Shown here one piece after another: positions 1 through 64,000 of a DNA stretch of 64,000 bases. Origin of the DNA: Candidatus Magnetocorallium paracelense. GTDB taxonomy: Bacteria > Nitrospirota > Thermodesulfovibrionia > Thermodesulfovibrionales > Magnetobacteriaceae. The stretch lies in assembly GCA_029001845.1 (NCBI GenBank), contig JAREWP010000010.1:1-64000 (forward strand). Direction: 5' to 3'. A program made the translations under genes and the position numbers. Under the pieces are notes generated by a model. It did no database searches, had not been told where the DNA came from, and saw only the letters and a program-made list of their open reading frames with translations. Each line of letters opens with the position of its first letter. Within the stretch, counting starts at the first letter, position 1.

Positions 1-1
1 T

Positions 2-379
2 GAACTGATTGGAATCGAAAAGAAAAATGATTACTGTTATTATTATTTCTATTCATTCAGTTATCCTTATGGGGGCGTGGATTGTATGGTTGTTTTAATA
101 GAAGCGTTCGGCCATAGAGTTATCGGCATATATAACGGTTGCGAGTATTATGATTATGTTCCTAGGGAACATTGGTGCCTTAGAATTCCGACACCTTCAG
201 ACAGTAATGCCGCACTGTTAAAAGCTCTTAATATTAAAATGCCCTCCGTTCTGCCCCACAGAGAGGTGCCTGTAGTCACGAGAAAAAAGTTGCAGGCTCA
301 GCGAAAATCCATTGAAAAATATGGCTCTGCCGCCATCCGGCAGCCTTCGGGCAGGGGGGAACTTCCGTTAAAGAACTGA
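2..379 (+). CDS. Partial hypothetical protein, 5' end outside window
   Basis: The frame is open from the first bases of the window through to the stop at 377-379, so the gene begins upstream. A GTG at 77 is an in-frame possible start but nothing supports it over an upstream one. The visible part is rich in Tyr and Phe (residues just before 77) and then reads like a soluble domain. I do not recognise the family. The last ~100 bases lie antisense to the 3' end of the truncated transglutaminase-like gene, so this 3' tail may not be native sequence. Seen: open frame. Inferred: coding. Confidence 0.35.
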   Translation, partial: ELIGIEKKNDYCYYYFYSFSYPYGGVDCMVVLIEAFGHRVIGIYNGCEYYDYVPREHWCLRIPTPSDSNAALLKALNIKMPSVLPHREVPVVTRKKLQAQRKSIEKYGSAAIRQPSGRGELPLKN

Positions 380-1280
380 TATCCGTGGCGTTGCACTTCT
401 TTGTCTGCAAGCACATATCAGCTCCCTGAATGCTGCCGTATGTAGGTACGAATTCTATATTATTGCGTATCCAGTTGTGAATTTTTATAGGGTTCTTTTC
501 CAGCTCCTCCGCCTTTGCACGGATTGCATCGGTAAACTGTATCTCTATGGTCTCAGAAAGATCGGCTTCCGTTGGCGGATCGATTTTGGCTTTTGTCTCT
601 GACTTGCCGCCTGAGACTCCGGCTGACTGTTCGCCTGAAGAGGCGGGTATTGTACTGTCATTGTTCTTGCCGTTTCCGCTTCCCCTCTGAAACTCCTCTT
701 TTGTCAATCGAGGCATTTTGTTTACGGGCTGAGCGCTCCTGTGGGGTAGTTTATTCGGATCAAGAGACTGATGTCTCTTTGGCTTTGCATGCCTGCTTAA
801 AAACTCTCTCGTCTCCTTAATCCCTCTCCTCTCGCCATCCCTGTCACCGGACTTCCTTATTGTCTCTATATTTCCGATCAGCTCTTTGTATTTCCCTTTA
901 TAACTCTCTGTAAAATCATAATGCCTGTCAAGTATCTCAGATGAAAGTCCTTTGGACTTCAACATCTTCTCTGTCTCTGAAAACTCCTCTCTTATCGCCG
1001 TATCGATATCGGCCAGAGCATCTCTCTTTTCTTTTAAGGCTTTCCTTAATTCATCTCTTTTGCGGGAATCAACCTCTTCATCCATGTCGGTCAATAAATC
1101 GTCCAGTTCGGAGAGTGCTTTTTCCAGTTTTACGGCAGCTCCGGTTTCACTGCTCTCTCTTTTTTGTATACCAGATGTATCTTTTAACGCATAGGCAAGC
1201 TGATAGAGCCCGCAAAACTCCCACATAACAACCATAAGTACTGTTATCGATATCTTTCTGATAACTCCCCTGTTTTTCAT
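276..1280 (-). pseudogene. Truncated transglutaminase-like secreted protein
   Basis: 334 codons with an N-terminal signal peptide (about residues 1-31, ending in an AYA-type cleavage site), a charged coiled-coil stretch (about 50-165), a low-complexity linker, then the start of a bacterial transglutaminase-like domain (IHNWIRNNIEFVPTYGS, about 273-290). The family, typical of very large delta/Nitrospirota proteins, continues after GADM-LQTK-NA-D--SL into the catalytic core. Here homology stops at that point (about position 370), and the last 30 residues look foreign. The catalytic domain and everything C-terminal are missing, so the gene is a remnant. The start at 1280 has a nearby GGAGCA, consistent with a Shine-Dalgarno. 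Confidence 0.65.
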
Positions 1281-2125
1281 TGCTCCTCCATAAAAAAAGA
1301 TAAAAGTAATTGTTCAGGTACGCCTATTTGTGTTTGACCTGACACGGTAAGATTGAATCAAATATGGATATAGGCATAAGGCATAAGTAAAAAAGTATTG
1401 TTGCCTTTTGTGCAGTTATATGCGACTAATAAAGCCGTTAGACATCGTTATTCGGCTGTCAGCTCTGTATATGCTTTGAGCGCTGTACATTGATTTTTCT
1501 TAGCTGACTGCTGACTGCTGACAGCTGAATGCTTTTTTAGTAAATAAGCGCCCCGCCATGACATGGAAGAAAAAAGCAAACATGGCGAGATTCGTTTGAA
1601 TCGTATATTTCACGCTAAAATAACATGAATGAATTTAAAAGTCAAGATAAAAATATAAATAATTAAATTTATTTGTGATATTTACTCTTGAATTAATTTT
1701 TGATAATTTATTTAATATTTTTATTTATTTGCAATAGACTTGTAAAATATGTGAATAGTAATTCCAAAAATGAATGTTTTGTGAAAATAAAATGCGCTGT
1801 TTTGAGGTAGTCTGTCGAAAAATGATATTTTTTTTCCTTCTCTGTTTCCTGCTGTGATTACATTGGATCCGGTTTGCTCTTTGTCATTACTCTCAGGGCA
1901 AGGGACGTGGCGTAGGGGTCTTCTACCTGGCTGTCGTCAGGTTGTTGCGTGGTTTGGAGGTAAGTGTGGGTTACAAAAGCGTGAAGGTAATGCGATATAA
2001 GGATTTTAAAGTAAAATGAAAAGCATTACTTTTTTGTCCATAAAAGATAGCTTTAGATGCAGGGGTGGTGCTGTTTTGGCTTAAGTCCGCTCTTTTTCTG
2101 AGAGTTTAAAAGATGAACATTTTTT
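1281..2125. other. Gene-free region with repeat fragment
   Basis: 845 bases with no credible ORF. It holds one end of the A-family dispersed repeat (about 1487-1535, several copies of GCTGACTGCTGA-type units) and a very AT-rich stretch at about 1620-1790. A short GGCATAAGGCATAAG phrase at 1373-1388 recurs near 52592. Confidence 0.6.
1487..1535. repeat. A-family repeat, single end only
   Basis: Carries the AGCTGACTGCTGAC / GCTGACAGCTGAATGCTTTTTT end sequence that bounds the full-length A copies at 4202, 12885 and 38832. The conserved middle with the TTCACC-GGTGAA hairpin is absent. Probably a decayed or solo end. Confidence 0.4.
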
Positions 2126-3193
2126 TTATTGAGATTTAATTATTTCTGAAAATCTGGTTTCAAGGTCGACAATATTTTTGTTCATCTCCCGGATCGTTTC
2201 GTAGATAGTGTCTGTTATGGTATTGTTTGCTCCATGGAAATCCTCTATAAACTTTTCCATAAATACTTGAAAGTACTTTCTCGCATTCAATGCGGCTTTC
2301 AAAAGCTGACTCTGCAACTTTGAAAAATCTTTTGATGAAAAAAGTGTATTATACTCCTTTATACATCTATCCATCCACATTTTTAGTATTTTGTCGCTGC
2401 TTTTAATTTCATTCCCATCGCTTATCTCTTGTACAAGTTGTCGGATAACACTCTCTATAATCTCCTGAGCAGTTATATAGATTTTTTTCTGAAATTCGAC
2501 ATTTTGGGCAATAAAGGAGGAGTGTCTGTCAAGAATATTTTTAATTAACTCAAGTTTCTCTCTCTCTTCGTTTTCATGTTGGATTTTAAAGCGGCTTGTC
2601 AGACTGTTTTCAAAGGCGTCATATAAATTTTTGAATATCTCCATACCTGCCATGGGATTACCTGATAGTAAATAGGGGATTGTTTCGGTATTTTTCCTGA
2701 TAGCGTCTGTCCATGGTTTCAGGAAGCTCTCCTGTGTAGATACCCATATGTCGACTATTTCCAAGGTCTGTTTATAAAAATCGGACACTGTTTCAGTCGT
2801 AACAAAACCGAATATCCTGTCTATACTTTCTTTATATGCTGAGGAATCCAATGCAGCCATGACGTTGTCGATATTCACGGACTTCTTCAGTAATTCATTC
2901 AATATCGGTGTATGAAAGTCAAAAATACCGGAAAAGGAATCAATAGAAGTTTTCATTTTTTCAAAAATATCCTTCCTTTTTTCAAAAGGATAGTTTGTCA
3001 GGTACTCATCAAAAGTTTTGCCGATCGTTTTTGTCCAGGAGCTATATAAAGAGAATACTTCTTCTCTATTGTCAGCTGAAATTTCGCCAAGCCAGAAGGA
3101 TGATTGAAATTTTTTAGAGGTCTCTATCCAATTGTCCAAAAAATCTTTTTGTGTATTTAACCACTTATCAAAAAACTCTAATTCGTCCTTCAT
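2126..3193 (-). CDS. phaE: PhaE-like subunit of class III PHA synthase
   Basis: 355 residues, all-helical, opening with the FFDKWLNTQKDFLDNWIETSKKFQ type of Trp/Lys-rich helix characteristic of PhaE, repeated near residue 150 (DIWVSTQESFLKPWTDAI). In class III synthases PhaE forms a complex with the catalytic PhaC and activates polyhydroxyalkanoate polymerisation on granules. No phaC or other PHA gene lies within this window, so the partner must be elsewhere. An AGGAGAG element lies about 8 bases before the ATG. Length matches the family (about 330-370). Alternative: another coiled-coil phasin-like protein. Confidence 0.7.
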   Translation of the reverse strand: MKDELEFFDKWLNTQKDFLDNWIETSKKFQSSFWLGEISADNREEVFSLYSSWTKTIGKTFDEYLTNYPFEKRKDIFEKMKTSIDSFSGIFDFHTPILNELLKKSVNIDNVMAALDSSAYKESIDRIFGFVTTETVSDFYKQTLEIVDIWVSTQESFLKPWTDAIRKNTETIPYLLSGNPMAGMEIFKNLYDAFENSLTSRFKIQHENEEREKLELIKNILDRHSSFIAQNVEFQKKIYITAQEIIESVIRQLVQEISDGNEIKSSDKILKMWMDRCIKEYNTLFSSKDFSKLQSQLLKAALNARKYFQVFMEKFIEDFHGANNTITDTIYETIREMNKNIVDLETRFSEIIKSQ

Positions 3194-3260
3194 AATAAAT
3201 GCTCTCCTTTTGGTATTGGTATTTATACCGGATGAAATGTCTAAGGCCCTCCGGATATTT

Positions 3261-3336
3261 TAACCACGAAGGTCACGAAGAGCACGAAGATTTAAAAAAT
3301 TTGCTTTCTTCGCGCCCTTCGCGATCTTCGTGGTTA
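3261..3336. repeat. B-family inverted repeat (TAACCACGAAG ends)
   Basis: Begins TAACCACGAAGGTCACGAAG and ends with the complementary CTTCGCGATCTTCGTGGTTA, with an AT-rich loop. A second copy lies at 5927-6005. This CCACGAAGxxCACGAAG type of palindromic unit is dispersed in many environmental genomes; no protein is encoded. Confidence 0.7.
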
Positions 3337-3656
3337 TTAAGGGCTTATTTTCCGGAGAAAGATACTTCCACTAAATTTCATGACTGTTCAGGAGACCCCT
3401 TATTTATATAGTATATTGGGTTTTAAGGGGAATGATACGAATTCTCTTTGAGAATAGTAAAAAAATACTGCAAAAGTCAATTTTGGTTTTTAATTCATTA
3501 CTACTAGAGCGATACTTTGTTTATACAGCGAACCTGTAAAGTAAAAGATAACAGACACAAGGCATAAGGTTGGATTTTTTTTAATTCCGCCTTTCAAAGC
3601 AGACTGTAAAAAAACCGTTGGTAGCTTCGGATCGAAGGGTGCTTTCAATCTAAAGA

Positions 3657-3785
3657 CAGCAGTCAGCTATCAGCCTTCAGCCTGGGAAAGGATTGCTGTT
3701 ATGCCAATAATAAGCTTCACCTTATAGGTGTGATTCTGTTTTAAACCATAAAGTGTTACAATTAAAGAGCTGATAGCTGATAGCT
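3657..3785 (-). repeat. A-family dispersed repeat, copy 1
   Basis: About 129 bases with imperfect terminal inverted repeats (GCAGTCAGCTATCAGC at one end, GCTGATAGCTGATAGC at the other) and a small internal TTCACC/GGTG hairpin. It starts about 10 bases after the glnK stop codon. Copies at 4202, 12885 and 38832 share the full length. Confidence 0.75.
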
Positions 3786-3794
3786 TTGTTTACA

Positions 3795-4344
<550 letters not shown>

Positions 4345-4349
4345 TTTTA

Positions 4350-4440
4350 GGTTCACAGGTTCGAGAATGTAAGCTGTTCATATGGCTGCTTACCGGCTCA
4401 TTATCCTGTGACTTCGATAAAAGCTCCGAACCTGTGAACC
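4350..4440. terminator. Long-loop inverted repeat after amtB
   Basis: Perfect 14-bp arms GGTTCACAGGTTCG (4350-4363) and CGAACCTGTGAACC (4427-4440) enclose a 63-base loop that begins 10 bases after the amtB stop. It could act as a terminator or processing structure for amtB mRNA, but it has no T-run and may just be another mobile palindrome. Confidence 0.35.
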
Positions 4441-4450
4441 ATTATAAATT

Positions 4451-5761
4451 TTATGCCTTTGAAGGATGAATCTGGAAGTCGGGATAGGCCTCCATTCCAT
4501 GCTCTTCCACGTCCAGTCCGTTAAATTCCTCTTCTTCGTCTACGCGTAATCCGATAGTCGCTTTTATAAGCTTAAAAAGAATAAAGGCTGTCGGAAATAC
4601 CCATAAAAAGGCTGCTCCTATTCCTAGTAACTGAACACCGATTATTTTCATCGTTACACCGTCTGTATTAAACAGTCCCGCCGCCAGCGTGCCCCAGGCG
4701 CCGCAGACACCGTGAACGGATATGGCGCCCACTGGGTCGTCAATTTTTAACACCTGATCTATAAAAAGTACGGATATAACAACAATAACGCCGGCAATGA
4801 GACCTATTATGATTGCGCTGCCTGGCATCACATTTGCGCAGGGCGCTGTAATACCGACCAATCCCGCGAGAGCTCCGTTTAAAGTCATTGTCGGTTCCGG
4901 TTTTTTGAATTTTGACCACGATACAAACATCGCGCCTACGGCGCCTGCTGCTGCGGCCAGTGTTGTATTAACAGCTATCAAGGCAATATCAGTGCTAGCG
5001 GCCGTTGTACTTCCCACATTGAATCCGTACCATCCGAACCAGAGTATAAAAACGCCAAGCGCGCCGAGCGGTAAATTATGGCCGGGAATCGCTTTTACTG
5101 TATTGCCGACATACTTACCATGTCTCGGTCCAATAACGATGGCGCCTGCAAGGGCGGCCCATCCGCCTACGGAGTGGACAACCGTAGAGCCGGCGAAATC
5201 GATAAATCCCAAGGCTTCAAGCCAGCCCGATCCTTTGTACAGGCTGCCCCAGGCCCATGAACCGAAAACCGGATATATCAGACCTGTAATCACAACGGAA
5301 TAGGCAAGATAGGCGACAAATTTTGTCCTTTCGGCCATCGCTCCGGAAACAATGGTTGCAGCAGTGGCTGCGAATACAACCTGAAACATCCAGAAAGCCA
5401 GGACCCAGGGATCTTTGTCTGCTGCAAAGTCGCTCAGGAAAAATCCTGTTGTACCGAACCACCCGGTCTTTGTAACACCAAACATGATGGCAAAGCCTAT
5501 AGCAAAAAAAGATAATGCCCCCATGGACATATCCATCATATTTTTCATGATAATATTTACGGTGTTTTTTGATCGGGTAAAGCCTCCCTCTACAAGTGCA
5601 AAACCTGCCTGCATAAAAAAAACCATAAACGCAGCAATAAGAGTCCACAGAAAATCTGCATGTCTCTGCACTTCGGCAGCCTTTATCTCCGGCTCCTCTG
5701 CAAAAGCGGTCAGGCTTGAAAATAATAAAAATAAAAGTGTTAAAGAAAAAACCTTTCTCAT
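4451..5761 (-). CDS. amtB: Ammonium transporter AmtB
   Basis: 436 residues with a cleavable signal peptide (about 1-22, ending AFAEE), then the eleven-helix Amt fold: FALVEGGFTRSKN in the early helices, and the two pore histidines in HSVGGWAALAG and SVHGVCGAWGTLAAGLF. A charged cytoplasmic tail follows. Conducts ammonium across the inner membrane and is blocked by GlnK, encoded next on the same strand. GGGAGG lies about six bases before ATG at 5761. A sigma-54 type promoter about 310 bases upstream (6074-6089) suggests nitrogen control. Confidence 0.95.
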   Translation of the reverse strand: MRKVFSLTLLFLLFSSLTAFAEEPEIKAAEVQRHADFLWTLIAAFMVFFMQAGFALVEGGFTRSKNTVNIIMKNMMDMSMGALSFFAIGFAIMFGVTKTGWFGTTGFFLSDFAADKDPWVLAFWMFQVVFAATAATIVSGAMAERTKFVAYLAYSVVITGLIYPVFGSWAWGSLYKGSGWLEALGFIDFAGSTVVHSVGGWAALAGAIVIGPRHGKYVGNTVKAIPGHNLPLGALGVFILWFGWYGFNVGSTTAASTDIALIAVNTTLAAAAGAVGAMFVSWSKFKKPEPTMTLNGALAGLVGITAPCANVMPGSAIIIGLIAGVIVVISVLFIDQVLKIDDPVGAISVHGVCGAWGTLAAGLFNTDGVTMKIIGVQLLGIGAAFLWVFPTAFILFKLIKATIGLRVDEEEEFNGLDVEEHGMEAYPDFQIHPSKA

Positions 5762-5863
5762 CTAGTCCTCCCAAATTAAAGACTTAAGAACAGCAGGAAT
5801 CCTGCTGTTGTTTTTAAAGATGCAATTGTTGCAACTGTTCGGGTAAGATTACAGGACAAACGT

Positions 5864-5898
5864 CCATGAACCTCCGGTTCACCACAAAGCATGAAAAT
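5864..5898 (+). repeat. E repeat, copy 1 (35 bp)
   Basis: The sequence CCATGAACCTCCGGTTCACC followed by ACAAAGCATGAAAAT recurs in inverted orientation at 12793-12827 with one mismatch. Not coding. Confidence 0.6.
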
Positions 5899-5926
5899 AT
5901 ATAGTGATTGAAGAACATGGTACCTT

Positions 5927-6005
5927 TAACCACGAAGTTCACGAAGAGCAAGAAGTTTTTTAAAAAAAGAGTTTTTCTTCGTGCCCGACCTGAACTTCGT
6001 GGTTA
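5927..6005. repeat. B-family inverted repeat, copy 2
   Basis: TAACCACGAAGTTCACGAAG at the left and a complementary CTGAACTTCGTGGTTA at the right, with an A/T-rich loop. It sits between the sigma-54 promoter and amtB, so it would be transcribed in the amtB leader. Confidence 0.7.
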
Positions 6006-6073
6006 TGTAAACCCGGCCTCTCGTTGATTCTGTCAAGAGATTAAGTGACAAACAGTTATTATTCTTCTGTGTT

Positions 6074-6089
6074 TGCTAAAACCGTGCCA
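6074..6089 (-). promoter_or_regulatory. Sigma-54 (-24/-12) promoter, likely for amtB
   Basis: Read on the minus strand the sequence is TGGCACGGTTTTAGCA. The -24 GG and -12 GC dinucleotides are 12 bases apart, as RpoN requires, and only one base departs from the TGGCACG-N4-TTGCA consensus. It points at amtB and would start transcription near 6063, giving a leader of about 300 bases. RpoN with an NtrC-type activator commonly drives amtB/glnK. No rpoN or ntrC lies in the window. Confidence 0.6.
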
Positions 6090-6130
6090 CATCACAAGTA
6101 CCTGATTTTAAAAGAATTTAGCCTCTTTGT

Positions 6131-6170
6131 AACGATACAAAAATGTCGTGCGTTACATTTTTGTATCGTT
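6131..6170. promoter_or_regulatory. 16-bp palindrome, candidate activator site
   Basis: Perfect arms AACGATACAAAAATGT (6131-6146) and ACATTTTTGTATCGTT (6155-6170) with an 8-base loop. Its centre is about 87 bases upstream of the start site predicted from the sigma-54 promoter, the usual distance for an enhancer-binding protein. It does not match the NtrC consensus, so it could equally be a hairpin or repeat. Confidence 0.35.
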
Positions 6171-6292
6171 CTCCGAAAATCTGTAGAAACAACTGTTACT
6201 CCGCCCCAAAGAGCACAAGTTGTTGAGTGCACTCCGAGATTACTATAATGCTCTATCTATCCGGCTATTATCCTTTCCACGTACGTAACTAA

Positions 6293-6472
6293 AGGGCTTG
6301 TCAGGAAATAACTTTGACATATAGCGCCCGGATTTGGTTTAGATTCAATTGATTTGATTGAGTAAAACCGCAGTCATAGTAGTGCTATTTCGAGGATTTT
6401 GCGATTGAAAATCAATTGAAGATGAACTGAATACGGGATGAAAGATGTTAAAGTTATTTCCTGATAAGCCCT
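6293..6472. mobile_element. MITE-like palindromic element, 180 bp
   Basis: Terminal inverted repeats of 23 bp (6293-6315, starting AGGGCTTGTCAGG; 6450-6472, ending CCTGATAAGCCCT) differ at one position. The inside is itself loosely palindromic (TTCAATTGATTT against AAATCAATTGAA). It encodes no protein, so it looks like a non-autonomous transposable unit; no matching transposase is in the window. Confidence 0.65.
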
Positions 6473-6521
6473 AAAGCAGCTTTACTTAATGGAGGCGTTC
6501 ATTTTAAAATTACACGGAAGG

Positions 6522-6569
6522 CTGTCAGGTAAAACATGTGTTTTTGTTAAAGCCTGTTTTACCTGACAG
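6522..6569. terminator. Hairpin upstream of addA
   Basis: 15-bp arms CTGTCAGGTAAAACA (6522-6536) and TGTTTTACCTGACAG (6555-6569), followed on the plus strand by GTTTTTAACTTTTTTT. It resembles a rho-independent terminator, but no plus-strand gene precedes it, so it may be another palindromic repeat or attenuate addAB. Confidence 0.35.
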
Positions 6570-6650
6570 GTTTTTAACTTTTTTTGATTCGACCCTTATT
6601 AAGTCTCTACTCTTCGAAAACACCCCTTTAACCTGTGTATTATTATTCAT

Positions 6651-9600
6651 ATGCCTGACAGAATACTGGAAAAAGACAGCGATGTACATCTCCCGGCGTG
6701 CATTCTTCTTAAAGCTTCGGCAGGGTCCGGCAAAACGCATACTCTTACAAAACGTTTTGTACAGTTTCTCCTTTCCAAAAGAATCGACAAAAATAATCTT
6801 AGGAATATACTGGCCATTACTTTTTCCAATAACGCAGCCAGAGAGATGAAAGAGAGGACCCTTGGCTGGCTTAAGGAAATTTACTTTGGCGATCCCGAAA
6901 CGCTGAACCAGATCGAGGAGGTAGTTTCTCAAAGGCGCGAGAATCTCAAGGAAGAGGCGGAAAGACTAATCGATACGATTCTGGATAATTATACGGATTT
7001 TCAGGTAAAGACGATAGACAGCTATATGACGTCCATATTCAAAGCATCGGCCATAGAGTTCGGTTATACTCCTGATTTCGAAATCACTCTTACCAATAAA
7101 AGACTCATAACGTACGCCTTTGATCTCTTTTTACGAGATGTCAGAGAGGGGAGTTATAAAGCCGAACTTATGGAAAAGGTGACAAAGACAATAATCAGGG
7201 AAAACAGAAAAGGCGATTCCGCCTTTTTGTGGAATCCTGCCAACAATATTCTCTCTGAGCTTGAGACCATCTATAAAAAGCTGACAACAACAGGTAAAAG
7301 GGTTGTCATGGATGACTTTTCTTCTGACCTGAAAAGTATAAAGGAGCGGATAAGAGAGAAAACGGAAAATCTCGATGCCTTTGTGGAGAATTCGGGGCTT
7401 GAAAGAAACAGTAAGTGTACTTTGCCAAAGATTTTGGGATTTGTCAGAGGAGACAGGTTTCCTGAAATACTCGATTTGGGGGTAAAGAGCGTACCTGTAA
7501 AAAAGGTCAAAAAAAAGGATATCGCTTCATTATACGACAGCATTGTAAGCGACTGGATGGAATTGACCGCTCTAATCGGGGAATATGTAACCTATTTTGC
7601 ACTCACTTTTTATTATCCCTATTTAAAAGTTTATAAGGAGTTCGAAGAGACCATAGAGAGAGTCAATAGGCAGCAGTCTACCGTATATATTGGCGATATC
7701 AACAGGAATATCAAGAAATACCTGGATGAGGAGACGGCGCCCGATATATATTTCAGAATCGGAGAGACCATATACCACTATCTGATAGACGAATTTCAGG
7801 ATACCTCTCCTGTGCAATGGACGAATATGTTTTTGCTGGTAGAGAATTCGCTGTCCCAGGGCGGAAGTCTCTTTGCCGTAGGTGATACAAAACAGGGCAT
7901 TTACGGATTCAGAGATGCAGATTACAGGATCATGAAGGAGCTGGAAAAGGAGAACAGGTTTCTCTCTGCGGAAATTCAGGTAAAAGAGTTGGAAACAAAT
8001 TACAGGAGCCTGGAGAGAATCATCGAGTTCAACGATAAAGTTTTTAAGGAGAGGCTCTCTTCAACGGATTATAAGGACCTTGGCGACAGAAGCGGTCTCA
8101 CCGATTTTATTCAAAAGGTACGAAAGGGCAAAGAGGGGCTCGGTTACTCGGAAGTGACCATATTGCCGAAGGATCGGGAGAATCTGCCTGAGAGGCGTAA
8201 GATTCTTGAACTGACAGAGGAGTTAACCCAAAGAGGTTATAATTTGGGTGATATTGCCATACTTACCTCTGACAATGACACTGTTGTCCAGGTGTCGGAG
8301 TGGCTGAATGAAGGGGGACGGCAGTTTATCTCTTACAGCAGTCTCGATGTGAGGATAAGGAGGATTACGGGCGAAATAGTTTCTCTGTTGAAGTTTCTCG
8401 ATTCCCCTGTTGACGATCTTTCGTTCATGACTTTTTGCACAGGCCTTATTCTGAAAAGGTCTCTTAAGAGGGATTTCGATATTTCGGAAGAGGATTGCGA
8501 CAGAACGGTGCATGAGTTTCTCTTTAACAACAGGGAGTCGGAGGACAGGCCCTTTTATATTGCCTTTCAGAGAGAGTTCCCCCACTATTGGAGCCGATAT
8601 TTCAGCATGCTCTTTAAAGAATCCGGTTATCTCCCCCTATATGATCTGGCTGTCAATATTTTTAATACCTTTGACCTGTTCGAGACATTTACCGGCAAGG
8701 ATTCCGAAGAGGCCACGCTGGTGAAAATACTGGAGATTATTAAAAATTTTGAAGACACAGGTAAGAACAGTCTCCGGGATTTTATACTTTACGCGCTGGA
8801 TGAGGACAGCGGTGACTCGGAATGGAATATCGATGCACCCGAAAGGAGCAATGCCGTACAGGTGATGACAATACATAAATCAAAGGGACTGGGTTTTCCG
8901 GTTGTAATCCTCCTCCTCTATGGAGAGAAACATTTCAGGCCCGGCTATTTTCTACTCGATGACGATGATGGTGTCAGGTTGTTGAAGCTTACCGGGAAAA
9001 TGGCGGCCTTTGATCCTTTGTTCCGCAATATTCGGTTGAATGATATATACGGCGAGGAAGAGGCAAAATATAAGGTGAACGGATTAAACAGTCTATATGT
9101 GGGATTCACCAGGGCGAAATCGGAGATTTATGTAATCGGCGTCAAGGGGGAGAGGGAGAGTAAACCCTTTACATTACTGCCTGACGAGGAGTTTGCACCT
9201 GCCGAAAAACCGTTGGAAGTTTTTAAGGAAGTAATCGGAGAGGGCGAGGTCGCTCCGATTTATCACTGTAATAAAAAAATCGAACATACCTTTGAAAAGA
9301 GAGAGTCCATTCATTTCATGGAAAGAGGAAGGGGAGATTTCATACACAGTGTGCTTTGTCATATTCTGTTTACAGGCGGTAATATAAAGCACGACCTTAG
9401 AGATATTATTGAAACACTGAACAGGGTAAAGGGAGAGGACTATCCTGTGTCGAAAATTGCGGATCTGTTAAAGAGTTTTTTTAAAAGAGAGGAGATAAGA
9501 GAGTATTTTCTTGAAAAAGAGGGAAGAGTCGTGATGAATGAAGAGGAGTTCTTGGATTCCAGAGGCAATTTGTACAGAATGGACAGAGTTATAAAGGATA

Positions 9601-9779
9601 AGGAAAAAATAACGGTTATGGACTATAAAACAGGGAGTGAAAGATTGAATGCCTATGAAAGGCAGTTACGGCAATATATCAATGTTTTAAAAGAGATATA
9701 TCCCGATAAAGCGGTTGAAGGCGTTATTGCATTTATAGATATGAACAGAGGAAACCACAGATTGCACAGATTAAAATGA
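6651..9779 (+). CDS. addA: AddA-type UvrD-family helicase/nuclease
   Basis: 1042 residues. Superfamily 1A helicase motifs in order: Walker A ASAGSGKT (22-29), AITFSNNAAREMKER (Ia), DEFQDTS (about 379), GDTKQGIYGFRDAD (III), ETNYRS (IV), MTIHKSKGLGFPVV (V, about 738) and YVGFTRAK (VI). A C-terminal RecB-type PD-(D/E)xK nuclease follows, with RMDRVI, VMDYKTG (about 989) and QLRQY. Together with the next gene it should resect double-strand breaks for RecA. The next gene overlaps it by four bases (ATGA). No Shine-Dalgarno is seen; a TATTAT hexamer lies seven bases before the ATG, so the mRNA may be leaderless. Confidence 0.85.
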   Translation: MPDRILEKDSDVHLPACILLKASAGSGKTHTLTKRFVQFLLSKRIDKNNLRNILAITFSNNAAREMKERTLGWLKEIYFGDPETLNQIEEVVSQRRENLKEEAERLIDTILDNYTDFQVKTIDSYMTSIFKASAIEFGYTPDFEITLTNKRLITYAFDLFLRDVREGSYKAELMEKVTKTIIRENRKGDSAFLWNPANNILSELETIYKKLTTTGKRVVMDDFSSDLKSIKERIREKTENLDAFVENSGLERNSKCTLPKILGFVRGDRFPEILDLGVKSVPVKKVKKKDIASLYDSIVSDWMELTALIGEYVTYFALTFYYPYLKVYKEFEETIERVNRQQSTVYIGDINRNIKKYLDEETAPDIYFRIGETIYHYLIDEFQDTSPVQWTNMFLLVENSLSQGGSLFAVGDTKQGIYGFRDADYRIMKELEKENRFLSAEIQVKELETNYRSLERIIEFNDKVFKERLSSTDYKDLGDRSGLTDFIQKVRKGKEGLGYSEVTILPKDRENLPERRKILELTEELTQRGYNLGDIAILTSDNDTVVQVSEWLNEGGRQFISYSSLDVRIRRITGEIVSLLKFLDSPVDDLSFMTFCTGLILKRSLKRDFDISEEDCDRTVHEFLFNNRESEDRPFYIAFQREFPHYWSRYFSMLFKESGYLPLYDLAVNIFNTFDLFETFTGKDSEEATLVKILEIIKNFEDTGKNSLRDFILYALDEDSGDSEWNIDAPERSNAVQVMTIHKSKGLGFPVVILLLYGEKHFRPGYFLLDDDDGVRLLKLTGKMAAFDPLFRNIRLNDIYGEEEAKYKVNGLNSLYVGFTRAKSEIYVIGVKGERESKPFTLLPDEEFAPAEKPLEVFKEVIGEGEVAPIYHCNKKIEHTFEKRESIHFMERGRGDFIHSVLCHILFTGGNIKHDLRDIIETLNRVKGEDYPVSKIADLLKSFFKREEIREYFLEKEGRVVMNEEEFLDSRGNLYRMDRVIKDKEKITVMDYKTGSERLNAYERQLRQYINVLKEIYPDKAVEGVIAFIDMNRGNHRLHRLK

Positions 9780-12640
9780 TGGTGAGTGCTTTTTTCATAA
9801 GCAGTAAAACCAATCTTATAGCCAGGACGCTCTCTTGTCTGCCGGAAAAGAGGCGTGACTACTCTTCTTATATCGTGGTATTCCCGGGGAAAAGGCCCTC
9901 TCATTTTATCAGAAAGGCGCTGGCCGGCAGGGAGCGACAAAGCGTCATTCCTCCAAGGATTTTTTCCATGGACGAGTTCGTGGACTTTGTTTGCGAAGGA
10001 GTTCTGAAGGTCGTTACCAGAAAAATAGGAGCCATTGACAGTGTCGCTTTTTTGTATGACATACATAGGGAAATCGATAATTCTTTTGGCGGCGATCATT
10101 TTATGACAGCAGACTCCTTTATCCCGCTGGGAATGAAGATGTTCGGTGATCTGGAAGAACTTTGTATAGAGGGGATTGCACCGGGCTCCGTGAAAGGTAT
10201 CGAACATATGGCATTGGATTTTCAGCCTGAACAGTCCTTACAAAACCTCCGGTCCCTTGCCTCTTTTTACGACAGTTTTTATAAACGCCTGAGCGCCGGA
10301 AATTGTTCGACCAGGTCGTCACGATACAGGATTGTTTCGGAGAATATCCATGAATGCGACTTAACAGGTTACGATAAGATCATATTCGCCGGTTTCTTCG
10401 CCTTAACCGGGGCGGAGAAGAAGATATTCAAAGGTCTCATGGATATTGATAACACTCTCTTTCTTTTTCAACAGGGCAGGGGAATAGAGAGGATGCTGAA
10501 AGAGCTCGCCCTTTCTCCTGTTCGGGAAAAGGATGATACCGACAGTGCGGCGCCGGAAATAAAATTCATAAAAAGCCCCGATACACATGGCCAGACTCTC
10601 GCCCTTAGTAAGATTCTTGTGGACGATATGAAAGAGAGCATCCTCTATGATGAAAGAACTCTGATCATGATCCCGTCGTCGGACACACTCTTTCCACTGG
10701 TCCATCAGAGCCTCTCTCTCCTTGGAAAGGAGAATTATAACATCTCTATCGGTTATCCCCTTTACAGAACTCCTGTTTACAGCTTTTTAAACCACTTAAT
10801 GGAATTGATCGTATCTATGGAGGGAGGTCGGATATATCTTCCCGATTATTTGAAATTTGTATTGCACCCCTACACTAAGAATATATTCTACAACGGCAAT
10901 GCGAGCATTACAAGAATCGTCTTTCATACAATAGAGGAAATACTTCTGGAAACAAGGACAAAGACCTTCCTCACATTGGAAGATATTGAAGAGGACAATA
11001 CTATTTTAGACGCCATCTTTACCAGATTGCGAGGCGTCAGGGAGTTTAAAAGGGTAGTCTCGAGCAGGGAGGCTCTTAAAAAGCATCTTACAGATATCCA
11101 TTCAGGAACAATAAGAAAATTTTTAAAATTTAAAGATATAAGCGATTTTGCAGTAAAAGGAATCGAGGTGCTGTCATTTATCTACGATCATAGTACGGCT
11201 CCCTTACATCCCTATTTTCATCCATTTACGGAAAACTTTATCAAATCCCTGCACACTCTATCCAAATCGCTTGTTGGCGATATCTCCTTTAATGAAAGGA
11301 GGGGTTATTTTAATCTGGCGCGGAGGTATTTAATGACCTGCCATACACCCTTTGAAGGTCTGCCGGTAAGGGGCGTACAGGTTCTTGGTTTTTTAGAGAC
11401 CAGAAATCTCTCTTTTGACAGGGTGTTTATCCTGGATTCCAATGAGGGAGTGCTCCCGGCAGTGAGGAAGGAGGATACTTTGATCCCCCTGATGGCAAGG
11501 AATTATCTGGGTCTGCCTGACTATTCCCAAATGGAGAGTGTAACGGAATACTACCTTGGCAACCTTATTGAGGGGGCAAAGGAGGTGCGCCTCTTTTTTA
11601 TTGAAAAGGATAAAAAGGAAAAGAGCAGATTTATCGAAAAAATGATATGGGCCAGGCAAAAGAAGGAGGGAGAGCGGGACGAAACCGGATATATTCAAAC
11701 GATCGAATATTCTGTCAGTCTTACCAGAGAGACGCCAAAACCGGTTGGAAAGAGCAACCATGTTGTGAAGTTTCTCAGGGAGTTCAAATTCAGCGCATCT
11801 TCGTTGGATACATATCTGAGATGTCCCCTCCATTTCTATTACAGATATGTGCTGAATATACAGGAAAAGGCCGAGCTGACCGGAGATATCGAAGTGAGCG
11901 AAATCGGTAGTTTTGTCCACGATGTGCTTAAGAACTACTTTGAAGAGTATGTAAACAGAGGGCTCCTTACGATCGGAGATATAAGTAATAATCGATTGAT
12001 GGTTGTAACCGACTCTCTGTTTAAGGAGACGTATGGTGATGATGTTACAGGAGCGGCATGGCTTTTAAAACATCAGATAAAGACCCATTTAAAGGAGTTT
12101 TTTCAATTCTATCAGAGACCTTTGGTAAAAGATTTGGATGTGGAAATTAAAGGAATTGAAGAGAGAATAGAAGTGAAGGCAGGGCACGGAAAAAACGATT
12201 TTCATCTTAAAGGATTTCTGGACAGAGTGGAGACGCGCAACGGCAGGCTTGTCATCGTTGATTATAAGACCTCTGCAGATAAAAAAAAGTATTCCATTGA
12301 CTTTAAAAAGCTCTCGCTCAATGACAGAGACACATGGGAAAAGTGCGTGAAAACTTTGCAACTGCCATTTTATATGCTTCTGTACTCGAAAAAGTATAAA
12401 AAAGACGTTAAAGATATAGATGCCATGTTTCTTTTAACCGGTCAATCCGCCATAAGCAGGGAGATTGAGCATTCCTTTAGCCCGGCGATATTGGAAATTT
12501 CGGAAAGATATGACATTATGGAAGAGATTATATTCAAACTGTTGGAAGAAATCATAGATGTTGATAAAGAATTCGAGCCGACTGTAAACAGAAAGGTGAA
12601 TTGTAAGTATTGCGAATTTATCAATGTATGCGGTCAGTGA
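9776..12640 (+). CDS. addB: AddB/RexB-type nuclease subunit
   Basis: 954 residues. The N-terminal half matches the inactivated helicase fold of AddB: it has no Walker A motif but keeps an ILDSNEGVLP-type segment near residue 556. The C-terminal nuclease has SSLDTYLRCPLHFYYRY (Cys683), VIVDYKTS (Asp829, Lys831) and a terminal C943-x2-C946-x5-C952. Those four cysteines form the 4Fe-4S staple known in AddB. The start overlaps addA by ATGA, implying translational coupling. The missing ATP site resembles RexB and the second-class AddB of many Gram-negatives. Confidence 0.85.
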   Translation: MMVSAFFISSKTNLIARTLSCLPEKRRDYSSYIVVFPGKRPSHFIRKALAGRERQSVIPPRIFSMDEFVDFVCEGVLKVVTRKIGAIDSVAFLYDIHREIDNSFGGDHFMTADSFIPLGMKMFGDLEELCIEGIAPGSVKGIEHMALDFQPEQSLQNLRSLASFYDSFYKRLSAGNCSTRSSRYRIVSENIHECDLTGYDKIIFAGFFALTGAEKKIFKGLMDIDNTLFLFQQGRGIERMLKELALSPVREKDDTDSAAPEIKFIKSPDTHGQTLALSKILVDDMKESILYDERTLIMIPSSDTLFPLVHQSLSLLGKENYNISIGYPLYRTPVYSFLNHLMELIVSMEGGRIYLPDYLKFVLHPYTKNIFYNGNASITRIVFHTIEEILLETRTKTFLTLEDIEEDNTILDAIFTRLRGVREFKRVVSSREALKKHLTDIHSGTIRKFLKFKDISDFAVKGIEVLSFIYDHSTAPLHPYFHPFTENFIKSLHTLSKSLVGDISFNERRGYFNLARRYLMTCHTPFEGLPVRGVQVLGFLETRNLSFDRVFILDSNEGVLPAVRKEDTLIPLMARNYLGLPDYSQMESVTEYYLGNLIEGAKEVRLFFIEKDKKEKSRFIEKMIWARQKKEGERDETGYIQTIEYSVSLTRETPKPVGKSNHVVKFLREFKFSASSLDTYLRCPLHFYYRYVLNIQEKAELTGDIEVSEIGSFVHDVLKNYFEEYVNRGLLTIGDISNNRLMVVTDSLFKETYGDDVTGAAWLLKHQIKTHLKEFFQFYQRPLVKDLDVEIKGIEERIEVKAGHGKNDFHLKGFLDRVETRNGRLVIVDYKTSADKKKYSIDFKKLSLNDRDTWEKCVKTLQLPFYMLLYSKKYKKDVKDIDAMFLLTGQSAISREIEHSFSPAILEISERYDIMEEIIFKLLEEIIDVDKEFEPTVNRKVNCKYCEFINVCGQ

Positions 12641-12701
12641 TGAGTCTGAAACAATTCAGCTATACCTGAGATTTGTTCCGAAAACAGACGAATGCGTACC
12701 G

Positions 12702-12787
12702 GAAGGAGCAGTGATGTCCTGCCAAAACAAGCTGAAACTCGTAAACTCAAACACCACTTTGTTTTGGCAGGACATCACTGCTCCTTC
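12702..12787. terminator. 29-bp perfect hairpin after addB
   Basis: Arms 12702-12730 and 12759-12787 are perfectly complementary over 29 bp (one arm begins GAAGGAGCAGTGATGTCCTG), with a 28-base loop. It lies 61 bases after the addB stop. No T-run follows, so it would end or protect the addAB transcript only as a structure; it may be a repeat element. Confidence 0.55.
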
Positions 12788-12792
12788 TAACG

Positions 12793-12827
12793 ATTTTCAT
12801 GCTTTGTGGTGAATCGGAGGTTCATGG
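12793..12827 (-). repeat. E repeat, copy 2 (35 bp)
   Basis: Inverted copy of 5864-5898 with one mismatch (GATT for GGTT in the middle). It directly follows the 29-bp hairpin. Confidence 0.6.
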
Positions 12828-12884
12828 GCTTTTATTCTCACACAAAGTCACAAAGAAGGCAAACAAGAAAAGTTATCTAAAAAA

Positions 12885-13022
12885 AGCATTTAGCAGTCAG
12901 CTCTTTAATCGCAACACTTTATGGTTCAAAACAGATTCACCCGTAAGGTAAAGCTTATTATTGGCATAACATCAATTCTTTACTTAGCTGAAGGCTGACC
13001 GCTGATAGCTGACGGCTGTTTT
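12885..13022 (+). repeat. A-family dispersed repeat, copy 3
   Basis: About 138 bases, inverted relative to copies 1, 2 and 4, which places it in the same orientation relative to the gene upstream (addB). Shares the AATCGCAACACTTTATGGTT middle and the TTCACC hairpin. Confidence 0.75.
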
Positions 13023-13077
13023 TAGTTATAACTTTGCGTCTTACTGTGAGTTATTTATATTGAAGGTGAAAAGGGAA

Positions 13078-13457
13078 ATGGATTTTTCAAAGAATTATAT
13101 CGATATGTGTGAAAAGGCCGAGGAACTTCAGAATATTTGGACCGTTACATTCGGCGACTATTATTTGGACAAGAGCGCGACATACAGAAATTCCTTGGGC
13201 GACAGTGAAGGGGGGCTTGAAATGGCTACCGAAAGAAAAAGTTCTTATGGCTTCCCAGGCAGGATCAGCTTCAGGATATGGCAGGCAATTACGGTGAGCT
13301 TATAGAAAAACTAAAGGCTTCGGGAGAGGAGATGAGTCGTTACGACTCCTTTGAGCAGTTTTGGCTTGCTTTGTTGATGAGTAAAAAATATAATAAGAGT
13401 TGGAAGGAGGCGCATTGGGTCAAAGGCGAGGACATTGCAGGGGCAGGACCGGATTAA
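13078..13457 (+). pseudogene. Small hypothetical protein with one frameshift
   Basis: A first frame from ATG 13078 (MDFSKNYIDMCEKAEELQ, then IWTVTFGDYYLDKS) runs to about 13232. The protein then continues in the -1 frame as FLWLPRQDQLQDMAGNY, then FEQFWLALLMSKKYNKSWKEA, to the TAA at 13455. The switch lies at a run of five A at 13231-13235; one extra A would restore a ~126-residue protein. The WLPRQDQLQ...FEQFWLA pattern resembles small phage-associated hypotheticals. Frameshifted pseudogene, sequencing error and programmed slippage are all possible. Confidence 0.6.
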
Positions 13458-13515
13458 ACAGAAACAGTAAGTTCACTTGAGAACACCTGACTCCATGCTA
13501 CTAAATCGTTATCAT

Positions 13516-14505
13516 CTACACTGACAACTCCTCGTAATGTAACGATTTCCAGTCAGAGAAGCCGAGACCTCTCTGTTCGGCCATTTTTATGTAAGGGACT
13601 TCATCGACAGAGAGATTCAAAAATCTCAGGCAATAGGAGTCAAGAGCTACCTGATCGAGTCCCGCGACTATTGTGTTTTCTACAGATACGTCGGATAAAC
13701 TGCCGCCGGTCGGCCCGTTTCGCACTAAGACCCTGACTGCATCGACAATCGTTAAACTAGGCTTCAGGGCGGCGGCAAGGTCGACAATGGACTTATCGAT
13801 TTCCTGATGGAGCATGTTTCTTTGACCTCCTAAAACGCCGTACCAGTTTTTCATGGCAATCGTACACTTGCTGAGAGAGTGGTTTTTAACTACCGGAATA
13901 TTTATGACCTTATCCACTTCGTGATAAAAGCTGCAAACAGGGCGAACCTTAAGAATGTCGCCGCCAAGATCAGTGCTGACAAAATCGCCGTTGCCTGCAT
14001 ATTTTATCGTACCTCCTGCTGTCTCGACGCTCTTTTTTATTCCGGACCTCGAAAAAGACCTTACCGGGTCGTTAAAGGAAACGTCAGTTACCCACACATC
14101 TCCTGCTCCGGCCTCTCGACAGAGCTTCACTACTGAGGCAACGATTTCGGGATTGGTATTGGCAGCCTGCTCGGGCTGCCTGTCCCAGGCGACATTGGGT
14201 TTAATCAACACCCTTTCACCTGGAGTTACAAACCTTGAAATACCGCCAAGCTTGTGCACAGCGGCCCTGACCATCTTCTCTGCATCATTTCCCCTGACTA
14301 TGGCCAGTTTGTTATAAGCCGTGGAATTTTCGATTCGATAATCTTTAAGAGTAAAGATTTTTTCTTCTCTCTTTCGCACAGGTGTATTTTCGTAAAATAA
14401 CCATCCCCAAAGCCCTGCTCCAAGGGCGAGGCTGCCGGCGCCGGCTGTTTTTAAAAGGAACTTACGCCTGTCCATTATTTCTCTGTCGTTATATTTTGAA
14501 GTCAT
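13516..14505 (-). CDS. DUF362-family protein with Tat signal
   Basis: Up to 329 residues. A twin-arginine signal (DRRKFLLKTAGAGSLALGAG) begins ten residues after the first ATG, so the start at 14475 (MDRRKF) is as likely. The body is a DUF362 domain: GERVLIKPNVAWDR, VTDVSFNDP, INIPVVKNHSLSKCTIAMKNWYGVLGG, ATIVDA-type segments. No ferredoxin-like cluster domain is present. DUF362 proteins are periplasmic or cytoplasmic proteins of unsettled function, often iron-sulfur related. It stands alone, with no close partner. Confidence 0.8.
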   Translation of the reverse strand: MTSKYNDREIMDRRKFLLKTAGAGSLALGAGLWGWLFYENTPVRKREEKIFTLKDYRIENSTAYNKLAIVRGNDAEKMVRAAVHKLGGISRFVTPGERVLIKPNVAWDRQPEQAANTNPEIVASVVKLCREAGAGDVWVTDVSFNDPVRSFSRSGIKKSVETAGGTIKYAGNGDFVSTDLGGDILKVRPVCSFYHEVDKVINIPVVKNHSLSKCTIAMKNWYGVLGGQRNMLHQEIDKSIVDLAAALKPSLTIVDAVRVLVRNGPTGGSLSDVSVENTIVAGLDQVALDSYCLRFLNLSVDEVPYIKMAEQRGLGFSDWKSLHYEELSV

Positions 14506-14579
14506 CTTTAACAGATACCTTTTTCTACAATTAAGAAATTCAGAAGTCAGTCGTCGAGTTCTAAATCCCTCTGTTTTTA

Positions 14580-14708
14580 TTTATAATATACCAATGTCAT
14601 TAACTTAAGGAGCAAAGCACCATCCGCCTTCATCGGCTAAACTCGAAGGCTCCGCTTCCGTCGGAAGGTGCTTCACCCCTTAAGTGAATGGTATTTTATA
14701 ATATACCA
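14580..14708. mobile_element. C-family palindromic element with direct-repeat flanks
   Basis: An imperfect palindrome, TGTCATTAACTTAAGGAGCA at the left against CCTTAAGTGAATGGTAT at the right. It is bracketed by identical 14-bp direct repeats TTTATAATATACCA (14580-14593 and 14695-14708). The direct repeats may be a target-site duplication. A partial inverted copy lies at 16704-16782 and a short derivative at 27321-27365. Confidence 0.6.
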
Positions 14709-14731
14709 TAACACCCCTATGTTATAATTAA

Positions 14732-15787
14732 TTGTCCATTAAGAGCCGATATTATGAAACTGCCAATAGGTTTGAGCGATTTTTGAAAATTGAGAGAGGG
14801 AGGATTTTTTTTTCCGATAAATCGCTTTTTATTGAGGAGATTATTAGCTCCGGGGCTGAAATAATCCTCCTGCCCAGGCCCAGGCGTTTTGGAAAGACTC
14901 TGAATCTGAGCATGGTGCGATACTTTTTCGAGTATAGTGAAGGGGAAGAGAGGGAGAAGAGGGAAAGACTATTTCAAGGACTTGCCATCGAGAGAAGCGT
15001 AGAGTTTAAAAAGCATTTGTGTAAGTATCCCTTTATTTATATTACCTTTAAAGACATTAAAGAAAGGGATATGGATACTGCCCTTGCAAAGATAAAGATG
15101 CTGATAAGTGAAGAGGTTGATAACCACTATGGCGAAGAAACGCTTCAAAAGATAAGACCCAAACAGAGAAGTGACATCGAGAAGATATTGTGGGAGGAGG
15201 GTGATATTTCTCTCTATGAAAACTCCTTAAGGATATTAAGCGAACTATTGGCTCAAAGATACGGCATAAATCCGGTAATACTGATAGACGAAAACGATAC
15301 GCCCGTACACTCGGCCCGGGTGAGCGGTTATTACAGGGAAATGATTGATTTCATGAGAGGATTGCTGAGTGAAACATTTAAGGACAATCCCTTATTGTAT
15401 AAAGGAGTGGTAACGGGAATTCTGAGAGTTGCAAAGGAGAGTATATTTAGCGGACTGAATAATCTCGGAGTATACACGATTCTGGATAAAAAATTTTCCG
15501 ACAAATTCGGTTTTACCGAGGAAGAGGTAGAGAGCCTCTTATTTCAGTACGGAGTTGAAGATAGTTTTAATGAGGCGAATCACTGGTATAAGGGGTATAA
15601 CTTTGGGGGAACGATAATTTTCAACCCCTGGTCGATCATCAACTATGCAGACAGGAGAGTGGCAAAACACTACTGGGCGAACACTTCGTCGAACGAACTA
15701 ATCGGTGAGCTGATAAGAGAGGGCTCGTCAGGTTTGAGGCTTTTCTTTTTCATATTCGATTATTCTTTTTATCCCTTCTTCAAGTGA
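14732..15787 (+). pseudogene. Truncated AAA-ATPase-like protein (PF09820 type)
   Basis: The long frame (351 codons) has LLPRPRRFGKTLNLSM, the family's Walker A-like motif, ILIDENDTP (Walker B-like) and VTGILRVAKESIFSGLNN. Two defects are visible. First, ATG 14754 starts MKLPIGLSDF, the family's true N-terminus, in another frame that stops after ten codons; one T lost from the T-run at 14780-14784 explains this. Second, family members run to about 520-560 residues and end in a PD-(D/E)xK domain (DUF1703), whereas here homology ends near GELIREGSS and the frame runs into the 3' end of the epimerase. Non-functional remnant. Confidence 0.75.
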
Positions 15788-16690
15788 GGTTTTAGGGGTC
15801 CATTGAGTTGTTTTATTTAGCATATATACATCGGCCCGGTTTGACTCAAAGGCCTCTTTATCGCCCATATCGTTAATTGTTACATGTAACTCCTTTTTTA
15901 AAATTTCCACGACATCCCGCACTGCACGGTCCAGGCCGGAAGCCAGGTTTATCGGGCCGTCGGCCTTTTCGCTGTATGCGCATCTCAGCAGCCCTTCTGC
16001 TACATCGCCGGCGAATATGTAATCGAAACGGTTGTTGCCGTTATAAACTTCTATTTCTTTGCCTGCCAGTGCAAGCCGCACCCATCTGGAGATAACATCT
16101 TTGGACCCTCTGCCGTAGACACGGAAAATTCTGGAATTAATGATACTCAGGGGATGTTCATTGAATTTACTCAGAAACTCCAGTTCCTTTTCACTATAAT
16201 ATTTTGCAGCGCCTACGAGATTACGAGGTTCGATCATATCATCCTCTTTCAGGCTGTATGGTTTATCCGGTAGAATTTGTGAAAGGTAGAGGGATGGCGA
16301 ATATACGAGATAGCTCGATGCAAAAACAAATGTTTTTAAATGGGGCAACTTAAATGCGCTGTTAATAATTCTGTGACTCACTATGATGTTGTCCCTCCAG
16401 TTGATATCCCAAAAGGAAGGTGATTCCAGCGAGCGTTCAAAGGCTGCGGCCAGGTGAAAGATAGCATGGGGGTTGAATTGCTTTATGTATTTTTCATATA
16501 AATAGTCTTCGTGCTCCTTGGCAATATCCTGCTGTATGGCGGTTATTTTATCGGTTATCTCTTTGGGATGGGGCTCTCTGTCAATGGACATAATTTCCGC
16601 TTTGATGTCAATAAGACGTTTCAAGAGTTCGCGGCCGATTACGCCGGCGCCTCCGGTTACGAGGATTCTCTTGTTCGATAGTGGATTCAT
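15728..16690 (-). CDS. NAD-dependent epimerase/dehydratase (SDR)
   Basis: 320 residues. Rossmann start ILVTGGAGVIGREL (GxxGxxG, 9-22), an Asp/Glu-type beta2 end (SIDREPH), FHLAAAFERS, the SSYLVYSP segment, and catalytic YxxxK in AKYYSEKE. Extended SDR enzymes of this kind act on nucleotide sugars, for example UDP-glucose 4-epimerase; the substrate cannot be told. Its 3' end overlaps the truncated AAA-ATPase by 60 bases, convergently. A C-family repeat abuts its 5' side, so its native promoter may be displaced. Confidence 0.85.
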   Translation of the reverse strand: MNPLSNKRILVTGGAGVIGRELLKRLIDIKAEIMSIDREPHPKEITDKITAIQQDIAKEHEDYLYEKYIKQFNPHAIFHLAAAFERSLESPSFWDINWRDNIIVSHRIINSAFKLPHLKTFVFASSYLVYSPSLYLSQILPDKPYSLKEDDMIEPRNLVGAAKYYSEKELEFLSKFNEHPLSIINSRIFRVYGRGSKDVISRWVRLALAGKEIEVYNGNNRFDYIFAGDVAEGLLRCAYSEKADGPINLASGLDRAVRDVVEILKKELHVTINDMGDKEAFESNRADVYMLNKTTQWTPKTSLEEGIKRIIEYEKEKPQT

Positions 16691-16703
16691 TTTAGTAGAA
16701 TAT

Positions 16704-16782
16704 TTTCTCCGCCGGAAGCGGCGCCTTCGAGTTTAGCCGGTGAAGGCGGAAAGTGCTTTGCTCCTTAAGTTAATAACATTGA
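16704..16782. repeat. C-family element, inverted partial copy
   Basis: On the minus strand it reads TGTTATTAACTTAAGGAGCA, then AAAGCAC, CGCCTTCACCGGCTAAACTC and GAAGGCGCCGCTTCCG, closely matching 14594-14663. The far half is missing; it ends about 14 bases before the epimerase start. Inverted relative to 14580-14708. Confidence 0.6.
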
Positions 16783-16862
16783 TATTAACATATTAAAACG
16801 GTTTATGGCTTAATAAGAGAGAAAACAATAACAAGCCTGAATAGTGCCTGTAATTCGTTCAT

Positions 16863-16891
16863 TTGACAATACACAATAAATCCTATATACT
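16863..16891 (+). promoter_or_regulatory. Strong sigma-70 promoter, leaderless start
   Basis: TTGACA (16863-16868), a 17-base spacer and TATACT (16886-16891). The ATG of the coiled-coil gene lies seven bases after the -10 hexamer, so transcription would begin at or next to the start codon. Confidence 0.7.
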
Positions 16892-16897
16892 ATAAAC

Positions 16898-17275
16898 ATG
16901 ACTGATAAACCCCTAACAAAAGAAGACCTTATGGAGGCCCTCAATCAGGTCATTCCCCCGCTTGCCAAGGAAGTCGGGGAAATTAAGGACAGACTTGGAA
17001 ATATTGAAAGAGAGCTTGCCAGGGAAGTTGGAGAAGTTAAAGCTGAACTCACTAAGGAAGCTGGAGAAGTTAAAGCTGAACTTGCCAAGAAAGTTGGAGA
17101 AATTAAAGCCGAACTCGCTAAAAAACCTGACAGAGATGAAGTTGTTGAGATTGTTAAACGCGAAACAGCCAGGTTCCCTGATCGCAAAGAAGTACGCCAG
17201 ATCGTAAGAGAAGAAGTTCACAACGCCATATCCACTGAAACCTTCCGTCTGATTCCTGAAAAGGAAATTGTCTGA
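16898..17275 (+). CDS. Small coiled-coil protein
   Basis: 125 residues. After MTDKPLTKEDLMEALNQV comes a repeating 11-residue pattern of the kind LAKEVGEIKAE (about residues 23-76), predicting one long coiled coil, then a charged tail. No catalytic motif. MTDKPLTKEDL heads many small bacterial coiled-coil ORFs of unknown role. No Shine-Dalgarno precedes the ATG; the promoter position implies a leaderless mRNA. A second ATG at 16931 with AGAAGA upstream is an alternative start. Confidence 0.7.
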   Translation: MTDKPLTKEDLMEALNQVIPPLAKEVGEIKDRLGNIERELAREVGEVKAELTKEAGEVKAELAKKVGEIKAELAKKPDRDEVVEIVKRETARFPDRKEVRQIVREEVHNAISTETFRLIPEKEIV

Positions 17276-17375
17276 CCACTCCACTTTGTTTTAGGTTTCC
17301 CTGCTTTTCCTCTCTTGAGAATTTTAATAAATGTTCCCTACCTGCTCACCTTGATGTGAACGGTTACTCCGTAAA

Positions 17376-17863
17376 CTAGTGGATGTACTTGAGACGGCCG
17401 CGATCATCCGATTCAAACAGATAGATGTCCCATTTTTTTGACCTTGAACGCATTCGTTCCAGTCGTTGAGCTACAATAAGGCGATTACCGTCTGTACGAA
17501 CATTGATCATACCGTATTTTGCAACAGACCGCTGTATAATGTTGAGATGCTTGTCCAGCCGCTCACTTGCTTTTTCCTTTTCTTCTTTGCTTGCCTCAGG
17601 ATCGTTCAGGATGGCTGTCTCTTTATCGATTTTCTCACGAAGTTCGACTCTTACACGATAGGGATGTTTAATGTCCTCGTTTCCTGATCTGGCAAGTTCT
17701 GTTGAGAAAATCAGCGGGCGGTCAGACCGACTGAATTTTCCAATAATCCCTAAGTAGCTACGTTAATAGATAGCTTTACGCGATCATATTCATCAAGATA
17801 GTTTACCGACAATTTTTTATCAAGTCTAATTTTACATGGCGCGCTTTCACCACAAATAATCAT
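17376..17863 (-). pseudogene. Frameshifted hypothetical gene
   Basis: From ATG 17863 the minus strand reads MIICGESAPCKIRLDKKLSV, then NYLDEYDRVKLSINVAT, before a TAG at about 17753. The next frame then continues without a break as YLGIIGKFSRSDRPLIFSTE, HPYRVRVELREKIDKE, KHLNIIQRSVAKYGMINVRT and SRSKKWDIYLFESDDRGRL, to TAG at 17376. Joined, the product is about 160 residues with normal amino-acid composition. I do not recognise the family. The break needs one base gained or two lost near 17760. Nothing around it indicates a function. Confidence 0.5.
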
Positions 17864-18257
17864 ATTGTATTAATATCCTGTTTTACCGGAGTTCCGTCGG
17901 CGCACCAACACTAGCCACAAATAGTGTAATTATAAAATATGTGATAAATAAAGTCAATAAAAATAAATTTATATTTTTATTATAAATTTGTTTTATTTTT
18001 TAGTATAAATCTGCAAAAGATGCACTTAAAAAGGTTAGAGGAAGGTGTGATAGTATTCGAATACACGCTGCTGACGATAAAATTGTAAAATAAATGTTCG
18101 AGGCTTTATAAATTAAGACTTTGAGTGTTAAATTATCATCGTAACAGTAATTTAATTACATGCTGTCAATCCTCAATCCTTGCCTGCTGTTGCTAAATAC
18201 TTCTATAAGCTGTTACCATTAGGTGTTTTCTACATGCCATACAACGTGGATCGTTTT

Positions 18258-18473
18258 ATGTCGATAAACAGAACGGCGAATATATCCACCAGAATAGAAC
18301 CTGAAGTCAAGAAAAGAGCGGAAGCTGTTTTGAGCGAGATGGGAATCACCCCTACAGAAGCGGTCCGGCTCTTTTATAAACAAATAGCATTACACAAAGC
18401 GCTCCCCTTTGATTTCAAAATACCGGTGGAAAAGAAGAAAAGAAAAAAATCGTCCCCTTTACTTACGAAATAG
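18258..18473 (+). CDS. RelB/DinJ-type antitoxin
   Basis: 71 residues from ATG 18258: MSINRTANISTRIEPEVKKR, then AEAVLSEMGITPTEAVRLFY and KQIALHKALPFDFKIP, the ribbon-helix-helix start and helices of RelB/DinJ antitoxins. The frame is open upstream to 18180, but family similarity begins at 18258. The normal C-terminus after FDFKIP is replaced by a Lys-rich tail running into a VapC fragment. It binds DNA as a dimer and would normally neutralise a RelE/YafQ or PIN toxin; no intact toxin follows. Function is doubtful. Confidence 0.7.
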   Translation: MSINRTANISTRIEPEVKKRAEAVLSEMGITPTEAVRLFYKQIALHKALPFDFKIPVEKKKRKKSSPLLTK

Positions 18474-18639
18474 TTGAAAGAGGGGCGGAAATTCTTGTTG
18501 AACTTAAGAGCAAAAATCAATTAATCGATATCAGGGATATCTTCATCTGTCGACTGCCCTTACTTATGAATTACCATTAGCTACATTAAACATAAATCAT
18601 TATAAAAGATTAAAAAGATTGATGCTCTTAGAGCTATAG
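18449..18639 (+). pseudogene. VapC (PIN) toxin remnant
   Basis: In the frame starting at 18449: IVPFTYEIVERGAEILVELK, then SKNQLIDIRDIFI. After a one-base loss near 18553 the adjacent frame gives STALTYELPLATLNINHYKR, ending at TAG 18637. This is the C-terminal half of a PIN-domain toxin. The N-terminal half with the first catalytic Asp is gone; it overlaps the antitoxin tail, so a deletion fused the two genes. Confidence 0.7.
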
Positions 18640-18663
18640 TGGACATTCAGCTAACATCTCCAA

Positions 18664-18691
18664 CCCTCTCCCCTTTCAAAGGGGGAGAGGG
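18664..18691. repeat. Short GC-rich hairpin upstream of wzt-like gene
   Basis: CCCTCTCCCC and GGGGGAGAGGG arms with a 7-base loop. Such units are widely dispersed in genomes. It may terminate readthrough from the TA remnant before 18720. Confidence 0.45.
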
Positions 18692-18719
18692 AGTAAAAGA
18701 AAAGTCGTTTACTTGAATC

Positions 18720-19931
18720 ATGATCGAAGTCAAAGATATTTCAAAGGTTTTTAAACTCTATCGCGACCCCAAGGACAGGCTTAAGGAGATTCTTTTCAGG
18801 AAGCAGTATTACAAAGAGTTTACCGCACTGAAGAGTGTGAGCTTTACTGTGGCTGACGGCGAGACCATGGGGATTATTGGCGAAAACGGGGCCGGAAAGT
18901 CTACGCTTTTAAAGCTGCTTACAGGCGTGCTCCTGCCGACATCAGGTGAAATTCATGTGAGAGGTCTGGTGACCGGTCTTCTTGAATTGGGAACGGGATT
19001 CAATCCGGAGCTTACCGGTTTCAATAATATCTATATGAACGGGCTGCTTATAGGGATGTCTCGCGAGGAGATTAATGAGAAAGTTGATAAGATTATAGAG
19101 TTCGCGGAACTGGGAGAATTCATAGAGGAGCCCCTTAAGATGTATTCGTCGGGCATGATGATGAGACTGGCCTTTTCCATAGCTACTCATGCAGAGCCCG
19201 ATACCTTTGTGGTTGACGAGGCATTGTCAGTGGGAGACGCCTATTTCCAGCAGAAATGTATGAGCAGAATTCGCGATCTTAAAAAGAGAGGCGCATCTAT
19301 CGTTTTTGTTTCCCATGAACTCAATGCCGTTAAAGTGCTGTGCGACAAGGCAATGCTGCTCAATCACGGTGAAGTCGTAGAGGAAGGCGCGCCCGACAAT
19401 ATTATCAATACCTATAATTTTATGCTGGCCAAAAAGAGCAAGGGACAGGAAGTGAGGATGGAGAGACTCAACGACGGTACATCCTACGGCAATTTTAAGG
19501 CGAAAATCAAGGCCATCGAGCTGCTCAATCAATCCTTTATAGACGCCAGGACATTCGTTTCCGGAGAGGAAATAACCATCGCACTTACGATCGGGGCGAC
19601 GGAATATCTGGACAGTGTTGTTGTAGGAATACTGATAAGAGACCGGTTCGGCCAGGATATGTTTGGAACGAACACTCATCACCTGCAAAGAGTTGTTTCC
19701 ATGAACCGGGGAGAAACTTTTGCATATGAATACCGCTTTAAGCTCAATATAGGTCCAGGCAAATACACTCTCACAGTGGCTGTACACGGTGACGAAACAC
19801 ACATTGAGCGGAGTTATATCTGGTGCGACAATATAATCAATTTCGAGGTAATCGGCGATAAGGATTATAAATTTTCGGGATTGGCCAGACTGGATGTGAA
19901 TTTGGAGCTTAAAGAGGCGGGGCAATCTTAA
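18720..19931 (+). CDS. wzt: Polysaccharide ABC transporter ATPase (Wzt type)
   Basis: 403 residues. ABC domain 1-230: Walker A GENGAGKST (54-62), signature YSSGMMMRLAF (142-152), Walker B DTFVVDE (161-167) and H-loop VSHELNAV. The C-terminal beta-sandwich (about 255-395) is the Wzt carbohydrate-binding extension that recognises the finished O-antigen terminus. It would power export of undecaprenyl-linked O-polysaccharide. The partner permease (wzm) is not next to it: the upstream neighbour is a decayed toxin gene and downstream genes converge. Orphaned or served from another locus. Confidence 0.85.
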   Translation: MIEVKDISKVFKLYRDPKDRLKEILFRKQYYKEFTALKSVSFTVADGETMGIIGENGAGKSTLLKLLTGVLLPTSGEIHVRGLVTGLLELGTGFNPELTGFNNIYMNGLLIGMSREEINEKVDKIIEFAELGEFIEEPLKMYSSGMMMRLAFSIATHAEPDTFVVDEALSVGDAYFQQKCMSRIRDLKKRGASIVFVSHELNAVKVLCDKAMLLNHGEVVEEGAPDNIINTYNFMLAKKSKGQEVRMERLNDGTSYGNFKAKIKAIELLNQSFIDARTFVSGEEITIALTIGATEYLDSVVVGILIRDRFGQDMFGTNTHHLQRVVSMNRGETFAYEYRFKLNIGPGKYTLTVAVHGDETHIERSYIWCDNIINFEVIGDKDYKFSGLARLDVNLELKEAGQS

Positions 19932-19943
19932 AAAGACGGTTTA

Positions 19944-19991
19944 CAGTTTACAGTTTACGGCGTCAGGACATTAACCGTAAACCGTAAACTG
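19944..19991. terminator. Convergent hairpin between wzt-like gene and pgpA
   Basis: Arms CAGTTTACAGTTTACGG (19944-19960) and CCGTAAACCGTAAACTG (19975-19991) pair over 17 bp with one mismatch. It lies between two 3' ends, as expected of a bidirectional terminator, but no T-run is present. Confidence 0.4.
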
Positions 19992-20007
19992 TTTCCGAGA
20001 AGTTCTG

Positions 20008-20472
20008 TTATAATAACCCTGCGAGTATTGTGCATCTGAGGGCTATGTTGGCGTAAATTCCAGCCGCCAGGTCGTCAGTCATTACTCCGAACCCTCCATG
20101 TAACGATCTCTCCAGTAATTTTATGGGTGGTGGTTTAAAAATATCGAAGAGCCTGAAAAATACAAAGCCTGTGATGTAAATAAAAAGGTTCTGCTCAAGA
20201 AAGGCTATAGAAACAAAATATCCCATATACTCATCAATTATTATATGCTTGCTGTCTCTTCTTTTTAACGTAATCTCAGCCGAGTGGGAGGCTGCAACGC
20301 CCAGGACAAAAAGGAATAATATCAGCAGTAAAGTCATTACTCCCGATGGTCTCAGAATAATAACGGTAAGAAAAGAGAGCGCACTGCCTACAGTACCGGG
20401 AGCGTTCGTCAGATAGCCGAAAAATCCCAGAGTCGCGATATTTTTAAAAATAATATGGGAGTTATTCTTCAA
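20008..20472 (-). CDS. pgpA: Phosphatidylglycerophosphatase A
   Basis: 154 residues from a TTG at 20472 (MKNNSHIIFKNIATLGFFGY), which fits the family N-terminus better than the longer frame starting at 20511. Conserved blocks: GYLTNAPGTVGS, KHIIIDEYMGYFV (metal-binding Asp-Glu), FRLFDIFKPPPI and GGFGVMTDDLAAG. A membrane enzyme removing the phosphate of phosphatidylglycerophosphate in cardiolipin/PG synthesis. It overlaps the osmC-like gene by 11 bases. Confidence 0.85.
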   Translation of the reverse strand: MKNNSHIIFKNIATLGFFGYLTNAPGTVGSALSFLTVIILRPSGVMTLLLILFLFVLGVAASHSAEITLKRRDSKHIIIDEYMGYFVSIAFLEQNLFIYITGFVFFRLFDIFKPPPIKLLERSLHGGFGVMTDDLAAGIYANIALRCTILAGLL

Positions 20473-20878
20473 CGATTGTATATTTATAATCAATTTTAGC
20501 AACACCCTCAAGTGTATGTTTCACTGAACAGTATTTGGTCATGGACAGCTCGACAGCCCTTTTGACTGCTTCTTCTGAAATATTTTTACCCTTTACTATG
20601 AACTCCACTGTTATTTCTTCGAATTTTTTTGGATGGGAAGACGCCTTATTTCCCTGTACTTTCAGCTCGAATCCCGATACTTCCTGTTTCTTTTTCCTGA
20701 GTATGGATATCGTATCCATACCGGTGCATCCGCCCAAACCGATTAAAAGCAGTTCCGAAGGTCTCAAGCCGGTGTCACGTCCTCCGACCTCATAATCGGC
20801 GTCCATAACTATAGAGTGCCCTGATGAAGCCTCGCCGACAAATTGCATTCCGTCAACAAAAGTTACTTTAGCATCCAT
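20462..20878 (-). CDS. OsmC/Ohr-family peroxide-reducing protein
   Basis: 138 residues. LRPSELLLIGLGGCTGMD contains the first reactive cysteine, MTKYCSVKHTL the second, and an upstream Arg (GGRDTG) completes the family active site. These dimeric proteins reduce organic hydroperoxides; this short cytosolic subgroup (YhfA-like) is less studied. A strong AAAGGAGG precedes the ATG. Its stop overlaps the start of pgpA. Confidence 0.85.
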   Translation of the reverse strand: MDAKVTFVDGMQFVGEASSGHSIVMDADYEVGGRDTGLRPSELLLIGLGGCTGMDTISILRKKKQEVSGFELKVQGNKASSHPKKFEEITVEFIVKGKNISEEAVKRAVELSMTKYCSVKHTLEGVAKIDYKYTIVEE

Positions 20879-20970
20879 AATCTGCCTCCTTTAAAAAATA
20901 GTGATAATAATTTAAAAAGAAAAATTCCACAATCGCCAATCGAAAATAGTCAATAGTCAATCGAAAATCC

Positions 20971-21756
20971 TCAATCCCCCCCTGTCAGATTCAGTCTCTT
21001 TATCGCCTTTGCGTTTCCGTTTTCCCTGTCAATATCTATAATTACAGTCGAAAAGATACCTTTGCCTTTGGCAATATCGAACTTTTTCGGCATTTGAGTA
21101 AGAAATTTGTCGATGACCTGATCGATCCTGACACCGAGCACGGAATTCAATGGTCCGGTCATGCCTACATCAGTAATATATGCCGTATTTTTAGGCAGGA
21201 TCTTTTCATCGGCAGTCTGGACATGGGTATGAGTGCCGATGATTGCCGTTACAGTACCGTCGAGATAAAATCCCATTGCTATCTTTTCGGAAGTAGCCTC
21301 TGCGTGCATATCGATTATTATGTGATTCGTTATCTTTTTTATCCTCTCCACTTCAGGCTTCACGATTGTAAAAGGGCAGTCAACACTTGACATAAACACG
21401 CGTCCAGACAGATTAATAACCGCTACTTTAAGGCCGTTTTGCAAAGGATATATGACACTGCCGAAACCGGGTACACCCTGGGGGTAGTTTAGAGGACGGA
21501 GAAGTCTGTCCTGCTGAGAAATAAAAGAAATAACCTCCTTCTTGTCCCATACATGATTGCCTGTGGTTATAACGTTCACTCCGTATTTGAAAATCTCGTT
21601 TGCAATTTTTTCGGTGATCCCGAAACCTCCGGCTGCGTTTTCTCCATTGGCCACTACGAAATCGATCTTATATTTATCGATTACACCGGGTAGAAAATTG
21701 GCCAGTAGAGTTCTGCCTGCTTTTCCTACTATGTCTCCGATAAATAATGCTCTCAT
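20971..21756 (-). CDS. ymdB: YmdB-family metallophosphoesterase
   Basis: 261 residues with all di-iron/metal ligands of the TIGR00282 family: GDIVGKAG (Asp8), [29 protein letters not shown] and [10 protein letters not shown]. Hydrolyses 2',3'-cyclic nucleotides; in Bacillus it affects RNase Y-dependent gene expression. Its ATG overlaps the stop of rny (ATGA), the conserved rny-ymdB arrangement. Confidence 0.92.
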
Positions 21757-23315
21757 TTCGCATACTCTACAAATCTGGATTCTCTGATTACAGTAACCTT
21801 AATCTGACCAGGATAGGTCATCTCCGACTCGATTCTCTTGGCGATTTCCCTGGCTATCAGATATGAAATCTCTTCCGTTACATCCTCGGGCTTTACTATA
21901 ATCCTCAGCTCTCTACCGGCCTGCATGGCAAAGCACTTCTCAATACCATCGTATGACATTGCGATTGTTTCAAGATTTTCCAGTCTCTTTATATAGTTTT
22001 CTATGCTCTCTCTTCTTACTCCCGGCCTGGCCGCTGACAGTGCATCGGCAGCGGCTACAAGGGCGGATTCCACACATATAGGGTCGCCGTCACCGTGATG
22101 TGTCAGCATTGCGTTAATCACTCGCTTGTCTTCGCCATACTTCTTGGCTATGTTCGCCCCGATTTCGTGATGAGCTCCCTCGAATTCGTGATCCACTGCC
22201 TTACCTATGTCGTGGAGGAGGCCGGACCTCTTTGCAAGCTTTACGTCGGCGCCCAATTCGCCCGCCATGATACCTGCAAAATAGGCAACCTCTCGTGAAT
22301 GCTGAAGAACGTTTTGCCCGTAGGATGTTCTGTACTTCAATCTTCCAAGAAGTTTAATGAATTCATGGTGGACACCGGAAAGGCCGAGATCAAAGACAGC
22401 CTGTTCGCCTTCCTCTTTTATAATAGTATTGACTTCCTTTCTCACCTTTTCGACAACCTCTTCTATCCTGGCGGGATGTATGCGACCGTCGGATATCAGT
22501 CGTTCCAGAGAAATTCTGGCTACTTCACGTTTTACGGAATCGAAACCGGACAGTGTCACTGCTTCGGGCGTATCGTCTACAATAAAATCTATCCCCGTGG
22601 CTGCTTCGAGGGCTCTGATGTTTCTGCCCTCTCTGCCTATTATTCTTCCCTTCATCTCGTCGCTTGGTAAGGTAACAGCAGTTACCGTGGCGTCGGATAC
22701 ATATTCGCTGGCATATCTCTGAATGGCAAGACCTATCACATTGCGTGCGTTTTTGGCGGCCTCTTCCTTTGCTTCCTGATCCATTTGCTTAATGAGTTTG
22801 GCCTTTTCGAATCTGGCCTCCTCTTCGACCTTCTGGAGCAGTTGCTGCTTTGCTTCGGACGAAGTCAGACCGGACAGTTGCTCGAGCTTTTGAGTCTCTT
22901 CCTGAAGCAGTTTTTCGTATTGCTTCTCCTTACTTGACAGATTCCTCTCCTTTTTCCCGAAATCTTTTTCCCTTCGCAAAAGCTCGCCTTCCCTCTTTTC
23001 GAACTGGTCTATCTTCCTCTCCAGGGATTCCTCCCTGTGGCGAAGCCTTTTTTCTGTCTGATTCAGTTCATATTTTCTCTCTTTAAGTTCCTTTTCGAGT
23101 TCTGATTTTGCCTGAATTCTGCTGTCCTTTGCCTCGAGGGAGGCTTCTTTCTTAATTCTGTCGGCCTCCTTTTGGGCGTCGTCGATCAATACTCTCTGTT
23201 TTTCTTCCAGAGAGGAGTATCTTTTCTCGAAACTGTTTTTAAAATAAACAGCGATTGCAATGCCTGGCAGAAAACCGATGCCTACTGCTATGAGGAGATA
23301 TATATTGCTATCCAT
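21753..23315 (-). CDS. rny: Ribonuclease Y
   Basis: 520 residues. One N-terminal membrane helix (about 5-25), a long coiled coil (about 30-205), a KH domain ([17 protein letters not shown]), then an HD domain ([12 protein letters not shown] ... [12 protein letters not shown]). Membrane-anchored endonuclease that starts mRNA decay. Standard length. It starts within the last bases of rarA (8-base overlap) and is coupled to ymdB. Confidence 0.95.
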
Positions 23316-24579
23316 TCTCTCTTTGCCTCCTGGTTGCTAATCTTTTCTTAATCTCAAATTCGAAGCCTTCCTCTGAGGGCTCATAAAAAATTTTTTTGTT
23401 TGTCATATAATCCTGTTCAACATAATGACCGTTGTAATCGTGGGGGTATTTGTAGCCTTGAACCCCGAGCCTGAGAGCACCGGCATAACCGGAACCTTTC
23501 AGGTGATCCGGCACAGGGCGGGCAGGCTCTTTACGCACTGCCTCGGTTGCAGATTCCAATGCCATATAGCAGGCGTTGCTTTTCGGAGCCGAGGCAATGT
23601 AGATAGCGGCCTGGGAGAGTGGTATTCTCCCTTCGGGCATCCCTATCCTCTCTACTGACAGTAAAGCCGAGACTGCCAGACCAAGGGCTGCAGGATCGGC
23701 ATTGCCTACATCCTCGGACGCACATATTACAATCCTTCTGCCTATAAAAAGCGGGTCCTCGCCTGCTTCCAGCATTTTTGCAAGCCAATAGGCCGTGGCG
23801 TCCGGATCGGAACCTCTCATGCTTTTGATGAAAGCGGAAATGATGTCGTAGTGCTCATTTACATCATAATATATCGTTTTATCGTGAACGATTTTTTTAA
23901 GATGCTCGATATCGATGACGGGTGAAGTCTCTTTTCCGGAGGAGAGATAAGCCAGTTCAAGAATATTCAATGCTTTTCTGGCGTCGCCGTCTGCCTTATT
24001 AATTATATAATCCGCGGCGTCATCTTCGAGAATAATACCCTTTTCGCCTAAAGCCCTCTTATCGGACAGAGCCTTACTCAGTATTGACCGAACATTTTCA
24101 TTGGTAAGAGGGGTAAATTTAAAAATGAGCGTCCTTGACGACAGGGCCGGTATCAGGGCGAAAAAAGGATTTTCCGTTGTAGCCCCTACAAGTGTAATTT
24201 CTCCTCTTTCAATATGAGGTAAAAGAGCGTCTTGCTGAACCTTGTTAAATCTGTGAATTTCGTCGATAAAGACCAGAGTTTTTACTGATCTTGCTTTTTT
24301 GACGGCCTCTCTGATCTCTTTGACGCCCGATGTGACGGCATTGATCTCAATAAATTCCGCCTTTGTCTTTTTTGCGATTATGTGGGCCAGGGCAGTTTTG
24401 CCCGTACCGGGCGGACCGTAGAAGATAACCGATATTATCCTGTCATTTTCAATAATGCTTCTAAGAGCCCGGCCTTTGGACAAAATATGGTCCTGGCCTA
24501 TCATATCGGAAAGGTCAGAGGGTTTCAGTCTCCATGCCAAGGGAAAATCCCTTTCTTTTAAATTGTCAAAAAGATCCAA
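23308..24579 (-). CDS. rarA: Replication-associated recombination protein RarA
   Basis: 423 residues from a TTG start. AAA+ domain with [13 protein letters not shown] (Walker A, about 54-66), [22 protein letters not shown] (Walker B), [18 protein letters not shown] (sensor 1), then the MgsA C-terminal domain ([20 protein letters not shown]). Acts at stalled replication forks. First gene of the leftward rarA-rny-ymdB set. Confidence 0.93.
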
Positions 24580-25481
24580 ACTCAGCAGTTTTTCCCTTCA
24601 GTCGAGTAATAATCCGTTAAATCAACATCTGTCAATGAGATTAAGAGGAACCCCGGCTAAATAAATATGCTGCGTCCTCGAAGAGAAGTCCGTCGGCCCG
24701 GGCAATATGAAAAAAGCCAATACACCGAGGAAAACGTTCCCTTTCGCGGGCTCAATAATCTCTGCCGAAACGTAGATCGGTACGGCAGTTGTTTTGACAG
24801 ACGCATTAAGAAAACAAGACAAAAAGTGTAGGGAAGGATTTCAGGAGGTAGCTATATTGTATCGATAAGCATAAAGTAATATGTACACAGAGCATTAGCC
24901 CGTAAGATATTACCTGAAGTGCAGAGCTTTAATATCTCAATTGAAATGCAGTATATGTGTCATATCTTTAGCCTTACTATAATAAATTTCCATTGAAAGG
25001 TAACCAGAAACTTTTGTTTATATAAACACTCCTTAAATTTTCCCTGAAAAAAGTTAAAAACATGATATATATTAAATAAGCTCGAATAATCTGAGACGAC
25101 TATCCGGAGACTTAATCGGCTCCTTGAAAAAAATAAACCCGCCCATGTGGTGAGGATATAAGATTAGATCCGCCATTTTTAACAAAAATGGGTGTTCTGA
25201 AAGATACGTCCGGCTTCCGGCGTAACCGGCATGCACTCAGTAATCTTTACTCAAACTCCCTGACGTCTAATGTTCGGATCAACTTTGCATATCACAAACA
25301 CCAACAGGGCAGGCGTCTTTACTTCGTATAAATACACAACTCTCTCGGATTAATAAGCAGGTAAAACACGGTGTTTAGGTTTTAGAAATCCGAGTGGCTT
25401 CAAACATACCTAATTTATACCAAAAAAGGCGTATTAAAAGCAAGTGGGAGAGGAAGAACGGGGAAATGATAAAATAGAAGC
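24580..25481. other. 900-base gene-free region
   Basis: No credible gene, RNA gene or strong repeat seen. A 66-codon minus-strand frame (24622-24822) has no ribosome-binding site and no family I recognise. The region separates the divergent rarA and exonuclease genes, so it should hold both promoters; none is clear. Confidence 0.5.
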
Positions 25482-26699
25482 ATGAATCTGAAAGAGAAAT
25501 TGAGGATCATTCATAAAAGTAAACGTTCTCCATCCACGGAGGCGCCTGCACTTAGAGACTCTCTCGATTCCTTATTCCGACATAGAAAAAGCCGTCGCAG
25601 CAGAGACATAGAGAATGTTGTCGAGGGAGAGACCGTAAAGACCGAATATGGTGAAGTTTTTGTCTCGGAAACCGTTACCGATATCCTTTATAAGGAGAAA
25701 ATCGATGAACTGACTTCTGCTTTTCAGGCAACTCTGTCAGGTAAAGCAGATCGTATAACTCATGAGCTCCATAAAACGCTTTTTCTAGACCTGGAAACAA
25801 CCGGCCTTTCCGGCGGCGCAGGAAACTATGCATTCCTGATCGGAATCGGTCTGTTCTCAGAGGGTAGATTTACAGTCAAACAATTCTTTTTAAAAGAATT
25901 TGTATTTGAAAGAGCAATGCTTTTTTTGGTGGAAAATCTTCTTGCTCCATTTTCGCATTTTGTATCATATAACGGCAAATCCTATGATATCCCCTTTCTT
26001 ATTAATCGTTATGTCTTGTGCGGTCTGAGCACTACAATACCTGAAAAGAGCCATACAGATCTACTTTATCCTTCAAGAGTATTGTGGAAAGGTTTGCTCG
26101 ATTCGCTGAAATTTTCTTCTATAGAAAGATTCATATTTAAGAAAGAACGAACCTGCGATATTCCGGGCGCCTTAATTCCCTCTGCATACTTTGAGTATCA
26201 AAGAGAGGGAGTGCTGAGGAATATGAAAGAAATTTTTCACCACAACCTTGACGATATCATCGGTCTTTTTCTGCTCTACCATGAATTGTCTCTAAGGTTC
26301 TCTATGCCATGGAAGTATAAAGGCATAAGGCTCCCTCTGGCGAAGCACCTCTTTGATCGATTTCCCGACAGGGCTGCGACCCTTTTGAAGTCTATTTTAA
26401 ATGATTCAACAGACAGAAAAGAAACCTATGACGCTATGAATCTCCTTTCCATTTATCATAAAAGAAGGAATGGATATACGCAGGCCCTGTCGCTCTGGAA
26501 ATCGATGATAGAACTTGCGCCGGCAGAGTCAACAGCTCCATTTATTGAGCTTGCCAAGTATTATGAGCACAAGAGGAAAGATTACAATGCCGCTCTGGCG
26601 ATGCTGGATCGTCTTTTGGCGGCATCCCATAAAACCGACGACAATATCGCTCACCGTCGAAACAGAATCAGGGGGAAAATAAGTAAAAAAAGTAAATAA
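25482..26699 (+). CDS. YprB-type RNase H-like exonuclease with TPR tail
   Basis: 405 residues. DEDD motifs of the COG3359 family: LFLDLETTGLSGGAGNYAFL (about 103-122), FVSYNGKSYDIPFLINRY (about 160-177) and HHNLDDIIGL (about 250-259). The C-terminal 100 residues form TPR-like helices (YNAALAMLDRLL). A 3'-5' nuclease fold of unknown substrate. TAAAAT six bases before ATG and no Shine-Dalgarno suggest a possibly leaderless start. Confidence 0.8.
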   Translation: MNLKEKLRIIHKSKRSPSTEAPALRDSLDSLFRHRKSRRSRDIENVVEGETVKTEYGEVFVSETVTDILYKEKIDELTSAFQATLSGKADRITHELHKTLFLDLETTGLSGGAGNYAFLIGIGLFSEGRFTVKQFFLKEFVFERAMLFLVENLLAPFSHFVSYNGKSYDIPFLINRYVLCGLSTTIPEKSHTDLLYPSRVLWKGLLDSLKFSSIERFIFKKERTCDIPGALIPSAYFEYQREGVLRNMKEIFHHNLDDIIGLFLLYHELSLRFSMPWKYKGIRLPLAKHLFDRFPDRAATLLKSILNDSTDRKETYDAMNLLSIYHKRRNGYTQALSLWKSMIELAPAESTAPFIELAKYYEHKRKDYNAALAMLDRLLAASHKTDDNIAHRRNRIRGKISKKSK

Positions 26700-26732
26700 A
26701 TTTTTGAATCTCAATTTGCATAGTTTTTTATG

Positions 26733-26762
26733 TTGAAAAAACACAACCTCTGGTTGTATAAT
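26733..26762 (+). promoter_or_regulatory. Sigma-70 promoter, leaderless receiver gene
   Basis: TTGAAA (26733-26738), an 18-base spacer and TATAAT (26757-26762). The ATG at 26770 follows the -10 hexamer by seven bases, so the transcript should start at the start codon. Confidence 0.7.
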
Positions 26763-26769
26763 ACTCATT

Positions 26770-27156
26770 ATGAAAATACTTATAGTTGATGATGAGTATT
26801 ATATCTGCGAGTACATCGAAGATTTACTGGAGTTTGGCGGGTTTAAATCGACTACTGTCTCAACAATAAATAAAGCGAAAGATCTTGTAAAAAGTGAACC
26901 CTTTGACATTGCCATCATAGATTATCATTTGAAAGACGGTTTGGGAGTGGAAGTAATTAAAGCAATCAGAAGCTTCAAACAGAGGACAGTAGTAATAGGA
27001 ATGAGCGGTTCTGAAATGGGAAGTGTTTTCTATAAGGCCGGAGCTGATTACTTTATGAAAAAACCATTCGATCCCCTTTGGCTGCTTGAAATCCTCAAAA
27101 AAAGAGAGCAAAACTTCAATGATTCGCAGCCTCTTTCTTCTTCTTCTGTCGATTAA
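26770..27156 (+). CDS. Single-domain response regulator
   Basis: 128 residues: acidic pair Asp7/Asp8 (LIVDDEYY), phospho-acceptor Asp51 (IIDYHLKDG), Ser in GMSGSE, and Lys in MKKPFDP. No output domain, so it would work in a phosphorelay or by protein contact. No kinase is adjacent. The gene has its own sigma-70 promoter and no Shine-Dalgarno. Confidence 0.9.
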   Translation: MKILIVDDEYYICEYIEDLLEFGGFKSTTVSTINKAKDLVKSEPFDIAIIDYHLKDGLGVEVIKAIRSFKQRTVVIGMSGSEMGSVFYKAGADYFMKKPFDPLWLLEILKKREQNFNDSQPLSSSSVD

Positions 27157-27320
27157 TTTACCGTTGTCTTGATACAAAGTCTGAGTAACCGTATAAGAGG
27201 AACTGAGGTCAGTTAATATAATAAGAATCTGAGTTACTTTTTTTCTTGTGAAAGGCTAGCGGCTGAAAGAGATTAAATTTTTTTTTATAAAAGCCGATAA
27301 ATTATTACATATTACTGATC

Positions 27321-27365
27321 AATGTCATTCACTTAAGCGGTGAAGCGCCTTAAGTGAATGACATT
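27321..27365. repeat. C-family mini palindrome
   Basis: Perfect 17-bp arms AATGTCATTCACTTAAG (27321-27337) and CTTAAGTGAATGACATT (27349-27365) with an 11-base loop. It keeps only the two ends of the element at 14580. It lies 31 bases before a small ORF. Confidence 0.65.
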
Positions 27366-27395
27366 GTATTACGATAACAAGGAGGTTAAAATAAT

Positions 27396-27572
27396 ATGAG
27401 CTTTATGATATACGACCTTGAAGAAATGAGAAAAAGAGTCGGCTATAAAAAGAAGTATTGGAATGAGATAACCGAGCTGTTGGTAAAAGCGAAAATAGCC
27501 GGTGACGATATTTACAAAATATTTCAACAGAAAAACGATATAAAGATGTCGGAGCCTCATCTTTTCTGTTGA
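27396..27572 (+). CDS. 58-residue hypothetical protein
   Basis: A near-perfect AAGGAGGT lies nine bases before ATG 27396. The product starts MSFMIYDLEEMRKRVGYKKK and continues YWNEITELLVKAKIAGDDIY, charged and helical, ending HLFC. No family recognised. It sits alone between a receiver protein and a methyltransferase-receiver fusion, followed by a hairpin (27575-27604), so it looks like an independent small gene. Coding status rests on the ribosome-binding site and composition. Confidence 0.6.
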   Translation: MSFMIYDLEEMRKRVGYKKKYWNEITELLVKAKIAGDDIYKIFQQKNDIKMSEPHLFC

Positions 27573-27574
27573 TT

Positions 27575-27604
27575 CGATTTACAACTCTTTTTCATTGTAA
27601 ATCG
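27575..27604 (+). terminator. Hairpin after the 58-residue ORF
   Basis: CGATTTACAA and TTGTAAATCG arms (10 bp) around a 10-base T-rich loop, starting three bases after the stop. Weak stem, so a probable but not certain terminator. Confidence 0.4.
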
Positions 27605-27690
27605 ACCTCTAATCTCAGCTCGCTGTAAACGGATACTATTCTTGTTTACATTCCCCACAAGAATGCACTAAACTATTTTATAACTACTCA

Positions 27691-28848
27691 GTGTTTTGGT
27701 TAAAGCAAAAAAGAATTTCTCTGCTTTACCGACCAAAGATAAAGTTTGTTCTTCTGTTGATTTGTTTTCCATATCTGAGGACCTTCAACCTTATAATAAA
27801 TGACCTTACCAGTGACATTCCGGTTATGACTTTTGAATTTAAAAATATAATCAAACAGCTTTCTTTTAACACATTTATTCCTTATTTTTATCCTGCCATT
27901 ATGATGCCTCTGAAAAACTGGAGGAAGAAAGCGATTGGAATGTTGAGTTTCAATAGTGGAGAGAAAGTACTAATTCCCGGTGTCGGCAGCGGTCACGATT
28001 TACCATATCTTCCAAAGGATGTAAAAATAGTGGGCATAGACATTAGCGATGTTATGATTAGCATCGCCGAGTCAAAATTAAGAATGTTCTCAAACATGGA
28101 AGATATTGCTCTGACTATTATGGACGCCGAGAACCTGGAATTTCCGGACAACACTTTCGATAAAGCGATTCTCGGACTTTTTCTTACATGTGTGTTCGAT
28201 CCTCGTAAAGCATTTGCAGAGGTAGTCAGAGTCGTTAAAAATGACGGTGAAATTCTGGTGTACGATCATCTTATAAGAAAAAAAATGTGGTCTTCCCATA
28301 TACTCGAATATATGGACACAATTATGAAGTATAATTTTTGTAGTATAATCAGGAGTTTTGATGATATAATTGAGGGACAACCTGTCAGAGTCATACATAA
28401 TATTCCCGGAGACCCTTTAGGTTTTGTAAAGGGATTTTTATTGCGAAAGGATCTTAAAATGGAATCGGAAGAAAAAATTAAGGATTTAAGAATTTTATAT
28501 GTCGAAGACGATTCGATTGTAAGAGAAGGTATCGCCAGATTTATTCGCAGACGATGCAAAGAGGTGCATGTCGCTGAAAACGGAAAAGAGGGGTTGGAGT
28601 TATTTAAAAACACCAGACCGGATATTGTTATTACTGATGTCGCAATGCCTGTTATGGACGGTTTGGATATGATCAAAAGAATCTTTGAGATTAATGAAGA
28701 CCAGCCTATCATAATAACGACAGCATATAACGACAGTGATCACAGAAGCGAAAAAGTCTGCACCAACCTGATAAAACCCATTGTTAAGGAGGAGTTGCTT
28801 GCGGAAATAGCCAGGTGCTCCGAAAAGTGTAGAATATCGAATAATTAA
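27691..28848 (+). CDS. SAM methyltransferase fused to a receiver domain
   Basis: 385 codons from GTG; the first 45 are hydrophobic and the family match starts at ATG 27826 (MTFEFKNIIKQ), which may be the real start. A class I methyltransferase domain (VLIPGVGSGHDLPYLP motif I, VGIDISDVMI, DAENLEFPDNTFDKAI, FAEVVRVVKNDGEILVYD) covers about residues 85-255 and resembles phospholipid N-methyltransferases. A complete receiver domain follows (YVEDDSIVREG, VITDVAMPVMDG, ITTAY, IKPI; about 265-380). Methylation controlled by phosphorylation is inferred; this domain pairing is uncommon. Confidence 0.75.
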   Translation: MFWLKQKRISLLYRPKIKFVLLLICFPYLRTFNLIINDLTSDIPVMTFEFKNIIKQLSFNTFIPYFYPAIMMPLKNWRKKAIGMLSFNSGEKVLIPGVGSGHDLPYLPKDVKIVGIDISDVMISIAESKLRMFSNMEDIALTIMDAENLEFPDNTFDKAILGLFLTCVFDPRKAFAEVVRVVKNDGEILVYDHLIRKKMWSSHILEYMDTIMKYNFCSIIRSFDDIIEGQPVRVIHNIPGDPLGFVKGFLLRKDLKMESEEKIKDLRILYVEDDSIVREGIARFIRRRCKEVHVAENGKEGLELFKNTRPDIVITDVAMPVMDGLDMIKRIFEINEDQPIIITTAYNDSDHRSEKVCTNLIKPIVKEELLAEIARCSEKCRISNN

Positions 28849-28893
28849 AGGACTGCCTGGTTCATCATCGTTACAATCGTTCCTGGATATATA

Positions 28894-30426
28894 ATGCAGA
28901 TCAAACACTCCGGTTATCTCTTTACCGGCGCTATTCTATTTTGTTACCTTCTCTTCAGCCTCTTTTTTATTTATTACAGATCTCTTACCTATGATGACGG
29001 TGTCTATCTTTATGCTGCAAAGCTCCTCTTTTCCGGGAAAGCACCTTATATCGATTTTGCCTACCCTCAGGGACCGCTTCTGATTTATGTGTACGGGACA
29101 ATAGGAGAAACTTTCGGTTATGACATGTATGTCATACGGTTTTTTTCTTCTCTGCTCGCCTTGGGCGGACTTATCCTTACCATAAAGATCGCCTCATTAA
29201 GAGGGGGGCGCGAAGCCTCTACGCCTGCGTCATTATTGTATCTCACAGGTCTTTACGGAATCGCTCATTTTACGGTGCCTCAAATTTACGCTCTGACTTC
29301 TTTTCTGATTCTCCTTTCCCTCTATTTTGCTTGTTCCGGTCTTAATGATCGTTTGAGGGTTATTTTTGCCATTACATTTATTACGCTGGCTGCCGGCGTA
29401 AGACTCTCTGTTGCGCCTTTGATACCGATAAGCATAGTTTATTTATCGATTACTTCGAATAAGAGGACATCGATATTTGCAGTAGCAACCATGACTGCTC
29501 TCCTGGTCTGCGGACTTGTTTACGGCCCTTATATGGCTTATGATTTCGAGTCTTTCAGATATCATTTTCTGGGTACTCATCTGTATCCGGAGTCTCCTTT
29601 TTTTTTAAAGTTCTATAAAATTCTCTTTGTTACAACCGAAAACTGCTATAATTTTCCATTTTTAATGCTGGCCTTCTTACTTTCCGTTGTTTTTTATTGT
29701 AAGGAGTGGCGGACAAAGAGTCACTCCTTCCGGCTTTACTCTTTTGAGTGGTATCTGATCGCCATTGTTTTCGTGACTCTCACTGTTCATCTACTCCCGA
29801 GAGGCGCCGGGTACCCTGGCAGCTATTATAACAATCTCATCGCTCCTGCCATGTGCATACTGGCCGGGCGCATTATAAACGACTTTATCGAAAAGAAGAA
29901 ATTAGAGAGTAAAAATGTGTCCCCTTTTGTCGCTGCAATCGTTTTGTTGAACTTGTTTATAAACTTCCATGTATTGTTAACCTATAAAATTTTACGGCCA
30001 AATGAAGCAGGTTCTTCCTTTACCATGCCGGTAAAAATCTTAAAAGAGGCTTCAAGTTTCATCAGCCACATAACGGAGGAAGACGACGAGTTAATGGCTT
30101 TCAGCACATACATTCCCGTTCAGGCCGATCGTTTTGTAGTGCCGGGAATGGAAAAGGGTATTGCCTCTTACGCGCTCAGTGCAAAATGGGAGAGAGAGAA
30201 GTGTGAAGGCCTCCATCTCCTAAATCCGGAAATAATCAGGGATTATATAGTGCAAAGGAGAGCGGCAGTGGCTGCCTTTACCGAAGGCGAGCTTGAGATG
30301 CTTCTTGCAACAGGTAAGGAGCACAGACTTATCGAGCTGCTTGACGAAAATTACGAGTTTCTGAGATTTTTCAACAACTTCGGGCAACACTATACCCGGT
30401 TATTCGTTTATAAAGCAAGAACCTGA
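28894..30426 (+). CDS. Polytopic GT39-like glycosyltransferase
   Basis: 510 residues with about ten membrane helices. The first periplasmic loop carries the acidic DDGVYLYAAKLLFSGKAPYID (Asp-Asp), as in ArnT/PMT-type enzymes that transfer sugars from a polyprenyl phosphate donor, followed by YPQGPLLIYVYG. The acceptor is unknown. It starts 46 bases after the methyltransferase-receiver gene and may be cotranscribed with it. Confidence 0.75.
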   Translation: MQIKHSGYLFTGAILFCYLLFSLFFIYYRSLTYDDGVYLYAAKLLFSGKAPYIDFAYPQGPLLIYVYGTIGETFGYDMYVIRFFSSLLALGGLILTIKIASLRGGREASTPASLLYLTGLYGIAHFTVPQIYALTSFLILLSLYFACSGLNDRLRVIFAITFITLAAGVRLSVAPLIPISIVYLSITSNKRTSIFAVATMTALLVCGLVYGPYMAYDFESFRYHFLGTHLYPESPFFLKFYKILFVTTENCYNFPFLMLAFLLSVVFYCKEWRTKSHSFRLYSFEWYLIAIVFVTLTVHLLPRGAGYPGSYYNNLIAPAMCILAGRIINDFIEKKKLESKNVSPFVAAIVLLNLFINFHVLLTYKILRPNEAGSSFTMPVKILKEASSFISHITEEDDELMAFSTYIPVQADRFVVPGMEKGIASYALSAKWEREKCEGLHLLNPEIIRDYIVQRRAAVAAFTEGELEMLLATGKEHRLIELLDENYEFLRFFNNFGQHYTRLFVYKART

Positions 30427-30493
30427 ACGGCCTTTGCTTACTTTTTTGCAGAGGCTGCCACATCTCCCCTGCCTTCTTGACAAATTAACATAA

Positions 30494-30772
30494 TTGAATT
30501 GGGATGGTGTTGAAAGTTTGGGTGTACGCTGGAACGGTGATAATTCTAATAGTGGCATAGGCAATCCTCAATCGAGAGGCCTGGCGACATGGTTTATTGT
30601 TCCTAAAGAATTGCAAGAAGTAATTTTAGAGAAAGCAAAAGCTCTTTCAGGCCTTGAAAATGACATCCTTATGGCCGGCTACAAGGAAATGGCTCAAGAT
30701 GAACAAACCGAAGAGGAAGCATTGCAATGGAGCGAATTGTTAATTGGGGATATTGTTCATGAAACGTGTTGA
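30494..30772 (+). CDS. Antitoxin-like protein, partner gene lost
   Basis: 92 residues from a TTG. Blocks SLGVRWNGD, GNPQSRGLATWFIVPKELQE and LLIGDIVHETC look like the antitoxin-like half of a small two-gene module. An ATG overlapping its end starts MKRVEIHYS, the way MazF-type toxins begin, but this frame then runs straight into the 3' end of the opposite gene. The toxin was therefore probably deleted at the junction near 30790. The assignment is inference; no family search was possible. Confidence 0.4.
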   Translation: MNWDGVESLGVRWNGDNSNSGIGNPQSRGLATWFIVPKELQEVILEKAKALSGLENDILMAGYKEMAQDEQTEEEALQWSELLIGDIVHETC

Positions 30773-30778
30773 GATTCA

Positions 30779-31875
30779 TTATTCCTTAACGTTTTTTTCC
30801 AGCTGTACACATTTAATCTCATCGAGTCTCATGAACCTCATACATCCGTTACAGGATATGCAGTCGGCCTTTTCCTTACCTTCCATAAATTTTGAAGGTA
30901 GATCAGGCTCGCGAATAAGAGGTCTGGATATGGATGCCAGATCGGCGGTTCCGGTTTGGAGTATCTCTTCGGCAACCGATTTCGAACGGATTCCCCCTAC
31001 AAGGATAACCGGAATTTTAAGTTCTGATTTGAATAACTTCGAATTTTCCCTGTAATAGGCTTCCTCTTTTTTATTGAGAATTTTGGTGCGGGCCGTTTTC
31101 AGGGCAGACTCATACATCCCTCCGCTTACTTCGATTGCACTGATTCCCACAGCTTCCAGTTTCTTTGCAATTCCAAGCGCTTCGTTGGGAAGCAAACCAC
31201 CCTCAATATTGTCTTCTGCATTCATTTTAATCATTATGGGATAGTTGTCCCCGACCTCGCTCCTCATGGAGTTATACACTTCATTGAGGAAATGGAATCT
31301 CCTCTCTTCATCGCCTCCCCATTGATCGTCTCTTCTGTTTGTATGGGGTGAGAGAAACCCACTGACAAGGTAGCCGTGAGCTCCATGTATCTGTATTCCG
31401 TCAAATCCGGAAAGCTTCGCTCTCCTTGCGGCATCTCCAAAGCAATCTATCATATGCCGAATTTCGTCGTCTGTCATCTCCTTTGGAGTGATCTTCGTGA
31501 AAGGATCGTATACAGAAGAAGGCGCTAAAGGAGGCATATCGTCAATTAACTTTGGAATGCATTGTCTTCCGCCGTGAACGACTTGAATGATTATCTTACC
31601 GCCCAAGTCGTGAACGGCATCTGTCAGGCGCCTGAAACCTTTGACAAATTCGTCTTTATAGATGCCGGTCATTTGCGGGACTGAGCGCCCGGAAGGATGG
31701 ACCAGTGCATTACCGGTAATAATCAATCCTGTTCCTCCCCTTGCCAGCTCCTTGTAGAATTCTATTAAAGAGTCTGTGACAAACTCTTTTTCGTCGGCTC
31801 TCTTTTCGTATGTAGCGGATCTTACTACTCTGTTTTTTAAATTGATACCCGATAGATCGAATGGTGTAAATAACA

Positions 31876-31876
<1 letters not shown>
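30779..31876 (-). CDS. NADH:flavin oxidoreductase (old yellow enzyme)
   Basis: 365 residues from ATG 31876, preceded by GGAG eight bases away; the open frame extends upstream inside pyrG but without similarity. FMN barrel motifs: LFTPFDLSGINLKNRVVRSAT, GGTGLIITGNALVHPSGR, IQVVHGGRQC, FDGIQIHGAHGYLVSGFLSP, NRRDDQWGG and the C-terminal ISRPLIREPDL. A final CISCNGC resembles the iron-sulfur cysteines of dienoyl-CoA reductase relatives. Substrate unknown. Start and pyrG stop share one base (TAATG). Confidence 0.88.
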
Positions 31877-34280
<2,404 letters not shown>

Positions 34281-34367
34281 TGGCTGTTTAATTATTTATT
34301 TTGTTGCTTATAAGCTAAATCGTGCGTAAAGAGGTCTCAATATTTTTTATGCCATTATTATACAAAT

Positions 34368-35204
34368 TCACAGGCTTCTGAACAAATCTAAGAGCCTGTT
34401 GAGTTCATCTAAGGAATAGTATTCTATCTCGATCTTACCTTTTTTCGTTTTATGGTCGATTTTTACTTTGGCGCCAAGGCTTTGTATAAGTTCCTCTTCA
34501 ATGGATTTGATCTGAGGATCCTTTACAGGAGACGCTTTTTTCCCCTTTTCCCCGGAAGATTTAGAGCTTTTTTTGCAAAGCCTTTCTGCTTCTCTCACGC
34601 TGAGAGTCTCTTGAACTATTCTGTTTGCTATTTCTATACGCTCTTCCTCGGAAGTTAACGATAAAATTGCCTTTGCATGGCCCATGCTCAGTTTATCGGT
34701 GCTCACATATTTTTTTACTTCATCAGGAAGATTTAACAGTCTTAAATAGTTTGCAATCGTAGCCCTGTCTTTCCCGACACGTTTTGCTATATCTTCCTGC
34801 TTTAAATAGAATTCATCAACCAGTTTTCTGAATGCATCGGCCGTTTCCATTGCATTGAGATTTTCTCTCTGAATATTTTCTATAAGCGATAATTCAATGG
34901 AATCGTCAGGCTTTTCATCTTTTACCAGGCAGGGCACCTCTTTCAGTCCTGCTTTTATAGAGGCGCGCCATCTCCTTTCTCCGGCCAGTATCTCAAAGGA
35001 GCCGTCCCCTTTTCTGTAAACTACAATGGGCTGAATTATTCCCTTTTCTGCGATAGATGCAGCCAGTTCATTTAGAGAATCCTCGTTAAATGCTTTTCTG
35101 GGTTGCTCGGGATTTGGAACAATTCTGCTGACTTCTATGTTAATTATTTCTTCGTTTTTACCCGGTATAAGCGCATTGAGACCTTTACCTAACGCCTTTT
35201 TCAT
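34368..35204 (-). CDS. parB: Chromosome partitioning protein ParB
   Basis: 278 residues: KKALGKGLNALIP start, CTP-binding box GERRWR (75-80), ENIQREN (109-115), the helix-turn-helix QEDIAKRVGKDRATIANYLRLL that reads parS, and a C-terminal dimer domain. Loads on parS as a CTP-dependent clamp. Its start overlaps the parA end by 20 bases. Confidence 0.95.
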   Translation of the reverse strand: MKKALGKGLNALIPGKNEEIINIEVSRIVPNPEQPRKAFNEDSLNELAASIAEKGIIQPIVVYRKGDGSFEILAGERRWRASIKAGLKEVPCLVKDEKPDDSIELSLIENIQRENLNAMETADAFRKLVDEFYLKQEDIAKRVGKDRATIANYLRLLNLPDEVKKYVSTDKLSMGHAKAILSLTSEEERIEIANRIVQETLSVREAERLCKKSSKSSGEKGKKASPVKDPQIKSIEEELIQSLGAKVKIDHKTKKGKIEIEYYSLDELNRLLDLFRSL

Positions 35205-35970
35205 TAAGCAACTCCTTTGCGAGGGATATGTAACTCTGAGAGCCTTTTGACTTCTTATCGTAATAAATAACTGGTTTACTATGGCTCGGTGCTTCTCCGA
35301 GAGTTACGTTGCGAGGAATAATCGTATTAAAAACTTTAGAGCCAAAAAATTTTACAACCTCGGCAGCCACCTGCCTGGAAAGAGAGTTTCGCGTATCGTA
35401 CATCGTCAGGACGATGCCTTCAATGTCAAGGGTTGGATTAAAAGAGTTTTTTACCAACTCCAATGTATTTGTAAGCATGCTTAATCCTTCAAGGGCATAA
35501 TACTCGCATTGAACAGGTATAATAACGCTGTCTGCGGCAACCAGTGCATTTAAAGTTAACAGACCGAGGGAGGGCGGACAATCAATAAAAATAAATTCAT
35601 AGTTGTCTTTTATAGTAATAAGCGCATCTGCAAGGAGCCACTCCCTTTTTTCTTTGTCCACCAACTCCATCTCTACTGCAAGTAAATCCAGAGATGAAGG
35701 CGCAATATAGAGTTTATCAAAATCAGTATCGATAATTATCTCGATTATATTGCACTGTGAGAGATAAACATTGTAAATATTCTTTTTTTGACTCTTTTTA
35801 TCGATACCAAGGCCGCTGGTTGTATTGCATTGAGGATCTGAATCGATAACAAGAATGTTTCCACCGGTGGCTGCAACTGAGGCTGCAAGATTTATCGCTG
35901 TTGTTGTTTTTCCAACACCGCCCTTTTGGTTAGCTATAGATATAATTTTTCCCACATGATTTTTTAACAT
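35185..35970 (-). CDS. parA: Chromosome partitioning ATPase ParA (Soj)
   Basis: 261 residues from ATG 35970; a GTG at 35955 (GKIISIANQKGG) is an equally good start by family length. Deviant Walker A KGGVGKTT, DSDPQCNTTSGL, FIDCPPSLGLL and IPVQCEYYALEG mark a Soj-type ParA that moves ParB-parS complexes. Directly upstream lies a parS site inside a large palindrome. Confidence 0.95.
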   Translation of the reverse strand: MLKNHVGKIISIANQKGGVGKTTTAINLAASVAATGGNILVIDSDPQCNTTSGLGIDKKSQKKNIYNVYLSQCNIIEIIIDTDFDKLYIAPSSLDLLAVEMELVDKEKREWLLADALITIKDNYEFIFIDCPPSLGLLTLNALVAADSVIIPVQCEYYALEGLSMLTNTLELVKNSFNPTLDIEGIVLTMYDTRNSLSRQVAAEVVKFFGSKVFNTIIPRNVTLGEAPSHSKPVIYYDKKSKGSQSYISLAKELLNEKGVR

Positions 35971-36010
35971 AAATGGTATATAAAAGTGAAGGAACAATTT
36001 TTTCTAAGTC

Positions 36011-36074
36011 AAAAACAAAAGGGGATCATCCGGATGTTCCACGTGGAACATCCGGATGATTCCCTTTTGTTTTT
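36011..36074. terminator. 64-bp palindrome containing parS, likely terminator
   Basis: Arms of 32 bp with one mismatch. Each outer edge is AAAAACAAAAGGG or its complement, so the hairpin ends in a T-rich tail in both directions. It begins six bases after the tatD/rSAM stop, as a rho-independent terminator would. The parS core occupies its centre. Confidence 0.75.
36035..36050. promoter_or_regulatory. parS centromere site
   Basis: TGTTCCACGTGGAACA, a perfect 16-base palindrome matching the bacterial parS consensus TGTTNCACGTGAAACA at 15 of 16 positions. It is adjacent to parAB, the usual place for at least one parS. Confidence 0.93.
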
Positions 36075-36080
36075 AAGCTA

Positions 36081-37442
36081 TTATCCTACTACATCGAGTT
36101 TTCTTAATCTAAAATTGACACCGAGTTTTTTCGCAATCTTTTTGCATTCAACAATATCTACTCTGCTCTCGTCAACAACAGTAACAGTAACGTCGGGAAT
36201 ATGGGCTGTTGACAACTTTATAAAATCAATTACGCCTGTATATGCATGATTTAAAGCAGGATGACAAATATTATTGTAAGTTTCTTCATTATGAGCATCA
36301 AGGCTTATCGATATGCTGTCTACAACTCCTGAAAGCTCCGGTAAAATATTGCGCTTGTTTATTATATTGCCCTGTCCGTTCGTATTGATTCTGACTGAAC
36401 CGCCATTTTGTTTAATCCATTGAGAAACTTCTTTTATTGTATCAAGTCTGAGTAAGGGTTCTCCATAGCCGCAAAAAACTATCTCTTTGTAATCCAGAGG
36501 ATTATCAATTTCCTTTACAATTTCTTTGATAGTAGGTTCATGGGACAATCTTAAATTATGGCCTTTAACAAAATCCTTTTGAAATCTGACGCAAAAGATA
36601 CACTCGTTAGTGCATCGATTTGTGAGGTTAATATATAATGAGTCTCTGATTTTATAGGTAATTTTACCGTTTTGAGGTATTTGAGAGATATTGAATAGTT
36701 TTTTTGCGTTTAAAGTGGTGATTCTGTAAATATCTTCTATACTGACATCTCTGGTTTGAGCTATTAATTTTGCCGTGTGTATTATATAGGAAGGTTCGTT
36801 TCTCCTGCCTCTAAAAGGGACTGGGGAGAGGTAAGGGGCATCGGTCTCTATGAGGAGATAATCATCGGGAATTGTTTTTACTACTTCTCTCTGTTTTACA
36901 GCTTTTTTGAAAGTGACAGTACCGGCAAAGGAGATGTAGAATCCCATGGATATGGCGGCTTTTGCAATATCTTCATTGCCGGAAAAGCAGTGAAAAACGC
37001 CCTTATCGGCGCCTAAAGACTCAAGAATCCTCAATGTATCGTTGTCAGCCTCTCTTGAGTGTATTATCAATGGCAAATCAATTTCCTGAGAAAGTTCTAT
37101 ATGTCTTTTAAATACTTCCTTCTGTGTCTCTCTAGGAGAGTTGTCATAATGAAAATCCAGTCCTGTCTCACCTACAGCCAGGACATGTTTATTTTTACAC
37201 ATTTTTTTTAATGAGGTATATGTAGAAGAATTAACTGACTTCGCTTCGTGGGGATGAATACCAATTGCCGCATAAATAAAAGAGTTGTTCTCAGAAAGTT
37301 TCAATACCTTTGCCGTGCTGTTATAATCGTAACTAACAGTTATTAATGCCTCGATTCCGGCATCGATTGCTCTTTGAATAACAGAATGACGGTCGTTATC
37401 AAAGGGCTTCATATCCAGATGACAATGGGTATCTATAAGCAT
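36081..37442 (-). CDS. TatD nuclease fused to radical SAM domain
   Basis: 453 residues. TatD part (1 to about 255): DTHCHLD, VGETGLDFHY, LPLIIHSREA, FHCFSG and IETDAPYLSP are the metal ligands of the TatD DNase family. Radical SAM part (about 263-453): NRCTNECIFCVRFQ holds the CxxxCxxC cluster site, followed by VFCGYGEPLLR and SISLDAHNEETYN. Similar fusions occur in deltaproteobacteria. The radical SAM substrate is unknown; its short length (about 190 residues) resembles activase-type or partial barrels. Confidence 0.9.
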   Translation of the reverse strand: MLIDTHCHLDMKPFDNDRHSVIQRAIDAGIEALITVSYDYNSTAKVLKLSENNSFIYAAIGIHPHEAKSVNSSTYTSLKKMCKNKHVLAVGETGLDFHYDNSPRETQKEVFKRHIELSQEIDLPLIIHSREADNDTLRILESLGADKGVFHCFSGNEDIAKAAISMGFYISFAGTVTFKKAVKQREVVKTIPDDYLLIETDAPYLSPVPFRGRRNEPSYIIHTAKLIAQTRDVSIEDIYRITTLNAKKLFNISQIPQNGKITYKIRDSLYINLTNRCTNECIFCVRFQKDFVKGHNLRLSHEPTIKEIVKEIDNPLDYKEIVFCGYGEPLLRLDTIKEVSQWIKQNGGSVRINTNGQGNIINKRNILPELSGVVDSISISLDAHNEETYNNICHPALNHAYTGVIDFIKLSTAHIPDVTVTVVDESRVDIVECKKIAKKLGVNFRLRKLDVVG

Positions 37443-37579
37443 ATACAGAAGATATGTAATTATTCAGGTAAATAGACTGAAGGCTATCTGGTAAAATATG
37501 AGTAATCAGTAAAACATTGAGTCTTTTGTTAGTCACTACTTAGGTACTGTGACTTGTCATAAATTATCAGCACGGAGAC

Positions 37580-38374
37580 TTAGATAATTACAGTTACATT
37601 CCTCTTTAGTGAAAGATAAGTCTTGTATAATACCAAGCATGCCAGAGAAAGAAAGAAACCCTCCATTATGGCGGAGCCGACAATACCGATAAAGGGGATA
37701 TTGAATAAAAACGCATCGATTATCTCTAAAAGAATTTTAGCAGAGAAGAGGGCTATAAAGATTAGAAAGCTTTTTCTGAAGTTTTCTTTAATTATCTGAA
37801 CACTCTGCTTCAAGGAGTGTATTGTCTCGGTGTTTTCATGAATAATCAGTACAAAGGTGTACATAAAAATAAAAAGCACTACAAAACCGGGCAACAGGTA
37901 GAGAAACATTCCGATAATAAACAGGGTCGCAATAATAAATGCAGAAAGCATTAGTTTGTTAAGGTTACTAATTGTGTTACGGAAACCGGTCTGAAGGGAA
38001 CACTCCCCTTTATGTAAGAGGTCATTGTACATAGAAAGCACCATACCGATGGAAAACACGACAAGGAAGGAGTTTATTAAAAAGAGCTTAAAAAGAAATT
38101 TTAGAAAATCGTTGAGTTGAGTCTTGTTCATTTTGATAGGTATAGAAGAAGCTGAGAAGTCGACAGTCTCTTCCTCCTCCTGCTGAAAGACTTTGTCCTG
38201 CTGTTCGATTGGCGTAGTTTGTTGTAGGATAAAGTCATTTGGAGTTGTACCGTCACTCATGAGCATTGTAATAAGCACCATCAGGAGAGATACTGTAATC
38301 GTAGGTATCGCGATTATCTTGTTTTTTAATAATGTGTCAATGGCTTCACTGAATATTGCTCTTTGATAATTCAT
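37580..38374 (-). CDS. Hypothetical membrane protein
   Basis: 264 residues with about five or six membrane helices: one near 18-38, then an acidic Gln/Glu-rich loop (PIEQQDKVFQQEEEETVDFS), helices near 90-115, 145-180, 200-220 and 230-255. The layout resembles DUF4013/glycerophosphodiesterase-type membrane domains but no diagnostic motif is seen. It stands alone between tatD/rSAM and rimO. Confidence 0.65.
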   Translation of the reverse strand: MNYQRAIFSEAIDTLLKNKIIAIPTITVSLLMVLITMLMSDGTTPNDFILQQTTPIEQQDKVFQQEEEETVDFSASSIPIKMNKTQLNDFLKFLFKLFLINSFLVVFSIGMVLSMYNDLLHKGECSLQTGFRNTISNLNKLMLSAFIIATLFIIGMFLYLLPGFVVLFIFMYTFVLIIHENTETIHSLKQSVQIIKENFRKSFLIFIALFSAKILLEIIDAFLFNIPFIGIVGSAIMEGFFLSLACLVLYKTYLSLKRNVTVII

Positions 38375-38954
38375 TTTACCTCACAGGGGGTGTTGTTAAC
38401 ATATATTATATCCTAAACAGCAAAAAATGTGTAAATGTAAATTGTCAGAGATTGTTTGGAGGTGTAAAAAGAATCAAATAAATGAAGAAGAGAGTGGAAG
38501 AGGATGGTACGTAGTGTTTAGTCGCTTAGAGATTCTATATTGACTGTTTTTGTTTATCAACGTTTTAAAATAAGATAAAAGTGTAGTAGCGTAAAGAAAA
38601 GAAGAAGTACCGGTAATGATAAATTGACAATCCTTAAATCGTCAATGAAAATAGTTTCTTAAAAAAAATCGTGTGTAAAAAGGTCTAAATTTTTTATTTA
38701 TATCTTACAGCCTGTTGATTTATGGCGCAAAACGTGTTTGGCTCCGACTTATCCGGGTTAATTTTTACTGACTTGATATTTAAAATCTTTCCTTGAATCT
38801 CTGGTTATAGTATAATAAATAAGATTTTCACAGGTCAGCCTTCAGCTAAGGAAAGAATTGATGTTATGCCAAAATAAGCTTCACCTTATGGGTGAATCTG
38901 TTTAACCATAAAGTGTTGCAATTAAAGAGCTGATAGCTGACAGCTAAATGCTGT
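38375..38954. other. Gene-free region upstream of the rimO 3' end
   Basis: 580 bases. An A-family repeat fills 38832-38954; the rest is AT-rich with no gene or clear regulatory site. It should contain the promoter of the membrane protein at 38374. Confidence 0.5.
38832..38954 (-). repeat. A-family dispersed repeat, copy 4
   Basis: About 123 bases, ends GGTCAGCCTTCAGC and GCTGATAGCTGACAGC, with TTCACCTTATGGGTGAA in the middle. It abuts the rimO stop codon; the TAAA next to GCATTTAGC also occurs at the end of copies 2 and 3, so the element may supply the stop. Confidence 0.75.
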
Positions 38955-40241
38955 TTAGGATAATAACTTTCCTGTCAGATCGTACTCTGCCGCGCCTGTT
39001 ATCGTGACTCTTAAAAAATCAGTCTTATTTTGTGCATAACCGTCAATTATAACATTGCCGTCTATTTCAGGGGCATGGCTGTAGAGCCTGGCAATGGTTT
39101 GATTGTAATCAGCTTCGTCGATGAGTGCTTTAAATTCTCTTCCAACAAAACGCTTGTTTCGCTCTTTAGCAATCGCAACCTGCAGAGACATGAGTTCGTG
39201 AATTCTTTTTTTAATAAAAACATCGGAAATTTTATGAGGTAATAAAGAGGCCGGCGTACCTTCCTCGTCTGAATAACCAAACACTCCGAGCCTGTCTATT
39301 TCCGCTTCTTCTATAAAAGACAGAAGAGCTGAAAATTCTTTCCTGGTTTCGCCGGGAAAACCGACGATAAAGGAAGATCTCAATACTAAATCAGGCAGAG
39401 CAGCTCGTAAGGATTTTATCATGTCTATATAGAAACTTCTTGTTCCGCCTCTTCCCATCTCTTTCAGTATCTTGTCCTCTGAATGCTGGAAAGGTATATC
39501 CAGATATTTGCAGACTTTTTCTTCGGAATAGACTGCATCTATAAGATCATCTCCGATGGAAGTGGGGTACAGATACATCAGCCTTATCCAGAAATCTCCG
39601 GAAATCGAAGCCAGCTCTTTTACAAGTCGTGCAAGGGAGTAATCAATGTCATGGCCGTAACTTGTAATATCCTGAGCGATAAGTATAAGTTCTTTTCGAC
39701 CGTCCGATATTGCTTTTTCTGCTTTTTTTAGAATTCTATCGGGAGACTCGCTTCTGTATTTCCCCCTGATAGATGGTATAACGCAAAATGAGCATCGCCT
39801 GTCACAGCCTTCGGCTATTTTCAAATAAATAAAAAGCTCACTCTCCGACAGGCAATGCTTGATATTTTCCGATTGTTTTCTCCCGGTTGGCCGATGAGAC
39901 AGAAGAAATTGCTTGCATGAGTCAACTATATTACTCTCCTGATCGATGCCCCAGAGAGCATCGATCTCAGGAATCTCTCTTTCCAACTCTTCTTTGTATC
40001 TTTGTGCAAGACAACCAAAGACTATAATCTTTTTGCCATTCTCCTTATACTCGATGCAGTTAAGAATCTCGTTGACTGACTCTTCTCTGGCCTCTTTTAT
40101 GAAGCCGCATGTATTAACAAGTATTACATCAGCATCATCGGGAGATTCTGTGCAGGTAATTCCTTCCTCTGTTAACAGCTTAACAAGATTATTTGAGTCT
40201 GCGCTGTTTTTAGGGCAACCAAGAGTAATTATGGAAACCAT
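38955..40241 (-). CDS. rimO: Ribosomal protein uS12 methylthiotransferase RimO
   Basis: 428 residues: N-terminal MTTase domain with ITLGCPKNSADSN, VNTCGFIKEAREES and VFGCLAQRY cysteines; radical SAM EGCDRRCSFCVIPSIRGKYRS; C-terminal TRAM domain. Adds a methylthio group to an Asp of S12. The N-terminal pattern KNSADSN rather than NxYDS favours RimO over MiaB. Starts 19 bases after the DUF6488 gene. Confidence 0.93.
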   Translation of the reverse strand: MVSIITLGCPKNSADSNNLVKLLTEEGITCTESPDDADVILVNTCGFIKEAREESVNEILNCIEYKENGKKIIVFGCLAQRYKEELEREIPEIDALWGIDQESNIVDSCKQFLLSHRPTGRKQSENIKHCLSESELFIYLKIAEGCDRRCSFCVIPSIRGKYRSESPDRILKKAEKAISDGRKELILIAQDITSYGHDIDYSLARLVKELASISGDFWIRLMYLYPTSIGDDLIDAVYSEEKVCKYLDIPFQHSEDKILKEMGRGGTRSFYIDMIKSLRAALPDLVLRSSFIVGFPGETRKEFSALLSFIEEAEIDRLGVFGYSDEEGTPASLLPHKISDVFIKKRIHELMSLQVAIAKERNKRFVGREFKALIDEADYNQTIARLYSHAPEIDGNVIIDGYAQNKTDFLRVTITGAAEYDLTGKLLS

Positions 40242-40260
40242 TATCTACTTACCGAGTCTG

Positions 40261-40626
40261 TCATTTACCGGTGAAATTAGCACCAAGGACTTTTCCATAT
40301 TGACTGAGAAAAATAAAAAGAGTCTTTTTACTCTCATCCTTTTCCTTAGGATTAGAGTATGAAACCACCCATTCCAGCTCATTAGCAAATTTTTTTTGTG
40401 TTACTTTGCTTATTTTCGCCTCGAGCCAGGTCTTGTTGATTTTCTCCTTTTCAACCAGTTTTTCGATCATAAAGTGGGCAAAGGTCCTGGCCTGCTCTTC
40501 TCCAATAGGCATGCCTGCATCTTTATATAAAAGATACATATCGCTGTGGTCGCCTTCATGGGAAAAGAGACCTCCAGGTAATAAAAACAGTAGAGATATG
40601 AGTAGAACAATATTTTTTTTAAACAT
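40261..40626 (-). CDS. DUF6488-like periplasmic protein
   Basis: 121 residues with a signal peptide (about 1-22), a short HEGDHSD metal-binding-like start, then EEQARTFAHFMIEKLVEKEKI, WLEAKISKVTQKKF, ELEWVVSYSNP and TLFIFLSQYGKVLGANFTGK. The pattern fits DUF6488 proteins, often seen near metal-efflux genes. GGAGG lies six bases before ATG. Function unknown. Confidence 0.65.
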   Translation of the reverse strand: MFKKNIVLLISLLFLLPGGLFSHEGDHSDMYLLYKDAGMPIGEEQARTFAHFMIEKLVEKEKINKTWLEAKISKVTQKKFANELEWVVSYSNPKEKDESKKTLFIFLSQYGKVLGANFTGK

Positions 40627-40640
40627 TTTATTCCTCCAAA

Positions 40641-40733
40641 TTTTTTATTGTGATGGGTTTTTAAAGCGAGGTTGATTTCCTTTTTAATTGCCTTTTTAAA
40701 AATGTTTTTTATTTCGGCTCTGTTGTTAAACAT
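40641..40733 (-). other. Possible leader peptide ORF upstream of DUF6488 gene
   Basis: From ATG 40733, preceded by AGGAGAG, the frame reads MFNNRAEIKNIFKKAIKKEI, then NLALKTHHNKKFGGIKC. It stays open to 40467 inside the next gene in another frame. The strong ribosome-binding site suggests translation of at least the first part; the rest may be chance. Low certainty. Confidence 0.3.
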
Positions 40734-40810
40734 AATACTCTCCTGTTGAACCGGATTATGTTCATCGTGTGTATACCGAATGATATACCATAATATGTGC
40801 GGACCATGAA

Positions 40811-41236
40811 TTATAAAAGAGGAGGAGAAAGACCTGAAAAGGTTTTTGAGCTTTCATGCTTATGTTTGATTGATTGTAAATTTTCGGCAGGCTTTGCGGC
40901 GTTTTTCATGTATGTCAATAAAAACGTAACTGCGACGCAAAGGAAGGCCCAAAGCTTAAACGATTTGTAATCGATTCGATTTACATAAAAGAGGTTGTCC
41001 TTAACATGTATATGACTTGTATGTGTTTGACCTCCGTCGATATCGGTGCTATAAGTTTTGTGAAAATGTTTGGTTGAATGATGAAATGGAAAAGCGGATA
41101 TGTCATGATCATGTAAATCAAGATGGTCTTTGCCCTTATGGGTGTGATATACAGGAGCGATTATTGCAATGAGAAGGTAAAAAAAAAGTAGTCTGCTGCA
41201 AAGGATGTTTATTTCACTTGTATTCTTTATTAACAT
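40811..41236 (-). CDS. His-rich membrane protein
   Basis: 141 residues: a membrane helix (about 12-30), a periplasmic segment crowded with His (HTHKGKDHLDLHDHD, HHSTKHFHK, HTSHIHV), and a second helix (about 92-110). The His clusters suggest metal binding. With the DUF6488-like gene it may form a small metal-handling pair. No enzyme motif. Confidence 0.6.
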   Translation of the reverse strand: MLIKNTSEINILCSRLLFFYLLIAIIAPVYHTHKGKDHLDLHDHDISAFPFHHSTKHFHKTYSTDIDGGQTHTSHIHVKDNLFYVNRIDYKSFKLWAFLCVAVTFLLTYMKNAAKPAENLQSIKHKHESSKTFSGLSPPLL

Positions 41237-41241
41237 ACTCT

Positions 41242-42249
41242 CTATTTCGTTGCTTTCAATTTTTCAAGAAGATTTCCGGCTTTAATCAGGCCCTTTCTTG
41301 CCTCCTTATGATCAGCATTGTATTTGAGTGCTTCTTCCCACTCTCTGATCGCCTTTCCAAGTTGTTCGTTCATAAAAAAACTAACCCCCCTTTGGTAATG
41401 GAGTTCAGCTTGTTTTTTTATCTTTCTGCCTGCCATGGAAAGCAGAGCTTTGACGTCTTTATAACTCTTTCTTACATTTTCGAGTATTTTAACGGACTCT
41501 AAATAATTTTTCTTAAATAAAAGATTTTTGCCCATTTGATAATAGGATCGGTTTATTAAATTTTCGGCTTCTTTGCCAAAAGTTTTGTCGTGAAGGAGCT
41601 TTTCGGCAGTCGATATTGCCTCAAAATACTTTTTCGCCCTGTAGTTGCTTTCCGCTTCTTTCAGAAGCTCTTTTGTATTAACCAGAAAAATCGAATCGAT
41701 TACAGGCAGCTTTAAAACTGTGCCCTCCTCGATTACGCTGTCATTGCAAAGGTCATTGAAATAGGATATTATAAAATCCATATCAGGGGCTTTATACACG
41801 ACAGAAGCTATTTTACTCAACGTATCGCCTTTGACTGTTCTATACTCTTTATAATTCGTTTTAATGGAAACTTCCTTTAAGTACTTCAATGCCTTTGCAT
41901 TGTCAGGATCGTATCGAAGAGAAGTTAAAAACTCCTTTTTCGCTTTGCTGAAAGATTTCTTTTTTCTATACTCCGATCCCTTTTGAATATGCTCTCTGCT
42001 CCTCCTGGAGATATCGGAGTTTAACGAAGCAATCTTTTCGTCGATTGTACTGCTTTCCATAGACTTTGAAGAAGCAATTTCAAGATATATTTTCGCCTTA
42101 CTAAGCTCCCCCTGTCTCTCAAACTCCTCGGCTCTTTTTACATAAGGATTCCCGGCAGGTGTAAAGCTGTCATCAGTCTGCGATACCTGTGTGGTCTGAC
42201 AGCCCCAGAGAGTGATTAATGCAATAAGATGTAAAAGTATCCGTTTTAT
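41242..42249 (-). CDS. LysM-TPR lipoprotein with ATA start
   Basis: 335 residues if read from the ATA at 42247-42249. It then begins with Lys-Arg, a hydrophobic stretch and LITLWGC, a lipobox with Cys17, and AGGAGG lies seven bases upstream. The next ATG (42060) would lose the signal peptide. No GTG or TTG lies between. TPR-like helices flank a LysM domain (YRTVKGDTLSKIASVVY, about residues 136-180 of the long form), and more TPRs follow. A peptidoglycan-binding outer-membrane lipoprotein is likely. The ATA overlaps the deacetylase stop; an ancestral ATGA overlap changed by one G-to-A would explain it. Confidence 0.7.
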   Translation of the reverse strand: MKRILLHLIALITLWGCQTTQVSQTDDSFTPAGNPYVKRAEEFERQGELSKAKIYLEIASSKSMESSTIDEKIASLNSDISRRSREHIQKGSEYRKKKSFSKAKKEFLTSLRYDPDNAKALKYLKEVSIKTNYKEYRTVKGDTLSKIASVVYKAPDMDFIISYFNDLCNDSVIEEGTVLKLPVIDSIFLVNTKELLKEAESNYRAKKYFEAISTAEKLLHDKTFGKEAENLINRSYYQMGKNLLFKKNYLESVKILENVRKSYKDVKALLSMAGRKIKKQAELHYQRGVSFFMNEQLGKAIREWEEALKYNADHKEARKGLIKAGNLLEKLKATK

Positions 42250-43226
42250 TTCAGTTCCTCCTTTTTAAAGACCTCTAATACCTTTTTAAAGTCTTTTATA
42301 TCGTAATCGCCGTATATCATCGAGCGTTTAATTCGGTACTTGTCAGTAAAAAAAGGATTTGTTCCCCGCCTGACTGTGAATGCGCTCTTATATCCGAGTT
42401 TTTGCAAATTGGCAATCAGTAAATCGTTTGTAGCTCCATAAGGATAGGCCAGATGTTGGCATTGGCGGTCAATTTTTTTCTTAATTAACTTCCGTGGCGC
42501 TTCCAATTCTTTGAGAATATCATCAAAAAAATCTCTAAAGGATTCCTCCTTTTTAAGTATGCTCAGATTACGGTGAGTCTTTGAATGACATTGGATATCA
42601 ATACCATTGTTATATAACTCCTTTACATCTTCCCAGGTCAGGGCATGTCTGGTGCCAATCAGATCGGTATAAATAAAGATAGTAGCCGGAAAATCATATT
42701 TTTTTAAAACAGGAAAGGCGTTTACATATTGTGTTTTCCAGCCGTCGTCAAAAGTTATTACAACTGATTTTTTAGGAATGCCCTCCTTAAAATCGAGAAA
42801 GTTCAGGAACTGTTCGACCGTTATAACGGAATAACCATTCTCTTTAAGATATCTCATCTGTTGCTCGAATCTCTCTTTAGGCAGGTCCATTTTAGAGACT
42901 TTACCGTCAGAGATTCTGTGATAGGACAGGACCGGTACAGTCTGATAACCATTGGGGGACAGTCCGCCTCTTTTATATGGACGTAAAGGAACAATGACTT
43001 CGTCAGCAGGCTTAAGAGTTTGCATGTTATTGAATTCAGAGATAATCCATCCCCTGGAAGAGTCTTCAAGGTATCTTTCGGCAAGGGAGGAGAAATCGTC
43101 TTTAGGCATTGTTCGAACAATTAAAAAATTATCATAAGTCTGCATTTCGGGTGTTGTGACGCAGGACGAAGTAATTGTTAAAAATAAGGTAAGTAAAATT
43201 ATATATAAAAAAAAATTATTCATCAT
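42246..43226 (-). CDS. LysM-like polysaccharide deacetylase lipoprotein
   Basis: 326 residues: signal peptide with lipobox TSSC, a LysM-like segment (about 32-83), then a NodB deacetylase domain with VITFDDGW (motif 1, metal Asp), HSKTHRNLS (motif 2, two metal His) and AYPYGATND (motif 3). Probably removes acetyl groups from peptidoglycan or an exopolysaccharide at the cell envelope. Its stop overlaps the start of the LysM-TPR lipoprotein. Confidence 0.85.
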   Translation of the reverse strand: MMNNFFLYIILLTLFLTITSSCVTTPEMQTYDNFLIVRTMPKDDFSSLAERYLEDSSRGWIISEFNNMQTLKPADEVIVPLRPYKRGGLSPNGYQTVPVLSYHRISDGKVSKMDLPKERFEQQMRYLKENGYSVITVEQFLNFLDFKEGIPKKSVVITFDDGWKTQYVNAFPVLKKYDFPATIFIYTDLIGTRHALTWEDVKELYNNGIDIQCHSKTHRNLSILKKEESFRDFFDDILKELEAPRKLIKKKIDRQCQHLAYPYGATNDLLIANLQKLGYKSAFTVRRGTNPFFTDKYRIKRSMIYGDYDIKDFKKVLEVFKKEELK

Positions 43227-43239
43227 ATCACATTCTTTG

Positions 43240-44634
43240 TCATGCCGAAAGTTGTATTACCTTAAAAGTTTCTACAGCTTGAGATTTGCCCTTAACTTTT
43301 TGAGATGGAAGGGCCTCAACGGTAATAATATTTTCGATTTCCTCTCTTACGCTTTTACTGATTATGACATCGCCGGGACCTGCAAGGCCGTTTAAACGAG
43401 AGGCGAGATTCACGGGATCGCCTATTACAGTATACTCCATCCTGATATTGGAACCGATATTTCCGGATACGATAACTCCCGAGTTTATTCCGATTCCGAC
43501 TTTTGAAAGCAGCTCGATTCCTGCTTTAGAGGCAGATTCCAACTCAGCCTGAATTTCAATTGCCGCCCTCACAGCCATTTCGGCATGATTATCATTATAT
43601 ACAGGAACTCCAAAAACTGCAAGTACTGCGTCTCCGATAAATTTATCTACATAACCGCCATGCTTTAAGATTAGAGACGATGTGATCTCGAAAAACCTGT
43701 TGAGCGTTTCCACTACCTTTTCAGGCTCTCTGCTTTCCGAATATGAGGTGAATCCTCTTATATCGGCAAATAGTATGGTTGCCTCATTTCTGCGTCCCTT
43801 AAGCCATGTGCTTTCAGGGTTTTTCAATATCATATCTAGAACTTCGCTGCCTACGTATTTTCCGAAGGATTCCTTCATGAGTGAGTCACGCCACAGCTCC
43901 TCAGCCATATTATTAAAAGCGTCCGACAAATCACCCAGTTCGTCTCGACTTCTTTTTGTTTCGATTCTATACTTATAATTTCCCTTACCCACCTCATCTG
44001 CAGCCTTTACAAGTCTTTTTATCGGACGGGAAAAACCGAAACTCATAATTGTCGATATCAGAATACCGAAAAAAATAATAATTACAGCGAATACTATGAT
44101 TGAGAGTTTTTCCTTATTTATCAGGTCCTCTATAAAATCGATGGATACTCCTACGTGTACTTCACCCAGTTGTTTATCGTTAAAAGCAACAGGCCGACTG
44201 AGATTCAATATCTTTTCGTTTTTTGAATTTATATAATTGTAGTATCTCACTTCACCATCTTTTATTTCATTCCCGGCATTCCTATGTTCCTTCAGTTTTT
44301 TTCCGATATTTTTAATATCGGTATGAGCTTTAATGATATTCTTTTCGTTTAAAATAATTGCATACATAATGCCTTCTACTGAAGAAGCCTCTTTTAACAA
44401 AGTGTTGAGCCTAAGCGTATCATCGTTGATAAGGGGTATTTTTGAATTGTTTACAAAATAATTCAGACTGATCGTACCCGCCCTTACGCTCTGATTGTAT
44501 AGTTGGTCTTTCTGTCGATTGAGAACTATATAGCTCATCGCGATAATGGTAAAGGCAATGATTGTTGTAGTAGAAAGAGAGAGTTTAAGCCAGATTGGAA
44601 CAGGAATTGAAGTCTTGCGCATGTTGTCAGTCAT
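43240..44634 (-). CDS. Membrane adenylate cyclase with HAMP
   Basis: 464 residues: membrane helix (about 15-36), periplasmic sensor (about 40-175), second helix (about 177-200), HAMP (about 201-252), class III cyclase domain (about 280-464) with metal Asp291 (FADIRGFT) and Asp335 (FIGDAVLAVFG). Makes cAMP or cGMP in response to an outside signal. The deacetylase and LysM lipoprotein follow within 14 bases, so an envelope-related operon is plausible. Confidence 0.9.
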   Translation of the reverse strand: MTDNMRKTSIPVPIWLKLSLSTTTIIAFTIIAMSYIVLNRQKDQLYNQSVRAGTISLNYFVNNSKIPLINDDTLRLNTLLKEASSVEGIMYAIILNEKNIIKAHTDIKNIGKKLKEHRNAGNEIKDGEVRYYNYINSKNEKILNLSRPVAFNDKQLGEVHVGVSIDFIEDLINKEKLSIIVFAVIIIFFGILISTIMSFGFSRPIKRLVKAADEVGKGNYKYRIETKRSRDELGDLSDAFNNMAEELWRDSLMKESFGKYVGSEVLDMILKNPESTWLKGRRNEATILFADIRGFTSYSESREPEKVVETLNRFFEITSSLILKHGGYVDKFIGDAVLAVFGVPVYNDNHAEMAVRAAIEIQAELESASKAGIELLSKVGIGINSGVIVSGNIGSNIRMEYTVIGDPVNLASRLNGLAGPGDVIISKSVREEIENIITVEALPSQKVKGKSQAVETFKVIQLSA

Positions 44635-45211
44635 TTTTAAGTAAAAATTATTGCAGTAGAATGTATGTAGCGTAACAGAGAATATTGTCTCTTTTCCTTT
44701 TTCTCTTTATACATAAAAAGTATAACAAAAATATCAACGGAAGGCAAGTCAACCGGACTTGCATGTGCGGCGATCCTGATACGGATCAGAGTGAGTCTCC
44801 TTCCATTCTATTTATTAATGTGTTCAGTAATTTTATTTTGCCGGTCCCTCCTGCTCATCTATTCTCCCAATTTTCTTATTTCATATGTTATTTTATTTTA
44901 GTCATAACATGTTTCCTGGTATTACCTCACTTGACTTTTTTATATTTTATAAAATAATTCTTGGTATGTTGCTTATTTACTAATATGTGTTACATTTTTC
45001 ACTTTCATCGACACGCTAACAATGAGTTAAGTTGCAAAGCGAAGCGCAGTCAACTTAAACGACTGGTTAGCATGCCTTTATTTAAATTTATAATACCTCA
45101 TTATTGCTCTACTAAATAAAAAAACTCTTTCTTGTCAATTATAATGAATCGACATCGAACAGATTTTTCTGATGATTTCTTTTTATTTTAAATTTTTGTT
45201 GCTGTAGTTTT
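44635..45211. other. Gene-free region with attC-like site
   Basis: 577 AT-rich bases between the cyclase and the PIN toxin. A 90-codon plus-strand frame (44685-44957) is hydrophobic with no ribosome-binding site and is judged spurious. The attC-like site (45015-45071) is the only structured element. Confidence 0.5.
45015..45071 (+). other. attC-like integron recombination site
   Basis: R'' GCTAAC (45015-45020), spacer AATGAG, L'' TTAAGTTG (45027-45034), a 16-base loop, L' CAACTTAA (45051-45058), spacer ACGACTG, R' GTTAGC (45066-45071). The arms pair perfectly with unequal 6/7-base unpaired spacers, as in attC. R'/R'' match the GTTRRRY/RYYYAAC core only in part. No integrase gene is in the window. 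Confidence 0.6.
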
Positions 45212-45619
45212 CTATTGTTTGAAATACTGGATAAAATCAACTGGAGTTAATACTTCAAACGCCGCATCATGTAAATCAGAAAGAAAATGTCGATTGTCAG
45301 AGATAAGATATTGTGCATTTTGCCACTCTACAAAAGCTCCAATTAAAGCATCTGCTTTCTCGGGTAACCCAAGCCCGGTGTATTTTATGATCAAGTCAAT
45401 TGGGATAGCTTCGTCAATAATAGTAAAATGCGGTAATTTGTTTAGCAATGCATAGAGAACTTTTGATTGTTCATAGTCTATATTTCTTGTTACTTCTTTT
45501 ATAATCAAACGTGGTAGAACAAGATCCACTTGAGGTAAGAGTAGCATCAACTTTTCTGAAGCTGAATCCGTACCGGAAATACCGAAAATAAATTGATTGC
45601 TATCGATACAGATGCGCAT
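45212..45619 (-). CDS. PIN-domain toxin
   Basis: 135 residues from ATG 45619 (MRICIDSNQFIFGISG); the frame extends 15 codons upstream inside the antitoxin gene. PIN ligands: Asp5, a conserved Glu in IIKEVTRN, EKADALIGAF and LISDNRHF. A VapC-like ribonuclease. It overlaps the antitoxin gene by 20 bases, typical of TA operons. Confidence 0.8.
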   Translation of the reverse strand: MRICIDSNQFIFGISGTDSASEKLMLLLPQVDLVLPRLIIKEVTRNIDYEQSKVLYALLNKLPHFTIIDEAIPIDLIIKYTGLGLPEKADALIGAFVEWQNAQYLISDNRHFLSDLHDAAFEVLTPVDFIQYFKQ

Positions 45620-45893
45620 ATTCTGTCTCGTAAATCTCACGGCGTTGTTTTCGTAGGTTGGCAATTACTTCTTCTTTAGTATGTCCTAAACCAAATCCAC
45701 CCGTAGAGCGTATTTGTTTCTGTAGTTGTCGAAATTCACGCTGCCAATTTTCGTGATGTATGTCAGCCAAATAACGTTGTACAGCCTGGGAGACAAAATC
45801 AGTGAGAGTAGAATATGCAAGTTCTTGCTGTGCACATTCAAGCTCACGATATAGACTTTCTGGGACTTTCCATACAATCTCTTTAGATACCAT
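45600..45893 (-). CDS. Antitoxin of the PIN toxin
   Basis: 97 residues from ATG 45893, preceded by AGGAGG at five bases; the longer frame to 45947 lacks this. VSKEIVWKVPESLYREL and YSTLTDFVSQAVQRYLAD suggest a ribbon-helix-helix N-terminus; the tail (KEEVIANLRKQRREIYETEY) would wrap the toxin. First gene of the pair. Confidence 0.72.
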   Translation of the reverse strand: MVSKEIVWKVPESLYRELECAQQELAYSTLTDFVSQAVQRYLADIHHENWQREFRQLQKQIRSTGGFGLGHTKEEVIANLRKQRREIYETEYAHLYR

Positions 45894-46007
45894 TTTCCCT
45901 CCTAATGATAGGACTTGACTCTTTGTTGTATTATACATATCTGCCAAAACATGGAACCTTGTGTTATACGATTATTTCTTCAACCGACATTTTGGGATTA
46001 ATTTTCC

Positions 46008-46448
46008 TTAGTGTTTTTGTAACATATCCTTGCTCTTGCAGATATTCCTCATATTTTGTCGAGGTTCAATGTCTCGACCTCCAATAATAACAGGTAAATC
46101 ATTTGTTCCAATGTTAGAAATTAATGTTTCTTCAGATTCTCCAATGAATGCCCCATCAATATATAATCTTGCTTTTCCATTGTTATCGATGTCACATATA
46201 CCAACAACATTGTGCCATGCTCTATCATTATAATTAGACATATCTCCAAAAACTAGACTATTGACATTTATGCGATTACCAGAGGAATCAAAACAATTTA
46301 TTCCGACGCTATTTGCCCACTTTATTGGCGTACTTGGATTTATGTGAATTACATAACCAGTACGTGTGGTTACTGTAGGATCTTCCTTCCTACAATTATT
46401 CCTCCGTTTACACTGTCTGAAGGAAAACTTCCTACCTTTGCATACCAC
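46008..46448 (-). pseudogene. LamG-domain protein fragment
   Basis: The frame contains the core of a LamG/concanavalin-like domain (AWHNVVGICDIDNNGKARLY, IDGAFIGESEE, IIGGRD). Upstream, the neighbouring frame reads VGSFPSDSVNGGIIVGRK and joins near 46385, so one frameshift splits the domain. Neither the preceding part of a secreted protein nor a normal end is present. A remnant within the cassette-like patch. Confidence 0.6.
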
Positions 46449-46556
46449 TACATGGTCATTATTCTCCTGTTTCAGATATGAATTTATTACTATAACATCA
46501 TCTTACTGAAATTCAAGTCCCTCCCCTTTCTTGAAGTAAATTCCTATTGTTTTTTA

Positions 46557-46787
46557 CTATGCATATGCAAACACATCCATGGAAACCGACCTTATTGGTT
46601 TAACTTTACTATGCACAATGAGTCTGATCCGTTCAGTTGTCTCTCTACTAAAAATTTCCTCTCCACAACGCACACATACGATCGCCGGTATGTGCTCAAC
46701 TAAAATCGGTTTATTATCAATCTGAAACATCTCATTAATATACTCTTTTTTTGCCTCCTTTGAACCACATACATGACAATAAAACAT
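46557..46787 (-). CDS. YgiT/MqsA-type zinc-finger antitoxin
   Basis: 76 residues. Two CxxC pairs (CHVC at 4-7, CVRC at 38-41) form the zinc finger of the YgiT group; the rest is a short helical tail, without the helix-turn-helix of full MqsA. It lies two bases after the DUF4258 gene on the same strand and should be its antitoxin. Confidence 0.78.
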   Translation of the reverse strand: MFYCHVCGSKEAKKEYINEMFQIDNKPILVEHIPAIVCVRCGEEIFSRETTERIRLIVHSKVKPIRSVSMDVFAYA

Positions 46788-46789
46788 AT

Positions 46790-47098
46790 TTACCTCCGTT
46801 TACGATAATCAATCCACTTTTGTTTATCAGGCTCATGTAGTGTAATAATCCTTATTAAATCTGTATCAGCCCGAGATACTTGCATGTGTAATGGTCGTCC
46901 AAGTTCCGTAAAACCAAGGAGCAGGCAACTTGGAGAATATTTATCGTCAGGATACTCTTCAATAATCTCTGAAAATTTCCCTGCTTCTTTTATCTCCTGT
47001 TCGCTGATATCACGCTTAACAGCACGCTTGAAAGCATGTCTGGTATAATCAAAACGACCGAAAGATAATTGTTTAGTAATAACTTCAATCGTTTTCAA
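46790..47098 (-). CDS. DUF4258 toxin-like protein
   Basis: 102 residues: YTRHAFKRAVKRDISEQEIK, EIIEEYPDDKYSPSCLLLGF, GRPLHMQVSR and IRIITLHEPD match DUF4258, a RelE/MqsR-like fold. Paired with the YgiT-type protein it forms a toxin-antitoxin module in toxin-first order, as in mqsRA. Confidence 0.78.
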   Translation of the reverse strand: MKTIEVITKQLSFGRFDYTRHAFKRAVKRDISEQEIKEAGKFSEIIEEYPDDKYSPSCLLLGFTELGRPLHMQVSRADTDLIRIITLHEPDKQKWIDYRKRR

Positions 47099-47240
47099 TT
47101 TATTTCTTGTAAATATAGAAAATCAGCAAAATAGAAATCTTTGTCTAAACAGCTTGCACTACACCGACCAAAAACTAAATCCACCACAATGTTTGGTTAT
47201 CGTTCCTTATTTAGCTTTTAGTGTTTATTTAATAAGATTA

Positions 47241-47531
47241 TCAATTAGAAAGCATTCTGGCAGCAATTTCTATATCGCGCTCTTTTTTAATTTCTTCTCT
47301 ATATCGTTCTTCTTTCATATATTTGTCTAAAAATTGATCACTATTTTTTATAAAATCAAAATCAAAAATACTTTCAACTACATAACTATAAAAAATCTCT
47401 GTGTTAGTGATTAGATGATCTATGATTTCTATATCTAGCTGCTTTGAACCTTGAATTAATTTATCTGTAACTATAATATCATTTTCTCTTGCCTCTAAGC
47501 TTTCAAAAGGTTGAGTGTGGCACAGCACCAT
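47241..47531 (-). pseudogene. Rpn-like C-terminal fragment
   Basis: 96 residues ending KYMKEERYREEIKKERDIEI with AARMLSN, like the helical C-terminus of Rpn/PD-(D/E)xK transposase-like nucleases. The nuclease core is absent. No ribosome-binding site is seen. Could instead be an unrelated small protein. Confidence 0.4.
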
Positions 47532-48006
47532 ATACTGTGCAGATTTTAGGACAGCTATCCTTGTATAGTAAAAGAGTATATATAGAAACTATTCGCAATA
47601 TCAAAAAAATCTTAAGTTTCCGGTGTTAGAAACTTTTGCGGCATCCTACTTAAAATATAAGTTGTTTCTAATATTAGTAAGTCTAAAATTACATACTTAT
47701 TTTTGAACAACTCTTTGTTACCAATTTTTATTAATCATCATCTTGATTTCGAAATTCTCATCAAAATCAACATATTGTTTTAGTTTTAACACCGTTTTGG
47801 GAAATTTTCGAGGATATTCAATCCCTTAATGTCTAAATGTTTTACGTGTAAGTTATTATAGCTATTTTAATTGGTTCTGTCAATGTTCCACTACTCAAAG
47901 AAGGAGGTTATTCTAAGGTATCTTTCTCTGAGTGTGCGTGTGGAGGATTTGAGGGTAGGAAGAACTGAAGTAGTAACAGGAAGCGATATTGCCGGCTGCA
48001 AATACT
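47532..48006. other. Gene-free AT-rich region
   Basis: 475 bases with no ORF of interest. A small inverted repeat TTAGAAAC / GTTTCTAA lies within about 47623-47680. This ends the cassette-like patch before cobD. Confidence 0.5.
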
Positions 48007-49065
48007 TCAAATAAAACAGTCTATAAAAAGCCTGCTTCCAACAGCAATTAAAGCTCCTGCTAAGGACGCCACTTTTATTATGACTAAGGCATTACTCAGG
48101 GCAGTTGAATAATCTTTGTTTAGCTCTGAGCCAATATAAGGTTTATCTACAACAATCCCGCCATAGACAGACGGACCACCCAGTCTGACTCCTGTTGCGC
48201 CGGCTATGGCTGCTTCGGGTACGCCTGCGTTGGGGCTTGTGTGTTTTCTGCCGTCTTTGTGTATTGTTTTGGCTGCTTCGATGAAGTTGATATATCGGGG
48301 ATTGGCTTTTGGGGAGTTTTTGCTGTTTTTAAATTTCGATTTGTCCGGAAAGATATGGCGGAAGGTTTGAATTATGAAGGTGGATACGACGATTAATGCG
48401 CCTGTGATTCTTGCGGGGATATAATTAGCAATATCGTCCAATTTTGCGCCTGCACGGCCAAAGTATTTGTATTTTACGTTTTTATAACCGATCATGGAGT
48501 CTATTGTATTGATCGCCTTATAGGCAAAGGCGAGGGGTAGACCTCCTATTGCGAAGTAAAATATAGGCGCTATGATTCCGTCAGATGCGTTTTCCGAGAG
48601 TGTTTCGATGGCTGCTTTTAAAATACTTTGTTGATCGAGATTTTTTGTGTCTCTTCCTACGATTTCACCTAGCCTTGCTCTTGCGGTATTTAAATCGCCA
48701 ATGGATGACGAGACCTTGGTTACGGATTCGATAAGCCCTTTGTGTGCTATGGTCAGCGAGCCGACGGCTCCTATAATGAAATCGTGGATGTAAAGGCAGG
48801 GGAACGGGGTAATTCCGGAGAAGAGGAGTATAATTGTTTTTTCAAATAGAAGAGCTGTGAAATATGTCGTAAGTACAACGACTGTCGTAAGGAAAGCGCC
48901 TGCGATAAATTCGAAGGGGGGACGTGTAAAGAATTTCCTGATTCGTTTTTCTATAAACGATATATAAGCGCCGATCCATACAACGGGGTGGGGAAGTTTT
49001 TTGGGATCGCCGATTATTATGTCCGTCAGGAAGGCAAGGGAGAGCTGAACAAAGAGGTTCGACAT
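48007..49065 (-). CDS. cobD: Cobalamin biosynthesis protein CobD/CbiB
   Basis: 352 residues: DIIGDPKKLPHPVVWIGAYI start, DLNTARARLGEIVGRDT, ETLSENASDGIIAPIFYF and HTSPNAGVPEAAIAGATGVRLGG. Membrane enzyme attaching aminopropanol (or its phosphate) to adenosylcobyric acid. Starts four bases after cobQ; together they cover two consecutive late steps of B12 synthesis. Confidence 0.94.
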   Translation of the reverse strand: MSNLFVQLSLAFLTDIIIGDPKKLPHPVVWIGAYISFIEKRIRKFFTRPPFEFIAGAFLTTVVVLTTYFTALLFEKTIILLFSGITPFPCLYIHDFIIGAVGSLTIAHKGLIESVTKVSSSIGDLNTARARLGEIVGRDTKNLDQQSILKAAIETLSENASDGIIAPIFYFAIGGLPLAFAYKAINTIDSMIGYKNVKYKYFGRAGAKLDDIANYIPARITGALIVVSTFIIQTFRHIFPDKSKFKNSKNSPKANPRYINFIEAAKTIHKDGRKHTSPNAGVPEAAIAGATGVRLGGPSVYGGIVVDKPYIGSELNKDYSTALSNALVIIKVASLAGALIAVGSRLFIDCFI

Positions 49066-49069
49066 GGAA

Positions 49070-50578
49070 TCAGAAATCGAAACGTGTAAGCCTTTTTATG
49101 AAGTCAATGTCTATGTGAGTTTTAATAATATCGACCCATTGGTTAAGGTGTTGCTCCCTGAGCCGGGTATAGTCGATCCCCCTTTCATGAAGAGACAGAC
49201 CTTTTTTTGCTTTAAGTCCGTTGATCAGGGCGCGCCTGAAGCCGTTGTTGTCGAATACACCGTGAATATAAGTACCCCATACGTTGCCCTTTGAGGCGCC
49301 GTCCATGTAGCCGGCGGAGTTGTTCAGGGGTGTGATGTCGAACAGGGCGGAGGAGTTCCTTGTGGTCCCCATATGGATTTCATAACCTGATAGTCCGCTA
49401 TGCTCACCACCTATGTATGGTAACCCTCCTCTGAAACCGGCCTCTACTCTGCACGTCGTTTTTACACGGTTAAGAGTAGTTGTTATATCGAGAAATCCGA
49501 GGCCCTTTATCTCATTAAGGCTGCCTTCCACATTATAGGGGTCCTCAATGCTCTTTCCCAATAATTGATAACCGCCGCATATGCCGATTATCGATATTCC
49601 TTTATGTACGGCTTTATTAAGCACTTTGTCCAAACCTGACTCTTTCAGGAACAGCATATCTTTTATTGTGTTTTTTGAACCTGGGATGACGATAAGATCG
49701 CAGTTAAGGAGATCGTCCTTTCTGACACTATAGAGAAGTTCCACGTCAGGCTCAAATGCAAAAGGATCAAAATCGGTAAAATTGGCCATGTATCTGAGTC
49801 TCAGAATGACAATTTTTATTGCAGCCATTCCCGATTCCGGGATGTCGCAGGCTTTTGTTTCCAGAGAAAGGCCGTCTTCTTCGTGGAGCCCGGGGTTTTT
49901 TACATAAGGTAAAACGCCGATAACAGGTATTCCTGTTTTCTCTTCTATTTGAATATTTCCCGGTTTGAGTATTTCGGGATCACCACGAAATTTATTGATT
50001 ATAAATGCCTTTATATAGTGAGCGTCTTTATCCAGGAGAGCCGTTGTGCCGTAAAGAGAGGCGAAGACACCGCCTCTGTCGATATCCCCTGTAAGTACTA
50101 CCGGTGCGTCGGCATACCTTGCCACGGCCATGTTGACAACCTCTTTGTCCATCAAATTGATCTCCGCAGGGCTGCCGGCGCCCTCGATAATGATCAATTC
50201 GTAATTTTCAGAGAGTTTGTTCAGAGAGGCTGTTACGGCCTCCCACGCCGTATCCTTAAATTCGTAATACTCCTGCGCTGTCATATTGGAGTGTACTTTG
50301 CCCCTGATAATGACCTGCGATCCTGCTTCGCCTGTGGCTTTCAGGAGTACAGGATTCATATGCACTGTCGGTTCTATTCCCGACGCTTCGGCCTGAAGAG
50401 CCTGGGCCCTGCCGATCTCTCCTCCCTCTCTGGTTACATAGGAGTTAAGGGCCATATTCTGAGCTTTAAAGGGAGCTGTTTTTACCCCCATATTTCTGAA
50501 TATCCGGCACAAGCCCGTAACGATCAGACTCTTGCCCACACCTGAGCCTGTGCCCTGTATCATTAGATATTTCGCCAT
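49070..50578 (-). CDS. cobQ: Cobyric acid synthase CobQ/CbiP
   Basis: 502 residues: P-loop GTGSGVGKS (9-17), DIDRGGVFAS, IPGSKNTI, and a class I-like amidotransferase domain with IIGICGGYQLLGK (Cys nucleophile, about 334) and YIHGVFDN (His). Amidates four side chains of adenosylcobyrinic acid a,c-diamide. No riboswitch space is visible: only 59 bases separate it from the kinase gene. Confidence 0.95.
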   Translation of the reverse strand: MAKYLMIQGTGSGVGKSLIVTGLCRIFRNMGVKTAPFKAQNMALNSYVTREGGEIGRAQALQAEASGIEPTVHMNPVLLKATGEAGSQVIIRGKVHSNMTAQEYYEFKDTAWEAVTASLNKLSENYELIIIEGAGSPAEINLMDKEVVNMAVARYADAPVVLTGDIDRGGVFASLYGTTALLDKDAHYIKAFIINKFRGDPEILKPGNIQIEEKTGIPVIGVLPYVKNPGLHEEDGLSLETKACDIPESGMAAIKIVILRLRYMANFTDFDPFAFEPDVELLYSVRKDDLLNCDLIVIPGSKNTIKDMLFLKESGLDKVLNKAVHKGISIIGICGGYQLLGKSIEDPYNVEGSLNEIKGLGFLDITTTLNRVKTTCRVEAGFRGGLPYIGGEHSGLSGYEIHMGTTRNSSALFDITPLNNSAGYMDGASKGNVWGTYIHGVFDNNGFRRALINGLKAKKGLSLHERGIDYTRLREQHLNQWVDIIKTHIDIDFIKRLTRFDF

Positions 50579-50637
50579 AATTTTGTTTTCTGCGATTTCT
50601 CCGGTAATAAAGGCCGGGAAAAAATGATAACTCTTAT

Positions 50638-52548
50638 CTATTTCTTAATTTTCCATATCCAATCTCTCACCGGTTTCAGGTGTTTTCTTGATGTATCTAC
50701 AAACTCTTCCCATGTTGGAATGGCGGTGTTGTCGATAAACTCTCCGACGGAATCAGTTATGATATGCCAGCCGTATATGAAATCCTCTACATGGGTGGTG
50801 AGATCTCCTGTCACAGCCATATAAGTGGCGAAGACAGAGTAAATGGACAGAAGAATCACGGCAAGATCGGGTCGTCTCTTTGTTTTTGTTTCCTCAAAGG
50901 CCGGTTCCTGTGAAAAATCTGTTTGTTCCAAAATCTCAGTGGCGTCGAGCAGTTCTTCTTCTTCTTCCTCTTCGCTTACCGGTGCGGCTTCGATTTTTTT
51001 TATGTATTTGTTGTGAATGGCCGTTATCTCAGAAAGGACATAATCGAAACTCGACTGCCGCAGCTCGGGCTCTTGGGATATCATTTTCCCGATCATGTCA
51101 CGAAGTTCCTCGGGAAGGGAGAGATATATCTCATTGGGGTCGGGCCTGCCACCGATTCCGGGCGGCAGCTCCGCTGTGAGGAGCTGGTAAAAGATCACAC
51201 CTGCCGCAAAAATATCCGCCTCTACCGACTTTGGCTCGTTGTGCATGTTATACCAGTTTATCATGGCGGCTTTGTCCATGTAGTGTTCATCGAGTCCGAA
51301 ATCGGTTACTTTTACAATCCCCGATTCGGAAAAGAGTATATTGCTCGGTCTCAGGTTTCCGTGGATGATTCTGTTTTTATGGGTAAAGGCGAGGCCCTCG
51401 CAAATTTCCTGTGCGATTTGCAGGAATTCTTTAAGGGGATGGGGATTCAACAGCCTGTCGTTGAGGCTGCCGCCGCTTAAATACTCCATGACAATTATGA
51501 AATTCTGCGCATCTTCAGAGGCGCCGAATATGTTGATTATATTGGTGTGCTTAAGAGAGGTAAGTTTTTTCGCTTCTCTGAAGCCTTCGCTGCCAACGGG
51601 CTTTTTCTTTATTACCATCAACTCCTTATCGGTCATGTCTTCATAGATATAGACCGAACCAAAGGGTTCTTCTTTTATTACGTCAAGGAGAGCGAATTTT
51701 TCCTCAAACTGAGTAATACCCATACTGGCTCGTTTTTTCTGCTCTGTTTCCAGGTGAGCGCCTTGAAGGAGTTTTAGTATCTGATCTTTTATTTCGTCTG
51801 CAGAAGTCGGTCGTAGAGTGGGATCCTGTTCAACGCATTTCATTATCAACTCTTCCAGAGGTTTAGATATATCGGGCGCCAGTTCTCTTGGAAGAGGGAA
51901 GCGTCCTAATGGTTTTTGACCGGTAAAAAGCTCGTACATCATGATGCCCAGGGAATATATGTCGCTCAGGGAAGTTACATCGCTCGACGATATTTGCTGC
52001 TCCGGAGACATATAGGGAATCGTGCCCATGACAATACCTGTTCTTGTATGGGAGAGAGATATCTCTTCGTTTTCTCCGTACCCGTAGAACTGTGCGATTC
52101 CGAAATCCAGAATCCTCACATTGCCTTCTTTGTCTATTAATATATTATTTGGCTTAAGATCGCGATGGATCACACTGTTTTTATGGGCGTAAGAGAGGGC
52201 CTTGCATACCTGTGTAATGAGCTCGAGCTTTTTATTTATATTCAGTTTGCCCTCTTTGATCGTCTTCGCCAGATCCTCTCCTTCCACATACTCCATAACG
52301 AAGTAGGGCATTCCCTTTGGCGTGAGTCCGCGGTCTATTACATGTATGATATGGGGGTTGTTCAATCTGGCGATAATGAGAGACTCTCTTTTGAAATGCT
52401 CCATTATCTCATTGTTTCGGATCAGTTTTTTAGACAATACTTTTATGGCCACAGGCCTGTTGAGCGAAACCTGTAGTCCCTTGTACACGGTGGCCATTCC
52501 GCCTACGCCGACCTTTCCAATGAGTTTATAACCTTTTAAACCGGACAT
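50638..52548 (-). CDS. Tandem Ser/Thr kinase-pseudokinase, membrane-anchored
   Basis: 636 residues. The first kinase domain (6-260) is complete: GKVGVGGMATVYK glycine loop, Lys36, HRDLKPNN (128-135), DFG (148-150), SPEQQ. The second (about 285-510) lacks a proper glycine loop and has HGN (396-398) in place of HRD, so it lost the catalytic Asp while keeping DFG (416-418): a pseudokinase. An acidic linker (about 526-556), one membrane helix (about 561-579) and a short periplasmic tail follow. The pseudokinase probably regulates or scaffolds the first domain. Confidence 0.88.
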   Translation of the reverse strand: MSGLKGYKLIGKVGVGGMATVYKGLQVSLNRPVAIKVLSKKLIRNNEIMEHFKRESLIIARLNNPHIIHVIDRGLTPKGMPYFVMEYVEGEDLAKTIKEGKLNINKKLELITQVCKALSYAHKNSVIHRDLKPNNILIDKEGNVRILDFGIAQFYGYGENEEISLSHTRTGIVMGTIPYMSPEQQISSSDVTSLSDIYSLGIMMYELFTGQKPLGRFPLPRELAPDISKPLEELIMKCVEQDPTLRPTSADEIKDQILKLLQGAHLETEQKKRASMGITQFEEKFALLDVIKEEPFGSVYIYEDMTDKELMVIKKKPVGSEGFREAKKLTSLKHTNIINIFGASEDAQNFIIVMEYLSGGSLNDRLLNPHPLKEFLQIAQEICEGLAFTHKNRIIHGNLRPSNILFSESGIVKVTDFGLDEHYMDKAAMINWYNMHNEPKSVEADIFAAGVIFYQLLTAELPPGIGGRPDPNEIYLSLPEELRDMIGKMISQEPELRQSSFDYVLSEITAIHNKYIKKIEAAPVSEEEEEEELLDATEILEQTDFSQEPAFEETKTKRRPDLAVILLSIYSVFATYMAVTGDLTTHVEDFIYGWHIITDSVGEFIDNTAIPTWEEFVDTSRKHLKPVRDWIWKIKK

Positions 52549-52942
52549 ATTTTTTGTTTTACCTGACCCTGCAAGACGGAAGTGAGAGAGGCATAAGGCA
52601 TAAGTTTTAAAATTCGGTTCACCGCCTTATATTAGTGTTTGTCTTTATAACCACTGCCGTCGAACTATTTGTTAATTCAGGTGTAACTGTTCAGTGTGAT
52701 CTGAGATCAGTTGAAAGTAAAAAGTACCTTTTTTATTGAATTTCACGAGCATAATTGGCATTTCCACCCTTTTTAGGAGTTCGTAGCATGAAAAATCAGA
52801 CAAATTTCTTTAAACAGATCACCAATCTCTGAACTCTGTGAACAGTTACATTCTGGTATTTGGTTGTCCTTTCAAAAAAGCCTTGAAGCTTAGGATAAAA
52901 AAGTGTTACATTTTAATGTCCCTATATTTTATGGAAGTGACT
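52549..52942. other. Divergent kinase/cyclase intergenic region
   Basis: Roughly 390 bases holding the promoters of both genes, not recognisable. It includes TGTTTTACCTGAC (52556-52568) and GGCATAAGGCATAAG (52592-52606), phrases that also occur near 6556 and 1373. Confidence 0.4.
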
Positions 52943-53863
52943 ATGGAAAATCAACATTCAAGGTTAGTTATTTGTTTTATTGATATCTGCGGAAGTACAA
53001 AACTCTATGAAAGGTATGGAGACGCCGAGGCGTTAAAGGCAGTGACGACTTGGATGACGCTGATTTCGGAGACAATTCAGGATTACAGCGGCACAGTGCT
53101 GAGGACGATAGGAGATGAAGTGTTCTGTACCTTTCCAACCCCAAAAGACGCCATCGAAGCTACCGCCTTTATGCAAAGGTCCGTTCCCGGTCATAACTCT
53201 CTGAAGAATTTCAAAATAGAAATGAGGATTGGTCTTCATTTCGGAGATGTTTTGAAAGAAAAGGGAGAGATTTACGGAGACGCCGTTAATCTGGCCGCCA
53301 GGCTTACTTCCGTGGCAAAGGCGAATCAGATCATCACCTCCTCCGATACGGTTCAGGCATTTCCGGAAGTGTTGTTAACAAAGTCACGCAAATTGGGTCG
53401 CGTCAGCGTAAAAGGTAAAATAGAAGAAGTGGTGGTTTACGAACTACTTTGGCAGGAAGACGAAGCTGATCTGACGACAGTACAGGAGAGTTCGGCAGAT
53501 ACGGCAACCAGGACTTCGAGCGCCCTGACTTTACGCTATGGAGACACCGAGGTCAGGTTAAACGACCAAAAGACATCGGTTACATTGGGCAGAGGGGATA
53601 AAAACGCATTCGTTATAAATGAAAAGATGGCATCCAGAAATCATGCTACTGTAGAATATAAACAGGGTACATATATACTAACCGATTTCAGCACCAATGG
53701 CACTCATGTTAAAATGTATGACGGGCAGAAATTTTTTGTACACAGGCAGGAATTTCAGCTTTACAAAAAAGGAATCATAAGCCTTGGCCGCGAGATCTCG
53801 GGAGATACCTCGAACTGTATTTTTTTCACTCAGATCGTCGGATTCAGCAGACCGGACCAATAG
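52943..53863 (+). CDS. Adenylate cyclase with C-terminal FHA domain
   Basis: 306 residues from ATG 52943 (MENQHSRLVICFIDICGSTK), preceded by GGAAG six bases away; the frame is open to 52838. Class III cyclase domain with metal Asp in CFIDICGSTKL and in RTIGDEVFCTF, then GEIYGDAVNLAARL. A linker leads to an FHA domain (about 205-290: VTLGRGDKNAFVI, SRNHATVEY, DFSTNGTHV). FHA binds phosphothreonine, so the adjacent kinase is a plausible input. Soluble. Confidence 0.88.
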   Translation: MENQHSRLVICFIDICGSTKLYERYGDAEALKAVTTWMTLISETIQDYSGTVLRTIGDEVFCTFPTPKDAIEATAFMQRSVPGHNSLKNFKIEMRIGLHFGDVLKEKGEIYGDAVNLAARLTSVAKANQIITSSDTVQAFPEVLLTKSRKLGRVSVKGKIEEVVVYELLWQEDEADLTTVQESSADTATRTSSALTLRYGDTEVRLNDQKTSVTLGRGDKNAFVINEKMASRNHATVEYKQGTYILTDFSTNGTHVKMYDGQKFFVHRQEFQLYKKGIISLGREISGDTSNCIFFTQIVGFSRPDQ

Positions 53864-53871
53864 AGGGCAGG

Positions 53872-54294
53872 TCAGAACGAATCCGTTTCATTGCTTATTT
53901 TATCAAGTTTGTTTTTTAACTGATGATACTTCATGGTCATATTGATCAATTGCCCTGTTGTCTCTCTCAACCTGTCTGACAAACCATTCAGTATCATTCG
54001 AAAGTCTTTTGAAGTTTTATTTATCTCGTTTTCCAGAAAATCCTTGTCTATGATCCCAAGTTCCACTTCTCCTATCGCCACTGCCGTAGCTGACCTGGCT
54101 TGCTTGTCGATCAGGCTTATCTGTCCGAGTATATCTCCTCTTTTTAGATGGGCGATCGTAATTTTGGCGCCGCCGATCATAACGGAAATAGCCACCTTAC
54201 CGGTGAGTATCAGATAAGTCGCCTCTCCAAAGGTTCCTTCCTTAAAAATGATCTGGCCGTCACTATAGGTTTCTTTTGTTGTAACACTTCTCAT
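53872..54294 (-). CDS. Cyclic nucleotide-binding domain protein
   Basis: 140 residues: GQIIFKEGTFGEATYLILTG, HLKRGDILGQISLIDKQARSATAVA, then a helical tail. The phosphate-binding cassette keeps Arg (ARSATA), but the usual Glu (GELALL) is Gln (GQISLI), which may weaken cAMP binding. No DNA-binding domain. It converges on the cyclase-FHA gene with an 8-base gap, a likely synthesis-sensing pair. Confidence 0.82.
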   Translation of the reverse strand: MRSVTTKETYSDGQIIFKEGTFGEATYLILTGKVAISVMIGGAKITIAHLKRGDILGQISLIDKQARSATAVAIGEVELGIIDKDFLENEINKTSKDFRMILNGLSDRLRETTGQLINMTMKYHQLKNKLDKISNETDSF

Positions 54295-54515
54295 AAAAAA
54301 TATTATACCAAAATTTAATCATAAAAAAGCATCCCCCAATCGGTAGCCGACAGGAAAATTGGTCACTCCAAATCCATGAGGTTTAGCAATTGAAGTACAA
54401 TTCCTTGACTACATGAATTATCATATAGTAGAGTAATTCGGTCAGAGGAATAGTGGGTTATATCTGTTTTTATTATTAATCTTATTGAGATAGTACGAAG
54501 AGGGAGGATAAATCT

Positions 54516-55541
54516 TTGATAAAAAATTTGTCCATCAATAATTTCAAGTCAATCGGGCATTTGGATTTGGAATTAAGAAAAACCAATATCTTCATAGGCC
54601 ATCCTAATACAGGAAAATCGAACATCCTCGAAAGCCTTGGTATTTTCTCTTCCTTCTATAATGAAAACATGGGCATCGGTAATCTGGTCAGATTCGATAA
54701 TGCTATTAATCTCTTTCATGACCTGGATATTCAAAAGCAAATTGAAATTACTGCCGATCGTTTTCAATGCATAGCATGCTTTACAGGGGAATTTCTCACC
54801 CTCTCTTTTTTAAAAAACGGTGGTACTTATTACGAACAACACGACAACGGTGACGATCATAGTGAACACAAAAAGATAAAAGCGTCTGCCCTTGTCTCAG
54901 AAACTCATACATTTATTAACAAATCGGAGAATCCCCCTTTTAAGTTTTATAAATTTGAAGCTCTAAAATCTTTTTCTCTTGCCAAAGGTTCCGCAAAAGA
55001 TTTTCTCCACCCTCCTGATGGCCACAATCTGCTTTCTCTCCTTTTGACAGACAAATCTCTGAGGGAATCGGTATCCGGTATTTTTGAAAAGTTCGGATAC
55101 AAGGTCGTATTAAGACCCCAGGATAAACGAATCGATGTGCAGAAGGAGGTTGATAGCATGATTGTTGCGATTCCTTACTCTCTTGTCGCAGATACGCTCC
55201 AGCGGCTGGTGTTTCACATCGCTGCGATTGATACCAATACTGATTCCGTACTCATCTTCGAGGAGCCGGAATCCTTTGCATTCCCCTATTATACAAAGTA
55301 TATTGCCGAGAGAATCGCTCTGGACGAAACCAACCAATATTTATTATCTACCCATAACCCCTACTTTCTACTCTCGGTCATTGAAAAAACCCCTATGAAA
55401 GACTTGGCAATTTTTATAACATACCTTTCCGGCTACCAGACAAAAGTCAAAAGTCTTAATGAGAGAGAGAAACAGGAAATACTGGATATGGATGCCGCTG
55501 TCTTTTTTAATCTTGAACAATTCATTGAAATCGAAAAATGA
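54516..55541 (+). CDS. ABC-type AAA ATPase (AAA_15/21, OLD-like)
   Basis: 341 residues from TTG, preceded by GGGAGG. SMC-like ATPase: LSINNFKSIGHLDLEL, Walker A GHPNTGKSN (28-36), a large insertion, Walker B SVLIFEEPES and the H-loop STHNPYF. It resembles the ATPase half of OLD-family nucleases and of AriA in PARIS defence. A small gene with TOPRIM-like acidic residues follows in the same frame after one TGA. A defence role is inference. Confidence 0.8.
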   Translation: MIKNLSINNFKSIGHLDLELRKTNIFIGHPNTGKSNILESLGIFSSFYNENMGIGNLVRFDNAINLFHDLDIQKQIEITADRFQCIACFTGEFLTLSFLKNGGTYYEQHDNGDDHSEHKKIKASALVSETHTFINKSENPPFKFYKFEALKSFSLAKGSAKDFLHPPDGHNLLSLLLTDKSLRESVSGIFEKFGYKVVLRPQDKRIDVQKEVDSMIVAIPYSLVADTLQRLVFHIAAIDTNTDSVLIFEEPESFAFPYYTKYIAERIALDETNQYLLSTHNPYFLLSVIEKTPMKDLAIFITYLSGYQTKVKSLNEREKQEILDMDAAVFFNLEQFIEIEK

Positions 55542-55547
55542 TCTTAT

Positions 55548-56024
55548 CTGGAATGTTATGCCGACAAAGCATTAGTCACTTCTTTGGGCGTTAAGAAGCA
55601 GATTGTCAGGCACGTATTCAGCAAAGGAAACGTATGCAATAAAGTCAGCAGGGGAAAGGGTGTTAGAGGCGTTGTTGATCAGGATCCTCTCAGCGTACAA
55701 CCATCATACATCGAGTCTATCGGCTCCTGTATCGAAAATAAAAGAGACATACTGCTCTTTAAAGATAAGATAAACGACAATTATATAATCATGCTCTGCC
55801 CTACCCTTGAAGGCTGGATATTAAAAGCTGCAAAAGCAGAGGGAATAAAACCGGCAAAATACGGCTTGCCTGACAAAGAAAAGGAACTGCATAAAATTGT
55901 CAATATAAATCTGCAAAAGCTCGAGCAATTGGTAAACGATCTTAAACAGCAAAGTCTCATGCTAAAAACATTAAAAAATTATCTTATACCCTCTTTCCGC
56001 GACAATATCCGATATGCAGACTAA
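55548..56024 (+). CDS. Small TOPRIM-like partner of the ATPase
   Basis: From CTG 55548: LECYADKALVTSLGVKKQIV, RGVVDQDPLS, YIIMLCPTLEGWILKAAKAE, then helices. The TTG at 55584 is the first usual start but cuts off the conserved ECYAD. A Glu after beta1 plus Asp-x-Asp in VVDQDP is the TOPRIM pattern of OLD-type nucleases. ATG 55538 (overlapping the ATPase stop) reads MIL and then needs a shift to join, so one indel near 55547 is likely. About 158 residues. The nuclease role is inferred from pattern and neighbour. Confidence 0.6.
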   Translation: MECYADKALVTSLGVKKQIVRHVFSKGNVCNKVSRGKGVRGVVDQDPLSVQPSYIESIGSCIENKRDILLFKDKINDNYIIMLCPTLEGWILKAAKAEGIKPAKYGLPDKEKELHKIVNINLQKLEQLVNDLKQQSLMLKTLKNYLIPSFRDNIRYAD

Positions 56025-57369
56025 AATCGAAAAAACATCAAGAATAGAAGAGTTTTCGAAAAATCCCGAAAAGGCGCTTTGGAAGCTGGCCGTACCGGTA
56101 ATGTTGGGAATGAGCCTGCATACGATTTATAATATAACGGATATGATCTTTATAGGTCGTGTCAGTTCGTCAGCCCTTGCTGCCCTGGCCTTTAACATGC
56201 CTCTGTTTTTTTTGGTAATCGCTCTTATGATGGGTTTTGGCTCCGCCATTACATCGGTGATTTCCAGATACATCGGTTCCGGTAATAAATCGGGAGCCGA
56301 CAATTGCGCTCTTCACGGTCTTGCCTTAGCCCTTGTCATCAGCACCGGCTTTGCCGTAACAGGTATTTTTCTGGGAAGAGAGATGCTGGCCTTTATAGGC
56401 GCTCCGGAAACTCTGATTGACCAGGCCTGGTCATATCTCGGCCTGATCTCCATAGGCGTGCCTTTCATGGTAACGGCGAACGCCTTCGCTTCCATTCTTT
56501 CCGGGGAGGGTGATACAAGGCTTCCGATGATGTTGATAGGGCTGGGAACTCTGCTTAATATTTTTTTGGACCCTCTCTTTATATTCATTTATGATATGGG
56601 GCTCAGGGGCGCCGCAGCGGCAACCGTTATAAGCCAGTTTGTGGTTTTTACAATTTTTTTATATCTCCTCTTTTTGAAACAGCGCTCTTATATTTCATTG
56701 AGCCTTGTAAATTTTTCTTTTAACTCGAAAATCTTACAGGAGATTTTGAGCATAGGAATTCCTGCATCAGGTTCGATGACGATTATGGCTTTTGGAGGTT
56801 TGGTCTTCAACAGAATCCTGATACACTACTCGGAGAGCGCAGTGGCTGCTTATCAGGTTGTCGGGCGTATTGATATGTTTGTCTTTATTCCCATGATGGC
56901 TATTTCATCTTCTTTGGTGACTCTTGTGGGGATGTTTTATGGCGCCGGTGACTATACAAAGGTTTCGTTTATTATAAAACAGGGGATGAAAAGGGCCTTT
57001 ATGGTGGTAACGTTGGTTGCTTCATTAATTTTTTTTTCCGCTCCCTATTTGATTTCAGTGTTTACCAAAGATCGGGAAATTGGCGCCATCGCAACAGGAT
57101 ATCTCCAAATTATCTCTTTCTTCTATCCTCTGGTAGCCATTGCCATGACCAGCGGCAGATCGATGCAGGGATTGGGAAAGGGGCTGCCTGTACTTGTCAT
57201 AACCTCTACACGGATACTTCTTGTCTCGGCGCCCCTTTCCTTGTTGTTCGCTTTTGTTTTTCACAAACCTGTTGAATGGGTTTGGTACTCGATAGCACTC
57301 TCTGTCGTTGTATCTTCCGCCCTTGGTTTTACATGGCTCAGACGTGTTGTGAGAAGATTGGGTGTATAG
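56014..57369 (+). CDS. MATE-family multidrug/cation antiporter
   Basis: 451 residues, twelve membrane helices in two MatE halves: KLAVPVMLGMSLHTIYNITDMIFIGR at the start of the first and LSIGIPASGSMTIMAFGGLVFNRIL at the start of the second. Exports drugs or organic cations using a Na+ or H+ gradient. Overlaps the TOPRIM-like gene by 11 bases and is probably cotranscribed. Confidence 0.9.
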   Translation: MQTKIEKTSRIEEFSKNPEKALWKLAVPVMLGMSLHTIYNITDMIFIGRVSSSALAALAFNMPLFFLVIALMMGFGSAITSVISRYIGSGNKSGADNCALHGLALALVISTGFAVTGIFLGREMLAFIGAPETLIDQAWSYLGLISIGVPFMVTANAFASILSGEGDTRLPMMLIGLGTLLNIFLDPLFIFIYDMGLRGAAAATVISQFVVFTIFLYLLFLKQRSYISLSLVNFSFNSKILQEILSIGIPASGSMTIMAFGGLVFNRILIHYSESAVAAYQVVGRIDMFVFIPMMAISSSLVTLVGMFYGAGDYTKVSFIIKQGMKRAFMVVTLVASLIFFSAPYLISVFTKDREIGAIATGYLQIISFFYPLVAIAMTSGRSMQGLGKGLPVLVITSTRILLVSAPLSLLFAFVFHKPVEWVWYSIALSVVVSSALGFTWLRRVVRRLGV

Positions 57370-57481
57370 GGTTGTTATTATTTTCTTCGATGTGGTATAA
57401 AATTCAGTGCAGGTTGCAGTTCGTTTTTATTCACTTACATAAGTAATGCACCCGCCTTCATTTACTGACACTTAAATTGTT

Positions 57482-59194
57482 ATGATCGAGAAAAACAGAG
57501 AAGAGACGAAAGAAAATCCGGGACAATCCTCTAATTTCATCAGGGAAATTGTAGACGATGATTTGAGATCGGGAAGGCATGGAAGCATCGTAACCCGTTT
57601 CCCACCCGAACCAAACGGTTATCTCCATATCGGTCATGCTAAATCCATCTGTCTTAACTTTGGTCTTGCTTTCGATTACAATGGTATTTGTCATTTTCGT
57701 TTTGACGATACAAATCCCGTTAAAGAGAGTACAGAGTATATCGAATCCATAAAAAGAGATGTCATTTGGCTTGGCTTTGACTGGAAAGACCATCTCTACT
57801 TTGCTTCGGACTATTTTGACCGTTTATACGAGTATGCAGTACAGTTAATCAGTATGGGGATGGCCTATGTATGCAGCCTGTCCTCGGAGGATATTCGACT
57901 TTACCGGGGAACTTTGACAGCCCCGGGAAAAAACAGCCCCTATCGGGATCGTTCTGTTGGGGAAAATCTCGATTTGTTTCAGCGTATGAGGGCTGGAGAG
58001 TTCGAAGAGGGAGAGCATGTACTCAGGGCCAAAATCGATATGCAGTCCCCTAACATCAATATGAGAGATCCTGTGCTGTACAGGATTTTGAAAGCGACTC
58101 ATCACCGAACAGGCGACAAGTGGTGTATTTACCCGATGTATGACTTTACCCACAGCCTTTCAGATTCGATAGAGGGAATTACTCACTCCATTTGTACTCT
58201 GGAGTTCGAAGACCACAGACCCCTATATGATTGGGTGCTCGATGTGCTTAAGACAGAGTGTCATCCGCAGCAGATCGAGTTCGCCAGGCTCAATCTTGAT
58301 TACACGGTTTTAAGCAAACGAAAACTCAATATTCTGGTTAATAACGGTTATGTTTCAGGTTGGGACGATCCGCGCATGCCTACAATTTCGGGAATGCGCA
58401 GGAGGGGGTATACGCCTGAGGCTATCAAGAATTTTTGCGACAGAATCGGTGTATCTAAGAGGGAAGGCGTTGTCGATATCAGTTTGCTCGAATATTACAT
58501 CAGAGAAGATCTGAACAGGCGCGCCATGCGGGTCATGGCTGTTCTCGATCCTGTAAAAGTCATTATAGAAAATTATCCTGAAGTTAAATCAGAGGAGATT
58601 GAAGCGGTCAATAATCCTGAAGATCAAAGCGCAGGCGCCAGAAAAGTTCCCTTTTCAAAAACCCTTTATATTGAAAGAGCCGATTTCCAGGAAGAACCGC
58701 ATAAAAAGTTCTATCGCCTTTCTCCGGGCAGGGAAGTACGTCTCCGCTATGCTTATTATATTAAGTGTCAAAGTGTAGTGAAAGACAGTGCGTCAGGTGA
58801 AATAAAAGAGATTCGCTGCACCTACGATCCGGAGACAAAGGGAGGGCACTCTCCTGACGGCAGAAAAGTAAAGGCCACAATACATTGGGTATCTGCTGAA
58901 CATGCCTTTAAAACCGAGGTGAGGCTTTACGATCATCTTTTTACTAAAGGTAATGTAAACGAGACTGATGAAGACGCCGACTTTACAACAAATATAAATC
59001 CCGATTCCCTGACCGTATTAAAGACCTGTCTTCTGGAGCCGTCACTTAGAGAGGCAAAACCGGGAGTCGGATATCAGTTTGAGCGTATCGGTTACTTCTG
59101 TGTCGATTCGAAAGATTCATATCAGGGGAAACCTGTTTTCAACAGAACCATAACGCTACGTGATACATGGTCCAAAATTAAAAAGAGAGGCTAA
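57482..59194 (+). CDS. glnS: Glutaminyl-tRNA synthetase
   Basis: 570 residues: class I signatures HIGH (49-52 in [12 protein letters not shown]) and the KMSKS equivalent VLSKRKL (about 276-282), [28 protein letters not shown], then the C-terminal beta-barrel anticodon domain. Charges tRNA-Gln directly. The sequence after HIGH ([11 protein letters not shown]) fits GlnRS rather than GluRS. Its presence implies the organism need not rely on GatCAB for Gln-tRNA. Confidence 0.96.
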
Positions 59195-59229
59195 CGCTAT
59201 TAATTTATTAGAAAGGAGAGCAATTTGTA

Positions 59230-59595
59230 ATGGGAAAGACGATATTAATAGTTGACGATTCAAAAGTTACCAGGTTATCCATATCCTTTCCCTTAAAAAA
59301 GGAAGGTTATGAAGTCTTTGAGGCGCAAAATCCGATCGAGGCGCAGAAAATACTGGATAATAATAAAATAGATATGGTTTTTACAGATCTTCATATGCCT
59401 GAAATGAAGGGCATCGATTTTCTAAAATTAATACGCAGTAAAACACAGTATAAAAAACTGCCTGTTGTAATGGTTACCGGAGAGTCCTTGCAGGAAAAAA
59501 AGGACGAAGGCAGGTTGGCCGGAGCTAACGGGTGGGTTGTAAAGCCTATAAAACCGGAGCAGGTACTTTCCATTGCAGCAAAATTTTTAGGATAA
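59230..59595 (+). CDS. CheY-like response regulator
   Basis: 121 residues: LIVDDSKVTRLS, phospho-acceptor Asp53 (FTDLHMPEMKG), VMVTGES and VVKPIKP. Preceded by GAAAGGAG. Single domain; the next gene encodes an HPt-receiver protein, a natural phosphorelay partner. Confidence 0.92.
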   Translation: MGKTILIVDDSKVTRLSISFPLKKEGYEVFEAQNPIEAQKILDNNKIDMVFTDLHMPEMKGIDFLKLIRSKTQYKKLPVVMVTGESLQEKKDEGRLAGANGWVVKPIKPEQVLSIAAKFLG

Positions 59596-59753
59596 GCTCT
59601 CATAGCGCCCTCCAGGGTACTGCAAAGCATGAGAACTTATCGTCATAGAAGGAATAGAGTAAATTTTCACTACGAAGATGAAGAAAGAAAAAAAATTCGT
59701 GGCCTTCATAGAATTAAAACAAATTTTCTTAGGGCTTATTTTCGGTAAACACG

Positions 59754-60611
59754 ATGGAAAAAAACATGGACGAATATCAGAAGTTACTTTATGATGCTTT
59801 TATAGAAGAGGCTTTGGACGGAATCTCCGGTCTTGAAGAGAGATTGCTCACTCTGGAAAGCTCTCCCGACGATTTGGATTTGATAGACTCGATTTTCAGG
59901 CATGTCCATAATATTAAAAGCAGCAGCTTAATCGTCGGATATAAAGAGATCTCTGACTTTGCCCACCACATAGAAAATCTCCTCGATCTGTTGCGAAATG
60001 GCCGCTTAAAAGTCAAAAAGTATCTGATTAATCTTATTCTTTCCACTGTAGATGTTATGAAGGATATGATTAATGCCCTTGGTACTGACACACCTTTTGA
60101 TTTTTCGAGGTGCAGGGAACTGGTGGACCAAATGGATTCTCTAAAGGAGAATGCAGAAGATCGCACCATGTCTTTAAGAACACCTGACGGCCTTGATGAC
60201 CACAAACTCTCCATTCTGATAGTAGAAGATGAGTTTACAAGTCGTACCATGATACAGGGCTTACTAAGAGAGTATGGAGATTGTGATATCGCAGTTAACG
60301 GCAACGAGGCTGTGGAGGCCTTTTCTCTGGCAATGAAAAATAACTCTCTCTATGACATAATTTTCCTCGATCTGGTAATGCCCGGTGTAGACGGCCTTGC
60401 TGTTTTAAAGAGACTTCGCGAATATGAAGCAGAGTATGGAGCGGATGAGGGTAAAAAGACTAAAATTGTTATAACAACGGTTGTAGACGAACCGAAAGTG
60501 ATTTACAGTGCATACAATGACTATGGTTGCACCGATTATCTTATCAAACCTGTAACAAAGGGGGCGTTGGTCAGTCTATTGGTAAAGTACGGATATCTGA
60601 GGTTTGGCTGA
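59754..60611 (+). CDS. HPt domain fused to a receiver domain
   Basis: 285 residues. HPt module (about 5-115) with the phospho-His52 in FRHVHNIKSSSLIVGY, and a receiver domain (about 152-285) with IVEDEFTSRT, Asp206 (FLDLVMPGVDG), ITTV and LIKPV. It can pass phosphate within one chain. No histidine kinase domain. The 158 bases to the CheY-like gene contain weak B-like sequence. Confidence 0.88.
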   Translation: MEKNMDEYQKLLYDAFIEEALDGISGLEERLLTLESSPDDLDLIDSIFRHVHNIKSSSLIVGYKEISDFAHHIENLLDLLRNGRLKVKKYLINLILSTVDVMKDMINALGTDTPFDFSRCRELVDQMDSLKENAEDRTMSLRTPDGLDDHKLSILIVEDEFTSRTMIQGLLREYGDCDIAVNGNEAVEAFSLAMKNNSLYDIIFLDLVMPGVDGLAVLKRLREYEAEYGADEGKKTKIVITTVVDEPKVIYSAYNDYGCTDYLIKPVTKGALVSLLVKYGYLRFG

Positions 60612-60623
60612 TACTTTTTAAAG

Positions 60624-60763
60624 ACAGCAATTAGCGATCAGCTATCAGCAGTCAGCATAGGAATAACAAAGCATAAAAAAGAAATAAACAAACATCACCG
60701 GAGGAAGTACGTTTTTTTGCCGGCAACTCACTGCATATAAGGAGCTGACTGCTTTTTTTTTAA
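60624..60763. repeat. Diverged A-family repeat, copy 5
   Basis: Has the A-type ends (CAGCTATCAGCAGTCAGC; GAGCTGACTGCTTTTTTTT) but an unrelated inside with AACATCACCGGAGGAAGTAC. It lies between two convergent 3' ends, seven bases from the glycosyltransferase stop. Confidence 0.5.
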
Positions 60764-60769
60764 AGATTC

Positions 60770-61879
60770 TCAAGTGAGGGCTAGTAGTTCCAGCGTTTTT
60801 TCGGCGTTTTTGAGAATTGTTAATCCCTCGGCTCTGATTCTTGCAAACTTCTTCATTTCATCCCTCTTACGTTCTGTTTTTGCAGAAAAAACTTTTACAA
60901 CCCTGACGATTTGTTCCGGCAAGGGCTCGGATTCATTTAAGACGTATCCTGTTTCGCCTTCATCAATTATCTCGGAAGCGCCGTTATTTGTTGTCGTAGC
61001 GACCGGCAAACCACAGGCCATGGCTTCCAGGCAGACATTTGCAAAGGGGTCGGATTGAGTGGGTAGTACAAACAGATCGGCCTCTCTGTAATAATCTTCC
61101 ACCGATTTCGAAGTACCGGAAAATTCTATCTCTCTATCTATTCCCAATCGTTTGGCTTTTTTCAAATAATGACTTGGATTATCGCTGCCAACGACCTGAA
61201 GAAGGCAGGGCAGTGACATTCCTTTTAATATCGCTATGGCCTCAATGAGATGAATTAATCCCTTTCTCCTGAAATCCTGAGAAACGAAAAGCAGGCGAAG
61301 TACTTTTTTATTATTGACCTGTCGTTTGTGTCCGGGACTAAATTTCTTCAAATCCACTCCGTTATAAATTACATGAATTCGTTCTTCCGGATATGGATAA
61401 ACATTCAATATCTGACTCTTTGTGAGTCTGGAATTGGTTATAACGATCTTTATCCGTTTCGGGTCGAAGATGCCTCTTTCCAATGCAAGGATCGTTCTGT
61501 GGCGAGGATTGAGTCCTTGCAGGAATCTCTCGATCTTTCCTGCATAACGAATATTCATAAGATTTATGTGAAGGGGATCAGAAGCCCTGTATGCATCGGC
61601 AGGATATGACCTTGACAGGGCATATACTTTATCGACTTTTAACTCCTGAAGAGCTCTCTGACTGTTCACGTGGAAAGAGCGATTTTTTGATGAAGAAGTT
61701 AGATTGTTTACTTTAACCGGTATATGAATTACGGAGGGGTGAATATCGGGATCGCACTCCTTAGCCACAACATAGACAGTATGTCCCCTTTCAGCCAATA
61801 CTCTGCTGAGATTGGCGCAGTAGCGTTCGGCGCCGCCTCTAAAAAATGAGCACTCCTTTCTGATCACGGCAATTTTCAT
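60770..61879 (-). CDS. GT4-family glycosyltransferase (WaaG-like)
   Basis: 369 residues with a GT-B fold: FFRGGAERYCANLSRVLAERGHTVYVV at the N-terminus, VITNSRLTKSQIL, VIYNGVDLKKFSP, LFVSQDFRRKGLIHLIEA, and the nucleotide-sugar site LPTQSDPFANVCLEAMACGLPVATT. The N-terminus resembles LPS core glucosyltransferase I. Likely acts on LPS core or another envelope glycan; acceptor unknown. Confidence 0.88.
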   Translation of the reverse strand: MKIAVIRKECSFFRGGAERYCANLSRVLAERGHTVYVVAKECDPDIHPSVIHIPVKVNNLTSSSKNRSFHVNSQRALQELKVDKVYALSRSYPADAYRASDPLHINLMNIRYAGKIERFLQGLNPRHRTILALERGIFDPKRIKIVITNSRLTKSQILNVYPYPEERIHVIYNGVDLKKFSPGHKRQVNNKKVLRLLFVSQDFRRKGLIHLIEAIAILKGMSLPCLLQVVGSDNPSHYLKKAKRLGIDREIEFSGTSKSVEDYYREADLFVLPTQSDPFANVCLEAMACGLPVATTTNNGASEIIDEGETGYVLNESEPLPEQIVRVVKVFSAKTERKRDEMKKFARIRAEGLTILKNAEKTLELLALT

Positions 61880-62005
61880 AATAAATGTGGCTCAAATGGA
61901 CATTAATCGTTAACTGTGAAGTTTACCATAAGGGGTAAAAAAAATGAATTAAGGTAAAGGGGCAAGGACAGGGAGGGGGAAATCTGTATGGAGTAAACTT
62001 TTACA

Positions 62006-64000
62006 TTAAAACCTTTCTATAGGTTTCTCTTCTATTCCCATAAAATTATAACCTATAAATATCGAATACTCCCTCAGAACATACTCTCTGTCATAAACGA
62101 TTAAGAGTCTCTTTTCAAATCTCTCAAAGGAGCCGACTGCTTCGTCAGGAAGTTTTTTGTCTCCCTTGCTTACATAAATGCCATTGATGACCGGCGGGGT
62201 TGTGTTCTCATTGCTCCTGATTTGGGCGGCAGCCTCGTTTAATCCGGGCCACAGGTCATATTGATTCATCCGTCTGCCTCTGCTAATACAGAATGTCACG
62301 GGATTGTCCTTTACATAAAAGGCCAACTCACCTGTTACCTGATACCTGTCGGAGAATATCAGTACATGCCCCTTTTCCTTAAGGGATTCGTTTATTTTAC
62401 TTACCTCCTCTCCCAGTTCTCGCCAGCCCCTTAATCTGGATGTCGAATCCATGTCAGGAGAGAGATTCAGAACAGAGGGGTAGTGAGATAAAACGGAAAA
62501 CAGGAGAACCACAGAAAGGGCAGACCATTTCAGGATCGTGATACTTCTTTTTTGATCGGTGCTGTTACAACCAAAAAAACAGAGGGAGAATGCCGCCATT
62601 CCCGTTATATATCCTGTAACCGCCCAATTGGCCTGAACCTTTCCCTGAATGCTTTTTAAAAGAAAAAAAGCCAGTACAGGGACCGAAAAGGAGAAGAGGA
62701 ATTTTCCGGTTTCAATCTTTTTGCAGCATGTGGCGTCCGGCTTAAAGAGAGCATAGAGCATCATGATAAATAAAAGGGGGCTTACAATACCTGCCTGTGA
62801 TCCCAAAAATTCGAAGTAATATGTAAAATGGATTTCAATGCCGTCGTATATGTGGGCCTGTCCGGCAGTATGCTTTAGAGTGAGCCAGTTATGGTTATGA
62901 TTCCAGATCATAACAGGTGAGAATACCAAGAGGCTTACGGCAATCGCCAAATAGGGGTGAACGGTTTTGAGAATGGTTCTGTTTTTTGAATAGAGCAGGA
63001 AAATCAGGGCACAAGGAAAAAACAGAGCCATTGTGTATTTTGCCAGAAGTCCCAGCCCTATAGAAACACCTGTAACTGCCCACCACCGGTGGTCTGACTT
63101 GAGAGCATGAAAAAACAGTAAAAGGGAGAGTAGCCAGAAAAATATGAAAGGCGAGTCAGTTGTAAAAATAATACCGTATGTAGCAAAGAGGGGTACTACT
63201 TGCAGCAACAGGGCTGAAATTAAAGCAGGCAGTTTTTCTTTGGTGAGATTAAGAACCAGGCTGTACATAACTATGCTGCTTAACAGACCAAATATAACTG
63301 CCGGCATTCTCACTCCCAGCTCGTTGTTTCCCAGGATGAATGTACTAAAGGAGATAATAAAGGCTACCAACGGGCCCTTTGAATAGTAACTCCAATCGGG
63401 ACGTCTGCTCCAGTCCCAGTAGTGGGCTTCATCGGGGCTCAGGTTGAGAGGTCCGTTCAGGATATAATAAACTCTGAAGAAACCGATTACAATTAAAAAG
63501 AGAAAAAGAAGAGATTCGTAGGGGGAGATTTTAAAATATTCTCTTGTCGTTTTATATAAGAGTATTGTAAATATCGATGAGAGAGTTCCCAATAACAGAC
63601 CGGCGACAATATCAGAGGGATAGTGTACACCCACATAGGCCCTTGAGTACGCTATAAAGAAAGCAGCGATGATGAGGTACCATCTCATAAAAGGGGATGC
63701 CGTTTTTCTGGTAAGCAAAAAAAGAGGTAATGCAACGGCAACTGCGTTGGAAGCATGGCTTGATGGCATGGAGAACGATTTTGAACAACCTACCAGCAAC
63801 CTGACGCCCTCGATCGTGTGACAGGGTCTCACGGTTTGTATAATATTTTTTAACTCATTGCTCAACCAGTCCGAGAGCAGGAACGATCCCAATGTAACCA
63901 GAAGAGTTAAACTCGGCAAGGCTTTGAACAGACTTCCCTCTCTTCTGTAAAGAATGATAAAAAGATAGATTATAAAGGGAAAGAGGAGATGAACGGAATG
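62006..64000 (-). CDS. PAP2 phosphatase fused to GT39 glycosyltransferase (partial)
   Basis: The frame is open from the stop at 62006 to the window edge at 64000, so the 5' end is missing; the TTG at 63919 is internal, since a hydrophobic helix precedes it. PAP2 part: KNIIQTVRP, SMPSSHAS and SRAYVGVHYPSDI contain all three lipid-phosphatase motifs. Then a GT39/ArnT-like part with the acidic loop LSPDEAHYWDWSRRPDWSYYSKGP and about ten helices, ending in a soluble periplasmic domain. It may dephosphorylate a polyprenyl or lipid A phosphate and transfer a sugar; the order of events is inference. Confidence 0.85.
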   Translation of the reverse strand, partial: HSVHLLFPFIIYLFIILYRREGSLFKALPSLTLLVTLGSFLLSDWLSNELKNIIQTVRPCHTIEGVRLLVGCSKSFSMPSSHASNAVAVALPLFLLTRKTASPFMRWYLIIAAFFIAYSRAYVGVHYPSDIVAGLLLGTLSSIFTILLYKTTREYFKISPYESLLFLFLIVIGFFRVYYILNGPLNLSPDEAHYWDWSRRPDWSYYSKGPLVAFIISFSTFILGNNELGVRMPAVIFGLLSSIVMYSLVLNLTKEKLPALISALLLQVVPLFATYGIIFTTDSPFIFFWLLSLLLFFHALKSDHRWWAVTGVSIGLGLLAKYTMALFFPCALIFLLYSKNRTILKTVHPYLAIAVSLLVFSPVMIWNHNHNWLTLKHTAGQAHIYDGIEIHFTYYFEFLGSQAGIVSPLLFIMMLYALFKPDATCCKKIETGKFLFSFSVPVLAFFLLKSIQGKVQANWAVTGYITGMAAFSLCFFGCNSTDQKRSITILKWSALSVVLLFSVLSHYPSVLNLSPDMDSTSRLRGWRELGEEVSKINESLKEKGHVLIFSDRYQVTGELAFYVKDNPVTFCISRGRRMNQYDLWPGLNEAAAQIRSNENTTPPVINGIYVSKGDKKLPDEAVGSFERFEKRLLIVYDREYVLREYSIFIGYNFMGIEEKPIERF

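Follow-up and report, generated by a model that had tools for sequence, protein, structure and literature searches.

A gene pair of an OLD-type ATPase and a small putative Toprim protein in Candidatus Magnetocorallium paracelense, an archaeal provirus and other phyla

Introduction

OLD-type ATPases that steer Toprim nucleases recur in microbial immunity, as in Gabija, PARIS, AbiL and retron Eco8. GajA holds its Toprim domain closed while ATP is bound (PMC12796447). AriA-AriB responds to a viral protein, which its ATPase recognises, with cleavage of tRNA by the Toprim subunit (PMC12839542, PMC12409363). The definition of PARIS requires a DUF4435 protein (PMC9122126). The metal ligands of the nuclease site have been assigned in Bp OLD, where E400, D455 and D457 coordinate metal A, and E404, T506 and E508 coordinate metal B (PMC6755086).

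Here we analyse two adjacent genes from Candidatus Magnetocorallium paracelense. They lie in the window, the 64,000-nucleotide stretch at the start of contig JAREWP010000010.1. An earlier note, made from the sequence alone, had described the pair as a split OLD- or PARIS-like ATPase with a mini Toprim partner, and had suggested that it could be an undescribed minimal defence module.

Results

The first gene (54516-55541, forward strand) was called as an open reading frame of 341 aa, running from TTG 54516 to TGA 55539-55541. It is preceded by a region read from the sequence as Shine-Dalgarno-like, AGGGAGGA (54498-54515, forward strand). The protein contains a Walker A motif (GHPNTGKS, residues 28-35), a Walker B motif (VLIFEEPE) and an H-loop (STHNPY), and all three motifs are kept in the ATPases of the family described below. 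Two Pfam profiles match above their cut-offs: AAA_15 (E=9e-12, 45.7 bits, cut-off 32.1) and AAA_21 (E=1.4e-7, 32.3 bits, cut-off 27). The PADLOC profiles for GajA, ATPase-Toprim, AriA and AbiLi match at similar moderate scores, with none clearly favoured. An AF2 model of the protein (pLDDT 75.5) retrieves a retron ATPase, GajA, TsOLD, PtuA and Rad50 from the PDB with Foldseek, at E values of 3e-11 to 1e-9. The protein is an OLD/Rad50-type ABC ATPase and belongs to the OLD superfamily of ABC ATPases; in this sense, its earlier description as SMC-like was right.

The second frame (55542-56024, forward strand) follows directly after the ATPase TGA and in phase with the ATPase. It comprises 160 codons counted from the ATPase stop (55542-56021) and ends with TAA 56022-56024. 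The chance probability of such an open frame at the local composition is about 1.5e-5. The frame opens with S-Y-L-E-C-Y-A-D and contains V-V-D46-Q-D48-P; its motifs are E-C-x-x-D, DxD and P-x-x-E-x-W, with E4, D8, G29, D46, D48, P87, E90 and W92 as key residues. The ECYAD and VVDQDP segments and the same-frame arrangement after a single TGA are thus present as first noticed. Since a 47%-identical relative occurs in an archaeal provirus (E=2e-34), the frame is coding or was so recently.

The beginning of the second gene is disturbed, as the note had also recognised. An ATG overlaps the ATPase stop (ATGA, 55538-55541, forward strand), at the place where the relatives start their second gene, and it is one frame off and reaches a stop after 18 codons. 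The first ATG, GTG or TTG in the homologous frame is TTG 55584, and its use would remove E4 and D8. CTG 55548 is the only candidate start that keeps both residues. The second gene of the window may have a genuine lesion here, may start at an unusual codon or may only look disturbed through an error of assembly, and it is perhaps inactive or not expressed. The in-frame position after the TGA is peculiar to the window and is explained by the one-base offset; in the relatives, the start codon overlaps the ATPase stop in a different frame. Readthrough of the TGA into a fused OLD-like chain was considered and is unlikely, since the relatives terminate and then restart in another frame.

We found 19 copies of the small gene: in the window, in an archaeal provirus, and in genomes of at least four other phyla. 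A tblastn search identified both genes as gp15 and gp16 of Geoglobus ahangari pleomorphic virus 1 (GahPV1, BK065157), a provirus of Geoglobus ahangari 234 (PMC10919331). The provirus is that of a pleolipovirus. Identity to the window is 48% for the ATPase (gp15) and 47% for the small protein (gp16), and the viral proteins carry no annotation beyond 'AAA family ATPase' and 'hypothetical protein'. Six further copies (Ignavibacteria, Limisphaera, Thermoguttaceae, Pedosphaera, Cytophagaceae and Chloroflexi) came from scanning GTDB contigs. Profile searches in samples of four phyla gave eleven more: the Chloroflexi genome proved to have two copies, and the other ten lie in other genomes. With the seed genome counted, the phylum samples give 3/289, 4/301, 4/248 and 3/246; the window copy was the only one found in its own phylum (1/396) and class (1/200). 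The family is rare and patchy, and spans five phyla. Pattern scans of IMG/VR found no copy. On a Parabacteroides distasonis plasmid (L092, 4046-4522), 158 aa are related to the C-terminal half of the ATPase; this is a fragment with no small gene beside it, and the match was rejected as a further pair. The family is under purifying selection: in four pairs, nonsynonymous change (pN 0.18-0.40) stays far below synonymous change, which is saturated.

The same ATPase lies directly upstream of the small gene in 18 of the 19 copies; among these, the ATPase is cut by the contig end in L005 and frameshifted in L020. The start codon of the small gene overlaps the ATPase stop in most copies (ATGA, GTGA, TGATG or TAGTG), usually by 1-4 nt. 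The junction is ATGA in L017, L018 and L019 and GTGA in L016 and L026. The overlap is 1 nt in L003, L005, L006 and L025, and 4 nt in L007, L008 and L009. A 6-nt gap is found in L004. The remaining copy, L021 (1456-1866; L033, 9846-10256), joins the first ~17 ATPase residues in frame to the second half of the small protein. It is a relic, as expected after a deletion of ~1 kb that joined both genes.

Distances among the ATPases are correlated with those among their small partners (Mantel r=0.72, p=0.0001, n=15 pairs, uncorrected for host relatedness). When RloB-linked, DUF4435-linked and fused OLD ATPases were placed in trees together with 15 ATPases of the family, the latter formed one clade (support 99/99 to 100/99), and the window ATPase joins the GahPV1 copy with moderate support (84/93 to 92/92). 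The outgroups in these trees come from relatives of the window's host and not from type systems; AriA of E. coli B185 is absent. The ATPase and the small gene are a conserved two-gene unit, and the proposal of a real pair of a split OLD-type ATPase and a small Toprim-like partner is borne out by their linkage and correlated divergence.

Lesions are present in four of the 19 copies: the window, L019, L020 and L021. In Chloroflexota, L019 (L031, 6389-7851, reverse strand) has an in-frame stop inside the small gene, and L020 combines its ATPase frameshift with an intact small protein. This frequency would fit a costly gene under changing selection, with errors in metagenome-assembled genomes as another possible source.

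Positions conserved in the small protein are E4, C5, D8 (once E), G43, D46 (once E), D48, P87, E90 (once D) and W92. At a mean identity of ~30%, E4 and D48 are present in 15/15 sequences and positions 8, 46 and 90 are acidic in all of them; a glycine (G29) follows predicted strand 2 in 12/15. The order of the acidic residues and the E-x3-(D/E) spacing agree with E400, E404, D455, D457 and E508 of Bp OLD, and E90 would take the role of E508. In an AF2 model based on seven sequences (mean pLDDT 86.5), DSSP assigns two successive strand-helix units, a third strand that ends at DxD, and then helix, hairpin, strand and helix. This is the order of a Toprim, in which strands 1, 2 and 3 are followed by E, G and DxD, respectively.

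Foldseek searches of the model against the PDB and BFVD returned no Toprim match, only noise at TM about 0.2. With hhalign, the small protein aligns weakly to RloB (P=0.03, with the DxD and P..E.W motifs aligned; 0.12 in a second setting), and the comparison with OLD-like_TOPRIM was null. The positive control, RloB against OLD-like_TOPRIM, failed too, so this silence means little. Judging from the motif order, the predicted topology and the conserved acidic residues, the small protein is likely to be a Toprim. The note's suggestion of a Toprim-like part is supported in part, by the motifs and by the structure prediction it had called for, which yields a Toprim-like order of elements; the fold and profile-profile searches did not confirm it. 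The part is indeed unusually small, at ~150-170 aa compared with 238 positions in the DUF4435/AriB profile and 195 in that of RloB. When the small proteins of 17 family members were searched against Pfam, NCBIfam, PADLOC and PHROGs, only chance-level matches were obtained (V-ATPase subunits, E1-E2).

Candidate defence genes occur within about 10 kb of three copies, one copy is viral, and most copies lie among housekeeping genes, as judged from translations by eye. Cas4-Cas1-Cas2 and a PDC-M55C protein lie no more than about 8 kb from L024's pair (L036), L026's pair (L038) has PDC-M02A and PDC-M02B 3-4 kb away, and L019's pair (L031) has a DNA methyltransferase about 3 kb away. The defence context of the homologues, for which the note had advised a survey, is partial, with most copies outside defence islands. 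Lone class 1 OLD cassettes are likewise not found beside other defence genes (PMC10568477). Two Verrucomicrobiota copies (L028 and L029) have two neighbours in common, a gene of ~933 aa that looks aconitase-like by eye and one of ~210 aa, which suggests stable vertical inheritance in that lineage.

In the window, a nucleotide cyclase with an FHA domain (52838-53863, forward strand; weak PADLOC match to the Pycsar cyclase) lies upstream of the pair. It converges with a stand-alone cNMP-binding protein (53872-54294, reverse strand), which weakly matches the PADLOC profile for the cNMP-binding part of Pycsar TIR effectors. A MatE transporter, read from the sequence, lies downstream. Two small toxin-antitoxin-like pairs were seen by eye at 45212-47098 (reverse strand), one of a PIN-like protein with an upstream partner and the other of a DUF4258-like protein with a YgiT-like zinc protein; neither has a PADLOC match. 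Past the window end at 64000, 11-18 kb downstream of the pair, the same contig contains, at 66,880-73,875 (L084, 3381-10376), a Dnd/Pbe-like cluster of DndC, a DndD/PbeC-like protein in two overlapping ORFs and an SspH-like FtsK protein, and after this cluster an AriA/AriB-like (DUF4435) pair. The host genome also has an RloA/RloB pair (C79) and a fused OLD protein (C13). It measures 6.0 Mb, compared with 1.9-4.2 Mb in the sampled family members.

The pair can be compared with each of the described systems. Like PARIS (AriA ATPase and AriB Toprim, 'class 4 OLD'), it consists of two adjacent genes with the ATPase first and has a corresponding set of acidic, putative active-site residues. Unlike in PARIS, the second protein is short and does not match the 238-position DUF4435/AriB profile; none of the 17 members examined has a PF14491 (DUF4435) match. 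Its ATPases also form a clade apart from the six DUF4435-linked, AriA-like ATPases sampled. AbiL (AbiLi and AbiLii) and RloA-RloB share with the pair the combination of an ATPase gene and a gene for a small Toprim-like protein. The AbiLi profile aligns along residues 1-285 of the window ATPase, and NPCFELW in RloB resembles the P-x-x-E-x-W motif. In contrast, the small protein does not match the RloB (PF13707) or AbiLii profile, and the RloA-type ATPases form a clade of their own (100/99), which the midpoint root separates from the ATPases of the pair.

Fused OLD proteins (class 1) and GajA (class 2) have the same type of ATPase and the same ligand order, E-x3-(D/E) ... DxD ... E. They differ in that the pair is made of two chains in 18/19 copies, the sole fusion being the deletion relic, and that the small protein lacks a match to OLD-like_TOPRIM. 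No UvrD-type GajB adjoins the pair, either in the window or in neighbourhoods L028-L038. A GajB-like helicase occurs 3.6 kb upstream of the pair in L038. The closest counterpart is GahPV1 gp15-gp16, with homologues of both genes in the same order and overlapping; unlike the copy in the window, it has an intact start (GTG overlapping TAG). We rejected assignment to PARIS, AbiL/RloAB, fused OLD or Gabija, as the pair does not show the DUF4435 protein, the RloB or AbiLii protein, the single chain or the GajB layout, respectively.

Discussion

The pair travels together across phyla yet matches no described family, and it is therefore probably an undescribed compact relative of PARIS and AbiL. It is best filed as a variant of the theme of OLD-type ATPase and Toprim that does not match the described families, and by analogy it may work as they do. 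Krishnan et al. 2020 is reportedly a classification of ABC ATPases. The ATPases of the family may already fall inside that scheme or among the unnamed OLD clades U1-U11 (PMC12796447).

We lean towards reading the locus as a copy of an undescribed compact 'split OLD' module. Its OLD-type ABC ATPase would be a sensor and scaffold controlling a putative Toprim-type, metal-dependent nuclease of ~150 aa, made from the next gene by translational coupling. The ATPase assembly would most likely hold the nuclease inactive or engaged. A trigger from a virus or foreign DNA would then shift the nucleotide state of the ATPase, and the nuclease would be released or positioned to cut. The target could be tRNA, as for AriB of PARIS, or DNA, as for GajA and OLD, and virus growth would be stopped or the cell killed. 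That the ATPase senses infection and licenses the small nuclease is proposed by analogy with GajA and AriA-AriB. The linkage, the correlated divergence, the ATPase clade, the acidic residues, the constraint and the patchy spread are the observations on which the 'split OLD' reading builds; its predicted parts would be the Toprim fold, a nuclease activity that the ATPase controls, and the role in defence.

A wider claim, which we place just short of an even chance, is that the family constitutes an undescribed split OLD class common to bacteria and archaeal viruses, with an anti-virus Toprim nuclease of ~150 aa (invariant Glu-Cys) and its own ATPase lineage. The earlier idea of an undescribed minimal defence module is upheld in part: the second protein belongs to none of the family libraries searched, and the indications of defence are the one viral copy and the three copies near defence candidates.

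Several other functions can be weighed against a defence module. The pair might be a toxin-antitoxin or abortive module like the AAA:TOPRIM_OLD pairs, with a small protein that is toxic alone and an ATPase that neutralises it. AAA-neutralised TOPRIM_OLD/RloB toxins have been reported (PMC10440598), and the upstream ATPase, the translational coupling and the lesions in 4/19 copies suit a toxic gene. In PARIS, however, deletion of either gene is non-toxic (PMC9122126), and in L020 the small protein is intact beside a frameshifted ATPase, which, short of a sequencing error, is hard to reconcile with an ATPase that acts strictly as antitoxin. We regard this alternative as unlikely. The pair might instead serve the cell itself, in maintaining the genome or in the cell cycle, on the precedent of the class 5 OLD protein Cran1, which illustrates that an OLD protein need not be a defence protein. 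Such a role would accord with the many copies among housekeeping genes and with the flanks shared by the two Verrucomicrobiota copies, as in vertical inheritance. It appears decidedly improbable, as presence in about 1% or fewer of the genomes per phylum, the scatter, the provirus copy and the decayed copies misfit an essential function. The pair could also be cargo that serves a virus or mobile element itself, in superinfection exclusion or genome processing, and in the ATPase tree it is the viral copy that stands nearest to the pair of the window. Against this, GahPV1 is the only viral copy and the others lie on cellular contigs with no obvious provirus, which makes cargo quite improbable.

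Two further alternatives concern the small gene itself. Its product might be a non-Toprim nuclease or an accessory subunit that resembles a Toprim by chance, which would agree with the lack of a fold or family match in Foldseek and the family libraries. Coincidence would have to account for five conserved acidic positions in OLD-type order, an OLD-type ATPase as partner, and a predicted b-a-b-a-b order in which E follows strand 1, G follows strand 2, DxD follows strand 3 and a further E follows the last strand; we consider it rather unlikely. That the window's own second gene is a decaying pseudogene with no present function is a serious possibility, though not the one we favour. The out-of-frame start and the lesions in L019, L020 and L021 speak for decay, while the rest of the frame stays open over 160 codons, an assembly error of one base could produce the same picture, and the family is constrained.

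Automatic annotation would miss the system, because its effector goes unrecognised in the defence-finding libraries now in use. If the 'split OLD' reading is true, a compact and independent lineage would add a simple two-gene system to those in which OLD-type ATPases steer Toprim nucleases, and its trigger, its target and the control exerted by the ATPase would become approachable with small proteins.
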